Shown: piece by piece, positions 1-37,690 of the stretch
Layout of the letters: the number at the start of each line of letters is the position of its first letter
How positions within the stretch are numbered: the stretch's first letter is position 1
Source: a virus
IMG/VR virus record: IMGVR_UViG_3300036846_001606
Location: 1-37,690 of that record
Length of the DNA stretch: 37,690 nt
Direction: 5' to 3' (one strand)
Notes under the pieces: model-generated
The model's database searches: none
Seen by the model: only the letters and a program-made list of their open reading frames with translations
Told to the model about the DNA's origin: nothing
Translations under genes and position numbers: made by a program

Positions 1-498
1 ATGCGAACAATGCGAGTCCTTCCTCTCCTCGGGGCGCTGGCCGCCGGCATCGCAGCCCTGCTCGGGACGGCGAGCTGCGCGCAGGATGCGGCCGCCCAGG
101 CCTTCCTGCAGAGCGTCTACGCGACCTATCAGACGTCCGACAAGGCGATCGACATCGGCTCGCAGCAGAAGGCGGCGCGCTGGTTCGTATCGTCCGTGGC
201 GCAGCTGATCGGCCGCGACGTCGCCATATCGAAAAAGCGCAACGAGGTCGGCAAGCTCGACTTCGATCCGTTCATCGGCGGCCAGGACTGGTCGCCGACC
301 AGGATCGAGATCAAGGTGGCGGCCGGCGCCGCGCCCGACCGCGCGACCGGCACCGCCCGCTTCACGCCGCCGGGCGAGAAGATGGAGAGCGTCGTGACAC
401 TCGACCTCGCCAAGACGCCGGCCGGCTGGCGCATCGCGGACGTCCATTGGCAGGGCGAGGCCGATTCGCTCGTCGCGATCCTGAGCAAGAAGGACTGA
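1..498 (+). CDS. Exported DUF3828-like protein
   Basis: A 165-residue protein with an N-terminal signal peptide: basic start, then a hydrophobic stretch of about residues 6-25 ending near a cysteine at about 26. The residue pattern before that Cys (TAS-C) is a poor lipobox, so a periplasmic form is as likely as a lipoprotein. The mature part contains the arrangement LDFDPFIGGQDW (residues 86-97), typical of the DUF3828 family, and a closing strand with WRIADVHW. The family has no established biochemical role. A second ATG at base 10 would shorten the signal peptide by three residues. It faces away from the minus-strand phage genes, so it may be host flank or an accessory gene at the element's left end. 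The family call is from memory of the motif. Confidence 0.75.
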   Translation: MRTMRVLPLLGALAAGIAALLGTASCAQDAAAQAFLQSVYATYQTSDKAIDIGSQQKAARWFVSSVAQLIGRDVAISKKRNEVGKLDFDPFIGGQDWSPTRIEIKVAAGAAPDRATGTARFTPPGEKMESVVTLDLAKTPAGWRIADVHWQGEADSLVAILSKKD

Positions 499-595
499 CG
501 TGCCCGGTCGGCGGGAACGCTACGCAGGCAAGCGGGAGCCAGCGTGGCCGGCATCATCAGCTATACGTCGACTGACCGCGACTGGCCCGCCGGAC

Positions 596-949
596 TCATC
601 GCACGGCTCTGCGCAGCGTGCGCCGCGCATCCCTGATGCAGGCGCAGCCGTAGCACTCGGCGACGCGCTTCGGATCGCACCACGGCTGCTTGCGCGCGAT
701 GGCCGCCGCCCGGCGCATGAGCTCGGGCGAGCGGCGCCGCCGGCTGCCGCGTTGCGGGGCGCGCCGCGGCGCCCAGCCGTTGCGCCAGGTCGCCGGCAGC
801 GGCTGCGGCCGGGGCTCGGGCTCGGTCACGATCCGGCAATAGAGCCCCACACATTTCGTGCGGGCGTAGACGTGCACCCGCGCCTCGGCCGACACGGAAG
901 CCAATAGGAGAGCAAGCGCGGCCGTGGCCGCGCAGAGCATGCGTCGCAT
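596..949 (-). CDS. Small exported basic Cys-rich protein
   Basis: A 117-residue product with a clear signal peptide (MRRMLCAATAALALLLAS, cleavage expected near AEA-RV). The mature part is arginine-rich and has six cysteines, four of them in the C-terminal third (WCDPKRVAECYGCAC), so it may be disulphide-bonded in the periplasm. I do not recognise a family. It is the last minus-strand gene of the left block, 26 bases after the 35-residue membrane protein, and probably belongs to the same transcript as the spanin-type genes upstream. A second ATG three codons in (base 940) is an alternative start. Confidence 0.6.
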   Translation of the reverse strand: MRRMLCAATAALALLLASVSAEARVHVYARTKCVGLYCRIVTEPEPRPQPLPATWRNGWAPRRAPQRGSRRRRSPELMRRAAAIARKQPWCDPKRVAECYGCACIRDARRTLRRAVR

Positions 950-975
950 GGATCACCCGTCGGGTTGTGGAAGGT

Positions 976-1083
976 TCAAAAGGCGGCGCAGATGGCCGCC
1001 CAGACGAAGAGAAGGACGAGGCCTGCCGCCCCGTAGATCAGGCAGGCATTCAGCGCGGGATCGTCGATCACGCTGCGCCTCAC
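976..1083 (-). CDS. 35-residue single-TM microprotein
   Basis: Its GTG start overlaps the TGA stop of the upstream 104-residue gene as GTGA, so translation is probably coupled. The product starts with a short charged segment (RRSVIDDP) and then has one hydrophobic helix of about residues 13-34 containing LIYGAAGLVLLFVWAAICAA. It ends with the helix and has no C-terminal tail. It is unrecognised. The position after the lipoprotein and coiled-coil proteins of the lysis block suggests an envelope role, for example as a holin-like or antiholin-like partner, but that is inference. Confidence 0.55.
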   Translation of the reverse strand: MRRSVIDDPALNACLIYGAAGLVLLFVWAAICAAF

Positions 1084-1394
1084 TTGGCGGCCCGCGGGCT
1101 TGGCTGCAGGTTCGCGGCGAGCGGAAAGACGAACCCCTCGCCGTGGCGCAGCTCCTCGTAGCGCTGCTCGAGGATGTCGAGCCGCTTCGACTGCACCGCG
1201 ACCTCGGTCACGAGCTTCGACAGCTCCTTGATCTCGTCCTTGAGCATGGCGATCTCCGCCGCCTGCTGGCGCATCGCCTCGCGCACCACCTGGCTGTTCT
1301 TGCCGAGGCGGAAGGCGACGAGCCCGCCGCCGCCGAGCATGCTCACGATCTCGATCAGCTTGAACGCGGTATCGATGGAGACGGAATCGCTCAT
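1080..1394 (-). CDS. TM plus coiled-coil phage protein (104 aa)
   Basis: The start chosen is the ATG that overlaps the stop of the upstream lipoprotein gene as ATGA. Residues 10-29 form a glycine-rich hydrophobic segment (LIEIVSMLGGGGLVAFRLG). Residues 32-85 are heptad-like and highly charged (EAMRQQAAEIAMLKDEIKEL), as expected for a coiled coil. The C-terminus is Pro/Ala/Arg-rich. Single-TM, coiled-coil proteins of this size are common in phage lysis blocks as holins or inner-membrane spanin components. No family is assigned. It sits in an overlapping chain of lipoprotein, this gene and the 35-residue membrane protein. Confidence 0.7.
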   Translation of the reverse strand: MSDSVSIDTAFKLIEIVSMLGGGGLVAFRLGKNSQVVREAMRQQAAEIAMLKDEIKELSKLVTEVAVQSKRLDILEQRYEELRHGEGFVFPLAANLQPSPRAAK

Positions 1395-1594
1395 TGCCAG
1401 CACCCGATCTTCTCGCCGGTGCGGTTGTGCACGCGCACCTGGCGCACGGTCTCGGCCGTGTCGTGCTTCGACGAATAGGTGATCGCCCGCCAGGCGGCGC
1501 ACTGCGCCCCGGCGGTTGTGGCGGTCGTACCGGTCGTTGCGCATCCGGCGAGGGTGGAGGATGCGAGCAGGAGCGCGAGCATGGCCACTCTCAT
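1391..1594 (-). CDS. o-spanin-like lipoprotein (copy 1)
   Basis: A 67-residue lipoprotein: MRVAMLALLLASSTLAGC is a canonical lipoprotein signal with lipobox LAGC at residues 15-18. The mature peptide is about 50 residues, starts Cys-Ala-Thr-Thr-Gly and carries two further cysteines. Small lipoproteins next to or embedded in an Rz-like gene are the outer-membrane spanin subunits that help fuse inner and outer membranes at lysis. Here the embedding frame (1508-1751) is a decayed Rz-like reading frame, so this looks like the surviving half of an old spanin pair. The stop overlaps the next start as ATGA. The DNA around the lipobox is nearly identical to 3001-3060, the second spanin locus. Confidence 0.7.
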   Translation of the reverse strand: MRVAMLALLLASSTLAGCATTGTTATTAGAQCAAWRAITYSSKHDTAETVRQVRVHNRTGEKIGCWQ

Positions 1595-1751
1595 CCGCCT
1601 CCGGGTGATCGGGCGCAGATGGAGACGCGGGACCGGGCGCAACGGGCGCGATCTCGCGCCCGGCCTGCGCCGGCGCTCGGGCGGCGCGTTCGACGGCAGC
1701 CGCGTCGGCGGCCGCCCACTTGGCTGTCGCATGGGCGAACTCCTCATAAAT
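1508..1751 (-). pseudogene. Decayed i-spanin (Rz-like) remnant
   Basis: In the frame offset from the lipoprotein, codons read IYEEFAHATAKWAAADAA, followed by an Ala/Arg/Glu-rich stretch, GREIAPVAP and finally ILHPRRMRNDRYDR. The intact inner spanin at 2999-3418 has YIEGIRHEKARWDAAEAT, EREIAEVPTA and ILHPRRMRNDRYDR at equivalent positions. Only the part after the TM segment survives. Upstream, a weak match (CLIFLITARK) lies in another frame and is separated by a stop, so the membrane anchor is lost or frameshifted. This is a partial duplicate of the working gene, left on the far side of the methyltransferase insert. Confidence 0.6.
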
Positions 1752-1883
1752 CGCGTTTGCGTGCAGTGATGAGGAAGATCAGACACACAGGGCCCCGACC
1801 GCTCCGGGGCGGGCGCCAGCAACATCAATCAGAGGAAGGCGCGCGACAGATCAGCTTTTCGCGGCGAAGCCGAGCAGGCCAAA

Positions 1884-1978
1884 GCGTGATGACTTTTCTT
1901 CGAATCGTCGTCACGCTTCAGCTCATTGTTTGAGCATGATCTTTTCCGAAACCGGTATCCACTTTTCGGGACCACGCT
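1884..1978. repeat. Dispersed intergenic palindromic repeat
   Basis: Bases 1884-1918 form an imperfect inverted repeat (arms AGCGTGATGAC and GTCGTCACGCT). Bases 1932-1978 form a segment with core TTTTCCGAAACCGGT followed by CCACTTTTCGGGA. A related core, TTTCTACGGAAAACCGGT followed by CCACTTTTCC, lies at 8272-8305 beside the acyltransferase. This resembles a short intergenic sequence dispersed in Rhizobiales genomes. Apart from this repeat and the spanin remnant, I see no gene in the 1595-2123 gap. Confidence 0.5.
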
Positions 1979-2123
1979 GTAGTGCGCGCGGTTGCCCGAT
2001 CGACGGTGCTCGGACGCCTCGCGGCCGGAGCTACAACGTCGGGGACTTGTCAGCAGCAGTCTTCAGGGGCGCACAGGTGCGGCGGTCATGCCGAGAATGC
2101 TCGCGCACGTGCGGGTCGAGGCG

Positions 2124-2858
2124 TCAAAAACGGTGATACCAGCTCCAGGGCCGATCGTCCTCGGCCTGCTTCTTCAGCGCGACCATCGACCACTTTTCCC
2201 GATATGAATCGCTCCCATAGCGGGCCAGAAGATAAGCGAGCCTCGGGAAAATACGGCCGAGTGCCTTTGCGATCTTCACGTTTGTCAGGAAGTTTGGCTT
2301 TGAGACGTATGGGATACCGCCCCATCGCCGATAACACGGATAATTCTGAATGTAGTCGAGCACGCGGGCGATGGCCTGCATGTCCGTGTCATCGAGCACG
2401 AGATACCCCCCGACCCGCAAAAGCCGCGTCGCATAGAAGCAGTCGAGGAGCACATGATCGAACGTGTGGAACCCGTCGAGGAAGACGAGATCGAACGTGC
2501 CGCTCTGCTCCGCGGCCAGTCGAGGAAGCACGAATTCGGACCCCTCCTCGAAAAGCTCGAATCGCGTGAGGCCCTCTCGTTTCAGATTGGCGACGCCCGT
2601 CGAGCGCCACTCGGTCGACTGGAGCGGATCGATGATGACGTGCCAGGCATTCGGACGATCGCGCAGCGCCGCGCAGATCTGCAGCGAAGCGAGTCCGTAG
2701 GCGCAGCCGGTCTCGAGTGTTCGGGCGATCGAGGCATCGCCTCGGATCAGGTTGCGGAGAAACGCCCCCTCCGCGGGAGAGATGCAGGCGTGAAGCGGGA
2801 GAATCTCGCCGGTCGGCGACAGGACCTCATTACGCTGATAGATGACGTCGGCTAGCAT
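2124..2858 (-). CDS. Class I SAM-dependent methyltransferase
   Basis: A 244-residue protein with a Rossmann methyltransferase layout of the Methyltransf_24 type. Motif I is LETGCAYGLASLQI (about 48-61), there is an acidic strand end at IIDPLQ (75-80), and the post-motif strand is FDLVFLDGFHTFDH (122-135) followed by LRVGGYLVLDD (147-157). These proteins methylate small molecules or sugars; the acceptor cannot be read here. The first in-frame ATG that fits the fold is used; upstream codons are Arg/Pro-rich and not protein-like. It is not a typical lysis gene, yet it lies between two copies of the spanin locus, so it is probably acquired cargo. Together with the FkbM and acyltransferase genes it may alter the host surface. 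Confidence 0.8.
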   Translation of the reverse strand: MLADVIYQRNEVLSPTGEILPLHACISPAEGAFLRNLIRGDASIARTLETGCAYGLASLQICAALRDRPNAWHVIIDPLQSTEWRSTGVANLKREGLTRFELFEEGSEFVLPRLAAEQSGTFDLVFLDGFHTFDHVLLDCFYATRLLRVGGYLVLDDTDMQAIARVLDYIQNYPCYRRWGGIPYVSKPNFLTNVKIAKALGRIFPRLAYLLARYGSDSYREKWSMVALKKQAEDDRPWSWYHRF

Positions 2859-3060
2859 GCGGTCCGATGCCCCGCTCCACACCCCAAGACCCCCGCGAAC
2901 GTTCCAGACGGGCGCCGGATGCGAGTGCGGCCGTGTCCAACATGCTATTCGGCTTCGATAGCCATCGCAATGTCGTGCACCGGGCGGCGCACCGCGCCTC
3001 ATCGGTTGTCGCGGTCGTACCGGTCGTTGCGCATCCGGCGAGGATGGAGGATGCGGGCAA
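2830..3060 (-). pseudogene. o-spanin-like lipobox region (copy 2)
   Basis: Embedded in the 3' end of the inner-spanin gene, this frame reads ASSILAGCATTGTTATT, almost the same as copy 1 (ASSTLAGCATTGTTATT). No ATG or GTG gives it a proper signal peptide. Upstream codons are Pro/Arg-rich, and a TTG at 3058-3060 would leave only about six residues before the lipobox. Downstream of the conserved block the sequence departs from copy 1 and runs on past the methyltransferase start. I read it as a broken outer spanin whose 3' part was replaced when the methyltransferase segment joined. Confidence 0.4.
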
Positions 3061-3418
3061 GCCCGCGGCCTCCGGCGCCCTCGGCGGCCTCCGGCCGGGG
3101 GCCGGAAGCAGGCGCGGGAGCGGTCGGAACCTCGGCGATCTCCCGCTCGGCGTCGGCACGCGCCTGCGCGGCGCGCTTCTCGGCGGTGGCCTCGGCGGCG
3201 TCCCACCTCGCCTTCTCATGGCGGATTCCCTCGATGTAGAGCTTGGGGGCGAGGAAGAGGAAGATGACGCACACGGTCGCGACCGCGGCCGCGATGTGGC
3301 GGGCGCCGGGGAGCGGCAGCCAGAGGAAGACCGCGACCGCACCGATCAGCACGATTCCGGCGAGGCCGAACTGGGCGAAGGCCGACGCCCACAGCGCGGA
3401 GAGGACGAGATGGATCAT
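2999..3418 (-). CDS. i-spanin (Rz-like) lysis protein
   Basis: A 139-residue protein with two N-terminal hydrophobic segments (about 12-35 and 42-59), then a charged Ala/Glu/Arg helix (residues 62-95, GIRHEKARWDAAEAT) and a Pro/Ala-rich tail. The layout fits an inner-membrane spanin, the periplasm-spanning partner of a small lipoprotein, though most have only one TM segment. It follows the holin and lysozyme genes. Its ATG overlaps the stop of a repeat-encoded mini-ORF as ATGA, and AGGAG lies nine bases upstream inside that repeat. A lipoprotein frame overlaps its 3' end, as in other nested spanins, but is damaged. Confidence 0.7.
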   Translation of the reverse strand: MIHLVLSALWASAFAQFGLAGIVLIGAVAVFLWLPLPGARHIAAAVATVCVIFLFLAPKLYIEGIRHEKARWDAAEATAEKRAAQARADAEREIAEVPTAPAPASGPRPEAAEGAGGRGLARILHPRRMRNDRYDRDNR

Positions 3419-3522
3419 CCGTCTACGCTCCTATCGGAGCTACGACGCGACAAGTCGCGCCGGCTTGTCCGCCGCCACCTTCGCGAAGGTGGAAGCGAAC
3501 GGAGTGAGCGAAGGCAGATCAT
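3415..3522 (-). repeat. Coupling repeat R1 with 35-codon ORF (copy A)
   Basis: A REP-like element holding an open frame of 35 codons that ends RRDLSRRSSDRSVDG. Its ATG (3520-3522) overlaps the stop of the preceding R1 copy as ATGA. Its own TGA (3415-3417) overlaps the i-spanin ATG as ATGA. AGGAG sits nine bases before that ATG. The DNA contains short inverted repeats (CTCCTATCGGAG, GCGACAAGTCGC). It is unclear whether the peptide matters or only the act of translation. Confidence 0.7.
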
Positions 3523-3599
3523 CCGTCTACGCTCCTATCGGAGCTGCGACGCGACAAGTCGCGCCGGAGCCGAATGCAAATGAGGCGAAGGCGGATCAT
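3519..3599 (-). repeat. Coupling repeat R1 with 26-codon ORF (copy B)
   Basis: A second R1 unit in direct orientation. Its ATG (3597-3599) overlaps the lysozyme stop as ATGA, and its TGA (3519-3521) overlaps the ATG of copy A. The last 15 codons encode the same peptide end, RRDLSRRSSDRSVDG, while the first part is shorter and different. The lysozyme, copy B, copy A and inner spanin genes thus form one unbroken chain of ATGA overlaps. Confidence 0.7.
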
Positions 3600-4438
3600 G
3601 CCGCGGCCTCCCTGGTCCTGGCGCCGCGCCAGGCCGCGTAGAGCGTCAGCACCACGCTGATGACGGCGATGCCGAGCAGCAGGTACTTGACGATGTGGAT
3701 GGTGTCGGCGAACGGGCCGAGCTGGCTCGCCGCTCCCTCCAGACTTTGGCCGAGCTGATCGGTCACACCGGCGCCGATCACGGTGCCGGTGGTGGTGGCG
3801 GCGCCCGCCTCGGTCGAGAGCGGCGGCCGGGCGGTGTCCTCGGCCTTGGCGCGCGCGCTCGCCGCGGACTTGAGATCGTCCGACAGGCCGCCGCGCGTGG
3901 TCGCCTCGACGCCGGCGCGCGCCATCGCCTTGGCGGCCTTCTCGACATGATCGACCCGCGCGAGCCAGCCGCGGCCGTAGCGCGGGAACTGGGCGAGCGC
4001 GCGATAAAACGCCCGGCGCCGCTCGCAGAAGGCATGGATGGCGCCCTCGGGGTCGGCTTCGCCGAGCTCCTTGACCCTGGCGAGCGTGACGTCGCCCATG
4101 TTGCCGTCGGCGCGAAGCCCGAGCGCGCGCTGCAGCGTGCGCGCGGCCTGCGCCGGGCCGGCATTCACGCAGGCGTCGAAGAACGCATAGTCCATGCCGG
4201 CCGGCAGGCGGTCGCACCACGGCATCCAATAGCGGTCGTGGTAGATCTCGGTGTATTCGGCCGGCGTGATCTTCCACACGTCCTGTTTCGGCAGGCCATG
4301 GCGCATGCGAAAGCCGTCGTATTCGCGCTGGATGATGCCGTGCGCGGTGCGGCCGCCGTGGTCGTGCGGATCGTCGTCGAGCCCGCCCTCGTCGACCAGC
4401 ACCAGGCGCAGCGCATGGGGGAAGGTTTCGGCGACCAT
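3596..4438 (-). CDS. GH108-type endolysin with C-terminal TM anchor
   Basis: A 280-residue phage lysozyme. The N-terminus has the family 108 signature: catalytic Glu17 in VDEGG, followed by DDDPHDHGGRTAHGI (21-35). The GH108 fold extends to about residue 90, with CVNAGPAQAARTLQRA (90-105) opening the peptidoglycan-binding_3 region to about 170. Residues 180-245 are a low-complexity linker, and 250-272 are a TM helix (VKYLLLGIAVISVVLTLYAA). It would cleave host peptidoglycan at lysis. The C-terminal membrane anchor is unusual for a soluble endolysin and may time its release. The start shares one base with the holin stop. An N-terminal duplicate lies at 5538-5582. Confidence 0.9.
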   Translation of the reverse strand: MVAETFPHALRLVLVDEGGLDDDPHDHGGRTAHGIIQREYDGFRMRHGLPKQDVWKITPAEYTEIYHDRYWMPWCDRLPAGMDYAFFDACVNAGPAQAARTLQRALGLRADGNMGDVTLARVKELGEADPEGAIHAFCERRRAFYRALAQFPRYGRGWLARVDHVEKAAKAMARAGVEATTRGGLSDDLKSAASARAKAEDTARPPLSTEAGAATTTGTVIGAGVTDQLGQSLEGAASQLGPFADTIHIVKYLLLGIAVISVVLTLYAAWRGARTREAAA

Positions 4439-4701
4439 CAGGCGAGCCCTCCGACCTTGGCCTCGAGGGCTGCGATGTCGCTCTCGATCCCGGCGAGCTC
4501 GGAATGGACGACGTCCTTGATCCGGCCGTCGATATCGCCCACGGCGGCTGAGACTTTGTGCTTGAAGGCGCTCTCCGCGTCCGTGGCGTGCTGCTCGAGC
4601 GGGGATTGTATCCAGGCCCAGCCGTGCCTGGCGGCGAGGCGCAGGAGGATCAGGGAGAGAACGCCGGCGGCGCCGAGGCTCATCAAAAGGGCTGCTTCCA
4701 T
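4438..4701 (-). CDS. Putative holin (single TM, coiled-coil tail)
   Basis: An 87-residue protein. Residues 3-24 are hydrophobic (AALLMSLGAAGVLSLILLRLA), followed by an amphipathic, charged tail with heptad spacing (DIDGRIKDVVHSELAGIESD) to the C-terminus. Small membrane proteins immediately before an endolysin are usually holins, which open the inner membrane; no sequence family is recognised. The stop overlaps the lysozyme start by one base. The upstream neighbour is the divergent FkbM methyltransferase, whose start lies 36 bases away, so the two promoters must share that short gap unless this gene is read through from further upstream. Confidence 0.6.
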   Translation of the reverse strand: MEAALLMSLGAAGVLSLILLRLAARHGWAWIQSPLEQHATDAESAFKHKVSAAVGDIDGRIKDVVHSELAGIESDIAALEAKVGGLA

Positions 4702-4737
4702 CGACTGTATCCTTTCGCTACGTTGGCTGGCGTGATC

Positions 4738-5616
4738 ATGAGGCGTGAACCGTTTCTTCGTCGTGGCGCTCGTCTGATGCGGCGCCTTGGCGCGCGCTCG
4801 GGCGCGCGGGCGTGCTATTTGCTCGCGTCTGCGACCGTCGGCCCGGGCAGTCCCAAACCGCTGCGTATCCGGGAAACCACTGAACCAATCTGGCTCCGGA
4901 ACGGGACCTCCGATTTCGAGGTCATGGAGGAAATCTTCGTCCACCGCGAATACGACTTCACGGGATGGCCATCACATCACGCGATGGTCGAACGTGCGTA
5001 CGCCGACGCCATCAGCGCCGGCAAAGTGCCGGTCATCCTCGATTGCGGCGCCAACATCGGACTCGCAAGCATCTGGTTCGCACTCAGGTATCCACGTGCG
5101 AGGATCTATGCGATCGAACCGGAGCCGGATAATTTCGCGATGCTTCGCCGCAACGTTGGCGGCTACGCCAACGTCGTGCCGGTCCATGCGGCGATCTCCG
5201 ATCAGGTGACACGGGTGTCGCTCCGCAACCCGCAAGACCAACCTTGGGCCTGCCAAACGGAGGAGGACGAGACGGGGGGCATAGAAACCGTCACAATCCC
5301 GGATCTGTTCGCACGTTTTCCCGATTCCGAGCCACTCATCGTCAAAGTGGACATCGAGGGCCACGAAACGACTCTCTTTCGCTCAAACACGGACTGGGCA
5401 GACGACACCCCGCTCGTCGTATTCGAAATGCATGATTGGCTATTCGCATGGCGCGGGACGGGCGACGCGATTCTGCGCTGCCTTACTCAGCGATCGCGCG
5501 ACTATTTGATACGAGGCGAGCACCTCTTCGCTTTCGCTCATCCCACCAGGCGGAGCGCGCGGGGGAAGGTCTCGGTCACCAATGATGGGTTCCATGGCAG
5601 GTCTTACTCGTGTTAG
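4738..5616 (+). CDS. FkbM family methyltransferase
   Basis: A 292-residue class I methyltransferase. Motif I is VILDCGANIGLASIWFA (99-115), the next strand is IYAIEPEPDNF (123-133), and the FkbM hallmark IVKVDIEGHE lies at 201-210. FkbM enzymes O-methylate sugars or polyketides, and bacterial members often modify surface polysaccharide. ATG 4738 is used; ATG 4783 is a possible later start. The gene is on the plus strand, against the flow of the phage operon. Its last about 30 codons run over a decayed copy of the lysozyme 5' end (5538-5582), so the natural C-terminus may have been replaced at the junction. This is probably cargo that alters host surface glycans. Confidence 0.85.
   Translation: MRREPFLRRGARLMRRLGARSGARACYLLASATVGPGSPKPLRIRETTEPIWLRNGTSDFEVMEEIFVHREYDFTGWPSHHAMVERAYADAISAGKVPVILDCGANIGLASIWFALRYPRARIYAIEPEPDNFAMLRRNVGGYANVVPVHAAISDQVTRVSLRNPQDQPWACQTEEDETGGIETVTIPDLFARFPDSEPLIVKVDIEGHETTLFRSNTDWADDTPLVVFEMHDWLFAWRGTGDAILRCLTQRSRDYLIRGEHLFAFAHPTRRSARGKVSVTNDGFHGRSYSC
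5538..5582 (-). pseudogene. Lysozyme 5'-end fragment
   Basis: Read on the minus strand, codons from 5579 give VTETFPRALRLV and then a stop. The intact lysozyme begins MVAETFPHALRLVLVDEGG. The match covers only the first 12 or so codons and the would-be ATG is now TTG. The fragment overlaps the 3' end of the FkbM gene on the other strand. It marks where an older lysozyme gene was cut, with the FkbM, holin and complete lysozyme segment now lying beyond the break. Confidence 0.6.
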
Positions 5617-5626
5617 GGTCGGAGGT

Positions 5627-5881
5627 ATGCAGAACAAGCCGGACATCATCCCCGTCGCGCAGTGGCTCGAAATGCGTGGCGGCGCCGTCAATCATCAGGA
5701 CGGTCGCGGAAAGTTTGTTCGAAACGGCGAGTGGGTCACCGACGCGCCGTTCGATGACGTGTTCGGCGATGTTCCTGCCGATGTGACCCACATCGCGTGG
5801 CTCAATCGGTGGAAGAACTGGAACCCTCAGCCGCCTTCATTGAGCGGCCTGCAGTTCGACCTCAGATCACCCGCAGAATGA
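5627..5881 (+). CDS. Unknown 84-residue acidic protein
   Basis: A plus-strand ORF starting 10 bases after the FkbM stop, with GGAGG five bases ahead of the ATG (TCGGAGGT). The product is acidic and rich in Trp, Asp and Pro (NGEWVTDAPFDDVFGDVP) and has no TM segment or signal. The spacing suggests co-expression with FkbM. Its 3' end overlaps the 3' end of the convergent fibre gene by 20 bases. I do not recognise the family. Confidence 0.55.
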   Translation: MQNKPDIIPVAQWLEMRGGAVNHQDGRGKFVRNGEWVTDAPFDDVFGDVPADVTHIAWLNRWKNWNPQPPSLSGLQFDLRSPAE

Positions 5882-6848
5882 ATGGCAACACCATCGACGG
5901 CGGCAAGATGGGCAGCGCCGTTCCACTGCCGCCAAGTGGCGTGCTAGCGGTGATTCCGGTGGTGCTGGTCTGCGTGGTCACCGGATGACTGTTTGAATCG
6001 GCAACCGTGGTTCCGAAAATTCCGGAGCCGGCGATGCCGCCGTTTACAGTATGCGAGTGTCCAGGGTCGGCGATGTTCGTCGTCAGGGTAACATTCGGCA
6101 GATTCGCTTGCGCGATCGTCTTGTTCTGCGTACCCCCGTTCCCGCCCAACACCGTGCCGTCATAGTTGCCGCCCGCCACCGTGATCCTGCTCGCCGCCGC
6201 CCCGCCCATGTTGTCCAGTCCGAAGATCGCCCGCCCTCTCAAATCCGGTAGGTTGAACGTGGTCGAGCCGTCACCGACGCCGAAGGTGGTGGAGATCAGG
6301 GAGAACAGCACTGAATAGGTCGTGCGCGAGATCGCCTGCCCTGATGGAAGCGCGAAATTACTGTTCGGCGCGCTCGATCCGACATAGGGCAGGATCGCTC
6401 CCACCGGGATCACATACGGCAGCGGCATGAAGCCCCGGAGGTAGAACGCCGCGTCGCTGTTGTTGTAGACCGCAATGTACGGCGTGCCCTGGATCAGCAT
6501 GCCCGACTGCAACTCGACCCCGGGCGACGTGCGCAGCGGCCTGGCACCGAGGCCGTCCACGTTGACCGCCACAGTGGCGCCGCAGCTCGTGTGCGGCACG
6601 AACGCGATCATCGCGCCGTTGAGGTGCGCGAGCGTGTCGAAACCCTGGTTCGAGGTCACCGTATAGGCGGTCGAGGTACCGCCGGTGATGATCGTGCCGG
6701 AGACGTCGTCGCGCCATTCCGCGGCGCGCGCCATCATGGCGCGCGCCGAATCGTTCACCGACGAGGGACTCTGCCCCTCGGCCCAGTTGATCGTGCTGTC
6801 GGCCGTCGCGTTCGACGCGGCCGTCTTCGACCAGCTCCAGAATGCCAT
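5862..6848 (-). CDS. Phage tail fibre with collar domain
   Basis: A 328-residue fibre. Residues 1-48 are a conserved virion-attachment-type N-terminus (MAFWSWSKTAASNATADS). The middle (50-140) is beta-rich. Residues 148-213 are a phage tail collar domain (VGAILPYVGSS, then FGVGDGSTTFNLPDLRGRA). The Gly/Ser/Thr-rich C-terminus includes DPGHSHTVNGG and ends LPFILRVI, both common in short tail fibres. It is the likely receptor-binding protein. The start is fixed by the duplicate at 8312-8476, which keeps the same first codons. It lies on the minus strand, convergent with the plus-strand 84-residue ORF and divergent from the acyltransferase. Confidence 0.88.
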   Translation of the reverse strand: MAFWSWSKTAASNATADSTINWAEGQSPSSVNDSARAMMARAAEWRDDVSGTIITGGTSTAYTVTSNQGFDTLAHLNGAMIAFVPHTSCGATVAVNVDGLGARPLRTSPGVELQSGMLIQGTPYIAVYNNSDAAFYLRGFMPLPYVIPVGAILPYVGSSAPNSNFALPSGQAISRTTYSVLFSLISTTFGVGDGSTTFNLPDLRGRAIFGLDNMGGAAASRITVAGGNYDGTVLGGNGGTQNKTIAQANLPNVTLTTNIADPGHSHTVNGGIAGSGIFGTTVADSNSHPVTTQTSTTGITASTPLGGSGTALPILPPSMVLPFILRVI

Positions 6849-7130
6849 GATGGTCCTCGCGAGTGAGAGTGAAGCTTCGACTTCTGCTGGATGGCGCATC
6901 TCCTGCGGAATGCAGGATCCGACGCGATCGAGGAATATCCGCACGAACCGCACTTCACTCCGGGGTTCGCGGATGCGTCGCTTGCCAAGCCTTTCGCGGA
7001 ATTCATTTCGCTCAACGTGAAAGCGAAGAAACCGAACCCCGCCGGTTGGCGACACGGCTCCCGACGCGAGGAAACGAGGCTCGATGCGCCGCGGCATTTA
7101 TGCTTAGATCGCACCGAGGATGGGGGACCG

Positions 7131-8213
7131 ATGAACTCAGCCGCGCCGCGACTGCCGTTTCTCGACGCCTTGCGCGGCTACGCGATCCTCGGCGTGATCG
7201 TGGTTCACGTCGAGCAGGTGGCGCCGCTGTCGGCGCCCCTCGCCGAGAAATACGCGCAGCACGGCAACCGCGGCGTCCAGCTGTTTTTCCTCGTGAGCGC
7301 GGTCTCGATCGCCATGGCCTGGCATGCGCGCGCCGACGGCTACATGCGCTTCCTGGTGCGCCGCCTGTTTCGGCTGCTGCCGGCGCTCACGATCGCCGCG
7401 ATCGCCTACGCGACGATCGGCGGAACCCATCCGAAGTGGTGGCACGCCGCGCTGACGCTGACGTTTCTCAACGGCTGGCAGCCTTCGGCGATCGACAGCG
7501 CGGTCCCCGGCGCGTGGTCGCTCTCCTCCGAGATGATGTTCTACCTCTCGGTTCCCATCCTGGCGCTGGGCATCCGCTCGCTCCGGGCCGCAGCCGCCTG
7601 GCTCCTGTGCGCCCAGGCCATTTTCATGACCATGGCGGCGAGCCGTTGGACCCTCACGTTCTGGAACGCGGTCAACCCGGACGGGGTAGGCTATCCGAAC
7701 GAAACCTGGCTCGGCACTTCGCCGATCGCCAGCGCACGGTGGTTCATCATCGGCTGGACGACCTACCTGGTGATGCAGAAGTTCGCCTTGCCGCAGCGGG
7801 CGAGCCAGGCGCTCCTGTGCGTCGGGCTCGCCTGCCTGGTGCTGGCCCCGGTGAGCCCGTCCTGGACCCTGCACGAGCTCGGATTCATGTTCGGCCTGCC
7901 GGCCGTGCTGTACGCGATGTCGCGCGGCGCCGGCGCCCTGCTCGACACCGCGCCGATGCGGTGGCTCGGCACGATCAGCTACAGCATGTACCTGTGGCAC
8001 TTCGTCATCGTCTGGCGACTGGGTGACTATCTCCAGGCTCCCTCGTTCCTGCTTCTGTTCGCCTGCACTCTGGCGCTCACCACCGTCGGTGCAACCGTCA
8101 CCTACCTGCTGATCGAGCGCCCGGGCATCAGGCTCGGCAGCGCGCTCCTGCGCGGCGCACATCGCCGGTCGGCCCGGCAACTCGATCCGAACGCCGCGCC
8201 ACTGTCGCGGTGA
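7131..8213 (+). CDS. Membrane O-acyltransferase (acyltransferase_3)
   Basis: A 360-residue multi-TM protein of the OafA/acyltransferase_3 family. The opening FLDALRGYAILGVIVVH places the catalytic-type His at about residue 26. An Arg-rich loop, FLVRRLFRLLPAL, follows at 74-86, then about ten TM helices and a late SMYLWHFVIVW (about 284-294). These enzymes acylate lipopolysaccharide O-antigen or other glycans. Phage-borne versions cause serotype conversion and block phage adsorption. The ATG is preceded by GAGGATGGGGGA. It lies on the plus strand between the complete fibre gene and a fragment of it. Beside the receptor-binding gene, a role in excluding other phages is a reasonable inference. 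Confidence 0.88.
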   Translation: MNSAAPRLPFLDALRGYAILGVIVVHVEQVAPLSAPLAEKYAQHGNRGVQLFFLVSAVSIAMAWHARADGYMRFLVRRLFRLLPALTIAAIAYATIGGTHPKWWHAALTLTFLNGWQPSAIDSAVPGAWSLSSEMMFYLSVPILALGIRSLRAAAAWLLCAQAIFMTMAASRWTLTFWNAVNPDGVGYPNETWLGTSPIASARWFIIGWTTYLVMQKFALPQRASQALLCVGLACLVLAPVSPSWTLHELGFMFGLPAVLYAMSRGAGALLDTAPMRWLGTISYSMYLWHFVIVWRLGDYLQAPSFLLLFACTLALTTVGATVTYLLIERPGIRLGSALLRGAHRRSARQLDPNAAPLSR

Positions 8214-8311
8214 CGTTGTCGATTGACTGTCGTCGCCCGCGAAATCCGGTCTAGATTCGATGTTTGGTCGCATTTTCTACGGAAAACCGGTGGCCACTTT
8301 TCCTGAAGATT

Positions 8312-8476
8312 TCAGGTCGTCCCCTGATTGCCCGCGTCGCGCCATTCCGCCGCGCGCGCCATCATGGCGCGCGCCGAATCGTTCACCGACGAGGGACTCT
8401 GCCCCTCGGCCCAGTTGATCGTGCTGTCGGCCGTCGCGTTCGACGCGGCCGTCTTCGACCAGTTCCAGAATGCCAT
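8312..8476 (-). pseudogene. Fibre gene 5'-end fragment (54 codons)
   Basis: This begins MAFWNWSKTAASNATADS and matches the complete fibre over its first 46-47 residues with one substitution (Asn for Ser at residue 5). It then diverges after EWRD to a short tail and a stop. It lies directly after the 219-residue gene, where the fibre would be expected in the ancestral order. It is either a truncated remnant or a short expressed decoy peptide; I favour a remnant. Confidence 0.75.
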
Positions 8477-8523
8477 GATGGTCCTCGTCAGTCGGATCGG
8501 CGAAAAGCGTGGCGCGTGCGGGT

Positions 8524-9183
8524 TCAGGATCGCGGGCCGGAGGCATCGGCCGGCGGGACAGCCGCCCGTCCGTCGTTTGCGGCAACGCCATTCGTCGCGG
8601 CGGGCTCCTTTCGCGCCACGTTCTCGCCGCCCGCGCGCGGCGACGCGGCGGCCGCCCCACGCCTGGGCCGCGCTCCGTAGTGCGCCACCACGAGAGCCTT
8701 CAGATAATCCGGGTTCATCGCTGCGGCGCGCGCGGTATTGAGGTCGAGGCCCGCATTCATCAGCGCGCTCATCGTCGCATGCTGCTTCGCGAGCTCGATG
8801 CCGGCATGATCGGTGCGCTGGCCGGTGGCGAGCCCATTCACGGCGTTGACGAGGCCGGCGATGGGATTGCCGCCGGAGGCGAGATTGCTCGCGCCGGCGG
8901 TGAGACGGTCGAGCAGGCCTGGACCTCCCGGTGCGCCGCCCGGGTGAGGCGGTCCGAACAATCCGCCGATGCCGCCGTCCATGCGGTCGATCGGCGAGAC
9001 GGGCGGGTTCGGCTGAGCGGGCGGGCGCCCCATCGCGCTGGTGGACGCCGCCGGCGGCGGGGCCGAGACATTCGGCGGCGCCACCAGCCCGCCCGCAATG
9101 GGGCCGAGCCAGCCGGAGCCTGCGCCGCTGTCGGCCTGCGGATCGAATCGATCGTTGCTGAAAAGTGCATCAAGCCAACCCAT
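8524..9183 (-). CDS. Putative virion protein (219 aa)
   Basis: A Gly/Ala/Pro-rich 219-residue protein. It begins MGWLDALFSND, has a disordered Pro-rich part (25-75), a helical region of about 85-155 (GLLDRLTAGASNLASGG, then DLNTARAAAMNPDY) and a low-complexity tail. I recognise no domain. It follows the 285-residue Gly/Ala-rich protein by 12 bases with CTTTCAC-spaced ends, as part of the post-adaptor block. In short-tailed phages this position often holds internal or ejection proteins. That role is inference. Confidence 0.65.
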   Translation of the reverse strand: MGWLDALFSNDRFDPQADSGAGSGWLGPIAGGLVAPPNVSAPPPAASTSAMGRPPAQPNPPVSPIDRMDGGIGGLFGPPHPGGAPGGPGLLDRLTAGASNLASGGNPIAGLVNAVNGLATGQRTDHAGIELAKQHATMSALMNAGLDLNTARAAAMNPDYLKALVVAHYGARPRRGAAAASPRAGGENVARKEPAATNGVAANDGRAAVPPADASGPRS

Positions 9184-9195
9184 CGCGATCTCCTT

Positions 9196-10053
9196 TCACT
9201 TGTAAGCCTTGACCAGATTGGCGAGCGAGCTCATCCAACCCCACGCCTGCTGCGCAGGGCTGAGCTCGCTCGTGCCGTCGCTCGTGCTGCTGCCCGTCTG
9301 CGTGCCGAACTGCGCCGCGAGCGGGGTGAGCGCGCCGAGGAGCGCAGTCGCGTTCTGGACCGGCAGCTGCATCTGGCCGAGCGCGGCGGAGAGCAGCGCC
9401 TGCGGCCCGAGGTTCTGCGCGCCGTAGGCAGTCGCGGCGTTGCCGATGCCCTGGCCGAGGACGCCGGCGTTCGCGGTGTCGGCGCCGAGAAGCCCGGACG
9501 CGGTGCCGCCGGCCGCGCCGTTGAGCATGTTGATCGCGCTGAGATTGTTGCTCGCCGCGTTCTGCAGGATCGGCGCCGAGCCTTGCGCGATGCCGCGCGC
9601 GACCGCCTGGTAGTTGTCCGGCGAGCCGAGCCGGCCGGCGGCGGCGAACATCGGATTGACCGAGTTCATGACGTTCTGATCGACCGTGGCGAGCTGCTGG
9701 CCCAGCGCCGGGTTCGATGTCGGATCAAACGGATTCCCCGACACGTAGGGCGACAGCGCCGCCGTGGTGCGGCCGTAGGCATCGTCGAGGATTCCGCTCG
9801 CCTTGCCGTAATTCGCAGCCCCGCCGAGCAGCGACGCTCCCGCGCCCATGGCGAGCGAGCCGAGCGGGTTCGGATTGAGCGCGTTCGCCTCGAGCTGGCT
9901 GTAGGCCGCCGTCGCGTCGGGCGTGCCGGACAGGTTGGCGATGGTCGGGTCGAGGCCGCTCAGGATTCCCTGAATGCGGCCCGAGGTCGGGTCCCAGGGT
10001 GTCAGCTGCGACTGCTGCGAGGTCTGCTGCGTGGTTTCCGATTTTCCGCCCAT
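9196..10053 (-). CDS. Putative ejection/minor virion protein (285 aa)
   Basis: A 285-residue Gly/Ala/Ser/Asn/Gln-rich protein, opening GGKSETTQQTSQQSQLTPWD and mostly predicted to be short helices with Ala-Gly repeats (e.g. NAATAYGAQNLGPQALLSAA). AAAGGAG lies eight bases before the ATG. Upstream, the start follows the stop of a decayed GNAT 3' end as TGACATG, so the ancestral gene was nearly coupled to a GNAT-like gene. Proteins of this look, next to a GNAT-like gene and a gp10-like gene, are common in Rhizobiales podovirus-like prophages and may be injected with DNA. No catalytic motif is seen. Confidence 0.65.
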   Translation of the reverse strand: MGGKSETTQQTSQQSQLTPWDPTSGRIQGILSGLDPTIANLSGTPDATAAYSQLEANALNPNPLGSLAMGAGASLLGGAANYGKASGILDDAYGRTTAALSPYVSGNPFDPTSNPALGQQLATVDQNVMNSVNPMFAAAGRLGSPDNYQAVARGIAQGSAPILQNAASNNLSAINMLNGAAGGTASGLLGADTANAGVLGQGIGNAATAYGAQNLGPQALLSAALGQMQLPVQNATALLGALTPLAAQFGTQTGSSTSDGTSELSPAQQAWGWMSSLANLVKAYK

Positions 10054-10054
10054 G

Positions 10055-10096
10055 TCAAAGCTCCTTTCGTATGATGACGTTGGCCAGTCGCCCGCA
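10055..10096 (-). pseudogene. GNAT 3'-end remnant
   Basis: The minus-strand codons end GRLANVIIRKEL and stop, paralleling the intact gene's end YRLAKIVIRKDLCA. The remnant directly abuts the 285-residue gene and supplies its ribosome site (AAAGGAG inside the Arg-Lys-Glu-Leu codons). It appears to be what is left of an older allele of the neighbouring GNAT-like gene. Confidence 0.5.
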
Positions 10097-10133
10097 TCGC
10101 ACGGCGCGAAATGCCGGGAGACGTTGCCGGACT

Positions 10134-10154
10134 TCCCCCCGCTTTCGCGGGGGT
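10134..10154. repeat. Short GC palindrome
   Basis: CCCCCGCTTTCGCGGGGG forms a strong hairpin between the GNAT-like gene and its remnant. No T-run follows on either strand, so a terminator role is weak. It resembles the REP palindromes elsewhere in the window. Confidence 0.5.
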
Positions 10155-10163
10155 CGATCCGGG

Positions 10164-10574
10164 CTACGCGCAGAGGTCCTTGCGGATGACGATCTTCGCC
10201 AGCCGGTAGTCCGGCAGAAGCCTGAGCCAGCCTGGCCGGCCGGCAATCTCGATGCGGGCACAGTTTTCCGCCCGCGCATAATCCTCGAGCCCCTCGATCA
10301 GGTACCCCCAGCGTGTAAAATCGCGGCCGCCGCAGGCCACGATGATGCACAGCCGATGGTCCTGCTGTTGCGTGACCTGCGTCACCGCGGCGGCGAGCAC
10401 CGCGCCCTCATCGATCGCGAGCCACAGGTAGGCGTTCGCGCCGAGCACATCGCGCTCGACGTCATCGAAGCGGCCCATGCCGCCCCGCTCCATCGCGCGG
10501 CGAATGAGATGCGCGACGTGCGGCCAGATCTTTTCGACTTGCGCCGGATCGACGCAAGCGAGCTCTCCGCTCAT
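10164..10574 (-). CDS. GNAT-like phage protein
   Basis: A 136-residue protein that resembles the small acetyltransferase-fold proteins found in many podovirus late regions. It has a helix around IWPHVAHLIRRAMERGGMGRF, a central strand YLWLAIDEGAVLAAAVTQV, then the core strand LCIIVACGGRD and a typical end EIAGRPGWLRLLPDYR. A consensus acetyl-CoA loop is not obvious, so activity is uncertain and a structural role is possible. The start at 10574 is chosen for its fit to the fold. The frame is open upstream to a GTG that overlaps the previous stop (10644-10646), giving an optional 24-residue repeat-encoded extension. A 3' remnant of a related allele follows at 10055-10096. Confidence 0.65.
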   Translation of the reverse strand: MSGELACVDPAQVEKIWPHVAHLIRRAMERGGMGRFDDVERDVLGANAYLWLAIDEGAVLAAAVTQVTQQQDHRLCIIVACGGRDFTRWGYLIEGLEDYARAENCARIEIAGRPGWLRLLPDYRLAKIVIRKDLCA

Positions 10575-10646
10575 GGCAGGTCCGTAGGGTGCGCAAAGAC
10601 GTGGATGCCCGCATGCGCGGGCATGACGATGACGACGCGCCGTCAC
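10575..10646 (-). repeat. REP element read in frame into the GNAT gene
   Basis: It contains the palindrome GCCCGCATGCGCGGGC and the adjoining motif seen at 18912-18948, 11070-11100 and 30461-30548. The stretch is open from GTG 10644-10646, which overlaps the stop of the 104-residue gene as GTGA, and continues without a stop into the GNAT-like coding frame. Confidence 0.55.
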
Positions 10647-10957
10647 CCGAGGCAGACGTAGCCGAAGGTGCGGTCGTTCTGCGCGTTGCTGGCGTGCGCG
10701 AGCGTGAACGCGCCGTTGGCGACGGCGCTCACCCAGATGGTGCCGTTGCCGAGCTCGGCCGCCGCATGCGCGGTGAGCGGCGAGAGCAGCACCACGCTGC
10801 CGGCGCCGCAGTTCTTCGCCGCCACGATCGTGCTGGCGGCGCTGACCGCGAGCGTCACGGTGCCGACCGCGTTGGAGCGGCCCTTGGCGAGCTCGTTGAT
10901 CGCGGTGTTGACGCGGCGCGGGTCTTTCTCGTCGCGGGCGAGGACGAGCGCGCTCAT
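10643..10957 (-). CDS. Conserved phage virion-type protein (104 aa)
   Basis: A 104-residue protein with the opening RRVNTAINELAKGRSNAVGT, then alternating strands (TVTLAVSAASTIV, SVVLLSPLTAHAAAEL) and an ending HASNAQNDRTFGYVCLG. I recall this pattern from many tailed-phage genomes, next to gp10-like or tail-needle genes, with no assigned function. The beta-rich makeup suggests a surface or trimeric spike-like component. The ATG has GGAG nine bases upstream, within a partial R1 repeat end. The ORF encoded by the upstream repeat stops four bases before the ATG. Confidence 0.75.
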   Translation of the reverse strand: MSALVLARDEKDPRRVNTAINELAKGRSNAVGTVTLAVSAASTIVAAKNCGAGSVVLLSPLTAHAAAELGNGTIWVSAVANGAFTLAHASNAQNDRTFGYVCLG

Positions 10958-10961
10958 CCGT

Positions 10962-11111
10962 CTACGCTCCGCTGTTCGCCGTCATGGCCGGGCATAGCCG
11001 TTCGAAGAACGGCGTCGCTTCGCTTCGCCTATGCCCGGCCATCCACGCCTTGCTGTGTTGCAAAGACGTGGATGCCCGCCTTCGCGGGCATGACGGAGCC
11101 GAGACAGTCAT
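10962..11111 (-). repeat. Composite REP element with 49-codon coupling ORF
   Basis: The intergenic space between the gp10-like and 104-residue genes is filled by palindromic repeats (motifs GCCGTTCGAAGAACGGC and GCCCGCCTTCGCGGGC). On the minus strand the frame is open from ATG 11109-11111, overlapping the gp10-like stop as ATGA, to TAG 10962-10964, four bases before the next ATG. The left end carries the last bases of an R1 unit. Confidence 0.65.
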
Positions 11112-12568
11112 CGCATTCCCTCCAGCGAAAACTCCGGCTCGACCCCGAGCGCGAAACTCCAGGCGGTGCCGGCCGGAATGCGCAGCCTGGCGCGCGCGTA
11201 GCGGGCCGAGGCGCGCGCCGGGATGCTGCCGGTCGCATCCATGGCGTTCTCCGGCGTGAATGTTTCGGCGTCGGTCAGCCGCTCGCGCCGGCCGACCGCG
11301 CCGAACACGGCGCCGGCGTCGGTCACCGGGCGGAAGCCGCGCACGAAGACGCGGCGGCCGGGCTGCGCCTGGGCGGGCGTCGAGACCTGCGCCTCGAGAC
11401 TGGCGCCGCGGAAGAAGCCGAGACGGTGCGAACCGTCGAACGCGGCGATCTCGGGCGTCACCGAGGTGGCAAAGCTGTCGAGCGAGGGGATCAGCGCGTC
11501 GAGCGAGCCCGAGATGCTGTCGAGGTTTTCCAGCGTGAGGCCGGGCTGCGACAGCGAGCCCAGGTATTCGCCGCCGACCGCGAGCGGCGCGAAACGGGCC
11601 AGCACATAATCGTAGCAGACGAGCTTGTCGAACAGGCCGGCCGCGCCGTTGTTCGACTTGTAGGCCCAGAAGACGCGGTTGTTGCGCGGGTCGGAGGCGC
11701 CGATGACGAGCTGCAGGTTGCCGGTGTCGAGATCGGCCAGGAACGTGCGGTTGACCTTCTCCTTGCCGATCGGCGCCGGATAGCCCGCCGGGTCCATCTG
11801 CTGAAAGCCCTGCGGCCCGAGGAAGAAGATCTGGTCGCCCGAGCGGATCAGCGAATACGGCGCATAGAGGCCGCGATCGTCGGAGATGCGCTCGATCTGG
11901 AAGATCACCGGCGAGCCCGGCGCATAGACCAGGCGGCGGATGGCGGTGTCCTGAAAGATGTTGCCGAACTCGCCGCCGGCGACGCCGCGCACGACGCCGC
12001 CGTCGGGCAGATCCTGGAAGCTCGACGAGTTGACGCCAGCGGTCCAGCCGGTCGGATCGCCGAGCGCGGACCACTGCACGCGGTACGGATTGTTGACGAG
12101 CCCGGACAGCACCACGAACGCGCCGACCACCGCCGCATAGCGCGCCTGCGGCGGCGACCCGGCGAGATCGGCGAAGGCGGTCGCGCCGGTGAGGTCGAAG
12201 AACTGCGGGGCCGAGTTTGCCTGCACGGCGATCACATAGTTGATGTACTGCACGAACTGCCATTGATCGGTCGACGACACGGCCGAGTAGCTCCCACCCG
12301 CCTTGCTGACGTCGGTCCAGGCCTGGTTGGTGTTGTCGAGCCGCCAGAGCCTGGTCGCGGTGGCGGCGAAGATCGCGACCGAGCCGTCGGTCTTGATCGC
12401 CTTGAAGAAGCCGCGACAGGGCCCGGGCAGCGCGGCGCTGTAGGCGGAGAGCGCGGGCATCGGCCCGTAGCCGTCGCCGCGCGGCAGCGCGTTGAGCACC
12501 GCGCCGGTCGAGGCCTGGTCGTAGTCGGTGACGTCGGGGCGGTATTCGCCGAAGGGGATGAGGGGCAT
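11108..12568 (-). CDS. P22 gp10-like packaged-DNA stabilisation / tail hub protein
   Basis: A 486-residue beta-rich protein beginning LIPFGEYRPDVTDYDQASTG, an opening typical of the gp10-like family in short-tailed phages. Repeated blade-like segments follow (FFKAIKTDGSVAIFAATATR; DQWQFVQYINYVIAVQAN; VVGAFVVLSGLVNNPYRVQW), then DPTGWTAGVNSSSFQDLPDG and SGDQIFFLGPQGFQQ. In P22 this protein plugs the portal after packaging as part of the tail hub. Identification is from motif memory and position between the adaptor and the fibre block, not from a search. The stop overlaps a repeat-encoded ATG. Confidence 0.75.
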   Translation of the reverse strand: MPLIPFGEYRPDVTDYDQASTGAVLNALPRGDGYGPMPALSAYSAALPGPCRGFFKAIKTDGSVAIFAATATRLWRLDNTNQAWTDVSKAGGSYSAVSSTDQWQFVQYINYVIAVQANSAPQFFDLTGATAFADLAGSPPQARYAAVVGAFVVLSGLVNNPYRVQWSALGDPTGWTAGVNSSSFQDLPDGGVVRGVAGGEFGNIFQDTAIRRLVYAPGSPVIFQIERISDDRGLYAPYSLIRSGDQIFFLGPQGFQQMDPAGYPAPIGKEKVNRTFLADLDTGNLQLVIGASDPRNNRVFWAYKSNNGAAGLFDKLVCYDYVLARFAPLAVGGEYLGSLSQPGLTLENLDSISGSLDALIPSLDSFATSVTPEIAAFDGSHRLGFFRGASLEAQVSTPAQAQPGRRVFVRGFRPVTDAGAVFGAVGRRERLTDAETFTPENAMDATGSIPARASARYARARLRIPAGTAWSFALGVEPEFSLEGMR

Positions 12569-12703
12569 TTGGTCTGCCTGTCAGATGTTCCGTCGCGAAA
12601 TGTGATCGTCCCCGCGTGAACCGGTTCACTCAGGCTGACGTAGTTTCAGGCGCATCATGCACGTTAAAGTAGCGGTATCCACAAACCCTTTCGGGAGATC
12701 GGC

Positions 12704-13294
12704 ATGCCGACGAATCAAACGCCCTCAGGGAATGACCGGCTGACGCATCCGCTTCTCGAGGTGCTCGCCGCCGTGGCGCCTCCAACGGAGATCTTCGTCT
12801 ACAGCGTGAAGATCGTGTGCGGCAGACAGACCGAGGGCAACTGCTGTTGTACCGCCGGCGCCCGGCCGGGCGTATACGCGACCGAGGTCAACATTCAGAA
12901 CCTCACGCTTGCGACCGCCCAGGTTGAAAGGGTGTTCTTTCCGTTCATCAACCTGGGTGCCGTCGTCGGGCGTGACCCGACCCTCGCGGCTGGACGCGCC
13001 CCGGTCCCGCTCGTTCCGCTCACCATCCCCCCGTTCGAGGCAACGATGGTCGATTGCTGCCGCATCGGGGAGTTGGCGTGGGGCGCGCCCCCGAGCGGAG
13101 ACACCGGCATCACCATCGGGGTCCTGACGATCGTGAGCATCGGGGCCGAACTGGCCATCTCCGCGGTCTACACGGCGAACCCTCTCAGCGGGGACGGCAT
13201 CAGCATCGACGTCGAATACATTCCGTCGCGCCAGTTGCAACGTCCGGGTCAGGGCGCAACGCGCGAGACAGAAGGAACGCGCAAGCGGCGTTGA
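12704..13294 (+). CDS. Conserved unknown Cys-rich protein (196 aa)
   Basis: A plus-strand gene with CGGGAG eight bases before the ATG. The product has YSVKIVCGRQTEGNCCC (33-49) and RPGVYATEVNIQN (54-66), then hydrophobic beta segments (FFPFINLGAVVGRDP; TIPPFEATMVDC) and a basic tail. Proteins with this CG...RPG.YATE.N pattern occur in diverse bacteria with no known function. There is no clear signal peptide. It stands alone, divergent from the gp10-like gene and convergent with the binding-protein gene, in a part of the structural block that looks like inserted host DNA. The 12569-12703 gap upstream must hold promoters for both directions, but I cannot pick boxes with confidence. Confidence 0.65.
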   Translation: MPTNQTPSGNDRLTHPLLEVLAAVAPPTEIFVYSVKIVCGRQTEGNCCCTAGARPGVYATEVNIQNLTLATAQVERVFFPFINLGAVVGRDPTLAAGRAPVPLVPLTIPPFEATMVDCCRIGELAWGAPPSGDTGITIGVLTIVSIGAELAISAVYTANPLSGDGISIDVEYIPSRQLQRPGQGATRETEGTRKRR

Positions 13295-13374
13295 GACGCT
13301 TGATCCAAATCACTACGCGGGTTGGCAGGTTACCCCTCTGGCGAGTGGCGGCGTCCTCGAGCGCCGCGATGGCG

Positions 13375-14331
13375 TCACTGCTGCAGCGGAATGCTGGCTG
13401 CCTTCACGAGAGCTTCGGTTTCCGCGACATCCTTGCGAAAGAACGCCTGCAGGTCGCTGCGGCTCATCGGCATCGGCTCGAAGCCGATGCTGGCGGCGCG
13501 CTCGCGCACCTGCGGCAACGCGACATCGACCTGGTCGTGGAGCTTGTCGAGGATCGCGGCCGGCGTCTTCGCCGGCGCAAACACCGGAATGTAGAACGGA
13601 TAGATGGCATCGTCCTTGAGACCGGTTTCGAGCAGCGTCGGCACCTCCGGCAGCGCGAACGACCGCTTGGCGGCGCCGACCGCCAGCGCCGCAAGCTTGT
13701 TGTCGCGGACGAGGCCGATCACCGTCCCGACCGGCGCGACGCTGAAGTCGATCCTGCCGGCGACCACGTCGACGATGTAATCGCCCCGGAAGGGCACGTG
13801 CTGCGCGACGAAGCCTGCGCTCAATCCGAGGCGTGCGGCCCCGAAGTGCGCGGCCGAGCCGATGCCCGGGCTGGAAAAGTTGAGAGCGCCCGGTCGCGCC
13901 TTTGCCCGGGCGATCAGATCCGCCATGTCCTTGAATCGACCCGCAGGTGCGACGACAACGAGCGGCTGCACGCCGAGCGCCGCGACCGGCGTGATGTCGG
14001 CAAGGGTGTCATACGGCAACTTGGCATAGATCGCGGCGGAGGACGCGGCGGCGCCGTAAGCGAGGAGCGTATGTCCGTCGGGCGTGGCCTTGGCGACGAA
14101 GTTCGTGCCCAGCGTGCCGCCTGCACCCGGCCGGTTCTCGACGATGAAGCTCTGCCCGAGCTGCTGCCCCACCTGCTGCAGGACCAGTCGCGTGATGCTG
14201 TCCACCGACGTTCCGGCGGGAAGCGGAACCACCACCGTCACCGGACGGGTGGGCCACTCCTGGGCGGTCGCGGAAAGCGGCCCGCACAGGGTGAGACAGA
14301 GGCTGCCGACGATCAATGTCCCGCGTGTCAT
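13375..14331 (-). CDS. Bug-family tripartite tricarboxylate-type substrate-binding protein
   Basis: A 318-residue periplasmic binding protein. It has a signal peptide (residues 1-23, ending ATAQ-EW), then WPTRPVTVVVPLPAGTSVD, the Bug-family entrance to the ligand pocket, and VENRPGAGGTLGTNFVAKA (83-101), the second hallmark. The C-terminal lobe is also typical (LAALAVGAAKRSFALPEVPT). Such proteins deliver carboxylates to TctA/TctB permeases, or act as orphan receptors. No permease genes are nearby, as is usual for orphan Bug genes. It is a host-type metabolic gene inside the virion block, so probably transferred cargo or a sign that the phage block is rearranged. The ligand is unknown. Confidence 0.9.
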   Translation of the reverse strand: MTRGTLIVGSLCLTLCGPLSATAQEWPTRPVTVVVPLPAGTSVDSITRLVLQQVGQQLGQSFIVENRPGAGGTLGTNFVAKATPDGHTLLAYGAAASSAAIYAKLPYDTLADITPVAALGVQPLVVVAPAGRFKDMADLIARAKARPGALNFSSPGIGSAAHFGAARLGLSAGFVAQHVPFRGDYIVDVVAGRIDFSVAPVGTVIGLVRDNKLAALAVGAAKRSFALPEVPTLLETGLKDDAIYPFYIPVFAPAKTPAAILDKLHDQVDVALPQVRERAASIGFEPMPMSRSDLQAFFRKDVAETEALVKAASIPLQQ

Positions 14332-14525
14332 TCCTCTCGCTCCAAAGCTTGCGGGCGGACCTGCGCTCGGGCGCTCCGCGGCGCGGCGTCCTGGGCCGCG
14401 GCCGCAGCGAAACTACCATTCGGGCGTGACACGAACAATTTGCCCGCGCTCGCGCGCCGGCAGCTTCACATCATCCATTCGCGGCGACGATTGCTTAGGC
14501 CGCCGGGTGGAAGCAGCGTTGAGGA

Positions 14526-15047
14526 TCAGTCGCGGGGCTGCGTGGGCGGAGCGCGCTCGTGAGCGACGCCCTCGATCTCGGCCTCGATACCGTCCCGATC
14601 GTGGTGATCTTCCGCCACGGTTGCCGGTTCGGACGCGCTCGCCTCCGTCTCGGCGGGCATCTCCTCGGCCGCGCGCAGGTCGCGTTGCTCCAGCCTCGAC
14701 TGCATGGACCGCGCAAGGTCGGCGCAGCCGTTTGCCGCCTTGACGAAATTGGCGAGCCTCTCGTTCGCGACCAGGCCGTATTCCCGCACCCGATGCGCGA
14801 GCTCGCGCAGGAGCTCCTCGGTCTCCCGCGCGCCGTCGATGAGCCGGTCCGCGACCACCTCGATCTCGTCAGCCGTCATCCCGGTGAGCTGGTCGACGGC
14901 GCCCAGCGTGCGGTTGCCGAGCTGGATCTGCTGAGCCTGCGGGTCGGCGCTCTCTGCCGCGGCCGCCCGGGCCGACGGCGTCGGCTCGGCCGACTTGCGG
15001 CTGCCGCTCCCGGTTCGATTAGTTCTTCCGAGACCCAGAATGGCCAT
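14526..15047 (-). CDS. Coiled-coil protein (173 aa), unknown
   Basis: A 173-residue acidic protein. The Ala/Ser-rich N-terminus (1-40) is probably disordered. A helical core follows at 42-118 (QLTGMTADEIEVVADRLIDG; RELAHRVREYGLVANERLA), with an acidic tail. There is no TM segment or signal. The core pattern, with GMTADEIEVVADRLIDGARE, suggests dimerising helices. It lies 80 bases after the 126-residue coiled-coil gene on the same strand, and the two are probably one operon. I recognise no family. Its bias matches the host-type genes around it. Confidence 0.6.
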   Translation of the reverse strand: MAILGLGRTNRTGSGSRKSAEPTPSARAAAAESADPQAQQIQLGNRTLGAVDQLTGMTADEIEVVADRLIDGARETEELLRELAHRVREYGLVANERLANFVKAANGCADLARSMQSRLEQRDLRAAEEMPAETEASASEPATVAEDHHDRDGIEAEIEGVAHERAPPTQPRD

Positions 15048-15127
15048 GGCACACCCCTACAAATCCTTTCGCCCGTTCCCGGGCAAATGCGCGTGCGAAG
15101 CCGCCTCGTCGAGGAGCTTCGGTAAAA

Positions 15128-15508
15128 TCATTCTCCGGCATTGAGGCGCGCGGCGCGCTTGAAGCGTCCGAGCGTCTGGCTGATTTCCCTGATCGAGCTC
15201 GCCGCGGCACTCCCGGTCTGCGCGAATGCGGCGATCTGGGTCTCCACGCGCTTTCCCTCCCGCTGGAGATGGTCGCGGATCCGCGTGAGCTCGGCGATCA
15301 AGCGGTCGATCTCGGCAATCGAGCTGCCGGCGACGCGCTGGATGAGGTCGGGGACGTTGGACCCGACGGTATGGCTGTCCGTGTCGGCCGGCTCGCGCGA
15401 GGAGTGCGGCTCCATTTGCTGGCGCGACGACTCCCGCCGGACATACGCGCGGATGTCGGTCTCGATCTCCGGAATGTCTCCAGGCTGCAAGGGTGGGCTG
15501 ACGCTCAT
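15128..15508 (-). CDS. Coiled-coil protein (126 aa), unknown
   Basis: A 126-residue soluble protein. The N-terminal 45 residues are Pro/Glu-rich (PPLQPGDIPEIETDIRAYV). Then come two long amphipathic helices: VPDLIQRVAGSSIAEIDRLI with its extension ELTRIRDHLQREGKRVETQI, and a C-terminal SSIREISQTLGRFKRAARL. It resembles proteins that form helical bundles, but no family is recognised. It is transcribed toward the 173-residue gene. Upstream (15509-15680) is an AT-richer stretch that probably holds its promoter; I see no gene there. Confidence 0.6.
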   Translation of the reverse strand: MSVSPPLQPGDIPEIETDIRAYVRRESSRQQMEPHSSREPADTDSHTVGSNVPDLIQRVAGSSIAEIDRLIAELTRIRDHLQREGKRVETQIAAFAQTGSAAASSIREISQTLGRFKRAARLNAGE

Positions 15509-15680
15509 GTGCTTGGCTCCTGCGGCGGATCCCCGCCGTCAAACCGGGGAAAATCCTATTCCAAAGGCAAGTTATACCAGGGAGAAACGGGGAAGCCGAA
15601 TACAATCATTAAGATAGAGTTAACAGTGGCGCGACCGTATGTCGGTTTTAAGACTCTCGGAACCCGGGGTTAACTCTCGG

Positions 15681-16286
15681 CTAGGGCGTCGGCCCCATCA
15701 CCCGGATACCAGCCTGCCCGCGCGTCTTCACTTCGAGCCGCTCGATCTCCTCGAACAACTCGTCGCGGCGGGACTTCCACAGCGCCAGGCTCTCGGTGTC
15801 CTTGACGAAGCCGTGCGCCTCGGCGAGCGCGCCGAACAGGTAGAGGTCGGGCGCGGCGGCGAGGAGCCAGTTCGCGGTGTTGGTGTTCGAGAGCGCGGGG
15901 ATCTTCTGGAAGTAGTCGAAGGTCAGCGCCGTGTCGTTGCTCGGCGCGACGGTAAGATTGCCGCCCTCGATGGTGAACAGGCGGGGGGCGCCTGCCGGCA
16001 GCGTCGGATAGAGCGCGTGCAGATAGGACGGGTGCACGTATTCGAGCTCGCGCGGAAACTGGCCAGTCCAGGTGACGCGGCGCCAAGCGAGGTAGTCGGC
16101 CGGCAGCGTCGCGGCGCCGGACGAGACGCTGAGCGCCGCGGTCGCCTCCTGCTGGCGCAGGCGCAGGCGCCGGTTCGCGGCGGATTCGAACAGCGCGATG
16201 AAGTCGGGAATGTTGGGGCCGAGATCGCCGCGCGCGATCCAGTTGGCGATCGCCGTCTGCAGGTCGGTATAGGTCTGGATGGTCAT
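15681..16286 (-). CDS. Phage head-tail adaptor (gp4-like)
   Basis: A 201-residue protein. The opening TIQTYTDLQTAIANWIARGD and IPDFIALFESAANRRLRLRQ (26-45) is characteristic of head-tail adaptors in short-tailed phages. A middle beta region follows (LPADYLAWRRVTWTG), then a helical C-terminal part (WLLAAAPDLYLFGALAEAHG). The adaptor ring joins the portal to the tail hub. Its place between the capsid-proximal genes and the gp10-like gene fits. The start is separated by four bases from the stop of a repeat-encoded ORF. It ends before the host-type cargo block. Confidence 0.75.
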   Translation of the reverse strand: MTIQTYTDLQTAIANWIARGDLGPNIPDFIALFESAANRRLRLRQQEATAALSVSSGAATLPADYLAWRRVTWTGQFPRELEYVHPSYLHALYPTLPAGAPRLFTIEGGNLTVAPSNDTALTFDYFQKIPALSNTNTANWLLAAAPDLYLFGALAEAHGFVKDTESLALWKSRRDELFEEIERLEVKTRGQAGIRVMGPTP

Positions 16287-16290
16287 TGCT

Positions 16291-16464
16291 TCAACCTTGC
16301 GCGGCGCAGCTCCGCCTCATGGTGAGGAGCGCGACGCAGTCGCGCGTCTCGAACCATGAGGTCGGCCGATGTGGCGCCGCTTGTATGCGCGGCCGATCCT
16401 TCGCGACGCGCTCGCTTCGCGAGCGCTCCCCAGGATGAGGCGGAGCGAGCCGGGCAGGTCTCAT
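16291..16464 (-). repeat. REP element with 57-codon coupling ORF
   Basis: The gap between the 96-residue gene and the adaptor is a palindromic dispersed repeat: GCCTCATGGTGAGGAGC and CTCGCTTCGCGAGCG motifs, and a CTCATGG/CCATGAG pair. The minus-strand frame is open from ATG 16462-16464, overlapping the previous stop as ATGA, to TGA 16291-16293, four bases before the adaptor ATG. Confidence 0.65.
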
Positions 16465-16751
16465 CGATCCACCCGCAGATGCCGCCAGTCGGGATCGTCG
16501 AGCTTGCGCCGGATGTACTTGCCCCACTCCTCGCTCGACATGCCGAGCGGGTTGACGCCGTCCTCGTTCATCCAGCGCACCAGGATGACGTTCGGAATGC
16601 TGGCGATGTGCCGGCCCCAGTCGCTCCTCTGCGGCGCGGCGCGAAGCCGCGCATTGCGCGCGAGGATCGGCGCGACGTCCTGCACGTGCTCGAGGGTGAA
16701 GTGGTCGCCGTCGGAGTCGAGATGGATGCGGGCGACGAGATCGCCCGTCAT
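16461..16751 (-). CDS. Conserved small phage protein (96 aa)
   Basis: A 96-residue protein with the opening DLVARIHLDSDGDHFTLEHV, WGRHIASIPNVILVRWMNED in the middle and a C-terminal EEWGKYIRRKLDDPDWRHLR. I recognise this as a recurring neighbour of adaptor genes in alphaproteobacterial phages, without known function. It has no TM or signal and is probably a small virion or assembly protein. The ATG shares one base with the stop of an R1 repeat ORF (TGATG), and the repeat provides AGGAG nine bases upstream. Its own stop overlaps the next repeat ORF. Confidence 0.7.
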   Translation of the reverse strand: MTGDLVARIHLDSDGDHFTLEHVQDVAPILARNARLRAAPQRSDWGRHIASIPNVILVRWMNEDGVNPLGMSSEEWGKYIRRKLDDPDWRHLRVDR

Positions 16752-16828
16752 CAGCCTACGCTCCTATCGGAGCTACGGCTCGACAAGCCGCGCCGTAGCG
16801 AACGGAGTGAGTGAAGGCGGGTCACCAT
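16751..16828 (-). repeat. Coupling repeat R1 with 24-codon ORF (copy C)
   Basis: A third R1 copy, diverged. GTG 16823-16825 overlaps the stop of the 165-residue gene as GTGA; an ATG one codon earlier is also possible. The frame encodes a peptide ending SSRSSDRSVG, and its TGA (16751-16753) shares one base with the next ATG. AGGAG is nine bases before that ATG. The inverted repeat CTCCTATCGGAG is kept. Confidence 0.7.
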
Positions 16829-17319
16829 TGGCCGACGTCTTCCAGCGTGAGCGTGAAGGTCTCGTTGGCCGCCGGCGTGTAGGCGGCGCGCGCCTCGATC
16901 AGCGCGAAGATGCTGCCGCTCGCGAGCCGGAGGAACATCTCCGAGCCGGCCGTCGCCGAGCCGGTGCCGGTGCAGCCGTCGGTGAAGGCGAGCATCGACG
17001 TCACGTCGATGTTGCCGAGCCAGTTCGCCGCATGGTCGGTCGACCAGGCGCCGTTGTCGCCGTTCTGCGGCGTCGGCGCCGCCTCGTAGAGATGAATGCG
17101 GAAGCTGGCATTGGTCGGCGAGGTGCCGGACTTGGTGAGCCGGGCGCGGGTGATGCGGGTGATACCGTGGCCGACCGCCGCGATGTTGCCGAGGTCGATC
17201 TGCAGCGGCATGACGGAGCCGGCGGCGGTGGAGTTGGCGACGAGGTCGCCCGCCGCGTAGGCGGTCGTGTCGTTCGGCCGTGCGAAGCCGGCCGAGAGAT
17301 TGTTGATCTGGAACGGCAT
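16822..17319 (-). CDS. Putative virion beta protein (165 aa)
   Basis: A 165-residue protein, opening PFQINNLSAGFARPNDTTAY and followed by YAAGDLVANSTAAGSVMPLQ (20-39), strand-rich segments (GITRITRARLTKSG; ASFRIHLYEAAPTPQNGD) and an ending ANETFTLTLEDVGQW. There are no cysteines outside one near the C-terminal third. This beta-sandwich-like layout is common among phage head-decoration or capsid-associated proteins, and it follows the capsid gene. It is separated from the 119-residue gene by nine bases. Function is inferred from position only. Confidence 0.7.
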   Translation of the reverse strand: MPFQINNLSAGFARPNDTTAYAAGDLVANSTAAGSVMPLQIDLGNIAAVGHGITRITRARLTKSGTSPTNASFRIHLYEAAPTPQNGDNGAWSTDHAANWLGNIDVTSMLAFTDGCTGTGSATAGSEMFLRLASGSIFALIEARAAYTPAANETFTLTLEDVGQW

Positions 17320-17328
17320 CGCGGCGCC

Positions 17329-17688
17329 TCAGGTGCGGATGACCAGGCCGAACGCACCGGCCGCGCTGCCGGTCGCGCCGGACGGCGTGAGCGAGATCAC
17401 GTCGTCCTCGTTGACGTCGGCCGGATCGGTCGAGCTCGCGTCGGCGCGAAACAGCGTGCCGGCGGAGCCGCCGGTGACCGAGAGCGCGAGCGACGGCACC
17501 GCCGTGCCGTTGATCGCGACCGCCACCGCGGTGGTGCCCGTGACGGCGCTGTCCTGGATGCAGGTCGCGGCGATCAGGCGGCCTTTCTTCGGCACGCGGG
17601 CGTAGGCGGCCTTGGGGCTCGTGCCGATCGACGATGAGTAGGCGTTGAGGTGATATTCCTTGAGCGGATGGGGAACCGGGAGAGACAT
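17329..17688 (-). CDS. Small virion protein after capsid gene (119 aa)
   Basis: A 119-residue protein starting SLPVPHPLKEYHLNAYSSSI. A beta-rich remainder follows (KKGRLIAATCIQDSAVTGTT; VAVAINGTAVPSLALSV), ending SAAGAFGLVIRT. It is compact with no TM or signal, plausibly a decoration or joining protein. It begins just downstream of a strong terminator hairpin (17711-17736). The downstream block must therefore come from read-through or a new promoter in the 17740-17922 region. The upstream ORF extension is ignored because it runs through the terminator and a repeat. Confidence 0.65.
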   Translation of the reverse strand: MSLPVPHPLKEYHLNAYSSSIGTSPKAAYARVPKKGRLIAATCIQDSAVTGTTAVAVAINGTAVPSLALSVTGGSAGTLFRADASSTDPADVNEDDVISLTPSGATGSAAGAFGLVIRT

Positions 17689-17710
17689 GGGCTGATCCTG
17701 GGTTGGAATG

Positions 17711-17736
17711 AAAAAAGGGCCGCGTGATGCGGCCCC
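17711..17736 (-). terminator. Rho-independent terminator after capsid gene
   Basis: On the minus strand, GGGCCGC-ATCAC-GCGGCCC is followed directly by TTTTTT. It lies about 190 bases past the capsid stop and 23 bases before the next start, so it should reduce expression of the downstream block relative to scaffold and capsid. Confidence 0.8.
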
Positions 17737-17756
17737 TGTGGAGCATTGGCGTTTGA

Positions 17757-17905
17757 ATCTGCGGCTCTTGCGCCCTCTCCCCCGCTCTTGCGGGGCAGAG
17801 CCGGAAAGGGGAAGCCACACGCACATGAGCAAGCGGCGCCCCCACCCCACCCTCCCCCGCAAGCGGGGGAGGGGACGAGAGGCATGAGCAAGCGGCAGGA
17901 GCGCA
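17757..17905. repeat. Dispersed repeat R3
   Basis: It contains CTCTCCCCCGCTC, GGGGAAGCCAC, CATGAGCAAG and CTCCCCCGCAAGCGGGGGAG in the same order as at 25905-26035 and, more diverged, 36185-36285. The palindromes are typical of intergenic repeats in Rhizobiales. It fills most of the gap between the terminator and the capsid gene. Confidence 0.6.
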
Positions 17906-17922
17906 AGCGCCCGCCCGTGGCG

Positions 17923-18877
17923 TTACGCCGTCGTCAGGTCGAACACGCCGCCGGAGGCCTTCTCGTTGCGCGCCTCGAGCGCGAACTCGGAGAGGATCTC
18001 CTTGCGCTCCGAGTCGCCGGTCTTGGCGAGCGGCACCGACACCATCTTGCGGCCGTTGAGATAGGCGACCGCCCACAGGTCCATCTGCAGCACCAGCACG
18101 TCGCGCGGCCGCGAGAAGCGGTTGGCGACGACCTTGAGCGTGCCGAAGTCGGACTCGTAGGCGTCGACCGAGGCGGTGATCTTCTTGCGCCTGGTGTCCT
18201 CGATCGGCGAGGCGCGGCCCGTGAAGGTCGAGAACACCTGCTTGTTGAAGCCGCCGGTCATGATCGTGTCCGGCTTGCCGCCGTTCGACCAGATCGACTG
18301 CAGCACCGTCTTGAGCTGCGCCTCGGTGAAGGCGCGCTGCGTCCCGTCGGTCCGCGCGCCGGTGCCGTCGGCCGCCGACGGATCGGCGCCGCCCGCGCCC
18401 TTGGCGGTGTTCGACTTGATCCACGACAGCACGGATGCGGTGGTGCGCGCGACGTTCGAGGCGCCGGTCGTCTTCGCCTTGTTGGTGCCGACCAGGCTCA
18501 TCTCCATGTCGCGCTTGAGCTCGAGGCCTTTCATCATCTCCTGGTAGGCCATCTCGTTGTCGCGGCCGGCGTGCTCGACCGCCTGCTGCGTGCCGGAGAC
18601 CTGCGGCACCTTGCGGGCGATCTCGCAGATGTCCTAGCCGCACCGTCGGCGTGGTCGGGTCGGCGACCGCGTCGTCGCCTTCGAGCTGCTGGTTGCTGCC
18701 GGAGGCAGCCGCGAGCGCCTGGGTCTGCCATTCGTGATTGACGGCCGAGGCTTTGGCTTTCTCGATGCCGGTCATGAACGGCGTGTCGGTCGGATCGACA
18801 CGGTAGACCATGTCCGACAGGTCCTCGCGGTTGCCCGCGGCCGAGTAGGTGGTGAAGGTGTTGGTGGGAAGTGCCAT
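17923..18877 (-). pseudogene. Major capsid protein, frameshifted
   Basis: The N-terminal part from ATG 18877 reads ALPTNTFTTYSAAGNREDLS and continues to about residue 80, DPTTPTVRLG, with AAAGGA upstream. The frame must then change near 18632-18640 to reach ICEIARKVPQVSGTQQAVEH and the rest, which ends at 17923 with EKASGGVFDLTTA. Together these give about 317 residues resembling the DUF5309/SU10-like capsid family (SGTQQAVEHAGR, then AYQEMMKGLELKRDMEMSLV). The interval is 955 bases, one more than a multiple of three, consistent with +1 or -2. No slippery heptamer is seen at the join. Scaffold precedes it and a terminator follows. It is either a real disabling mutation or a base-call error. 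Confidence 0.8.
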
Positions 18878-18907
18878 GGTGGTTGGTCCTTTGGGTTGCC
18901 ACACCCA

Positions 18908-18960
18908 CACCGTCATGCCCGCGCATGCGGGCATCCACGTCTTTGCCGCTGGCCCAAGAC
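18908..18960. repeat. REP palindrome upstream of capsid gene
   Basis: GTCATGCCCGCGCATGCGGGC is followed by ATCCACGTCTTTG, the same family as at 10575-10646, 11065-11105 and 30461-30548. The capsid reading frame is open upstream through it to ATG 18934, but the start at 18877 is preferred. Confidence 0.6.
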
Positions 18961-18975
18961 ATGGATGGCCGGGAC

Positions 18976-19086
18976 ATAGGCGCGCGAAGCGACGCCGTTC
19001 TTACGAACGGCTATAGGCGCGCGAAGCGACGCCGTTCTTACGAACGGCTATAGGCGCGCGAAGCGACGCCGTTCTTACGAACGGCT
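18976..19086. repeat. Three 37-bp tandem repeats
   Basis: Units start at 18976, 19013 and 19050. Each has AGGCGCGCGAAGCGACG and then the small palindrome CCGTTCTTACGAACGG, and the units look identical by eye. They sit between the scaffold stop and the capsid start. A single related unit, with TTCGAAGAACGG, is at 11001-11031. The unit length is not a multiple of three, so unlike R1 the array cannot keep one reading frame. Confidence 0.8.
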
Positions 19087-19118
19087 ATGCCCGGCCATGA
19101 CGGCGTCGGTGCGTGTGC

Positions 19119-20240
19119 TTACCGGCGCGCCCTCGCCTGACGCTGCGCCACGAGAAGCGCCGCCGCGTCGCGCAGGGTGCCGGAGGTGGTGAGACGATCG
19201 TCGAGGCTCCGGACCTTCGCGTCGGCGTCCGCGTCGCGGGCCGGCGCCGGTCCGGGTCGTTGCACGTGCGGCACGGGGCGCTCGAGCGCGGCCCTGGCTT
19301 TCGCCTGGGCCTCGCGGTATTTCACGCCGTCGCGCAACAGGAGCTGCATGCGGTGATCGCGCAGGCTGATCGCCGCCTGCCCGTTCCACAGAGGCCCGAG
19401 CTCTGCTTCGGCGAAGCCCAGATCCTTGAGCAGCTCGCTCGCGCGCTGGGTCGCCTCGGCCATCACCTTCATGTCGGAGAACTCGGGCGCCTTTTCCAGA
19501 AACTTGGCGTCCTCGTCCCGCGCGAAGGCGGTCCAGCGCGTCGCCTGCTCGTGCGTCTGGCGCACCTGGGCGGCCACGACCTGCTGCTGGATGGCGGCGA
19601 TCTTCTTCTGCTGCGCATCCCACAGCACGTAGCGCGGCCAGTCCTCGCGCGCGAGGCGCTCGATGTCGCCGATGCCTTTGATATCGGCGAAATCGCCCTG
19701 ATGCTGGTTCTGCAGATCCATCAGCAGCGCCGGCAGGGCCTGCTCGTATTGCGCACGTGCCTTGTCGGCCTCCTGCTGCTGGGCCGACAGGCCCTTCAGC
19801 CGTTCGGAGGCCTCGTTCTGACGGCGGAGGAAATCGGCTTCGCGCGACCGCTCGCGATCGGCAAGGCGTTCTTGCGTCTCGCGGGGGAGGTGGCGAAAAA
19901 GCTCCTTGTCCTCCTTCGTCCATGACCTCGGCGGATCGATGGGAGGCTGTTGGTCAGCCTGATCGTTCGCCTGCGTCCCACCAGGACCGGTTTCCCGGGT
20001 GGCGCCGGCCCCGGGCTCTTGACCCGGGGCCGATTGCTGTTCGGCGGTCGCGTCGGATCGCGCCTCGCCGGAATGCTGCTCCTCGTCGCGCCGCTGCCTG
20101 GCCGCATCCTTGTTGCGGGTGTCGACCAGCGACAGCGCCGCCTCGCGCGCGCTCAGCGGGCCGTCGCCGCCGGCGCTGCGCTCGACGATGTCGCTCTGCA
20201 TCGTGCTCTCGGCGCCGGGCGCCGTCGTCTCGTCAACCAT
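19119..20240 (-). CDS. Phage scaffold protein
   Basis: A 373-residue hydrophilic protein. Residues 1-105 are charged and disordered (ARQRRDEEQHSGEARSDA). A helical central part follows from about residue 106 (SWTKEDKELFRHLPRETQER), then a long coiled coil (LKGLSAQQQEADKARAQYEQ). Residues 200-300 hold more helices, and the C-terminus is basic. Length, composition and a place directly before the capsid gene fit a capsid-assembly scaffold. It overlaps the 79-residue gene upstream by eight bases. I saw no protease signature, so scaffold removal may be by exit rather than cleavage. Confidence 0.8.
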   Translation of the reverse strand: MVDETTAPGAESTMQSDIVERSAGGDGPLSAREAALSLVDTRNKDAARQRRDEEQHSGEARSDATAEQQSAPGQEPGAGATRETGPGGTQANDQADQQPPIDPPRSWTKEDKELFRHLPRETQERLADRERSREADFLRRQNEASERLKGLSAQQQEADKARAQYEQALPALLMDLQNQHQGDFADIKGIGDIERLAREDWPRYVLWDAQQKKIAAIQQQVVAAQVRQTHEQATRWTAFARDEDAKFLEKAPEFSDMKVMAEATQRASELLKDLGFAEAELGPLWNGQAAISLRDHRMQLLLRDGVKYREAQAKARAALERPVPHVQRPGPAPARDADADAKVRSLDDRLTTSGTLRDAAALLVAQRQARARR

Positions 20241-20472
20241 TCTGCTTCTCCTGTCCTGCCGCCGCGAACGCGGACCGGCCAGCCTCGGTCACGGTGAAAA
20301 ACTGGATCAGGCGCGAGCGGCGCCTGTCCTGGAATTCGAACAGCCCGCGGGCGCGCAGCCGCTCGCCGACACGTCGTTCGGCGACCCGCGCCATGTAGAA
20401 GCCCTGGGCACCCATCCTGATGGCGCGCCACAGCACGCGACGCGCGGTGTCGCCCGGCCTGCACTCAGCCAT
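20233..20472 (-). CDS. Small basic phage protein (79 aa)
   Basis: A 79-residue protein, mostly helical and basic at first (RRVLWRAIRMGAQGFYMARV), then RRVGERLRARGLFEFQDRRR and FFTVTEAGRSAFAAAG. The second half resembles the wing of a small winged-helix domain (TEAGRSAF is typical of such folds), so DNA binding is possible. It overlaps its neighbours on both sides by eight bases, a sign of a real tightly packed gene. It lies between two small proteins ahead of scaffold. Confidence 0.65.
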   Translation of the reverse strand: MAECRPGDTARRVLWRAIRMGAQGFYMARVAERRVGERLRARGLFEFQDRRRSRLIQFFTVTEAGRSAFAAAGQEKQNG

Positions 20473-20767
20473 CTCGCCGTTCCTTCTCCCGTTGCGCCTT
20501 CGCGGTCATTTCGTCCAGCTCTCGTTGCGCCAGCCTGCCGCCGGCAATGACGTGGGCGAGGTGATCGCGCACCTTGGCGACCACCTGCACGGCCTGCCAC
20601 AGCCGCTCGCGCCCGTCGGTGTCGCGCGCATGCGTTGTCCGCCAGGCCGTGACGTAGTCGCGGTCGAGCGCCTCGAGCGCCTCGATCAACAGCTCGTCGC
20701 GCTGCAGCGCCTCGGCGCGCGCGGCGCGCTCGATCGCCTTGTTCAATGCGATGTCATCGATGGGCAT
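20465..20767 (-). CDS. Helical phage protein (100 aa)
   Basis: A 100-residue all-helical, highly charged protein: DIALNKAIERAARAEALQRD, then LIEALEALDRDYVTAWRTTH and a C-terminal ELDEMTAKAQREKERRDG. The start at 20767 is chosen because the upstream extension is Arg/Thr low-complexity and overlaps the previous gene's 3' end. It overlaps the 298-residue gene by 14 bases and the 79-residue gene by eight. It is unrecognised, probably a head-assembly accessory. Confidence 0.65.
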   Translation of the reverse strand: MPIDDIALNKAIERAARAEALQRDELLIEALEALDRDYVTAWRTTHARDTDGRERLWQAVQVVAKVRDHLAHVIAGGRLAQRELDEMTAKAQREKERRDG

Positions 20768-21650
20768 GAGCCAACAGCAGAAGCGCGATCGCTTCCTCCT
20801 CCTCGTCGTCGTCGATCGGCGGGTTGGCACGCGCAAGCTCGGCTGCATGTGCCTGCGCGCTCGCCTGCGCCGCAAGCGTCCTCAGATCCTCGACGCCGCG
20901 CGCGGCCGCGGCGGCATGCTGCGCCATGAGCCCGGCGATCGCCGCATCGGATTGCGCACGCGCCCGCTCCCGGGAGCGGCGGCGCGCTTCGGCAAAGGCG
21001 GCCTCGCGCCGACGCCGCTCCCCCGAACGGCGAAGCTGCTCGTCGCGAATGCGCCGCTCTTCGGTTGCGCGCCGCCGCTCCTCCTCGGCCAGCAGCTCGC
21101 GCCAGCGTCGGCGCGAGAACGTGCCGCCCGAGATGGAGGAACCGCCGCCGAGCAGGGCGTAGCTGAGATCGACGGGCTGACCCGTCAGGATGAATGTCCC
21201 GGCGGACACCGGCTCGGACGGATCGAACGCGACCAGCGCACCGGACAGCGCGAACGCCCCGAAGGTGGCCGAGAGCTGCCCCTGGAAGGCGAGCGCCTGG
21301 CCCGCAATGGCGAACGCCGCGGCCGTGGCCGGGACTTCGACCTGCAGCGGCGCCGCCTGGCCCGACAGCGCGAACGATCCGGATGCCGGGCTCAGTTGAG
21401 CCTGGAATGCCACGGCCTCGCCGGCGAACGCAAATGAGCCGGCCGTGACGCGCGCGGCTGCCTGGAAAGTGGCCACCGCGCCGGTCAGGCTGAACGAAGC
21501 GTGCGCGACCGGTTCTTGCACCTGAAAGTTTGCTGCCTCGCCCGTGAGCGTGAAGATCGTTACGCTCGCGGTGAGAACCGTCGTCGTCGCGCCTGCGTCT
21601 GCCTCCTGGCCGACCGCAAGGCGCCCGAGTGCGTCGCCGCCGACGAACAT
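20754..21650 (-). CDS. Repeat protein with basic coiled-coil tail (298 aa)
   Basis: Residues about 22-165 contain seven tandem repeats of about 20 residues with core FxLTGxxxxF (e.g. ASGSFALSGQAAPLQVEVPA; TAAAFAIAGQALAFQGQLSA), most likely a repetitive beta fold. A short Gly/Ser link follows. Residues 183-235 are a strongly charged helix (LLAEEERRRATEERRIRDEQ), and the C-terminus holds Ala-rich and DDDEEEE segments. I recall related repeat proteins in Rhizobiales phages next to portal genes, with no known role. The stop of the 429-residue gene is three bases upstream of its start. It could be a fibrous surface protein or an adhesin-like head component. Confidence 0.75.
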   Translation of the reverse strand: MFVGGDALGRLAVGQEADAGATTTVLTASVTIFTLTGEAANFQVQEPVAHASFSLTGAVATFQAAARVTAGSFAFAGEAVAFQAQLSPASGSFALSGQAAPLQVEVPATAAAFAIAGQALAFQGQLSATFGAFALSGALVAFDPSEPVSAGTFILTGQPVDLSYALLGGGSSISGGTFSRRRWRELLAEEERRRATEERRIRDEQLRRSGERRRREAAFAEARRRSRERARAQSDAAIAGLMAQHAAAAARGVEDLRTLAAQASAQAHAAELARANPPIDDDEEEEAIALLLLAHAHR

Positions 21651-21653
21651 GCG

Positions 21654-22943
21654 TTACACCATGATTTCCACGGCCTCGATCACTGCGCCGGTGCCCGTCG
21701 CGCCGCCGAACGGGAACGTGAGTGTTCCTGCATTGATAAAGCCCTGCACGATGTAAGTTTGCGACGCCGTTGAGCCGGGGCGGTCCCATCCCTTCGCAGA
21801 ACATGCCGCGCCGATGTTGGTCCCGCCGATCTGGAACGCGACGCCGAGCCCCACCGCAACTGAGCTCGTGCTGTTGAACGGCCTGATGCCACCGAAATTC
21901 GTGCCTGCACCGCTGCCACACATGTTCCCGTAGACTGACACCACGACCACATTGGGCGCGCTGGTGGGAGCGAGCGAGGCGGTGGGCCCTCCGGTAATTG
22001 AAGCGAACGAGGCACTTGAAACCGTACCCGAAGCGGTAACAGTGCCTTGCGCCGCCTGCACGGTGTCGCCCGGCTTTTTGATGCCAGGACCAAACAACTG
22101 GATAGTGGTCGGCGCGCTCGCGTAGGTGCCGGCTGTGGCGAGGCCCGACCCATAGTCTACGTAGCCGAGAATACGGAATGATTTGCTTGTGACCGTCGTG
22201 CCGTTCGGCGTGTAGAACGTGCCGGCGGCCGTCGCCGACCCGCTCATCGCAGTGGACGACGCGACCGCGGCCTCGTTGAGGCCCGCAATCGCAGTCGGCG
22301 TCGCGCCGCCGGTGACGCTCTGCCATAGCGCGAGCACGACCGTACCGCCGTTGTCGAACGCGACAACCCAAAGCCGGAACGGAACGCCGTTCGCGCTGCC
22401 AAGCGACGCCCCGGTGGCGTTGGTGTTGATCGACAGGGCGGCCGTCACCGCACGCCAGATCGGACCGCCGTTTGCCACGGTCGGATCACGGAACGCGATC
22501 AGAACAGGATTGCTGTTGCTCGGATCGCTGCCGTTGTTGCCCTTGACCGCAACCGTCAGGATGTTCGATGCGGCCGACGCGTTGAGCTGCAGGTTGATCG
22601 GCCCGTCGAAACCTCGCATCGGACGATCGAAGCCAGGCAGGATGTCACCGCCGTCTGCGCCGACCTGCGTGATGTAGACCTCGGCCGATCCCGACAAGCT
22701 GATCGCCGTGTTCGAGTTGGTCGATTTGACGACATTGCGCGTCAGCGTGGTGCCCGAGCTCGTATACGTGCCCCAGCCGACTTCCGAGTTGGCGCCGTCC
22801 TTGATGCCGTAGAAGACGATATCGCTGTTCTGCGCGCCCGCATTGGCAAATGAGAGATAGCCCGAGACGGCCACGCCGAGCGTGATGGTGCCGGTGCCCG
22901 TCGTCGCGGTCGTCATCCGGGCGAGGTTGTAGAGCTTTGGCAT
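21654..22943 (-). CDS. Putative virion surface protein (429 aa)
   Basis: A 429-residue Gly/Ser/Thr/Ala-rich beta protein. The opening PKLYNLARMTTATTGTGTIT, followed by GVAVSGYLSFANAGAQNSD and TTLTRNVVKSTNSNTAISLS, is a pattern repeated in many phage tail or head-fibre proteins. The rest consists of two or more beta domains (residues 125-260 and 265-429) of similar style, e.g. NILTVAVKGNNGSDPSNSNP and NVVVVSVYGNMCGSGAGTNF. The parallel openings suggest an internal duplication. It lies seven bases from the 139-residue gene. Function is inferred from composition and place. Confidence 0.75.
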   Translation of the reverse strand: MPKLYNLARMTTATTGTGTITLGVAVSGYLSFANAGAQNSDIVFYGIKDGANSEVGWGTYTSSGTTLTRNVVKSTNSNTAISLSGSAEVYITQVGADGGDILPGFDRPMRGFDGPINLQLNASAASNILTVAVKGNNGSDPSNSNPVLIAFRDPTVANGGPIWRAVTAALSINTNATGASLGSANGVPFRLWVVAFDNGGTVVLALWQSVTGGATPTAIAGLNEAAVASSTAMSGSATAAGTFYTPNGTTVTSKSFRILGYVDYGSGLATAGTYASAPTTIQLFGPGIKKPGDTVQAAQGTVTASGTVSSASFASITGGPTASLAPTSAPNVVVVSVYGNMCGSGAGTNFGGIRPFNSTSSVAVGLGVAFQIGGTNIGAACSAKGWDRPGSTASQTYIVQGFINAGTLTFPFGGATGTGAVIEAVEIMV

Positions 22944-22950
22944 GTGCGGC

Positions 22951-23370
22951 CTATGCGAGCTGCAGCACGCCGTTGGCCGGGTCGAACTGCACCTGGAAGC
23001 TGTTGCCCGCCGTGATGGTGAGCGCGGTGCCGTAGTCGTAGTACCCGATCAGGTTTCCGGCGACCGGCGTCGAATTGTAGAGCACGCAATAGCGGAACGG
23101 TCCGATCGAGCCGGCGGACGCCGTGAACGTCACGTTGTTGAGCTTGAGCGCATAAGTCCCGCTCGACTGCGCCGACGACACGAGTGTCGCTTGCGTGCCG
23201 CCGGCCGTATAGCCGTTGCCGGCCGGGATCTCTGTGATGTCGGCTTTCACCGCGTTGGCCGCGGCCGGGCCCGTGTTGGTGAGCATCACCTTGAGCGTAT
23301 CGCTGCCGAGGTTGTGCACCTTGTTGGCAATGTCGGCGACGAACGCGTTGAACTTGTTGAACGAGGCCAT
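22951..23370 (-). CDS. Conserved phage virion-associated protein (139 aa)
   Basis: A 139-residue protein opening ASFNKFNAFVADIANKVHNL and then GSDTLKVMLTNTGP, a motif found in many tailed-phage genomes just after the portal. The rest is strands: SGTYALKLNNVTFTASAG; IGYYDYGTALTITAGNSF; QVQFDPANGVLQLA. There is no TM or signal. It is probably part of the capsid or of a surface-exposed complex with the next two genes. AAAGGA lies eight bases before the ATG. Confidence 0.75.
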   Translation of the reverse strand: MASFNKFNAFVADIANKVHNLGSDTLKVMLTNTGPAAANAVKADITEIPAGNGYTAGGTQATLVSSAQSSGTYALKLNNVTFTASAGSIGPFRYCVLYNSTPVAGNLIGYYDYGTALTITAGNSFQVQFDPANGVLQLA

Positions 23371-23384
23371 GATCTTTCCTTATG

Positions 23385-23545
23385 CGAGTACGGCGTCATT
23401 GCGAGCGAAGCGAAGCAATCTCCCACGCCGCAGGAGATTGCTTCGGCGCGCTGCGCGCGCCTCGCAATGACGCGTGGCGGGACTTCAGCGCGTGGGCACG
23501 CACCGCTTCGCGGCGCTTTGCCCGCCCTACGAGCGATGACGAGGC
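23385..23545. repeat. Dispersed repeat between portal and 139-residue genes
   Basis: ATTGCGAGCGAAGCGAAGCAA is paired with its inverse on the right (GATTGCTTCGGCGCGCTGCG, then CTCGCAATGACG), followed by GCGGGACTTCAGCGCGTGGG and GCCCGCCCTACGAGC. This looks like the common REP with GCGAAGCAATC arms found in Rhizobiales intergenic regions. I see no gene here. Confidence 0.6.
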
Positions 23546-23550
23546 AACGG

Positions 23551-25824
23551 TTATTCGATCGGGACCGCGTGACTGACGCGGCCGGCCGCGTCGCGCACGA
23601 TCCGCATGCCCTTGGGATGCGGCGCCGGCGGCGGCAAAGGGACCGAAGGGACCAAAGGGACACTGAGCGTCGCAAGCTTGCCGATCAAGCCGTCGAGATC
23701 GACCGCCTGCGGCTTGCCGTCCGGGCCGGGCGCGCCGGCGAGCGACGCCGCGGTCTTCATGAGATCGACGTGCGCCTTGCGCATTTCCAGCTGATGCGTC
23801 TCGGCCTTGAGGCCGTGCTCCATCACGGCGAGCTGCTTCTGATGCTCGAAGCGCTGCTGCTCGAGCGCGAGGTTGCCTTGCGTCTTCGCCGCCTCGTGCT
23901 GCGCGTCGGCCTGCGCCTTGGCGGCCGCGAGCTGGATCTGCCCTTGCGCCTCGTGCTGCGCGGCCTGCGCCTTCATGGTGTCGGGATGCGGCGGCGGCTC
24001 GATCGGCGCCGAGGCCGGATCCTGCGGGTTTACCGGCGCGGCCGGGTCGGTGAAGAATTCGTCGGCATTCTTGAAGCCGGCGAGCCGTGCCAGGTGGATC
24101 GCCGAATTGTGCAGGTTGCGCCGCGACACCAGGCCGGCGCCGATCGCCTTCTCCTGCGCCGCGATGATCATGTTCATCATGCCGAGCTGCTGCGCCTTGG
24201 TGCCGGTGCCGAGCCCGACATGCACGGTCATCTCGTTGCGGGTGCGCCACTCGCGCGGATTGACGGTGACCCATTGCTTGCGCAGCTGCACCGTCTGGCC
24301 GCTCTCGCCGTGCTTGCGGATGATCTGGTGCAGCAGCGCGAAGAGATCGCGGATGCCGGTCTCGGCGAAGATGCGGGCGATCAGCTTGATCCGCGCCTGC
24401 GCGGCGGTGAACACGGCGTTGACCGCGGTCGCGCTCTGGTTCTGCAGGGCATCCGCGTCGATCCCCTGCCCCTGTCGCGTCACGCCGGTGCGGAGCTCGC
24501 GCGCCGCGTCCATGTATTCGAGCACCGGAAACGTCTGCGCCGCGACCGACGGCACTGTTTGCCAGTTGAGACCCCCCGGCTGCTTGGTGCGCACGATGCC
24601 GCCCGGCCGCGAGACCAGGAGATCGTCGAGCGTATCGGGCCCGGCGAACTGCTCGGCCACCTCGACGCGCGGATTGTTGGCCAGATAGGCATTGTCGAGC
24701 GTCGCCCGCAGCAGCGCGGTCTTGATGCGCTGGATGTCCATCACCAGGTCGGCGATCGAGCGGCCGAAGAAGCGGTGCGTGACGATCACCGGGGTCATCG
24801 CGGCGAACGGCATGACGTCGACCGGCTCGATGTCCGGCGTGCCGTCCTTCTTCAGGATGTCGCCCTGGCTGCCGCCGGTCGTCACCTTGTAGAGGCAGGC
24901 CTTGCCGTCGCCCGCGTAGTCCATCCGGATGTAGTGCTCGGTGACCTCGATGCGGCGGGCCGCCTCGTTCATCTGGTCGCCGGTGTATTGCGACTCGTCG
25001 ACCGTGTTGCGGTCGAGCTCCTCGGTGTTCGAGATCGCCGTGTAGCTCGGCAGCGTCCTGACCTGCGCGCGGTCGAACCCTTGCGCGATCAGCCGCGCCT
25101 CGCTGATCAGCACCTTGTGGAAGCAGTAGTCGCAGTCGCGCAAGCTGCGGGCATTGCGCGAGATGCCGAATTCCTCCGGTGGGACCGGCTCGATCCTCGC
25201 CTGCGCGGCGTTGCGCGAGCGCACGCATTCGACGTCGTGCAGCAGCGGGCCGCCCTCTGGCGGATCTTCACCCAAGCCTGCGCCTTCTTGCGGCGGCAGC
25301 GCGGGGCGCGCGGAATGTGCCGTGATCTCGATGTCGGGATCGGCGGAGAGCAGCGCAAAGGCGTCGTCGGTCAGATCGTAATAGGTCTCGCGCTCCTCGA
25401 TGGTGCGGTCCTCCCACCAGACCTTGACGACGCCGGTCTTGGAGAGCAGCGCGTCCTTGATGAACGTGTAGAGGATGAGGAAGCCGGGATTGATCTGCAT
25501 GAAGACGTGGTTGACGTAGTCGGTCTCCTGCTCGGCCGCGGCCGTGTCGTTCGGGCCGACCGGCTCGAACCGCACCACCTCGTCGCCGCCGCAGAAGATC
25601 TCCATCAGCGACGGCATCAGGCCCTCGATCGTGTCGGCGACGTCGGTCGACACCGCGCGCGAGCGCCCGTCCGGCGCCGGCATGTCCTTGGCCATGTCGC
25701 CAAGGTAGTAGTCCATCGCATCGGATCGCTCGACCGAAAGCTTCGACGCGCGCGTCGCCGCCAGCGCGTCGTTGCGCTCGGAGTCGAGCAGCGCCTTGAG
25801 CTCGGACAGCGGCATTCTGGGCAT
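23551..25824 (-). CDS. Portal protein (podovirus type)
   Basis: A 757-residue portal. The opening SELKALLDSERNDALAATRA and YYLGDMAKDMPAPDGRSRAV are typical, with DVADTIEGLMPSLMEIFCGG (about 63-82) as the family's clearest block. Then come ETDYVNHVFMQINPGF and FIKDALLSKTGVVKVWWED (about 127-145), the wing and stem region with QRIKTALLRATLDNAYLANN, and a long Ala/Gln coiled-coil crown (QAAQHEAQGQIQLAAAKAQA). It forms the ring for DNA entry and exit at the capsid vertex. The 757-residue length is in the range of P22-like portals. ATG 25824 is used; ATG 25815 is a possible alternative. Confidence 0.92.
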   Translation of the reverse strand: MPRMPLSELKALLDSERNDALAATRASKLSVERSDAMDYYLGDMAKDMPAPDGRSRAVSTDVADTIEGLMPSLMEIFCGGDEVVRFEPVGPNDTAAAEQETDYVNHVFMQINPGFLILYTFIKDALLSKTGVVKVWWEDRTIEERETYYDLTDDAFALLSADPDIEITAHSARPALPPQEGAGLGEDPPEGGPLLHDVECVRSRNAAQARIEPVPPEEFGISRNARSLRDCDYCFHKVLISEARLIAQGFDRAQVRTLPSYTAISNTEELDRNTVDESQYTGDQMNEAARRIEVTEHYIRMDYAGDGKACLYKVTTGGSQGDILKKDGTPDIEPVDVMPFAAMTPVIVTHRFFGRSIADLVMDIQRIKTALLRATLDNAYLANNPRVEVAEQFAGPDTLDDLLVSRPGGIVRTKQPGGLNWQTVPSVAAQTFPVLEYMDAARELRTGVTRQGQGIDADALQNQSATAVNAVFTAAQARIKLIARIFAETGIRDLFALLHQIIRKHGESGQTVQLRKQWVTVNPREWRTRNEMTVHVGLGTGTKAQQLGMMNMIIAAQEKAIGAGLVSRRNLHNSAIHLARLAGFKNADEFFTDPAAPVNPQDPASAPIEPPPHPDTMKAQAAQHEAQGQIQLAAAKAQADAQHEAAKTQGNLALEQQRFEHQKQLAVMEHGLKAETHQLEMRKAHVDLMKTAASLAGAPGPDGKPQAVDLDGLIGKLATLSVPLVPSVPLPPPAPHPKGMRIVRDAAGRVSHAVPIE

Positions 25825-25904
25825 GTGATGTTCTCGATGTCCGTTGATCCGAGGGCTCAAGGCGCCGCAGGGGTGTGCAGGTTGCGCAACAAAGCGCGGA
25901 GGCC

Positions 25905-26106
25905 GCGGCTCCTGCGTCCTCTCCCCCGCTCGCCGGGGAGAGACAGAGAGGGGGGCGCCGCTTGCGCATGAGCAAGTGGCTTCCCCCCTCCCGCCTCCCC
26001 CGCAAGCGGGAGAGGGGCGAAAGGCATCAGAAAGACTGCTTTGAAAGAGAAGAGTCGCGGCGGCGCTTCAGTCGCACAAATCCGGGACCAGGATTTCTGC
26101 CATCGG
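25905..26106. repeat. Dispersed repeat R3 plus R4, left copy
   Basis: An R3-type segment (25905-26035) is followed by a block with GCGGCGCTTCAGTCGCACAA and CCAGGATTTCTGCCATCG (26041-26106). The same two-part block is at about 36190-36366 in the same orientation. The 25825-26303 gap holds this repeat and the PKD-gene terminator; I find no gene. Confidence 0.7.
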
Positions 26107-26234
26107 CATCAGCTAGGCCGTGCACTCATAAATTCGAGCGGCGTGGATCACGACGCTTGACGTCCGCTCAACCCCGGCAAGCGGCCGAAGAGCGGACATC
26201 GCGGCAGGTCCGAGATGTGCCACATCCAGACATC

Positions 26235-26280
26235 GCACGAACAAAAACCCCGGCGCATCGGCCGGGGCTGTGTTCGTGTC
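26235..26280 (-). terminator. Rho-independent terminator of the PKD gene
   Basis: On the minus strand, GCCCCGGCCGATGCGCCGGGG is followed by TTTTTG. Outer arms CGAACAC and GTTCGTG can extend the stem. It lies 24-60 bases past the stop of the PKD-domain gene. Confidence 0.85.
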
Positions 26281-26303
26281 CGACTTATCTTGGCGCGACG
26301 GGG

Positions 26304-28301
26304 TTATTGCGTCGAGTTGTACAAAGCGCCCTGGTCAACGCAGGTCGTCCCCTTGCCCCCCGTGAGTGGCACACAGACCTTGACCTCTCCCGAGCAACTG
26401 CCGCCGAAGCCGTTCGCGGCCGTGAAGGATATGTGATATACGCGCCCGTCGCCTGTGCCGAGACGCGCAGCCCGCAGGAAGAAGGTGCCGTCGTTCATAA
26501 TCGTGGCCTGTGGCGATTGCGTCTCGCCAATGCCCGGTCCCAGGGTGGGTTCGTCCTGGAAGATTTTGGTGGTCGTGATGCTCACGCTCCCAGGCGTATT
26601 ATCCGTCGTGTTGATGATCGCCAGCGGCCCGACCAATCGGCGATCCGGCGGCCATACCCTGTTGAGGCTCGCGACGGCGTTGTCACAATCTGGGGCCGCG
26701 TAAGGGTCTTGCACCGTTATGTTGACCGTGGCGGGGGCGGACGGCAGGGGCGTGTAGCCCGGAGCCGGTTGATCAGTCACCACAAGTTGGAATGTCAGAA
26801 TTTCTTGTTGTTTCGGCGGTTCAGCCGGGGCGATGAACTGCGGCGACGCTGCAGCGGGGTTTGAGAGCGTCACCGGCGTTCCCGCCACCTGCGTCCATTG
26901 ATACGTAATTGCGTCTCTGTCCGGGTCCGTGCTTGCGGAGGCGTCGAGTGTGACCTTTGCACCGGACGTAACGGTTTGCGCTGCCCCCGCATTCGCAATC
27001 GGCGGGTGATTGATTCCCTCGACTGTCACGTTCACGGTTGCGGGCGGCGAACTGAGCGGCCCGCCACATTGAGTGCTCGACGGAGCATCGGTGACGATGA
27101 GTTGAAAGGTCAGCGTGGTCGAATTCGGATAGGGCACGGAAGGGGCCGTAAAGGACGGAGTGGCTGTATTGGCGCCTGTCAGGACGACGGTCGGCCCGCC
27201 GGTCTGAACCCACGCGTACGAGAGCGGGTCACCATCCGGGTCGAAGCTCTGGCCGCCATCGAGGTTCACGGAGGAACCCGAACTAACGGTGGGGACTGGT
27301 TGCGCCTGAGCGATGGGCGAGGAGTTGTTTGGCTTGGCGAATACCGGCACGCTAGTGGTCGCGGTGAGCCCAAACGGATCACTCGCTGTCAACTGCACAC
27401 TGAACGAGCGCGCGAACGGCAAGATGGGAATGCCCAAGGTTGGGCTGACGCCCGTCAACGGCGACGAGAACAGGGGCGGATTGTCGATCACGTCAGCCCA
27501 GGAATAGGTGAGAGAACCATCCTTCGGGGTACTGCCGCTTCCGTCGAATATGGCCGTATCGCCTGAACAGAAGGACGAGGTGGGGGAGCCCTGAGCATTC
27601 TTCACCACCGCCACGGCGACCGGCTGCGAAGAGCTCGGTGCGGTGAAGCTCACGTTGTCCACAAAGACGAAACCCCCTAAAAACTGGTCAGGTCCACATA
27701 CAACGCCAACCCGGACCTCCTGAAACGTCGCGTTGACAGTGCCAACGCTTAATTGAAAGCGCCCGCACATTTGCCCTGGACCAAGTGAGGCTGACGAGCA
27801 GACGGGAGCAACGAGTGCGTCTGCTTGGGTCAAGGGCCGCGTTATTGGCGAGCTAGCTCCGCCATTGACAGTGACTTTGTCGAACGTGACATTGACACAG
27901 CTAGCAGACGCTGGGCCGCTCAGCGCAATGTCCATCTGCACGGATGTCTGTGGCACATCAAAGGTAATATCTGGAAGGTTTATGGCAAGGTTGCTGTTGC
28001 CGCATGTATAGCCGCCTCCGGTGCTACACCAACCATCCGGAGCGGTCGTGAGGCCGTTCTGATCATAAAATAAGACAGGAAATATCCCCTGAAAGTGGAT
28101 GCCCAGGGCCGCGAACTTGTCGCCCACCGACGGCGCCCCTTGATTGAGAGGGTATACGTCCGTGGCAGGCACTTGGACGCCGTTTGGATACGTGGCGAAA
28201 TTTATCTCAGCCGTCTGGGCCAAGCACTCCGTTGTCGCTAGGCCGACTACAGCCGCCGCAATCGCGCATGTCGTTCTCAATCCGATGCGTAGTCCTTTCA
28301 C
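26304..28301 (-). CDS. Secreted PKD-domain protein
   Basis: About 665 residues. A GTG start at 28301 is preferred because GGGGAG lies six bases upstream of it; the ATG at 28307 directly abuts that site. A signal peptide is present (about 1-28, ending ECLA-QT). Residues 32-224 form an N-terminal beta domain with paired cysteines. Three PKD-like domains follow at about 229-322, 330-430 and 435-535, marked by DGSGSTPKDGSLTYSW, DGGQSFDPDGDPLSYAW and DASASTDPDRDAITYQW. The C-terminal domain (540-665) has four more cysteines. PKD proteins are usually extracellular binding proteins. It sits between terminase and portal with its own terminator, so it is an independent cargo unit. Confidence 0.85.
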   Translation of the reverse strand: MKGLRIGLRTTCAIAAAVVGLATTECLAQTAEINFATYPNGVQVPATDVYPLNQGAPSVGDKFAALGIHFQGIFPVLFYDQNGLTTAPDGWCSTGGGYTCGNSNLAINLPDITFDVPQTSVQMDIALSGPASASCVNVTFDKVTVNGGASSPITRPLTQADALVAPVCSSASLGPGQMCGRFQLSVGTVNATFQEVRVGVVCGPDQFLGGFVFVDNVSFTAPSSSQPVAVAVVKNAQGSPTSSFCSGDTAIFDGSGSTPKDGSLTYSWADVIDNPPLFSSPLTGVSPTLGIPILPFARSFSVQLTASDPFGLTATTSVPVFAKPNNSSPIAQAQPVPTVSSGSSVNLDGGQSFDPDGDPLSYAWVQTGGPTVVLTGANTATPSFTAPSVPYPNSTTLTFQLIVTDAPSSTQCGGPLSSPPATVNVTVEGINHPPIANAGAAQTVTSGAKVTLDASASTDPDRDAITYQWTQVAGTPVTLSNPAAASPQFIAPAEPPKQQEILTFQLVVTDQPAPGYTPLPSAPATVNITVQDPYAAPDCDNAVASLNRVWPPDRRLVGPLAIINTTDNTPGSVSITTTKIFQDEPTLGPGIGETQSPQATIMNDGTFFLRAARLGTGDGRVYHISFTAANGFGGSCSGEVKVCVPLTGGKGTTCVDQGALYNSTQ

Positions 28302-28633
28302 GTGCATCTCCCCGGATCATTGTTTGACGCTCTCGCGGGGTCGACCCATACCAAGCGGAACGGGGGCGGCGTTGGAGGTCGCCCTTGTGCGGATTGGAAC
28401 TTTTGTTCCGGCCGACGTCAAATGGAACTTTTTGACCATGCGCACCACGATACCTGTGGCGCAATCCGCCGTTCTGCCTTGCTCCGATGGGGCTTTTTTG
28501 CGGCGCGAGGCCCGTTGTGGGTCAGATCGGTAATGCTCTCATCGAGCAGATGTTTTCCGCTTCGGCCGAAAGCGGACATTCCGATGGGCGCGCCTGTGGC
28601 GTTGGGGCTGCGCGTTGATGAGTCCACGCCCTG
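28302..28633. other. Intergenic region between terminase and PKD gene
   Basis: About 330 bases without a convincing gene. It includes segments reminiscent of dispersed repeats (TTCGGCCGAAAGCGGACATTC at 28560-28580) and presumably the promoter of the PKD gene. I cannot assign -35/-10 boxes with confidence. Confidence 0.5.
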
Positions 28634-30181
28634 CTAGGCCACGCCCGACTCGGGATACTCCAGTTTGCGCCCGAACCCCGCATCCGGCGCGACCGGCTCG
28701 GCGAAGGTGAGCGCGACCGCATCCCATTCGTCGGGCGACTTCACGCCGCGCGCGCGCATGTGGTCCTTGGCTTCGAGCTTGAGCCGGGCGTTGCTGTCGT
28801 AGGTGTAGGTCGGGCCGCAGGCATCGGCCTGCAGGCCGTCGAGATCGGGCACCGCGGCGCCGGCGGGATCCTCCAGCCATTCGCGCGACTTCATCCACAT
28901 CTCGGCACGCCGGTTGAGCGGGCCGCCGGATGGCTGGCCGTGCTCGTCGAGCGGCGGCGGCTCCAGCGGCGCCGAGCCGAAGTTCACCGCGCGCACGATC
29001 GCGCCGTAGCCCATCTCGCCGAGCCGGTCGTAGACGCCGGCGCCGACGCCGCCGACGTCGACGAACACCCGCTTCGGCCGCTCGCGGTCGATCACCTGCT
29101 TGAGCCAGCCGGCCGCCGCCATGGTGCTGAGCCGGGTGCGGCTCTCGACCTTCTCGACACGGCGGCCGCGCCGCCACGCCATCGCGTGGCGGTCCTCGCC
29201 CATCCAGGCCGGATCGAAGCCGATCACCAGCGGGCCGCTCGCCGCGCAGGTCGACTTGCGCGCCTTCGCGATCAGCGCCGGCGGGATGTAGCTGTCGTGG
29301 CCGGACTGCTGGAACGCCTCCGCCGCGTTCGCGGGGTACTCCTGCTTGAACAGCGCCTCGTCCTTGAGCTCGACGATCTTGCCGCGCCGCCAGGCGATCT
29401 GCTCGTCGTCGAGGCCGTAGAGGTCGCGGTACTCCCGCTCCTCCTCGCTGAGGATCAGGCCGTGCGCGGGCTTGCGGTACTCCTCCTGCCAGAACCACGG
29501 CACGAAGATGGCGATGAAGTCGTTGGCGCCGGTTTCCGCGTCGCGCCAGGTCTGATGATAGAAGTTGCCGAGCCCGTTCGCGGTGCTCTCCAGGATGACC
29601 TCGGTGCCCGGGATGTCGGGGACCGCCTGGAGCACGCCGGCGGCATGCGTCGCGGCGTGCGGCCAGAACGCCACCTCCGAGCCATGGAAGAGCTGGATGG
29701 TCGACGAGCGCCCGACCCCCTTGGTGCCCGCCGTGCCGATCTTGTAGCCCGAGTCGAGCGCGTCGAAACTCAGCTCCTTCGCGTTCGCGGTTGCGGTGTG
29801 CTGCTTCTGCTCCGGCGGGCAGTGCGCGTGGAACCGCTCGACCATCTCGAACAGGTTCTGCGTCGCCGCGTCGTCGTGGGTGAGGATGAACACGCGGATG
29901 CCATGCTGGTGCGTCGCCCGGTGATAGAACCGGCCGCCCACATAGGTGCTGCAGCCCTGCTGCCGCCCTTTGAGGATCAGCGCCCGCACCTTGCCGATCG
30001 CGGCGCGCTGCGCCTCGAGCTGCGCGTGGATGTGCTGCTGCGCCCGGTTGAGGACGAGCGGCCGGATCGCGCCCTGCTTGGTGCGGATCGACAGGCAGCG
30101 CTCGGCATAGAGCGGCAGGTCAGTCCGCAGTCGTTCCGTCAGCGCGCGCTGCGCCAGCGTCGCCTCCACCCGCGCTTGCAT
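28634..30181 (-). CDS. terL: Terminase large subunit
   Basis: About 515 residues. ATPase part: Walker A-like KGRQQGCST (about 71-79), Walker B with coupling Glu TEVILEST (about 193-200), and RSSTIQLFHGSEVAFW between. Nuclease part: LVIGFDPAWMGEDRH (about 318-332) gives the first acidic residue, RVFVDVGGVGAGVYDRL (371-387) the second, and SPDEWDAVALTFA (482-494) the third. It packages DNA into the procapsid. The ATG at 30181 is used; ATG 30232 would add 17 residues. Either start overlaps the small-subunit-like gene by 62 or 113 bases. It is the downstream member of that pair, and the PKD cargo follows. Confidence 0.93.
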   Translation of the reverse strand: MQARVEATLAQRALTERLRTDLPLYAERCLSIRTKQGAIRPLVLNRAQQHIHAQLEAQRAAIGKVRALILKGRQQGCSTYVGGRFYHRATHQHGIRVFILTHDDAATQNLFEMVERFHAHCPPEQKQHTATANAKELSFDALDSGYKIGTAGTKGVGRSSTIQLFHGSEVAFWPHAATHAAGVLQAVPDIPGTEVILESTANGLGNFYHQTWRDAETGANDFIAIFVPWFWQEEYRKPAHGLILSEEEREYRDLYGLDDEQIAWRRGKIVELKDEALFKQEYPANAAEAFQQSGHDSYIPPALIAKARKSTCAASGPLVIGFDPAWMGEDRHAMAWRRGRRVEKVESRTRLSTMAAAGWLKQVIDRERPKRVFVDVGGVGAGVYDRLGEMGYGAIVRAVNFGSAPLEPPPLDEHGQPSGGPLNRRAEMWMKSREWLEDPAGAAVPDLDGLQADACGPTYTYDSNARLKLEAKDHMRARGVKSPDEWDAVALTFAEPVAPDAGFGRKLEYPESGVA

Positions 30182-30437
30182 CGTCGCGAGCGCGCAGGGC
30201 GCGAATTGTGTCGAGAATGGCGCAAAGCTCATCGGTCGTGGCATCCTCGAGCGGATCGGCATCAGGCGAGATCGGCTGGGTCGACTTGCCCCAGCCGCGG
30301 TCGAGGAGCGCAATGGCCGCCGACACGCGTGCGGCGGGCGACGCGTCCGCCTGGTTCGTGATCTGGGCCAGCGTCTTGATCGCGTCCTCGGTGTGGGCCT
30401 GCGCCAGAGATCGGATGTCGCACGGTGGCTTCGCCAT
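30120..30437 (-). CDS. Terminase small subunit-like protein
   Basis: A 105-residue helical protein: AKPPCDIRSLAQAHTEDAIK, then LAQITNQADASPAARVSAAI and LLDRGWGKSTQP, a pattern seen in proteins just upstream of phage terminase large subunits. The C-terminal 30 residues overlap the large-subunit start. Small subunits recognise packaging sites and bind DNA. The assignment rests on position and on the AAR-AA-LLDRGWGK pattern. The start at 30437 is preferred over the long upstream frame, which runs through a REP element. Confidence 0.65.
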   Translation of the reverse strand: MAKPPCDIRSLAQAHTEDAIKTLAQITNQADASPAARVSAAIALLDRGWGKSTQPISPDADPLEDATTDELCAILDTIRALRARDDASAGGGDAGAARADGTTAD

Positions 30438-30460
30438 GGCGGTCGGTCCTAGAGCATCAC

Positions 30461-30548
30461 CGTCATGGCCGGGCTTGTCCCGGCCATCCACGCCTTTCTC
30501 GCCAGATGGCAAGGACGTGGATGCCCGGCACAAGGCCGGGCATGACGG
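30461..30548. repeat. REP pair upstream of the terminase genes
   Basis: CGTCATGGCCGGGCTTGTCC followed by CGGCCATCCACGCC, then an inverted second half with GACGTGGATGCCCGGCACAA and GGCCGGGCATGACGG, giving a long stem-loop. It is the same family as at 18908-18960. Confidence 0.7.
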
Positions 30549-30703
30549 CGATTCAGTGCCATCGGAATTGACTTCAGTCACCGCCGCCTGCCTCGCAAAC
30601 GATACGGCCGGCGCCTGGACGGTGGGAGGGGAGGCCGGCGCCGGCCGCACACCCGCTGCGAAACCCCCGAATCGCGCGCGAGCTCATGGTTGAGTTCATC
30701 GGA

Positions 30704-31198
30704 TCAGCCGCCCGACGGCCCGGACGAGCCTGGCGTAGGGCTCGGCGCGCCGTTCGAGTAGAGCGCGTTGACCGAGCGCAGATCGTTCACCGAATTCTCG
30801 ACGTTGCCGACGATCTCCGTCGTCGTCGCCATCTCGCCCTGCAGGTTGGCCATCGCGGCCTCGAGCCGCGTGGCGAGCGCGTCGGCGTCGGCATCGAGCG
30901 ACCTGAGCCCGCCCATCAGCCGGGCGAGGCCGCTACCCTTTTGCGACATGGTGGTTTTTCCCAGTGTTGCGGCCGGCTGGCCGTGCGCCGCGATGATCGC
31001 CAGTGCCGCCTGCGCGGCCCGCTCGACCGGGTGACCGTCGAACGGCGCCGTCGCCATCGCGAACGGCGTGCCGTCGGCGTGCCAGCCCGCGAAGGTGAGA
31101 ACCTGGTGGCTGTCCTTGTAGGCGAGGCCGGCGTGGGTGAGGCGCAGAACGCCCTTGCCGGCCGCCATGAACGCGCTGCGGATCGCCTCGATGCTCAT
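30704..31198 (-). CDS. Unknown phage protein (164 aa)
   Basis: A 164-residue protein. Residues 1-75 contain AFMAAGKGVLRLTHAGLAYK and SHQVLTFAGWHADGTPFAMA, a compact alpha/beta part. Residues 84-140 are helical (RLMGGLRSLDADADALATRL; EGEMATT-like segment, NVENSVNDLRSVNALYS), and the tail is Pro/Ser/Gly-rich. No domain is recognised. It lies upstream of terminase on the same strand. A decayed 3' end of the 186-residue gene lies about 100 bases before it, which suggests these two genes were adjacent before the two-TM cargo entered. Confidence 0.6.
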   Translation of the reverse strand: MSIEAIRSAFMAAGKGVLRLTHAGLAYKDSHQVLTFAGWHADGTPFAMATAPFDGHPVERAAQAALAIIAAHGQPAATLGKTTMSQKGSGLARLMGGLRSLDADADALATRLEAAMANLQGEMATTTEIVGNVENSVNDLRSVNALYSNGAPSPTPGSSGPSGG

Positions 31199-31296
31199 CG
31201 GGCTAGCTCCGGACGCGCGAATAACACTCTGCACTAAATGCCATCTCACGCCGGCGCGAGGGGGCGCAAGCGTCCTCGGCGTTTGTCCCCGTATTC

Positions 31297-31345
31297 ACCG
31301 CAGCTACCGCGCGAATCGCATGAGGCCGTGGCGCAGGTTAATCGT
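31297..31345 (-). pseudogene. 3'-end remnant of the 186-residue gene
   Basis: The plus-strand sequence TTCACCGCAGCTACCGCGCG and its extension to 31345 match 33311-33360 in about 40 of 50 positions, with one indel. In minus-strand translation this is NLRHGLMRFAR against NLRYGLNAIARRLR in the intact gene. The remnant has a stop in place of one Arg. Confidence 0.5.
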
Positions 31346-31376
31346 TGACTGGCTGACGCCGCCTACTGTGGCGGCC

Positions 31377-31625
31377 TCATTGCCCGGTGAGAATTGCGAC
31401 TGCCGCCTTGCGAATTAGCTCGGGATCGCGCTGGCCATCGGCCAGCTTGATAACCAGCTTGACGACGTTCTCGCGCGAGTGGGAAGCGGTACCTTCCCCA
31501 AGTTCAATTCCCGCTACAACGAGCGGATGGCCCTTGGCGTTGACGACACCGAGCGCATGGCGCGCGCGATCAAGGGCGCAGCCGGCAAGCGGCTCACATA
31601 TCGTCACCCTGGTACGGCGGAACAA
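31377..31625 (-). CDS. Possible small early protein (about 82 aa)
   Basis: The reading frame continues upstream to 31739, but that part would encode through a terminator hairpin, so a TTG at 31623-31625 or a GTG near 31605 is more plausible. The C-terminal half looks protein-like (ENVVKLVIKLADGQRDPELI). No family is recognised. An opposing plus-strand frame exists, so this gene is uncertain. Confidence 0.35.
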   Translation of the reverse strand: MFRRTRVTICEPLAGCALDRARHALGVVNAKGHPLVVAGIELGEGTASHSRENVVKLVIKLADGQRDPELIRKAAVAILTGQ

Positions 31626-31692
31626 GGCTTGAGCGAGCAATTTGGCAACTGCGCCGGCTATTGGCGCGGCTGGATCACGGGTGACGGGGAGC

Positions 31693-31727
31693 AAAAACAA
31701 AGAAGCCCGGCTGTGCCGAGCTTCTTT
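31693..31727 (-). terminator. Terminator downstream of the two-TM gene
   Basis: On the minus strand, AAAGAAGCTCGGC-ACA-GCCGGGCTTCTTT is followed by GTTTTTGC. It has eight perfect outer pairs with one inner mismatch. It lies about 130 bases past the stop of the AT-rich gene. Confidence 0.75.
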
Positions 31728-31853
31728 CAAGGGCTTCAACCGCTGGTCTCTTCACCTGAGTGAGGCATGGTCAGACTCCCGTGTCCTGCGATTATCTGTT
31801 GGTTCCATGTGCATCCATATAGGTTCACAAACCGCTAACGGCTAGTGCCTTTT

Positions 31854-32771
31854 TCACACGGGTTCCAAGGGAATATAGACGGCGATCCGTTCTCCCGGCG
31901 AGACCCCTTGGACAAGGGGAAACGCCACCGGCTGGTTATACAACAAGACTCGGGCCTCACCGTCAATCTCAATTCTCGCGTTTTGGTCGCATTGGCTAAC
32001 GATCTCCATCGAGAACTGTTCCAGGACCCGTTTGGGGCGGAAAGACTGGGGTTGTCCTATCTTAATCCAAACTTGAAATTCAGTTGAGAAGGTTACAGAA
32101 CCAGCTGGAGGTATTATGATATGGACATCGGAAGTAAATCCCTCCTTCTGTATTATCAGTGGATTTGTCACGGTCTCATTAGAATCTAGACGGATAGAAG
32201 TAACTCTTCCGATTTCTGGAGGAATCTTATCGCCGTAATCATCATTTTTGATGGATACTGTGCTTGAATCGGAGTAGGAAATGTCCGGAAATAGATTAAA
32301 TATCTCGTATTCGGACTTGATTCTCACCTTGTAACACTCAAGATTAGGATCGTAAGTCTCAAGAACAACTCGCCGTTTTGCAGTTTTAGCATAAGCAGAT
32401 AAGCGAGAAATGACGTCTTTATTATATTTCATTACTGCATCTGGCACGTGAGCTCGGCCGAACATTATTCTAATTCTCTCGTCGATCCCCTCGTTCATGG
32501 GATTCCTGAGACTAATTATTGTAATAATTCCACCAACTATAGTAAAGAACAGAAGTTCACCCGTCCATGCGGCCAGGATTTCCCTGAGAATTTCTTCATG
32601 GAACTGGCCGCCTTGCCAAAATAGCCAGTCTCGAGAAATGTACATCACAACGGTTGTAACAAACCACCCAACAACTAATGCGCCCATTACGAGAAGTACG
32701 CGTCTCTCAAGCCATCCGAAGCGTCGAAACCAACTAGCGACGCCTCTGGCAGCTTTTGTCAGCTTACTCAT
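31854..32771 (-). CDS. AT-rich two-TM protein, unknown
   Basis: A 305-residue protein. TM1 is at about 25-45 (VLLVMGALVVGWFVTTVVMY) and TM2 at about 70-88 (TGELLFFTIVGGIITIISL), with a charged loop between. The large soluble part (90-305) is mainly beta (YDPNLECYKVRIKSEYEIF; SDVHIIIPPAGSVTFSTEFQ). No enzymatic motif is visible. Base composition is clearly AT-richer than all phage neighbours, so it was probably transferred from elsewhere. It has its own terminator and is flanked by the intact and decayed ends of the 186-residue gene. A membrane-anchored sensor or exclusion protein is possible, but the sequence does not show it. Confidence 0.75.
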   Translation of the reverse strand: MSKLTKAARGVASWFRRFGWLERRVLLVMGALVVGWFVTTVVMYISRDWLFWQGGQFHEEILREILAAWTGELLFFTIVGGIITIISLRNPMNEGIDERIRIMFGRAHVPDAVMKYNKDVISRLSAYAKTAKRRVVLETYDPNLECYKVRIKSEYEIFNLFPDISYSDSSTVSIKNDDYGDKIPPEIGRVTSIRLDSNETVTNPLIIQKEGFTSDVHIIIPPAGSVTFSTEFQVWIKIGQPQSFRPKRVLEQFSMEIVSQCDQNARIEIDGEARVLLYNQPVAFPLVQGVSPGERIAVYIPLEPV

Positions 32772-33089
32772 CGGCTCATCCCTCCCCGAACGGGAGGTAA
32801 TCTAGATGGTTGCTGCCTTAAGGCAATACAAATCAAGCGCGACTAGGTTTGCGCCTCTCTTTGCGTTTCGCCTTTGCGCCCGGCCAGTCTGCGACACCAG
32901 TTCGGGCACCGAGCATTGCTCAGCGGGCCATGGAAAGAGGCCAGTACCCCTTCTTTCTGCGCCGCCGTAGCGACGGCGCCGGCGGCTTCTTGGCGATTGA
33001 GACCGGGGGGCGGCCTTCGGCTACGCCGGCCGGGCAGGGGGCGCGGTACGCAAGCGACCTGTGAGGGAATTTCGGCTCCGATTGCAGAG
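32772..33089. other. Intergenic region with dispersed repeat
   Basis: I see no convincing gene. Bases 32930-33065 have GGCGATTGAGACCGGGGGGCG and GCCGGCCGGGCAGGG, which I recall as a common intergenic segment in Rhizobiales genomes. The 32772-32930 part probably carries the promoter of the AT-rich gene. Confidence 0.4.
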
Positions 33090-33317
33090 TCAACATCGTA
33101 CCGCTAGACGCGTTCCCATGTTGCGTCCTCCGCTTCTGCCGCCCGGCTTCGTCCGGCCGTGCCAGCCATCGCCGGTGGCGGCGCCGCCGGTCGGGCCGGG
33201 TTGATTCCACGAGATCAAGCACGGTTCCGCCTCCTGGTGAGGCGCGACGGCAATCCCGTGCGCGCCCTCGAGGCCCGGTTCGCCCCCCGCATCCACCGCC
33301 GCCCCCCCCCAATTCAC
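33090..33317 (-). CDS. Possible Gly-rich small protein (75 aa)
   Basis: A GTG start overlaps the stop of the 186-residue gene as GTGA. The product is Gly-rich with little secondary structure (NWGGAAVDAGGEPGLEGAHG; NQPGPTGGAATGDGW). The coupling supports it, the composition does not. Its 3' part runs into the AT-rich gene's intergenic zone. Confidence 0.35.
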   Translation of the reverse strand: MNWGGAAVDAGGEPGLEGAHGIAVAPHQEAEPCLISWNQPGPTGGAATGDGWHGRTKPGGRSGGRNMGTRLAVRC

Positions 33318-33874
33318 CGCAACCGTCGCGCAATCGCATTGAGCCCGTAGCGCAGGTTCGCGATCTCGGCCGGCTCGACCGCCGCGATCGGCGGGTCCTC
33401 GATGCAGAGGCGGTAGACCGCGGCGTTGACCCGCGCGCCGATGCCGATCTCGCGGCCGCAATCGAGCAGGGTGCGGCGCAGGTCGGCGAAGCGGCGGCGC
33501 ACCGCCAGCACCACGTCCTCGGCCGGATCCGCCCGCGTCGGCCGCGACGCCAGGCCGCCCGGCCACGGCATCGGAAGGCCCATGATCTCGGCGTGGTGAA
33601 ACACGGTGGCGATGTAGGCCTGCGCCGCGTTGTACTGGTCGGCCGAGACGGCGCCCGGATCCGTCGGGCAGAGCTGCCAGCGCCGATGCAGGATGCCGAG
33701 CGTGGTGCCGTTGAGCGCGTTGAGCGCATCGTCGGGATCGGCGCCCGCCTTGATGCGCTGCGCCCTGGCGGTCGCGACGATCTCGGCCGGGCTCTCGCCG
33801 CGGCTGCGCCCGCGCGCGTCGCGCTTGCGATCGGGCATTCGCGGCCGCCCGCGGCGTTTGAGTGCAAACCGCAT
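33314..33874 (-). CDS. Unknown phage early protein (186 aa)
   Basis: A 186-residue protein. The N-terminus is very basic (RFALKRRGRPRMPDRKRDAR). A helical middle follows (DPDDALNALNGTTLGILHRR; QYNAAQAYIATVFHHAEIMG), and the C-terminus is VEPAEIANLRYGLNAIARR. It may bind nucleic acid through its Arg/Lys-rich start. The start at 33874 is chosen; the extension to 33952 overlaps the next gene and is low-complexity. It lies between the replication genes and the terminase block. A fragment of its 3' end is duplicated at 31297-31345. Confidence 0.65.
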   Translation of the reverse strand: MRFALKRRGRPRMPDRKRDARGRSRGESPAEIVATARAQRIKAGADPDDALNALNGTTLGILHRRWQLCPTDPGAVSADQYNAAQAYIATVFHHAEIMGLPMPWPGGLASRPTRADPAEDVVLAVRRRFADLRRTLLDCGREIGIGARVNAAVYRLCIEDPPIAAVEPAEIANLRYGLNAIARRLR

Positions 33875-33948
33875 GATCTTCCCCCATTGTTTGCCGCGGC
33901 CAGCCGCTCGGCAGCCCTTGCGGCGAGTTGATCTGCCGCTGCGATCAG

Positions 33949-34842
33949 TCACGTGACGGATCGCGGGTCACTGGGCGGCCATCGCGAATCGAGCCACCAC
34001 CCGTTGCGACCGGCCGGCAGTTGATTGCCTCCCGTCGAGGCCAGATGCCCGGCCCATGCGGCAGCCTCCGGGCTTTCCGCGGCCACGAAAACCTTTCCGC
34101 CAATGCGCGTACCGGTCATGTCGGCGGATTGCTCCGGCTCTCCGAAGCCGTCGAACCGCCGTTGCGCGATGAAGCGCACCGCGTGCACGGTCGGGTGATC
34201 GGGTCTCGCGCGCAGCCACGCGGCGTAGCGCGGCACGGCGGCGATCGCCGCCGCCTGCTCCGCGTCGGTCAATTTTCGCCAGGCTTTCCAGGCCTCTTCC
34301 TTCGACATCACCGGCGTTCGCGGGTACGGCTGCCAGAATTTTTCCTCGAAATCGGCGGCGTAGCGCGCGCCTCGCGCGCGTACGCTTTCTGTCTCCGGCT
34401 TCTGGACTCTGGCGTCTGGAGTCTGGGCCTTATCCTCCCCGCCAACCGCCGCGTTATCGGCGGGGTTAACCCCCGTGTTATCCGGCGCGCGCAAATTAGG
34501 ATTACCGCCCCCCTTGCCGTTGGCGCGGTCCTGATCCGCCTTGACCTTGTCCCGCACCATCCGTCGCGAAACGATCCCGCCGCTCGCGGCCCGATCGAAC
34601 ACGCCGCGCGCTTCCAGCTCGGCGAGCGCCTTGCCCACCTCGTTGACCGGGCGGCCGACCAGCGCCGCGATGGAATTGGTCGGCGTCGCGACGCCGTCGA
34701 TCGTCAGATGTCCGTAGGGCTCGCCCTCGTGCATGTAGGTCATGAGGTCGATCCACAGCCCGCGCGCGGCGAGCGAGCACATGCGCAGGCGCGGGTCGGC
34801 GCGCCAGTCGACCGGATAGAATTTCATCCACGGCCGCGCCAT
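33949..34842 (-). CDS. Replication initiation (O-like) protein
   Basis: A 297-residue protein opening ARPWMKFYPVDWRADPRLRM, the usual start of phage DUF1376-like or O-like replication proteins. A winged-helix-type segment follows (HLTIDGVATPTNSIAALVGR; EVGKALAELEARGVFDRAAS). Residues 110-175 are a charged, disordered linker. The C-terminal part (ADFEEKFWQPYPRTPVMSKE; EEAWKAWRKLTDAEQAAAIA) resembles the helicase-loader-interacting end of such proteins. ATG 34842 is used; ATG 34848 adds two residues. With the HNH and DnaA-like genes it makes a replication block. Confidence 0.7.
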   Translation of the reverse strand: MARPWMKFYPVDWRADPRLRMCSLAARGLWIDLMTYMHEGEPYGHLTIDGVATPTNSIAALVGRPVNEVGKALAELEARGVFDRAASGGIVSRRMVRDKVKADQDRANGKGGGNPNLRAPDNTGVNPADNAAVGGEDKAQTPDARVQKPETESVRARGARYAADFEEKFWQPYPRTPVMSKEEAWKAWRKLTDAEQAAAIAAVPRYAAWLRARPDHPTVHAVRFIAQRRFDGFGEPEQSADMTGTRIGGKVFVAAESPEAAAWAGHLASTGGNQLPAGRNGWWLDSRWPPSDPRSVT

Positions 34843-34882
34843 CAGCATCGTCCCGGCGTGTAGTAGGCATGCGCCGGCGTTA

Positions 34883-35125
34883 TCATGCGCGCCTCGAGCG
34901 CCTGCGTTTGCCCGCCAACGGGCGCCGCGCGCGGGTGCGCATCTGGTTCCTGGCAAGCCGCCGCAGCGAGGCGAGCGCGGCACGCATCCGCGCGAGGTGA
35001 TGGTCGGCAGCGGCCCGCGCGAGCTGGCCCATGCCGACCAGGCGGGGGTAGACCTTCTTGCGCAAGCCGACCTCGCGGCCGACCTCGGCAATCTGCTCGG
35101 AGAGAGGGATTTTCGGCTTGCTCAT
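34883..35125 (-). CDS. Small basic phage protein (80 aa)
   Basis: An 80-residue protein, helical (KPKIPLSEQIAEVGREVGLR; LARAAADHHLARMRAALASL), with a very basic C-terminus. The opening KIPLSEQIAEV is recurrent in phage early regions between HNH and replication genes. No function is known. Its ATG overlaps the HNH stop as ATGA. Confidence 0.65.
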   Translation of the reverse strand: MSKPKIPLSEQIAEVGREVGLRKKVYPRLVGMGQLARAAADHHLARMRAALASLRRLARNQMRTRARRPLAGKRRRSRRA

Positions 35126-35505
35126 GACAGCGCCTCCGCGGCGACGGCGAATGCGACCTTCTCGGCCTTGCTGATGCGCTGCCGCTGATTGGCGCTCTGC
35201 TCGCTCGCGGTCGCCCAGGCGAGATTGCGGCGCGTGTTGTCGAGACTGTCGTTGTCGAGGTGCTCGCCCGTGCGCTCCGGCGGCCGCGGCAAACCCATGC
35301 GGTGGATCAGGATCTCGGTGTGCATGTAGAGGGTGACCTTGCGACCGCCGCGCCGCACGCAGCGCCGCGCATAGATCCTCGTGGCGTACCGAGACGACGA
35401 TCGCTGGAAGGTCCAACGCCATTGCGTCACCCAGGCGTAGTCGCGGGCGTCGACCTTCACCTCGTATTGGCCGCGCGCGCCGATCGGGACGGTGCGGATC
35501 GTCAT
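35122..35505 (-). CDS. HNH endonuclease
   Basis: A 127-residue protein. The N-terminal part (VKVDARDYAWVTQWRWTF) is an AP2/HNH_3-type strand region. The core follows: LYMHTEILIHRM (59-70) and then GEHLDNDSLDNTRRNLAWAT (80-99), the H...DN..N..NL signature. C-terminal SEQSANQR matches free-standing phage HNH enzymes. It cuts or nicks DNA, perhaps as a homing enzyme. The start overlaps the DnaA-like stop as ATGA and the stop overlaps the next start as ATGA, so it is embedded in the replication operon. Confidence 0.85.
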   Translation of the reverse strand: MTIRTVPIGARGQYEVKVDARDYAWVTQWRWTFQRSSSRYATRIYARRCVRRGGRKVTLYMHTEILIHRMGLPRPPERTGEHLDNDSLDNTRRNLAWATASEQSANQRQRISKAEKVAFAVAAEALS

Positions 35506-36044
35506 GCCGAGACCCCCACCTGCTTGCATCGCGCGACCAGCGCCGCGATCTCGGCCGCAGCGTCCGGATCGCGCTGCATCCGCGCGCGCACCACCCGGAC
35601 GGCTACCCGCAGCGTCGAATGATCGCGACCGTTGAAGATCTGCTGCACCACCGAGTAGCGCATGCCGCCCTCGATCAGGCAGAGATAGATCGCGATCTGC
35701 CGCGGCCACGATTGCCGGCGCGTGCGCCCGGCCCCGACCAGCTCGGCCACCGTGATGCCGAAATGCCTGGCGACGATCTCGCGCACCGTCCTGCCATTGA
35801 AGGGTCTGGCATAGGCGTCCGGGTTGCCGACGAACAGCGCGCGCAGCCGCTCGTTGAAGTCCTCCAGCTCGCTCTCCCAGTGCGGACGCAGCGCCCACGG
35901 GGGCGCCAACCGGAGCGCGGGTGCGGCGGGCGGGAGCGCCGGCGCGGCGGGCGGGCCCGCCGATCCCATCAGCCGGTCGCGCGCACCGCGATATCGGGCA
36001 CGCAACTCCGCGGCGCTCCTCGGCGCCTCGACCTTCGCCAGCAT
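35502..36044 (-). CDS. DnaA C-terminal-domain protein
   Basis: A 180-residue protein with no AAA+ ATPase. Residues 1-60 are a Pro/Ala-rich leader. Residues 80-155 form the DnaA domain IV helices: VREIVARHFGITVAELVGAG (87-106), PRQIAIYLCLIEGGMRYSVV (114-133) and FNGRDHSTLRVAVRVV (137-152), which holds the GRDHST DNA-recognition signature. It should bind DnaA-box-like sites, perhaps to start phage replication or to regulate it. GGAGGA lies six bases before the ATG, the best ribosome site in this block. It is the first gene of the overlapping replication operon, so its promoter should lie in 36045-36300. Confidence 0.85.
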   Translation of the reverse strand: MLAKVEAPRSAAELRARYRGARDRLMGSAGPPAAPALPPAAPALRLAPPWALRPHWESELEDFNERLRALFVGNPDAYARPFNGRTVREIVARHFGITVAELVGAGRTRRQSWPRQIAIYLCLIEGGMRYSVVQQIFNGRDHSTLRVAVRVVRARMQRDPDAAAEIAALVARCKQVGVSA

Positions 36045-36189
36045 GTCGGTTCCTCCGTTCTTGCCGCCGACGGCGGCGGCGATCTGTTGTCTGCCTGCCG
36101 TGCGCGCCCGCGCCGCCGGCGCCAGGCGCTCGACCGGGTGACGAGGGCGACGCGGCGAGCGCGGGTCCTCAGACCATTGCCGCCACTGT

Positions 36190-36366
36190 CCGCGGCGGGG
36201 AGAGACGGAGAGCGGGCGCCGCCGGCGCGCGGGCGCGCGGCTTCCCCTCCCCGTCCTCCCCCGCAAGCGGAGAAGCGACGTGAGGCATCAGCGAGATTGT
36301 TTTTGAAGAGGCTCGCCCCGGCGGCGCTTCAATCGCACAAAACCGAGACTAGGATTTCAGCCATCG
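36190..36366. repeat. Dispersed repeat R3 plus R4, right copy
   Basis: Direct repeat of 25905-26106. The R4 part (36301-36366) has GCGGCGCTTCAATCGCACAA and CTAGGATTTCAGCCATCG, about 80% identical to 26041-26106. It lies upstream of the replication operon. The 36045-36562 gap has this repeat, probably a promoter for the DnaA-like gene, and no gene that I can support. Confidence 0.7.
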
Positions 36367-36562
36367 CGCAGTTCGAACGCGAATGCAAGCGAAAGAAAAA
36401 AGCGCTCCCGTTATTCCCGTTCGCCGTCCGAAAGCGCGTCCCTACGCGGCTTGCGCGGAAGAACGTCCTCCGCCGGCGAGCCTCCGAGCCGCCGCCTCGA
36501 TCGACGGACATTCGGCGATCGCGATCAGCCTACTCCGGCATCGACCACTCCTCCGAATACGA

Positions 36563-37690
36563 TCATGGCTTGCATTGTTGCGAAGACGCGCCCAACAGCC
36601 GAATCTGTGGGGGATAGACGAGTTGGGACCTTGGCGGCACCCACGTGACCATTGCGATCAACGCGTAGCAACCGTCTTTGCTGAAAGCTACATAACGATT
36701 CGCAAGCGCCACGTTCGGATCGGCAAAGGAGAATCGTTGCAGCTTACGCCCATCAAACCGTACCAAGCCTTCAACTTTCACGCCGTCAGCGCCGTAGACC
36801 GGAAATGCGCAATATCTGTAGCTGGCCGTTACCACTGTTGGCTTAAGATAATTTCGAAGTATCTTTCTGACACCCGTTCTCTCCAACCAATCGTTTCGAC
36901 TTGGTTCGCGTTGATCGAGGATACGAACGCGAACCGTTTCGTCGTCCGATAATGTCGCAATATCTCGGTCTCCGCAGCGTGCTATTTCGTATGCGCCGAA
37001 CTTGGGTGGCTTGACGAAAACCGTCTGTCGCTTCCACTGATGTTGCTCATAACTGTATTTCTCTATCATCTTGTCTTGATCCAGATATGCGACGTTTCCC
37101 TCGAAAAATACATTGTGGCCCTCCGGGTTGACAAAAACCCTCATCTCTCTCAGAAGGTCGGGACCACTCACCAACTTTGGCACTTCACGTAGCGCGATAT
37201 TTCTTCCATCCGACGATAGAAGCGAGCGAATCCCGGCAATCGCTACTGGGTAGTATTGAGAGTACCGATAATGCGAGATTTGCCCACCTCGTACAATGAA
37301 CAGCTCCGCTCCCTTGTCATCCATCTCGTCGCTCAAAGCGGCGACGGTCATGCCGTCCTCGGAACAAGACAACGATCTTTCATCACGATTTTTGGGAAAC
37401 TCGGCTATCGTATGCTCATCCCCATTCAGCTCTTTTTTGACGATCGATGTCTTGTTGGCCGCTCTGTCGTATCGGAAAAAAATGACGGCAGGATTCGCTC
37501 CGTAGCAAAAACGCGCCTCTCCGTAATGCGGAAGATCCCAAATTGTTTGCAAGCGCGGAGGCGGTTCATCGTCCGCAAGTCCATGGCCGGGCCAATGAAG
37601 CGCTACGACACACGCCGCGCTACAACAAAATGTGAGCCACGCTGGATGCCGGTCGCGAAACCTGAAGCAAAGCAATGCGCGCCACATCAT
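36563..37690 (-). CDS. Exported protein with possible propeller fold
   Basis: A 375-residue protein starting at the window edge (ATG 37690, or another start outside). A hydrophobic stretch at about 18-38 (AWLTFCCSAACVVALHW) is a signal anchor or signal peptide. The mature part has repeating short strands with Ser-Asp-Asp turns (ERSLSCSEDGMTVAALSDEM; KFGAYEIARCGDRDIATLSD; NRYVAFSKDGCYALIAMVTW), as in WD/TolB-like propellers. It is AT-richer than the phage genes. It may be the host flank or cargo at the right end. No enzyme motif is seen. Confidence 0.7.
   Translation of the reverse strand: MMWRALLCFRFRDRHPAWLTFCCSAACVVALHWPGHGLADDEPPPRLQTIWDLPHYGEARFCYGANPAVIFFRYDRAANKTSIVKKELNGDEHTIAEFPKNRDERSLSCSEDGMTVAALSDEMDDKGAELFIVRGGQISHYRYSQYYPVAIAGIRSLLSSDGRNIALREVPKLVSGPDLLREMRVFVNPEGHNVFFEGNVAYLDQDKMIEKYSYEQHQWKRQTVFVKPPKFGAYEIARCGDRDIATLSDDETVRVRILDQREPSRNDWLERTGVRKILRNYLKPTVVTASYRYCAFPVYGADGVKVEGLVRFDGRKLQRFSFADPNVALANRYVAFSKDGCYALIAMVTWVPPRSQLVYPPQIRLLGASSQQCKP

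Follow-up and report, generated by a model that had tools for sequence, protein, structure and literature searches.

The palindrome R1, found in a phage genome between a 165-aa and a 96-aa gene, is probably a REP-like palindrome which entered the genomes of phages of Bradyrhizobium-like hosts by insertion at gene starts and has been kept there as a self-contained stop/restart cassette. The window, by which we mean the whole stretch of 37,690 nucleotides that was analysed, is an IMG/VR virus record whose nearest named relative is Bradyrhizobium phage ppBeUSDA76-2. A sequence-only reading of this DNA had placed a diverged R1 copy at the 165/96-aa junction, with GTGA over the upstream stop, TGATG at the next start and AGGAG nine bases ahead of the ATG. 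All of these were found on the minus strand, and the copy, here called Wa, agrees with the copies in the lysis operon at 84% over 51 nt (family D6). Its parts and neighbours are as follows.

16751..16824, minus strand: R1 insertion Wa, a palindrome of about 70-74 bp separating the 165-aa and 96-aa phage genes
16824-16822, minus strand: left stop TGA; 16824-16821, apparent left target copy TGAC; 16820-16751, 70-bp core
16822..17319, minus strand: upstream 165-aa phage gene, complete up to its end
16461..16751, minus strand: downstream 96-aa gene (phrog_3982), its start now apparently the ATG brought by the insert
16761..16765, minus strand: AGGAG Shine-Dalgarno (SD) carried by Wa, exactly 9 nt 5' of the ATG
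16760..16773, minus strand: SD hairpin GCTCC-GATA-GGAGC, with a stem that is invariant across R1 copies and a variable loop
16772..16799, minus strand: inner palindrome GCTACGGC...GCCGTAGC
16751..16828, minus strand: mini-ORF of 25 codons plus stop (ATG...TGA), running from the old start by the upstream stop to the new start

At the left edge, GTGA (16825-16822) contains the TGA (16824-16822) that ends the 165-aa ORF, and at the right edge TGATG (16753-16749) contains the start ATG (16751-16749) of the 96-aa ORF, both on the minus strand.

Empty sites in related phages

The nearest relatives of the 165/96-aa pair, L018 and L011, have an empty ATGGTGACGG site at this junction. They read CAATGGTGACGGAC, where the window has CAATGGTGAC[CCGCC...GGCTGA]TGACGGGC, and both genes otherwise align; the 165-aa protein is 85% identical to L011/L012 across residues 1-164. 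Phage L078 has two R1 copies, one of them at the 96-aa junction as in the window, and L082, which is 88-95% identical to L078 at the nucleotide level in aligned blocks, has neither. L022 shows an empty ATGACG junction where the window has R1 before a 104-aa gene. Since near relatives retain empty sites and tandem copies repeat the start codon, R1 at the 165/96-aa junction is, judged from these alignments, an insertion.

Compared with the empty sites, the target duplication is TGAC at Wa and ATGACC at L078a; none is clean at L078b, which, set against L082, split a TGATG overlap. A strict 4-bp duplication of the form TGNY was dropped after this last comparison. Most R1 copies have terminal inverted repeats of the kind that characterizes MITEs (CCGCCTTCGC ... 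GCGTAGRCGG, with mismatches), and neither a mobility gene nor active transposition was detected for R1. Between L078 and L082, differing host-type repeats also occupy several gene gaps (L078 3057-3248, 4251-4552 and 5173-5296); at about 5173-5296 the L078 repeat ends GAGGAGCATAGGATG at a start, and L082 has a short TGACATCATG junction there.

The best precedent for a phage-borne repeat at start codons is the SAS of Cluster K mycobacteriophages, a 13-bp element with an AGGAG core (GGGATAGGAGCCC) located 3-7 bp ahead of the ATG of non-structural genes, mostly in a single orientation and with almost none in the host; inverted repeats precede about half of them, and no insertion is reported for them (PMC3203893). 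R1 resembles SAS as an AGGAG repeat carried by phages just 5' of an ATG and in one orientation. It differs in being about 70-105 bp long, in including the upstream stop side, in its 9-nt spacing after AGGAG, in its association with structural and lysis genes and in having empty sites; its core is CCGATAGGAGCG and its host group is another one. R1 might nevertheless be a phage-specific start signal of the SAS/ESAS kind, bound by a phage or host factor and spread by recombination or point mutation rather than as a mobile insert. We consider this improbable: the position, the single orientation and the absence from sampled hosts would suit such a signal, and ESAS have inverted repeats too (PMC3203893), but the clean empty sites and the tandem copies with a repeated start codon mark insertion. 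In addition, most of about 60 relatives of the 96-aa junction are without R1 (in many the genes overlap directly by TGATG or ATGA), so R1 is not bound to chosen genes.

A common geometry across phages

The R1 core GCTCCGATAGGAGCGTAGAC occurs three times in the window, where none is expected (100 shuffles). The window holds three full copies and one partial copy, with two of the full copies (Wb and Wc) in tandem in the lysis operon.

3596..4438, minus strand: endolysin gene upstream of Wb (PF05838, PF09374)
3522..3598, minus strand: R1 copy Wb, following the endolysin gene with an ATGA overlap, right end at ATG 3522-3520
3418..3521, minus strand: R1 copy Wc, the tandem partner of Wb, bearing an additional internal palindrome, right end at ATG 3418-3416
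2999..3418, minus strand: 139-aa gene downstream of Wc
10957..10971, minus strand: partial R1 before the 104-aa gene, the right end alone kept (CGGAGCGTAGACGG plus the A of ATG)

At the 10957 junction other repeats have replaced the remainder of R1, and the SD-start end alone is kept.

Several other repeats are also present in the window. The family CGTCATGCCCGC...GCGGGCATCCACGTCTTTGC, at or near gene ends at 10593-10631, 11060-11096 and 18908-18946, probably belongs to the CGTC-type host REPs. A 37-bp unit, ATAGGCGCGCGAAGCGACGCCGTTCTTACGAACGGCT, is repeated three times in perfect tandem at 18976-19088, just upstream of a 727-aa minus-strand ORF. Direct repeats lie at 6707-6864 and 8335-8492 (158 bp, 97% identity, 1628 bp spacing), at 25953-26105 and 36214-36366 (153 bp, 76%) and at 1483-1604 and 2973-3094 (122 bp, 80%).

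Cassettes of a common geometry were found twelve times in seven phage or prophage records, namely the window and six others. Their number is small, and descent connects some of them: L078/L080 belong together, and the junction at window 10957 is also that of L108 and L109. Ten were tabulated (Wa, Wb, Wc, L108a, L108b, L109, L078a, L078b, L036 and L087). Every one of the ten has an ATG or GTG start codon at the left edge, which directly overlaps a TGA in seven; L108b lies in tandem behind L108a, and in L036 and L087 the upstream stop comes a few nucleotides earlier. The right edge is an ATG with an open frame in all ten, and for Wb and L108a that frame is the next tandem mini-ORF. Nine of them place AGGAG, and L078b places GAGG, 9 nt from this ATG, which brings the full set to 11 cassettes with AGGAG and one with GAGG, each followed by 9 nt and ATG. 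R1 is oriented like the genes in 12 of 12 cassettes, and its sites include both structural and lysis genes. L087 comes from a bacterial genome but is flanked by phage tail genes.

The two cassettes outside the table are in another phage, L364 (IMGVR_UViG_3300036785_000433), on the minus strand at 3747-3810 and 3417-3481. They occupy consecutive gene junctions in the capsid region and have differing palindrome arms (CCTTCTACGCC... and TCCTGCTTC...), followed by AGGAG, 9 nt and ATG. An ATG was part of the pattern in some of our searches; the window search, one regex search, the core model and the SD-hairpin scan used none. The core model, built without either start codon and run on 527 kb of phage sequence, recovered the known R1 copies and gave no further strong match, and scanning IMG/VR for the SD hairpin brought up the cassettes already known plus the new one in L364, with the ATG always in one register. 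L363, L365 and L367, which also matched in that scan, are not such cassettes. Another repeat family in these phages has no fixed register to starts. It had been argued from the sequence that recurrence at an unrelated gene pair spoke against chance in the lysis operon; this holds, and is strengthened by the recurrence of the same start/stop geometry at unrelated gene pairs in other phages.

Palindrome, hairpin and mini-ORF

The GCTCC-N4-GGAGC stem is unchanged in the R1 copies while its loop changes, and in the predicted Wa hairpin GGAG pairs with GCTCC. The inner stem stays paired through substitutions, A-T to T-A among them: 87 of 110 cells are paired against 80.4 in shuffles, a value reached by 6 of 2000 shuffles. 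Folding z-scores are modest (Wa -1.4, Wb -1.1), and no Rfam family matched in the window at the gathering score. A GTAG tag lies beside the stem (CCGTAGCTCC...GGAGCGTAG) in most copies. The bare hairpin CTTCGTAGCTCCGATAGGAGCGAAG also occurs in the distant phyla of L005 and L008 (Candidatus Harrisonbacteria and Candidatus Yanofskybacteria), where it does not precede a start codon.

The Wa mini-ORF (ATGGTGACC...GGCTGA, peptide MVTRLHSLRSLRRGLSSRSSDRSVG*) coincides with the span originally drawn around the repeat. The mini-ORF is open in all twelve cassettes and closes at most 7 nt from the new start in eleven, either by a TAG or TAG/TAA-type stop past the SD hairpin or by a TGA overlapping the new ATG; in the twelfth it closes 23 nt ahead of the new start. 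It could therefore be a regulatory leader whose peptide, or the act of translating it, controls the downstream gene by attenuation or peptide sensing, with the frame under selection. This open frame and the SSxRSxG shared by same-frame copies are what such a leader would leave, but we hold it to be very improbable, given that the frame varies by copy, that third-position change is not in excess and that the shared residues fall over the hairpin and SD. Five copies have a left-ATG-to-new-ATG distance of 1 modulo 3, and most others one of 2 modulo 3; the peptides differ accordingly, and L108a, L036, L087 and both L364 copies use another frame than the SSDRSVG copies. Variable columns number 2 of 14, 5 of 15 and 3 of 14 at codon positions 1, 2 and 3, respectively. 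The peptide end SSDRSVG, earlier described as partly conserved, is indeed common to same-frame copies, yet it is shared because the hairpin and Shine-Dalgarno nucleotides are shared. A conserved mini-ORF peptide was accordingly dropped as a candidate. The suggestion that either RNA shape or frame is under selection survives in its first half, in that the palindrome and ribosome site are preserved, and fails in its second, as the copies give no support for a constraint on the frame. Across the aligned copies, then, R1 conserves its palindrome, its Shine-Dalgarno hairpin and its ATG, and the mini-ORF is not a conserved peptide.

Host chromosomes and known repeat families

The sequence-only reading had proposed to align R1 copies from Rhizobiales genomes. 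Our host sample was 296 genomes drawn from the GTDB family, which we take to be Xanthobacteraceae, of a genome identified as Bradyrhizobium through its 100% match to a 16S V4 sequence. AGGAG-bearing R1 was not found on these chromosomes: its end gave six scattered matches, fewer than the reversed-pattern control. Some of the 296 genomes hold several copies of a looser palindrome, CCGCCTTCGC...GCGNAGNCGG, with up to 30 pattern matches per genome. About 60 of these host palindromes were fetched; they lie within other repeats or between genes, and none was at a start/stop junction. Their similarity to the R1 core is weak (E about 1e-3) and suggests that R1 is a relative of a host palindrome family. 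Some of the chromosomal palindromes (L299-L342, from genomes G626, G612, G579, G588, G596, G532, G638, G632, G604 and G453) are nested in the loops of other REPs, e.g. ATTGCTTCGCTT[...]GTCGCTCGCAATGA, a habit of inserting repeat into repeat.

Wider searches gave little more. Scans of viral and genome contigs with exact R1 18-mers returned non-R1 matches alone (e.g. L004 and L010) and no donor genome, a plasmid search for R1 matched nothing relevant, and a general palindrome pattern in viral contigs found chiefly other repeat families or coding matches. An even sampling across Alphaproteobacteria yielded one clear bacterial R1 copy, that in prophage L087. Among the phages and the 296 host genomes sampled, the SD-bearing, start-registered form of R1 was seen in phages only; the true host of the window's phage may carry it.

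These host palindromes raise the possibility of a survival filter. Ordinary host REP palindromes would land anywhere, and those that survive would sit at junctions where they happen to bring an SD and leave the genes intact; neither adaptation to phages nor any function other than neutrality would be involved. We regard this as quite possible, if somewhat short of probable. Related palindromes do exist in host chromosomes, an SD-like 4-mer is near one end in 24 of 62 of them, other repeat families fill several L078 and L082 gene gaps, and L364 combines different arms with the common geometry, as convergence would. With phage genes tightly packed, surviving inserts must in any case sit at junctions, which accounts for part of the bias. 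AGGAG exactly 9 nt from the ATG in 11 of 12 cassettes is, however, tighter than a filter requires, the other repeat family in these phages lacks a fixed register, and the R1 end is missing from the sampled hosts.

REP/GTAG palindromes are short, carry GTAG, have G-U tolerant stems and lie near gene ends; the TAG supplies stops to flanking ORFs, and families are known in Bradyrhizobium and Rhodopseudomonas (Di Nocera et al. 2013, PMC3733652). REPs are mostly intergenic and near 3' ends, at a variable distance from the downstream ORF (PMC3733652). R1, likened to this family by description and not by consensus, is alike in kind as a short GTAG palindrome, and differs in its fixed register to the downstream start, its AGGAG and its occurrence in phages only. 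High chromosomal copy number, which defines REPs, was not seen in the 296 Xanthobacteraceae genomes; we call R1 REP-like rather than a REP because its AGGAG-bearing form is absent from them. Br-REP1 and Br-REP2 of Bradyrhizobium japonicum are palindromic, co-transcribed with neighbouring genes and located in 3'-UTRs (PMC5082802). They resemble R1 as palindromic repeats of the likely host group, although the Br-REP1 consensus CCGGAATCTCGAGATTCCGG is unrelated to R1 in sequence (PMC5082802). RPE of Rickettsia and RU/ERIC of enterobacteria are small mobile palindromes whose presence at or within genes does not destroy the protein (PMC3733652, PMC2759123). RPE and RU add residues to proteins, whereas R1 changes neither flanking protein. 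What is new in R1 is the fixed start-codon register together with the empty sites, and the part of the literature covered yielded no description of a repeat held in fixed register with a start codon that is rebuilt.

Discussion

Start-stop overlaps of the ATGA or TGATG type place termination beside the next start and allow translational coupling. Most R1 copies recreate such an overlap at their right edge, with the difference that an insert now parts the two genes. In our proposed explanation, the left edge would hold the upstream gene's own stop together with the original start codon of the downstream gene, from which a meaningless mini-ORF would read into the insert. The right edge would provide AGGAG and, after the 9-nt spacer, an ATG that opens the downstream reading frame, so that the AGGAG of the insert would drive initiation at that ATG, which we infer to be the start actually used. 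Both flanking frames are intact, and from the alignments both proteins appear undamaged.

With GGAG paired in the predicted RNA, downstream initiation may require ribosomes that arrive by way of the mini-ORF, although this burial of the SD was computed without a convincing model of unfolding by the ribosome. The coupling of the gene pair would thereby survive the insertion, a speculative step. R1 could go further and be a phage-adapted mobile palindrome whose end structure repairs its own insertion at a start codon: the start/stop overlap would be duplicated or split, the stop staying on the left and a full SD-plus-ATG being rebuilt on the right, and the element would spread unseen by both proteins with translation still coupled. 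We regard this stronger version as rather doubtful.

The space between phage genes is nearly nil, so the persistence of repeats there is a real question. If the stop/restart reading is true, a repeat that itself supplies stop context, ribosome site and start would ride along neutrally at the sole available type of site, and this would constitute a simple entry route for mobile DNA into operons. R1 is also a testable system for asking whether the translational coupling of neighbouring genes is maintained by a hairpin-buried SD beside a tiny ORF. Moreover, mini-ORFs at such junctions can arise as by-products of insertion rather than as peptide genes.
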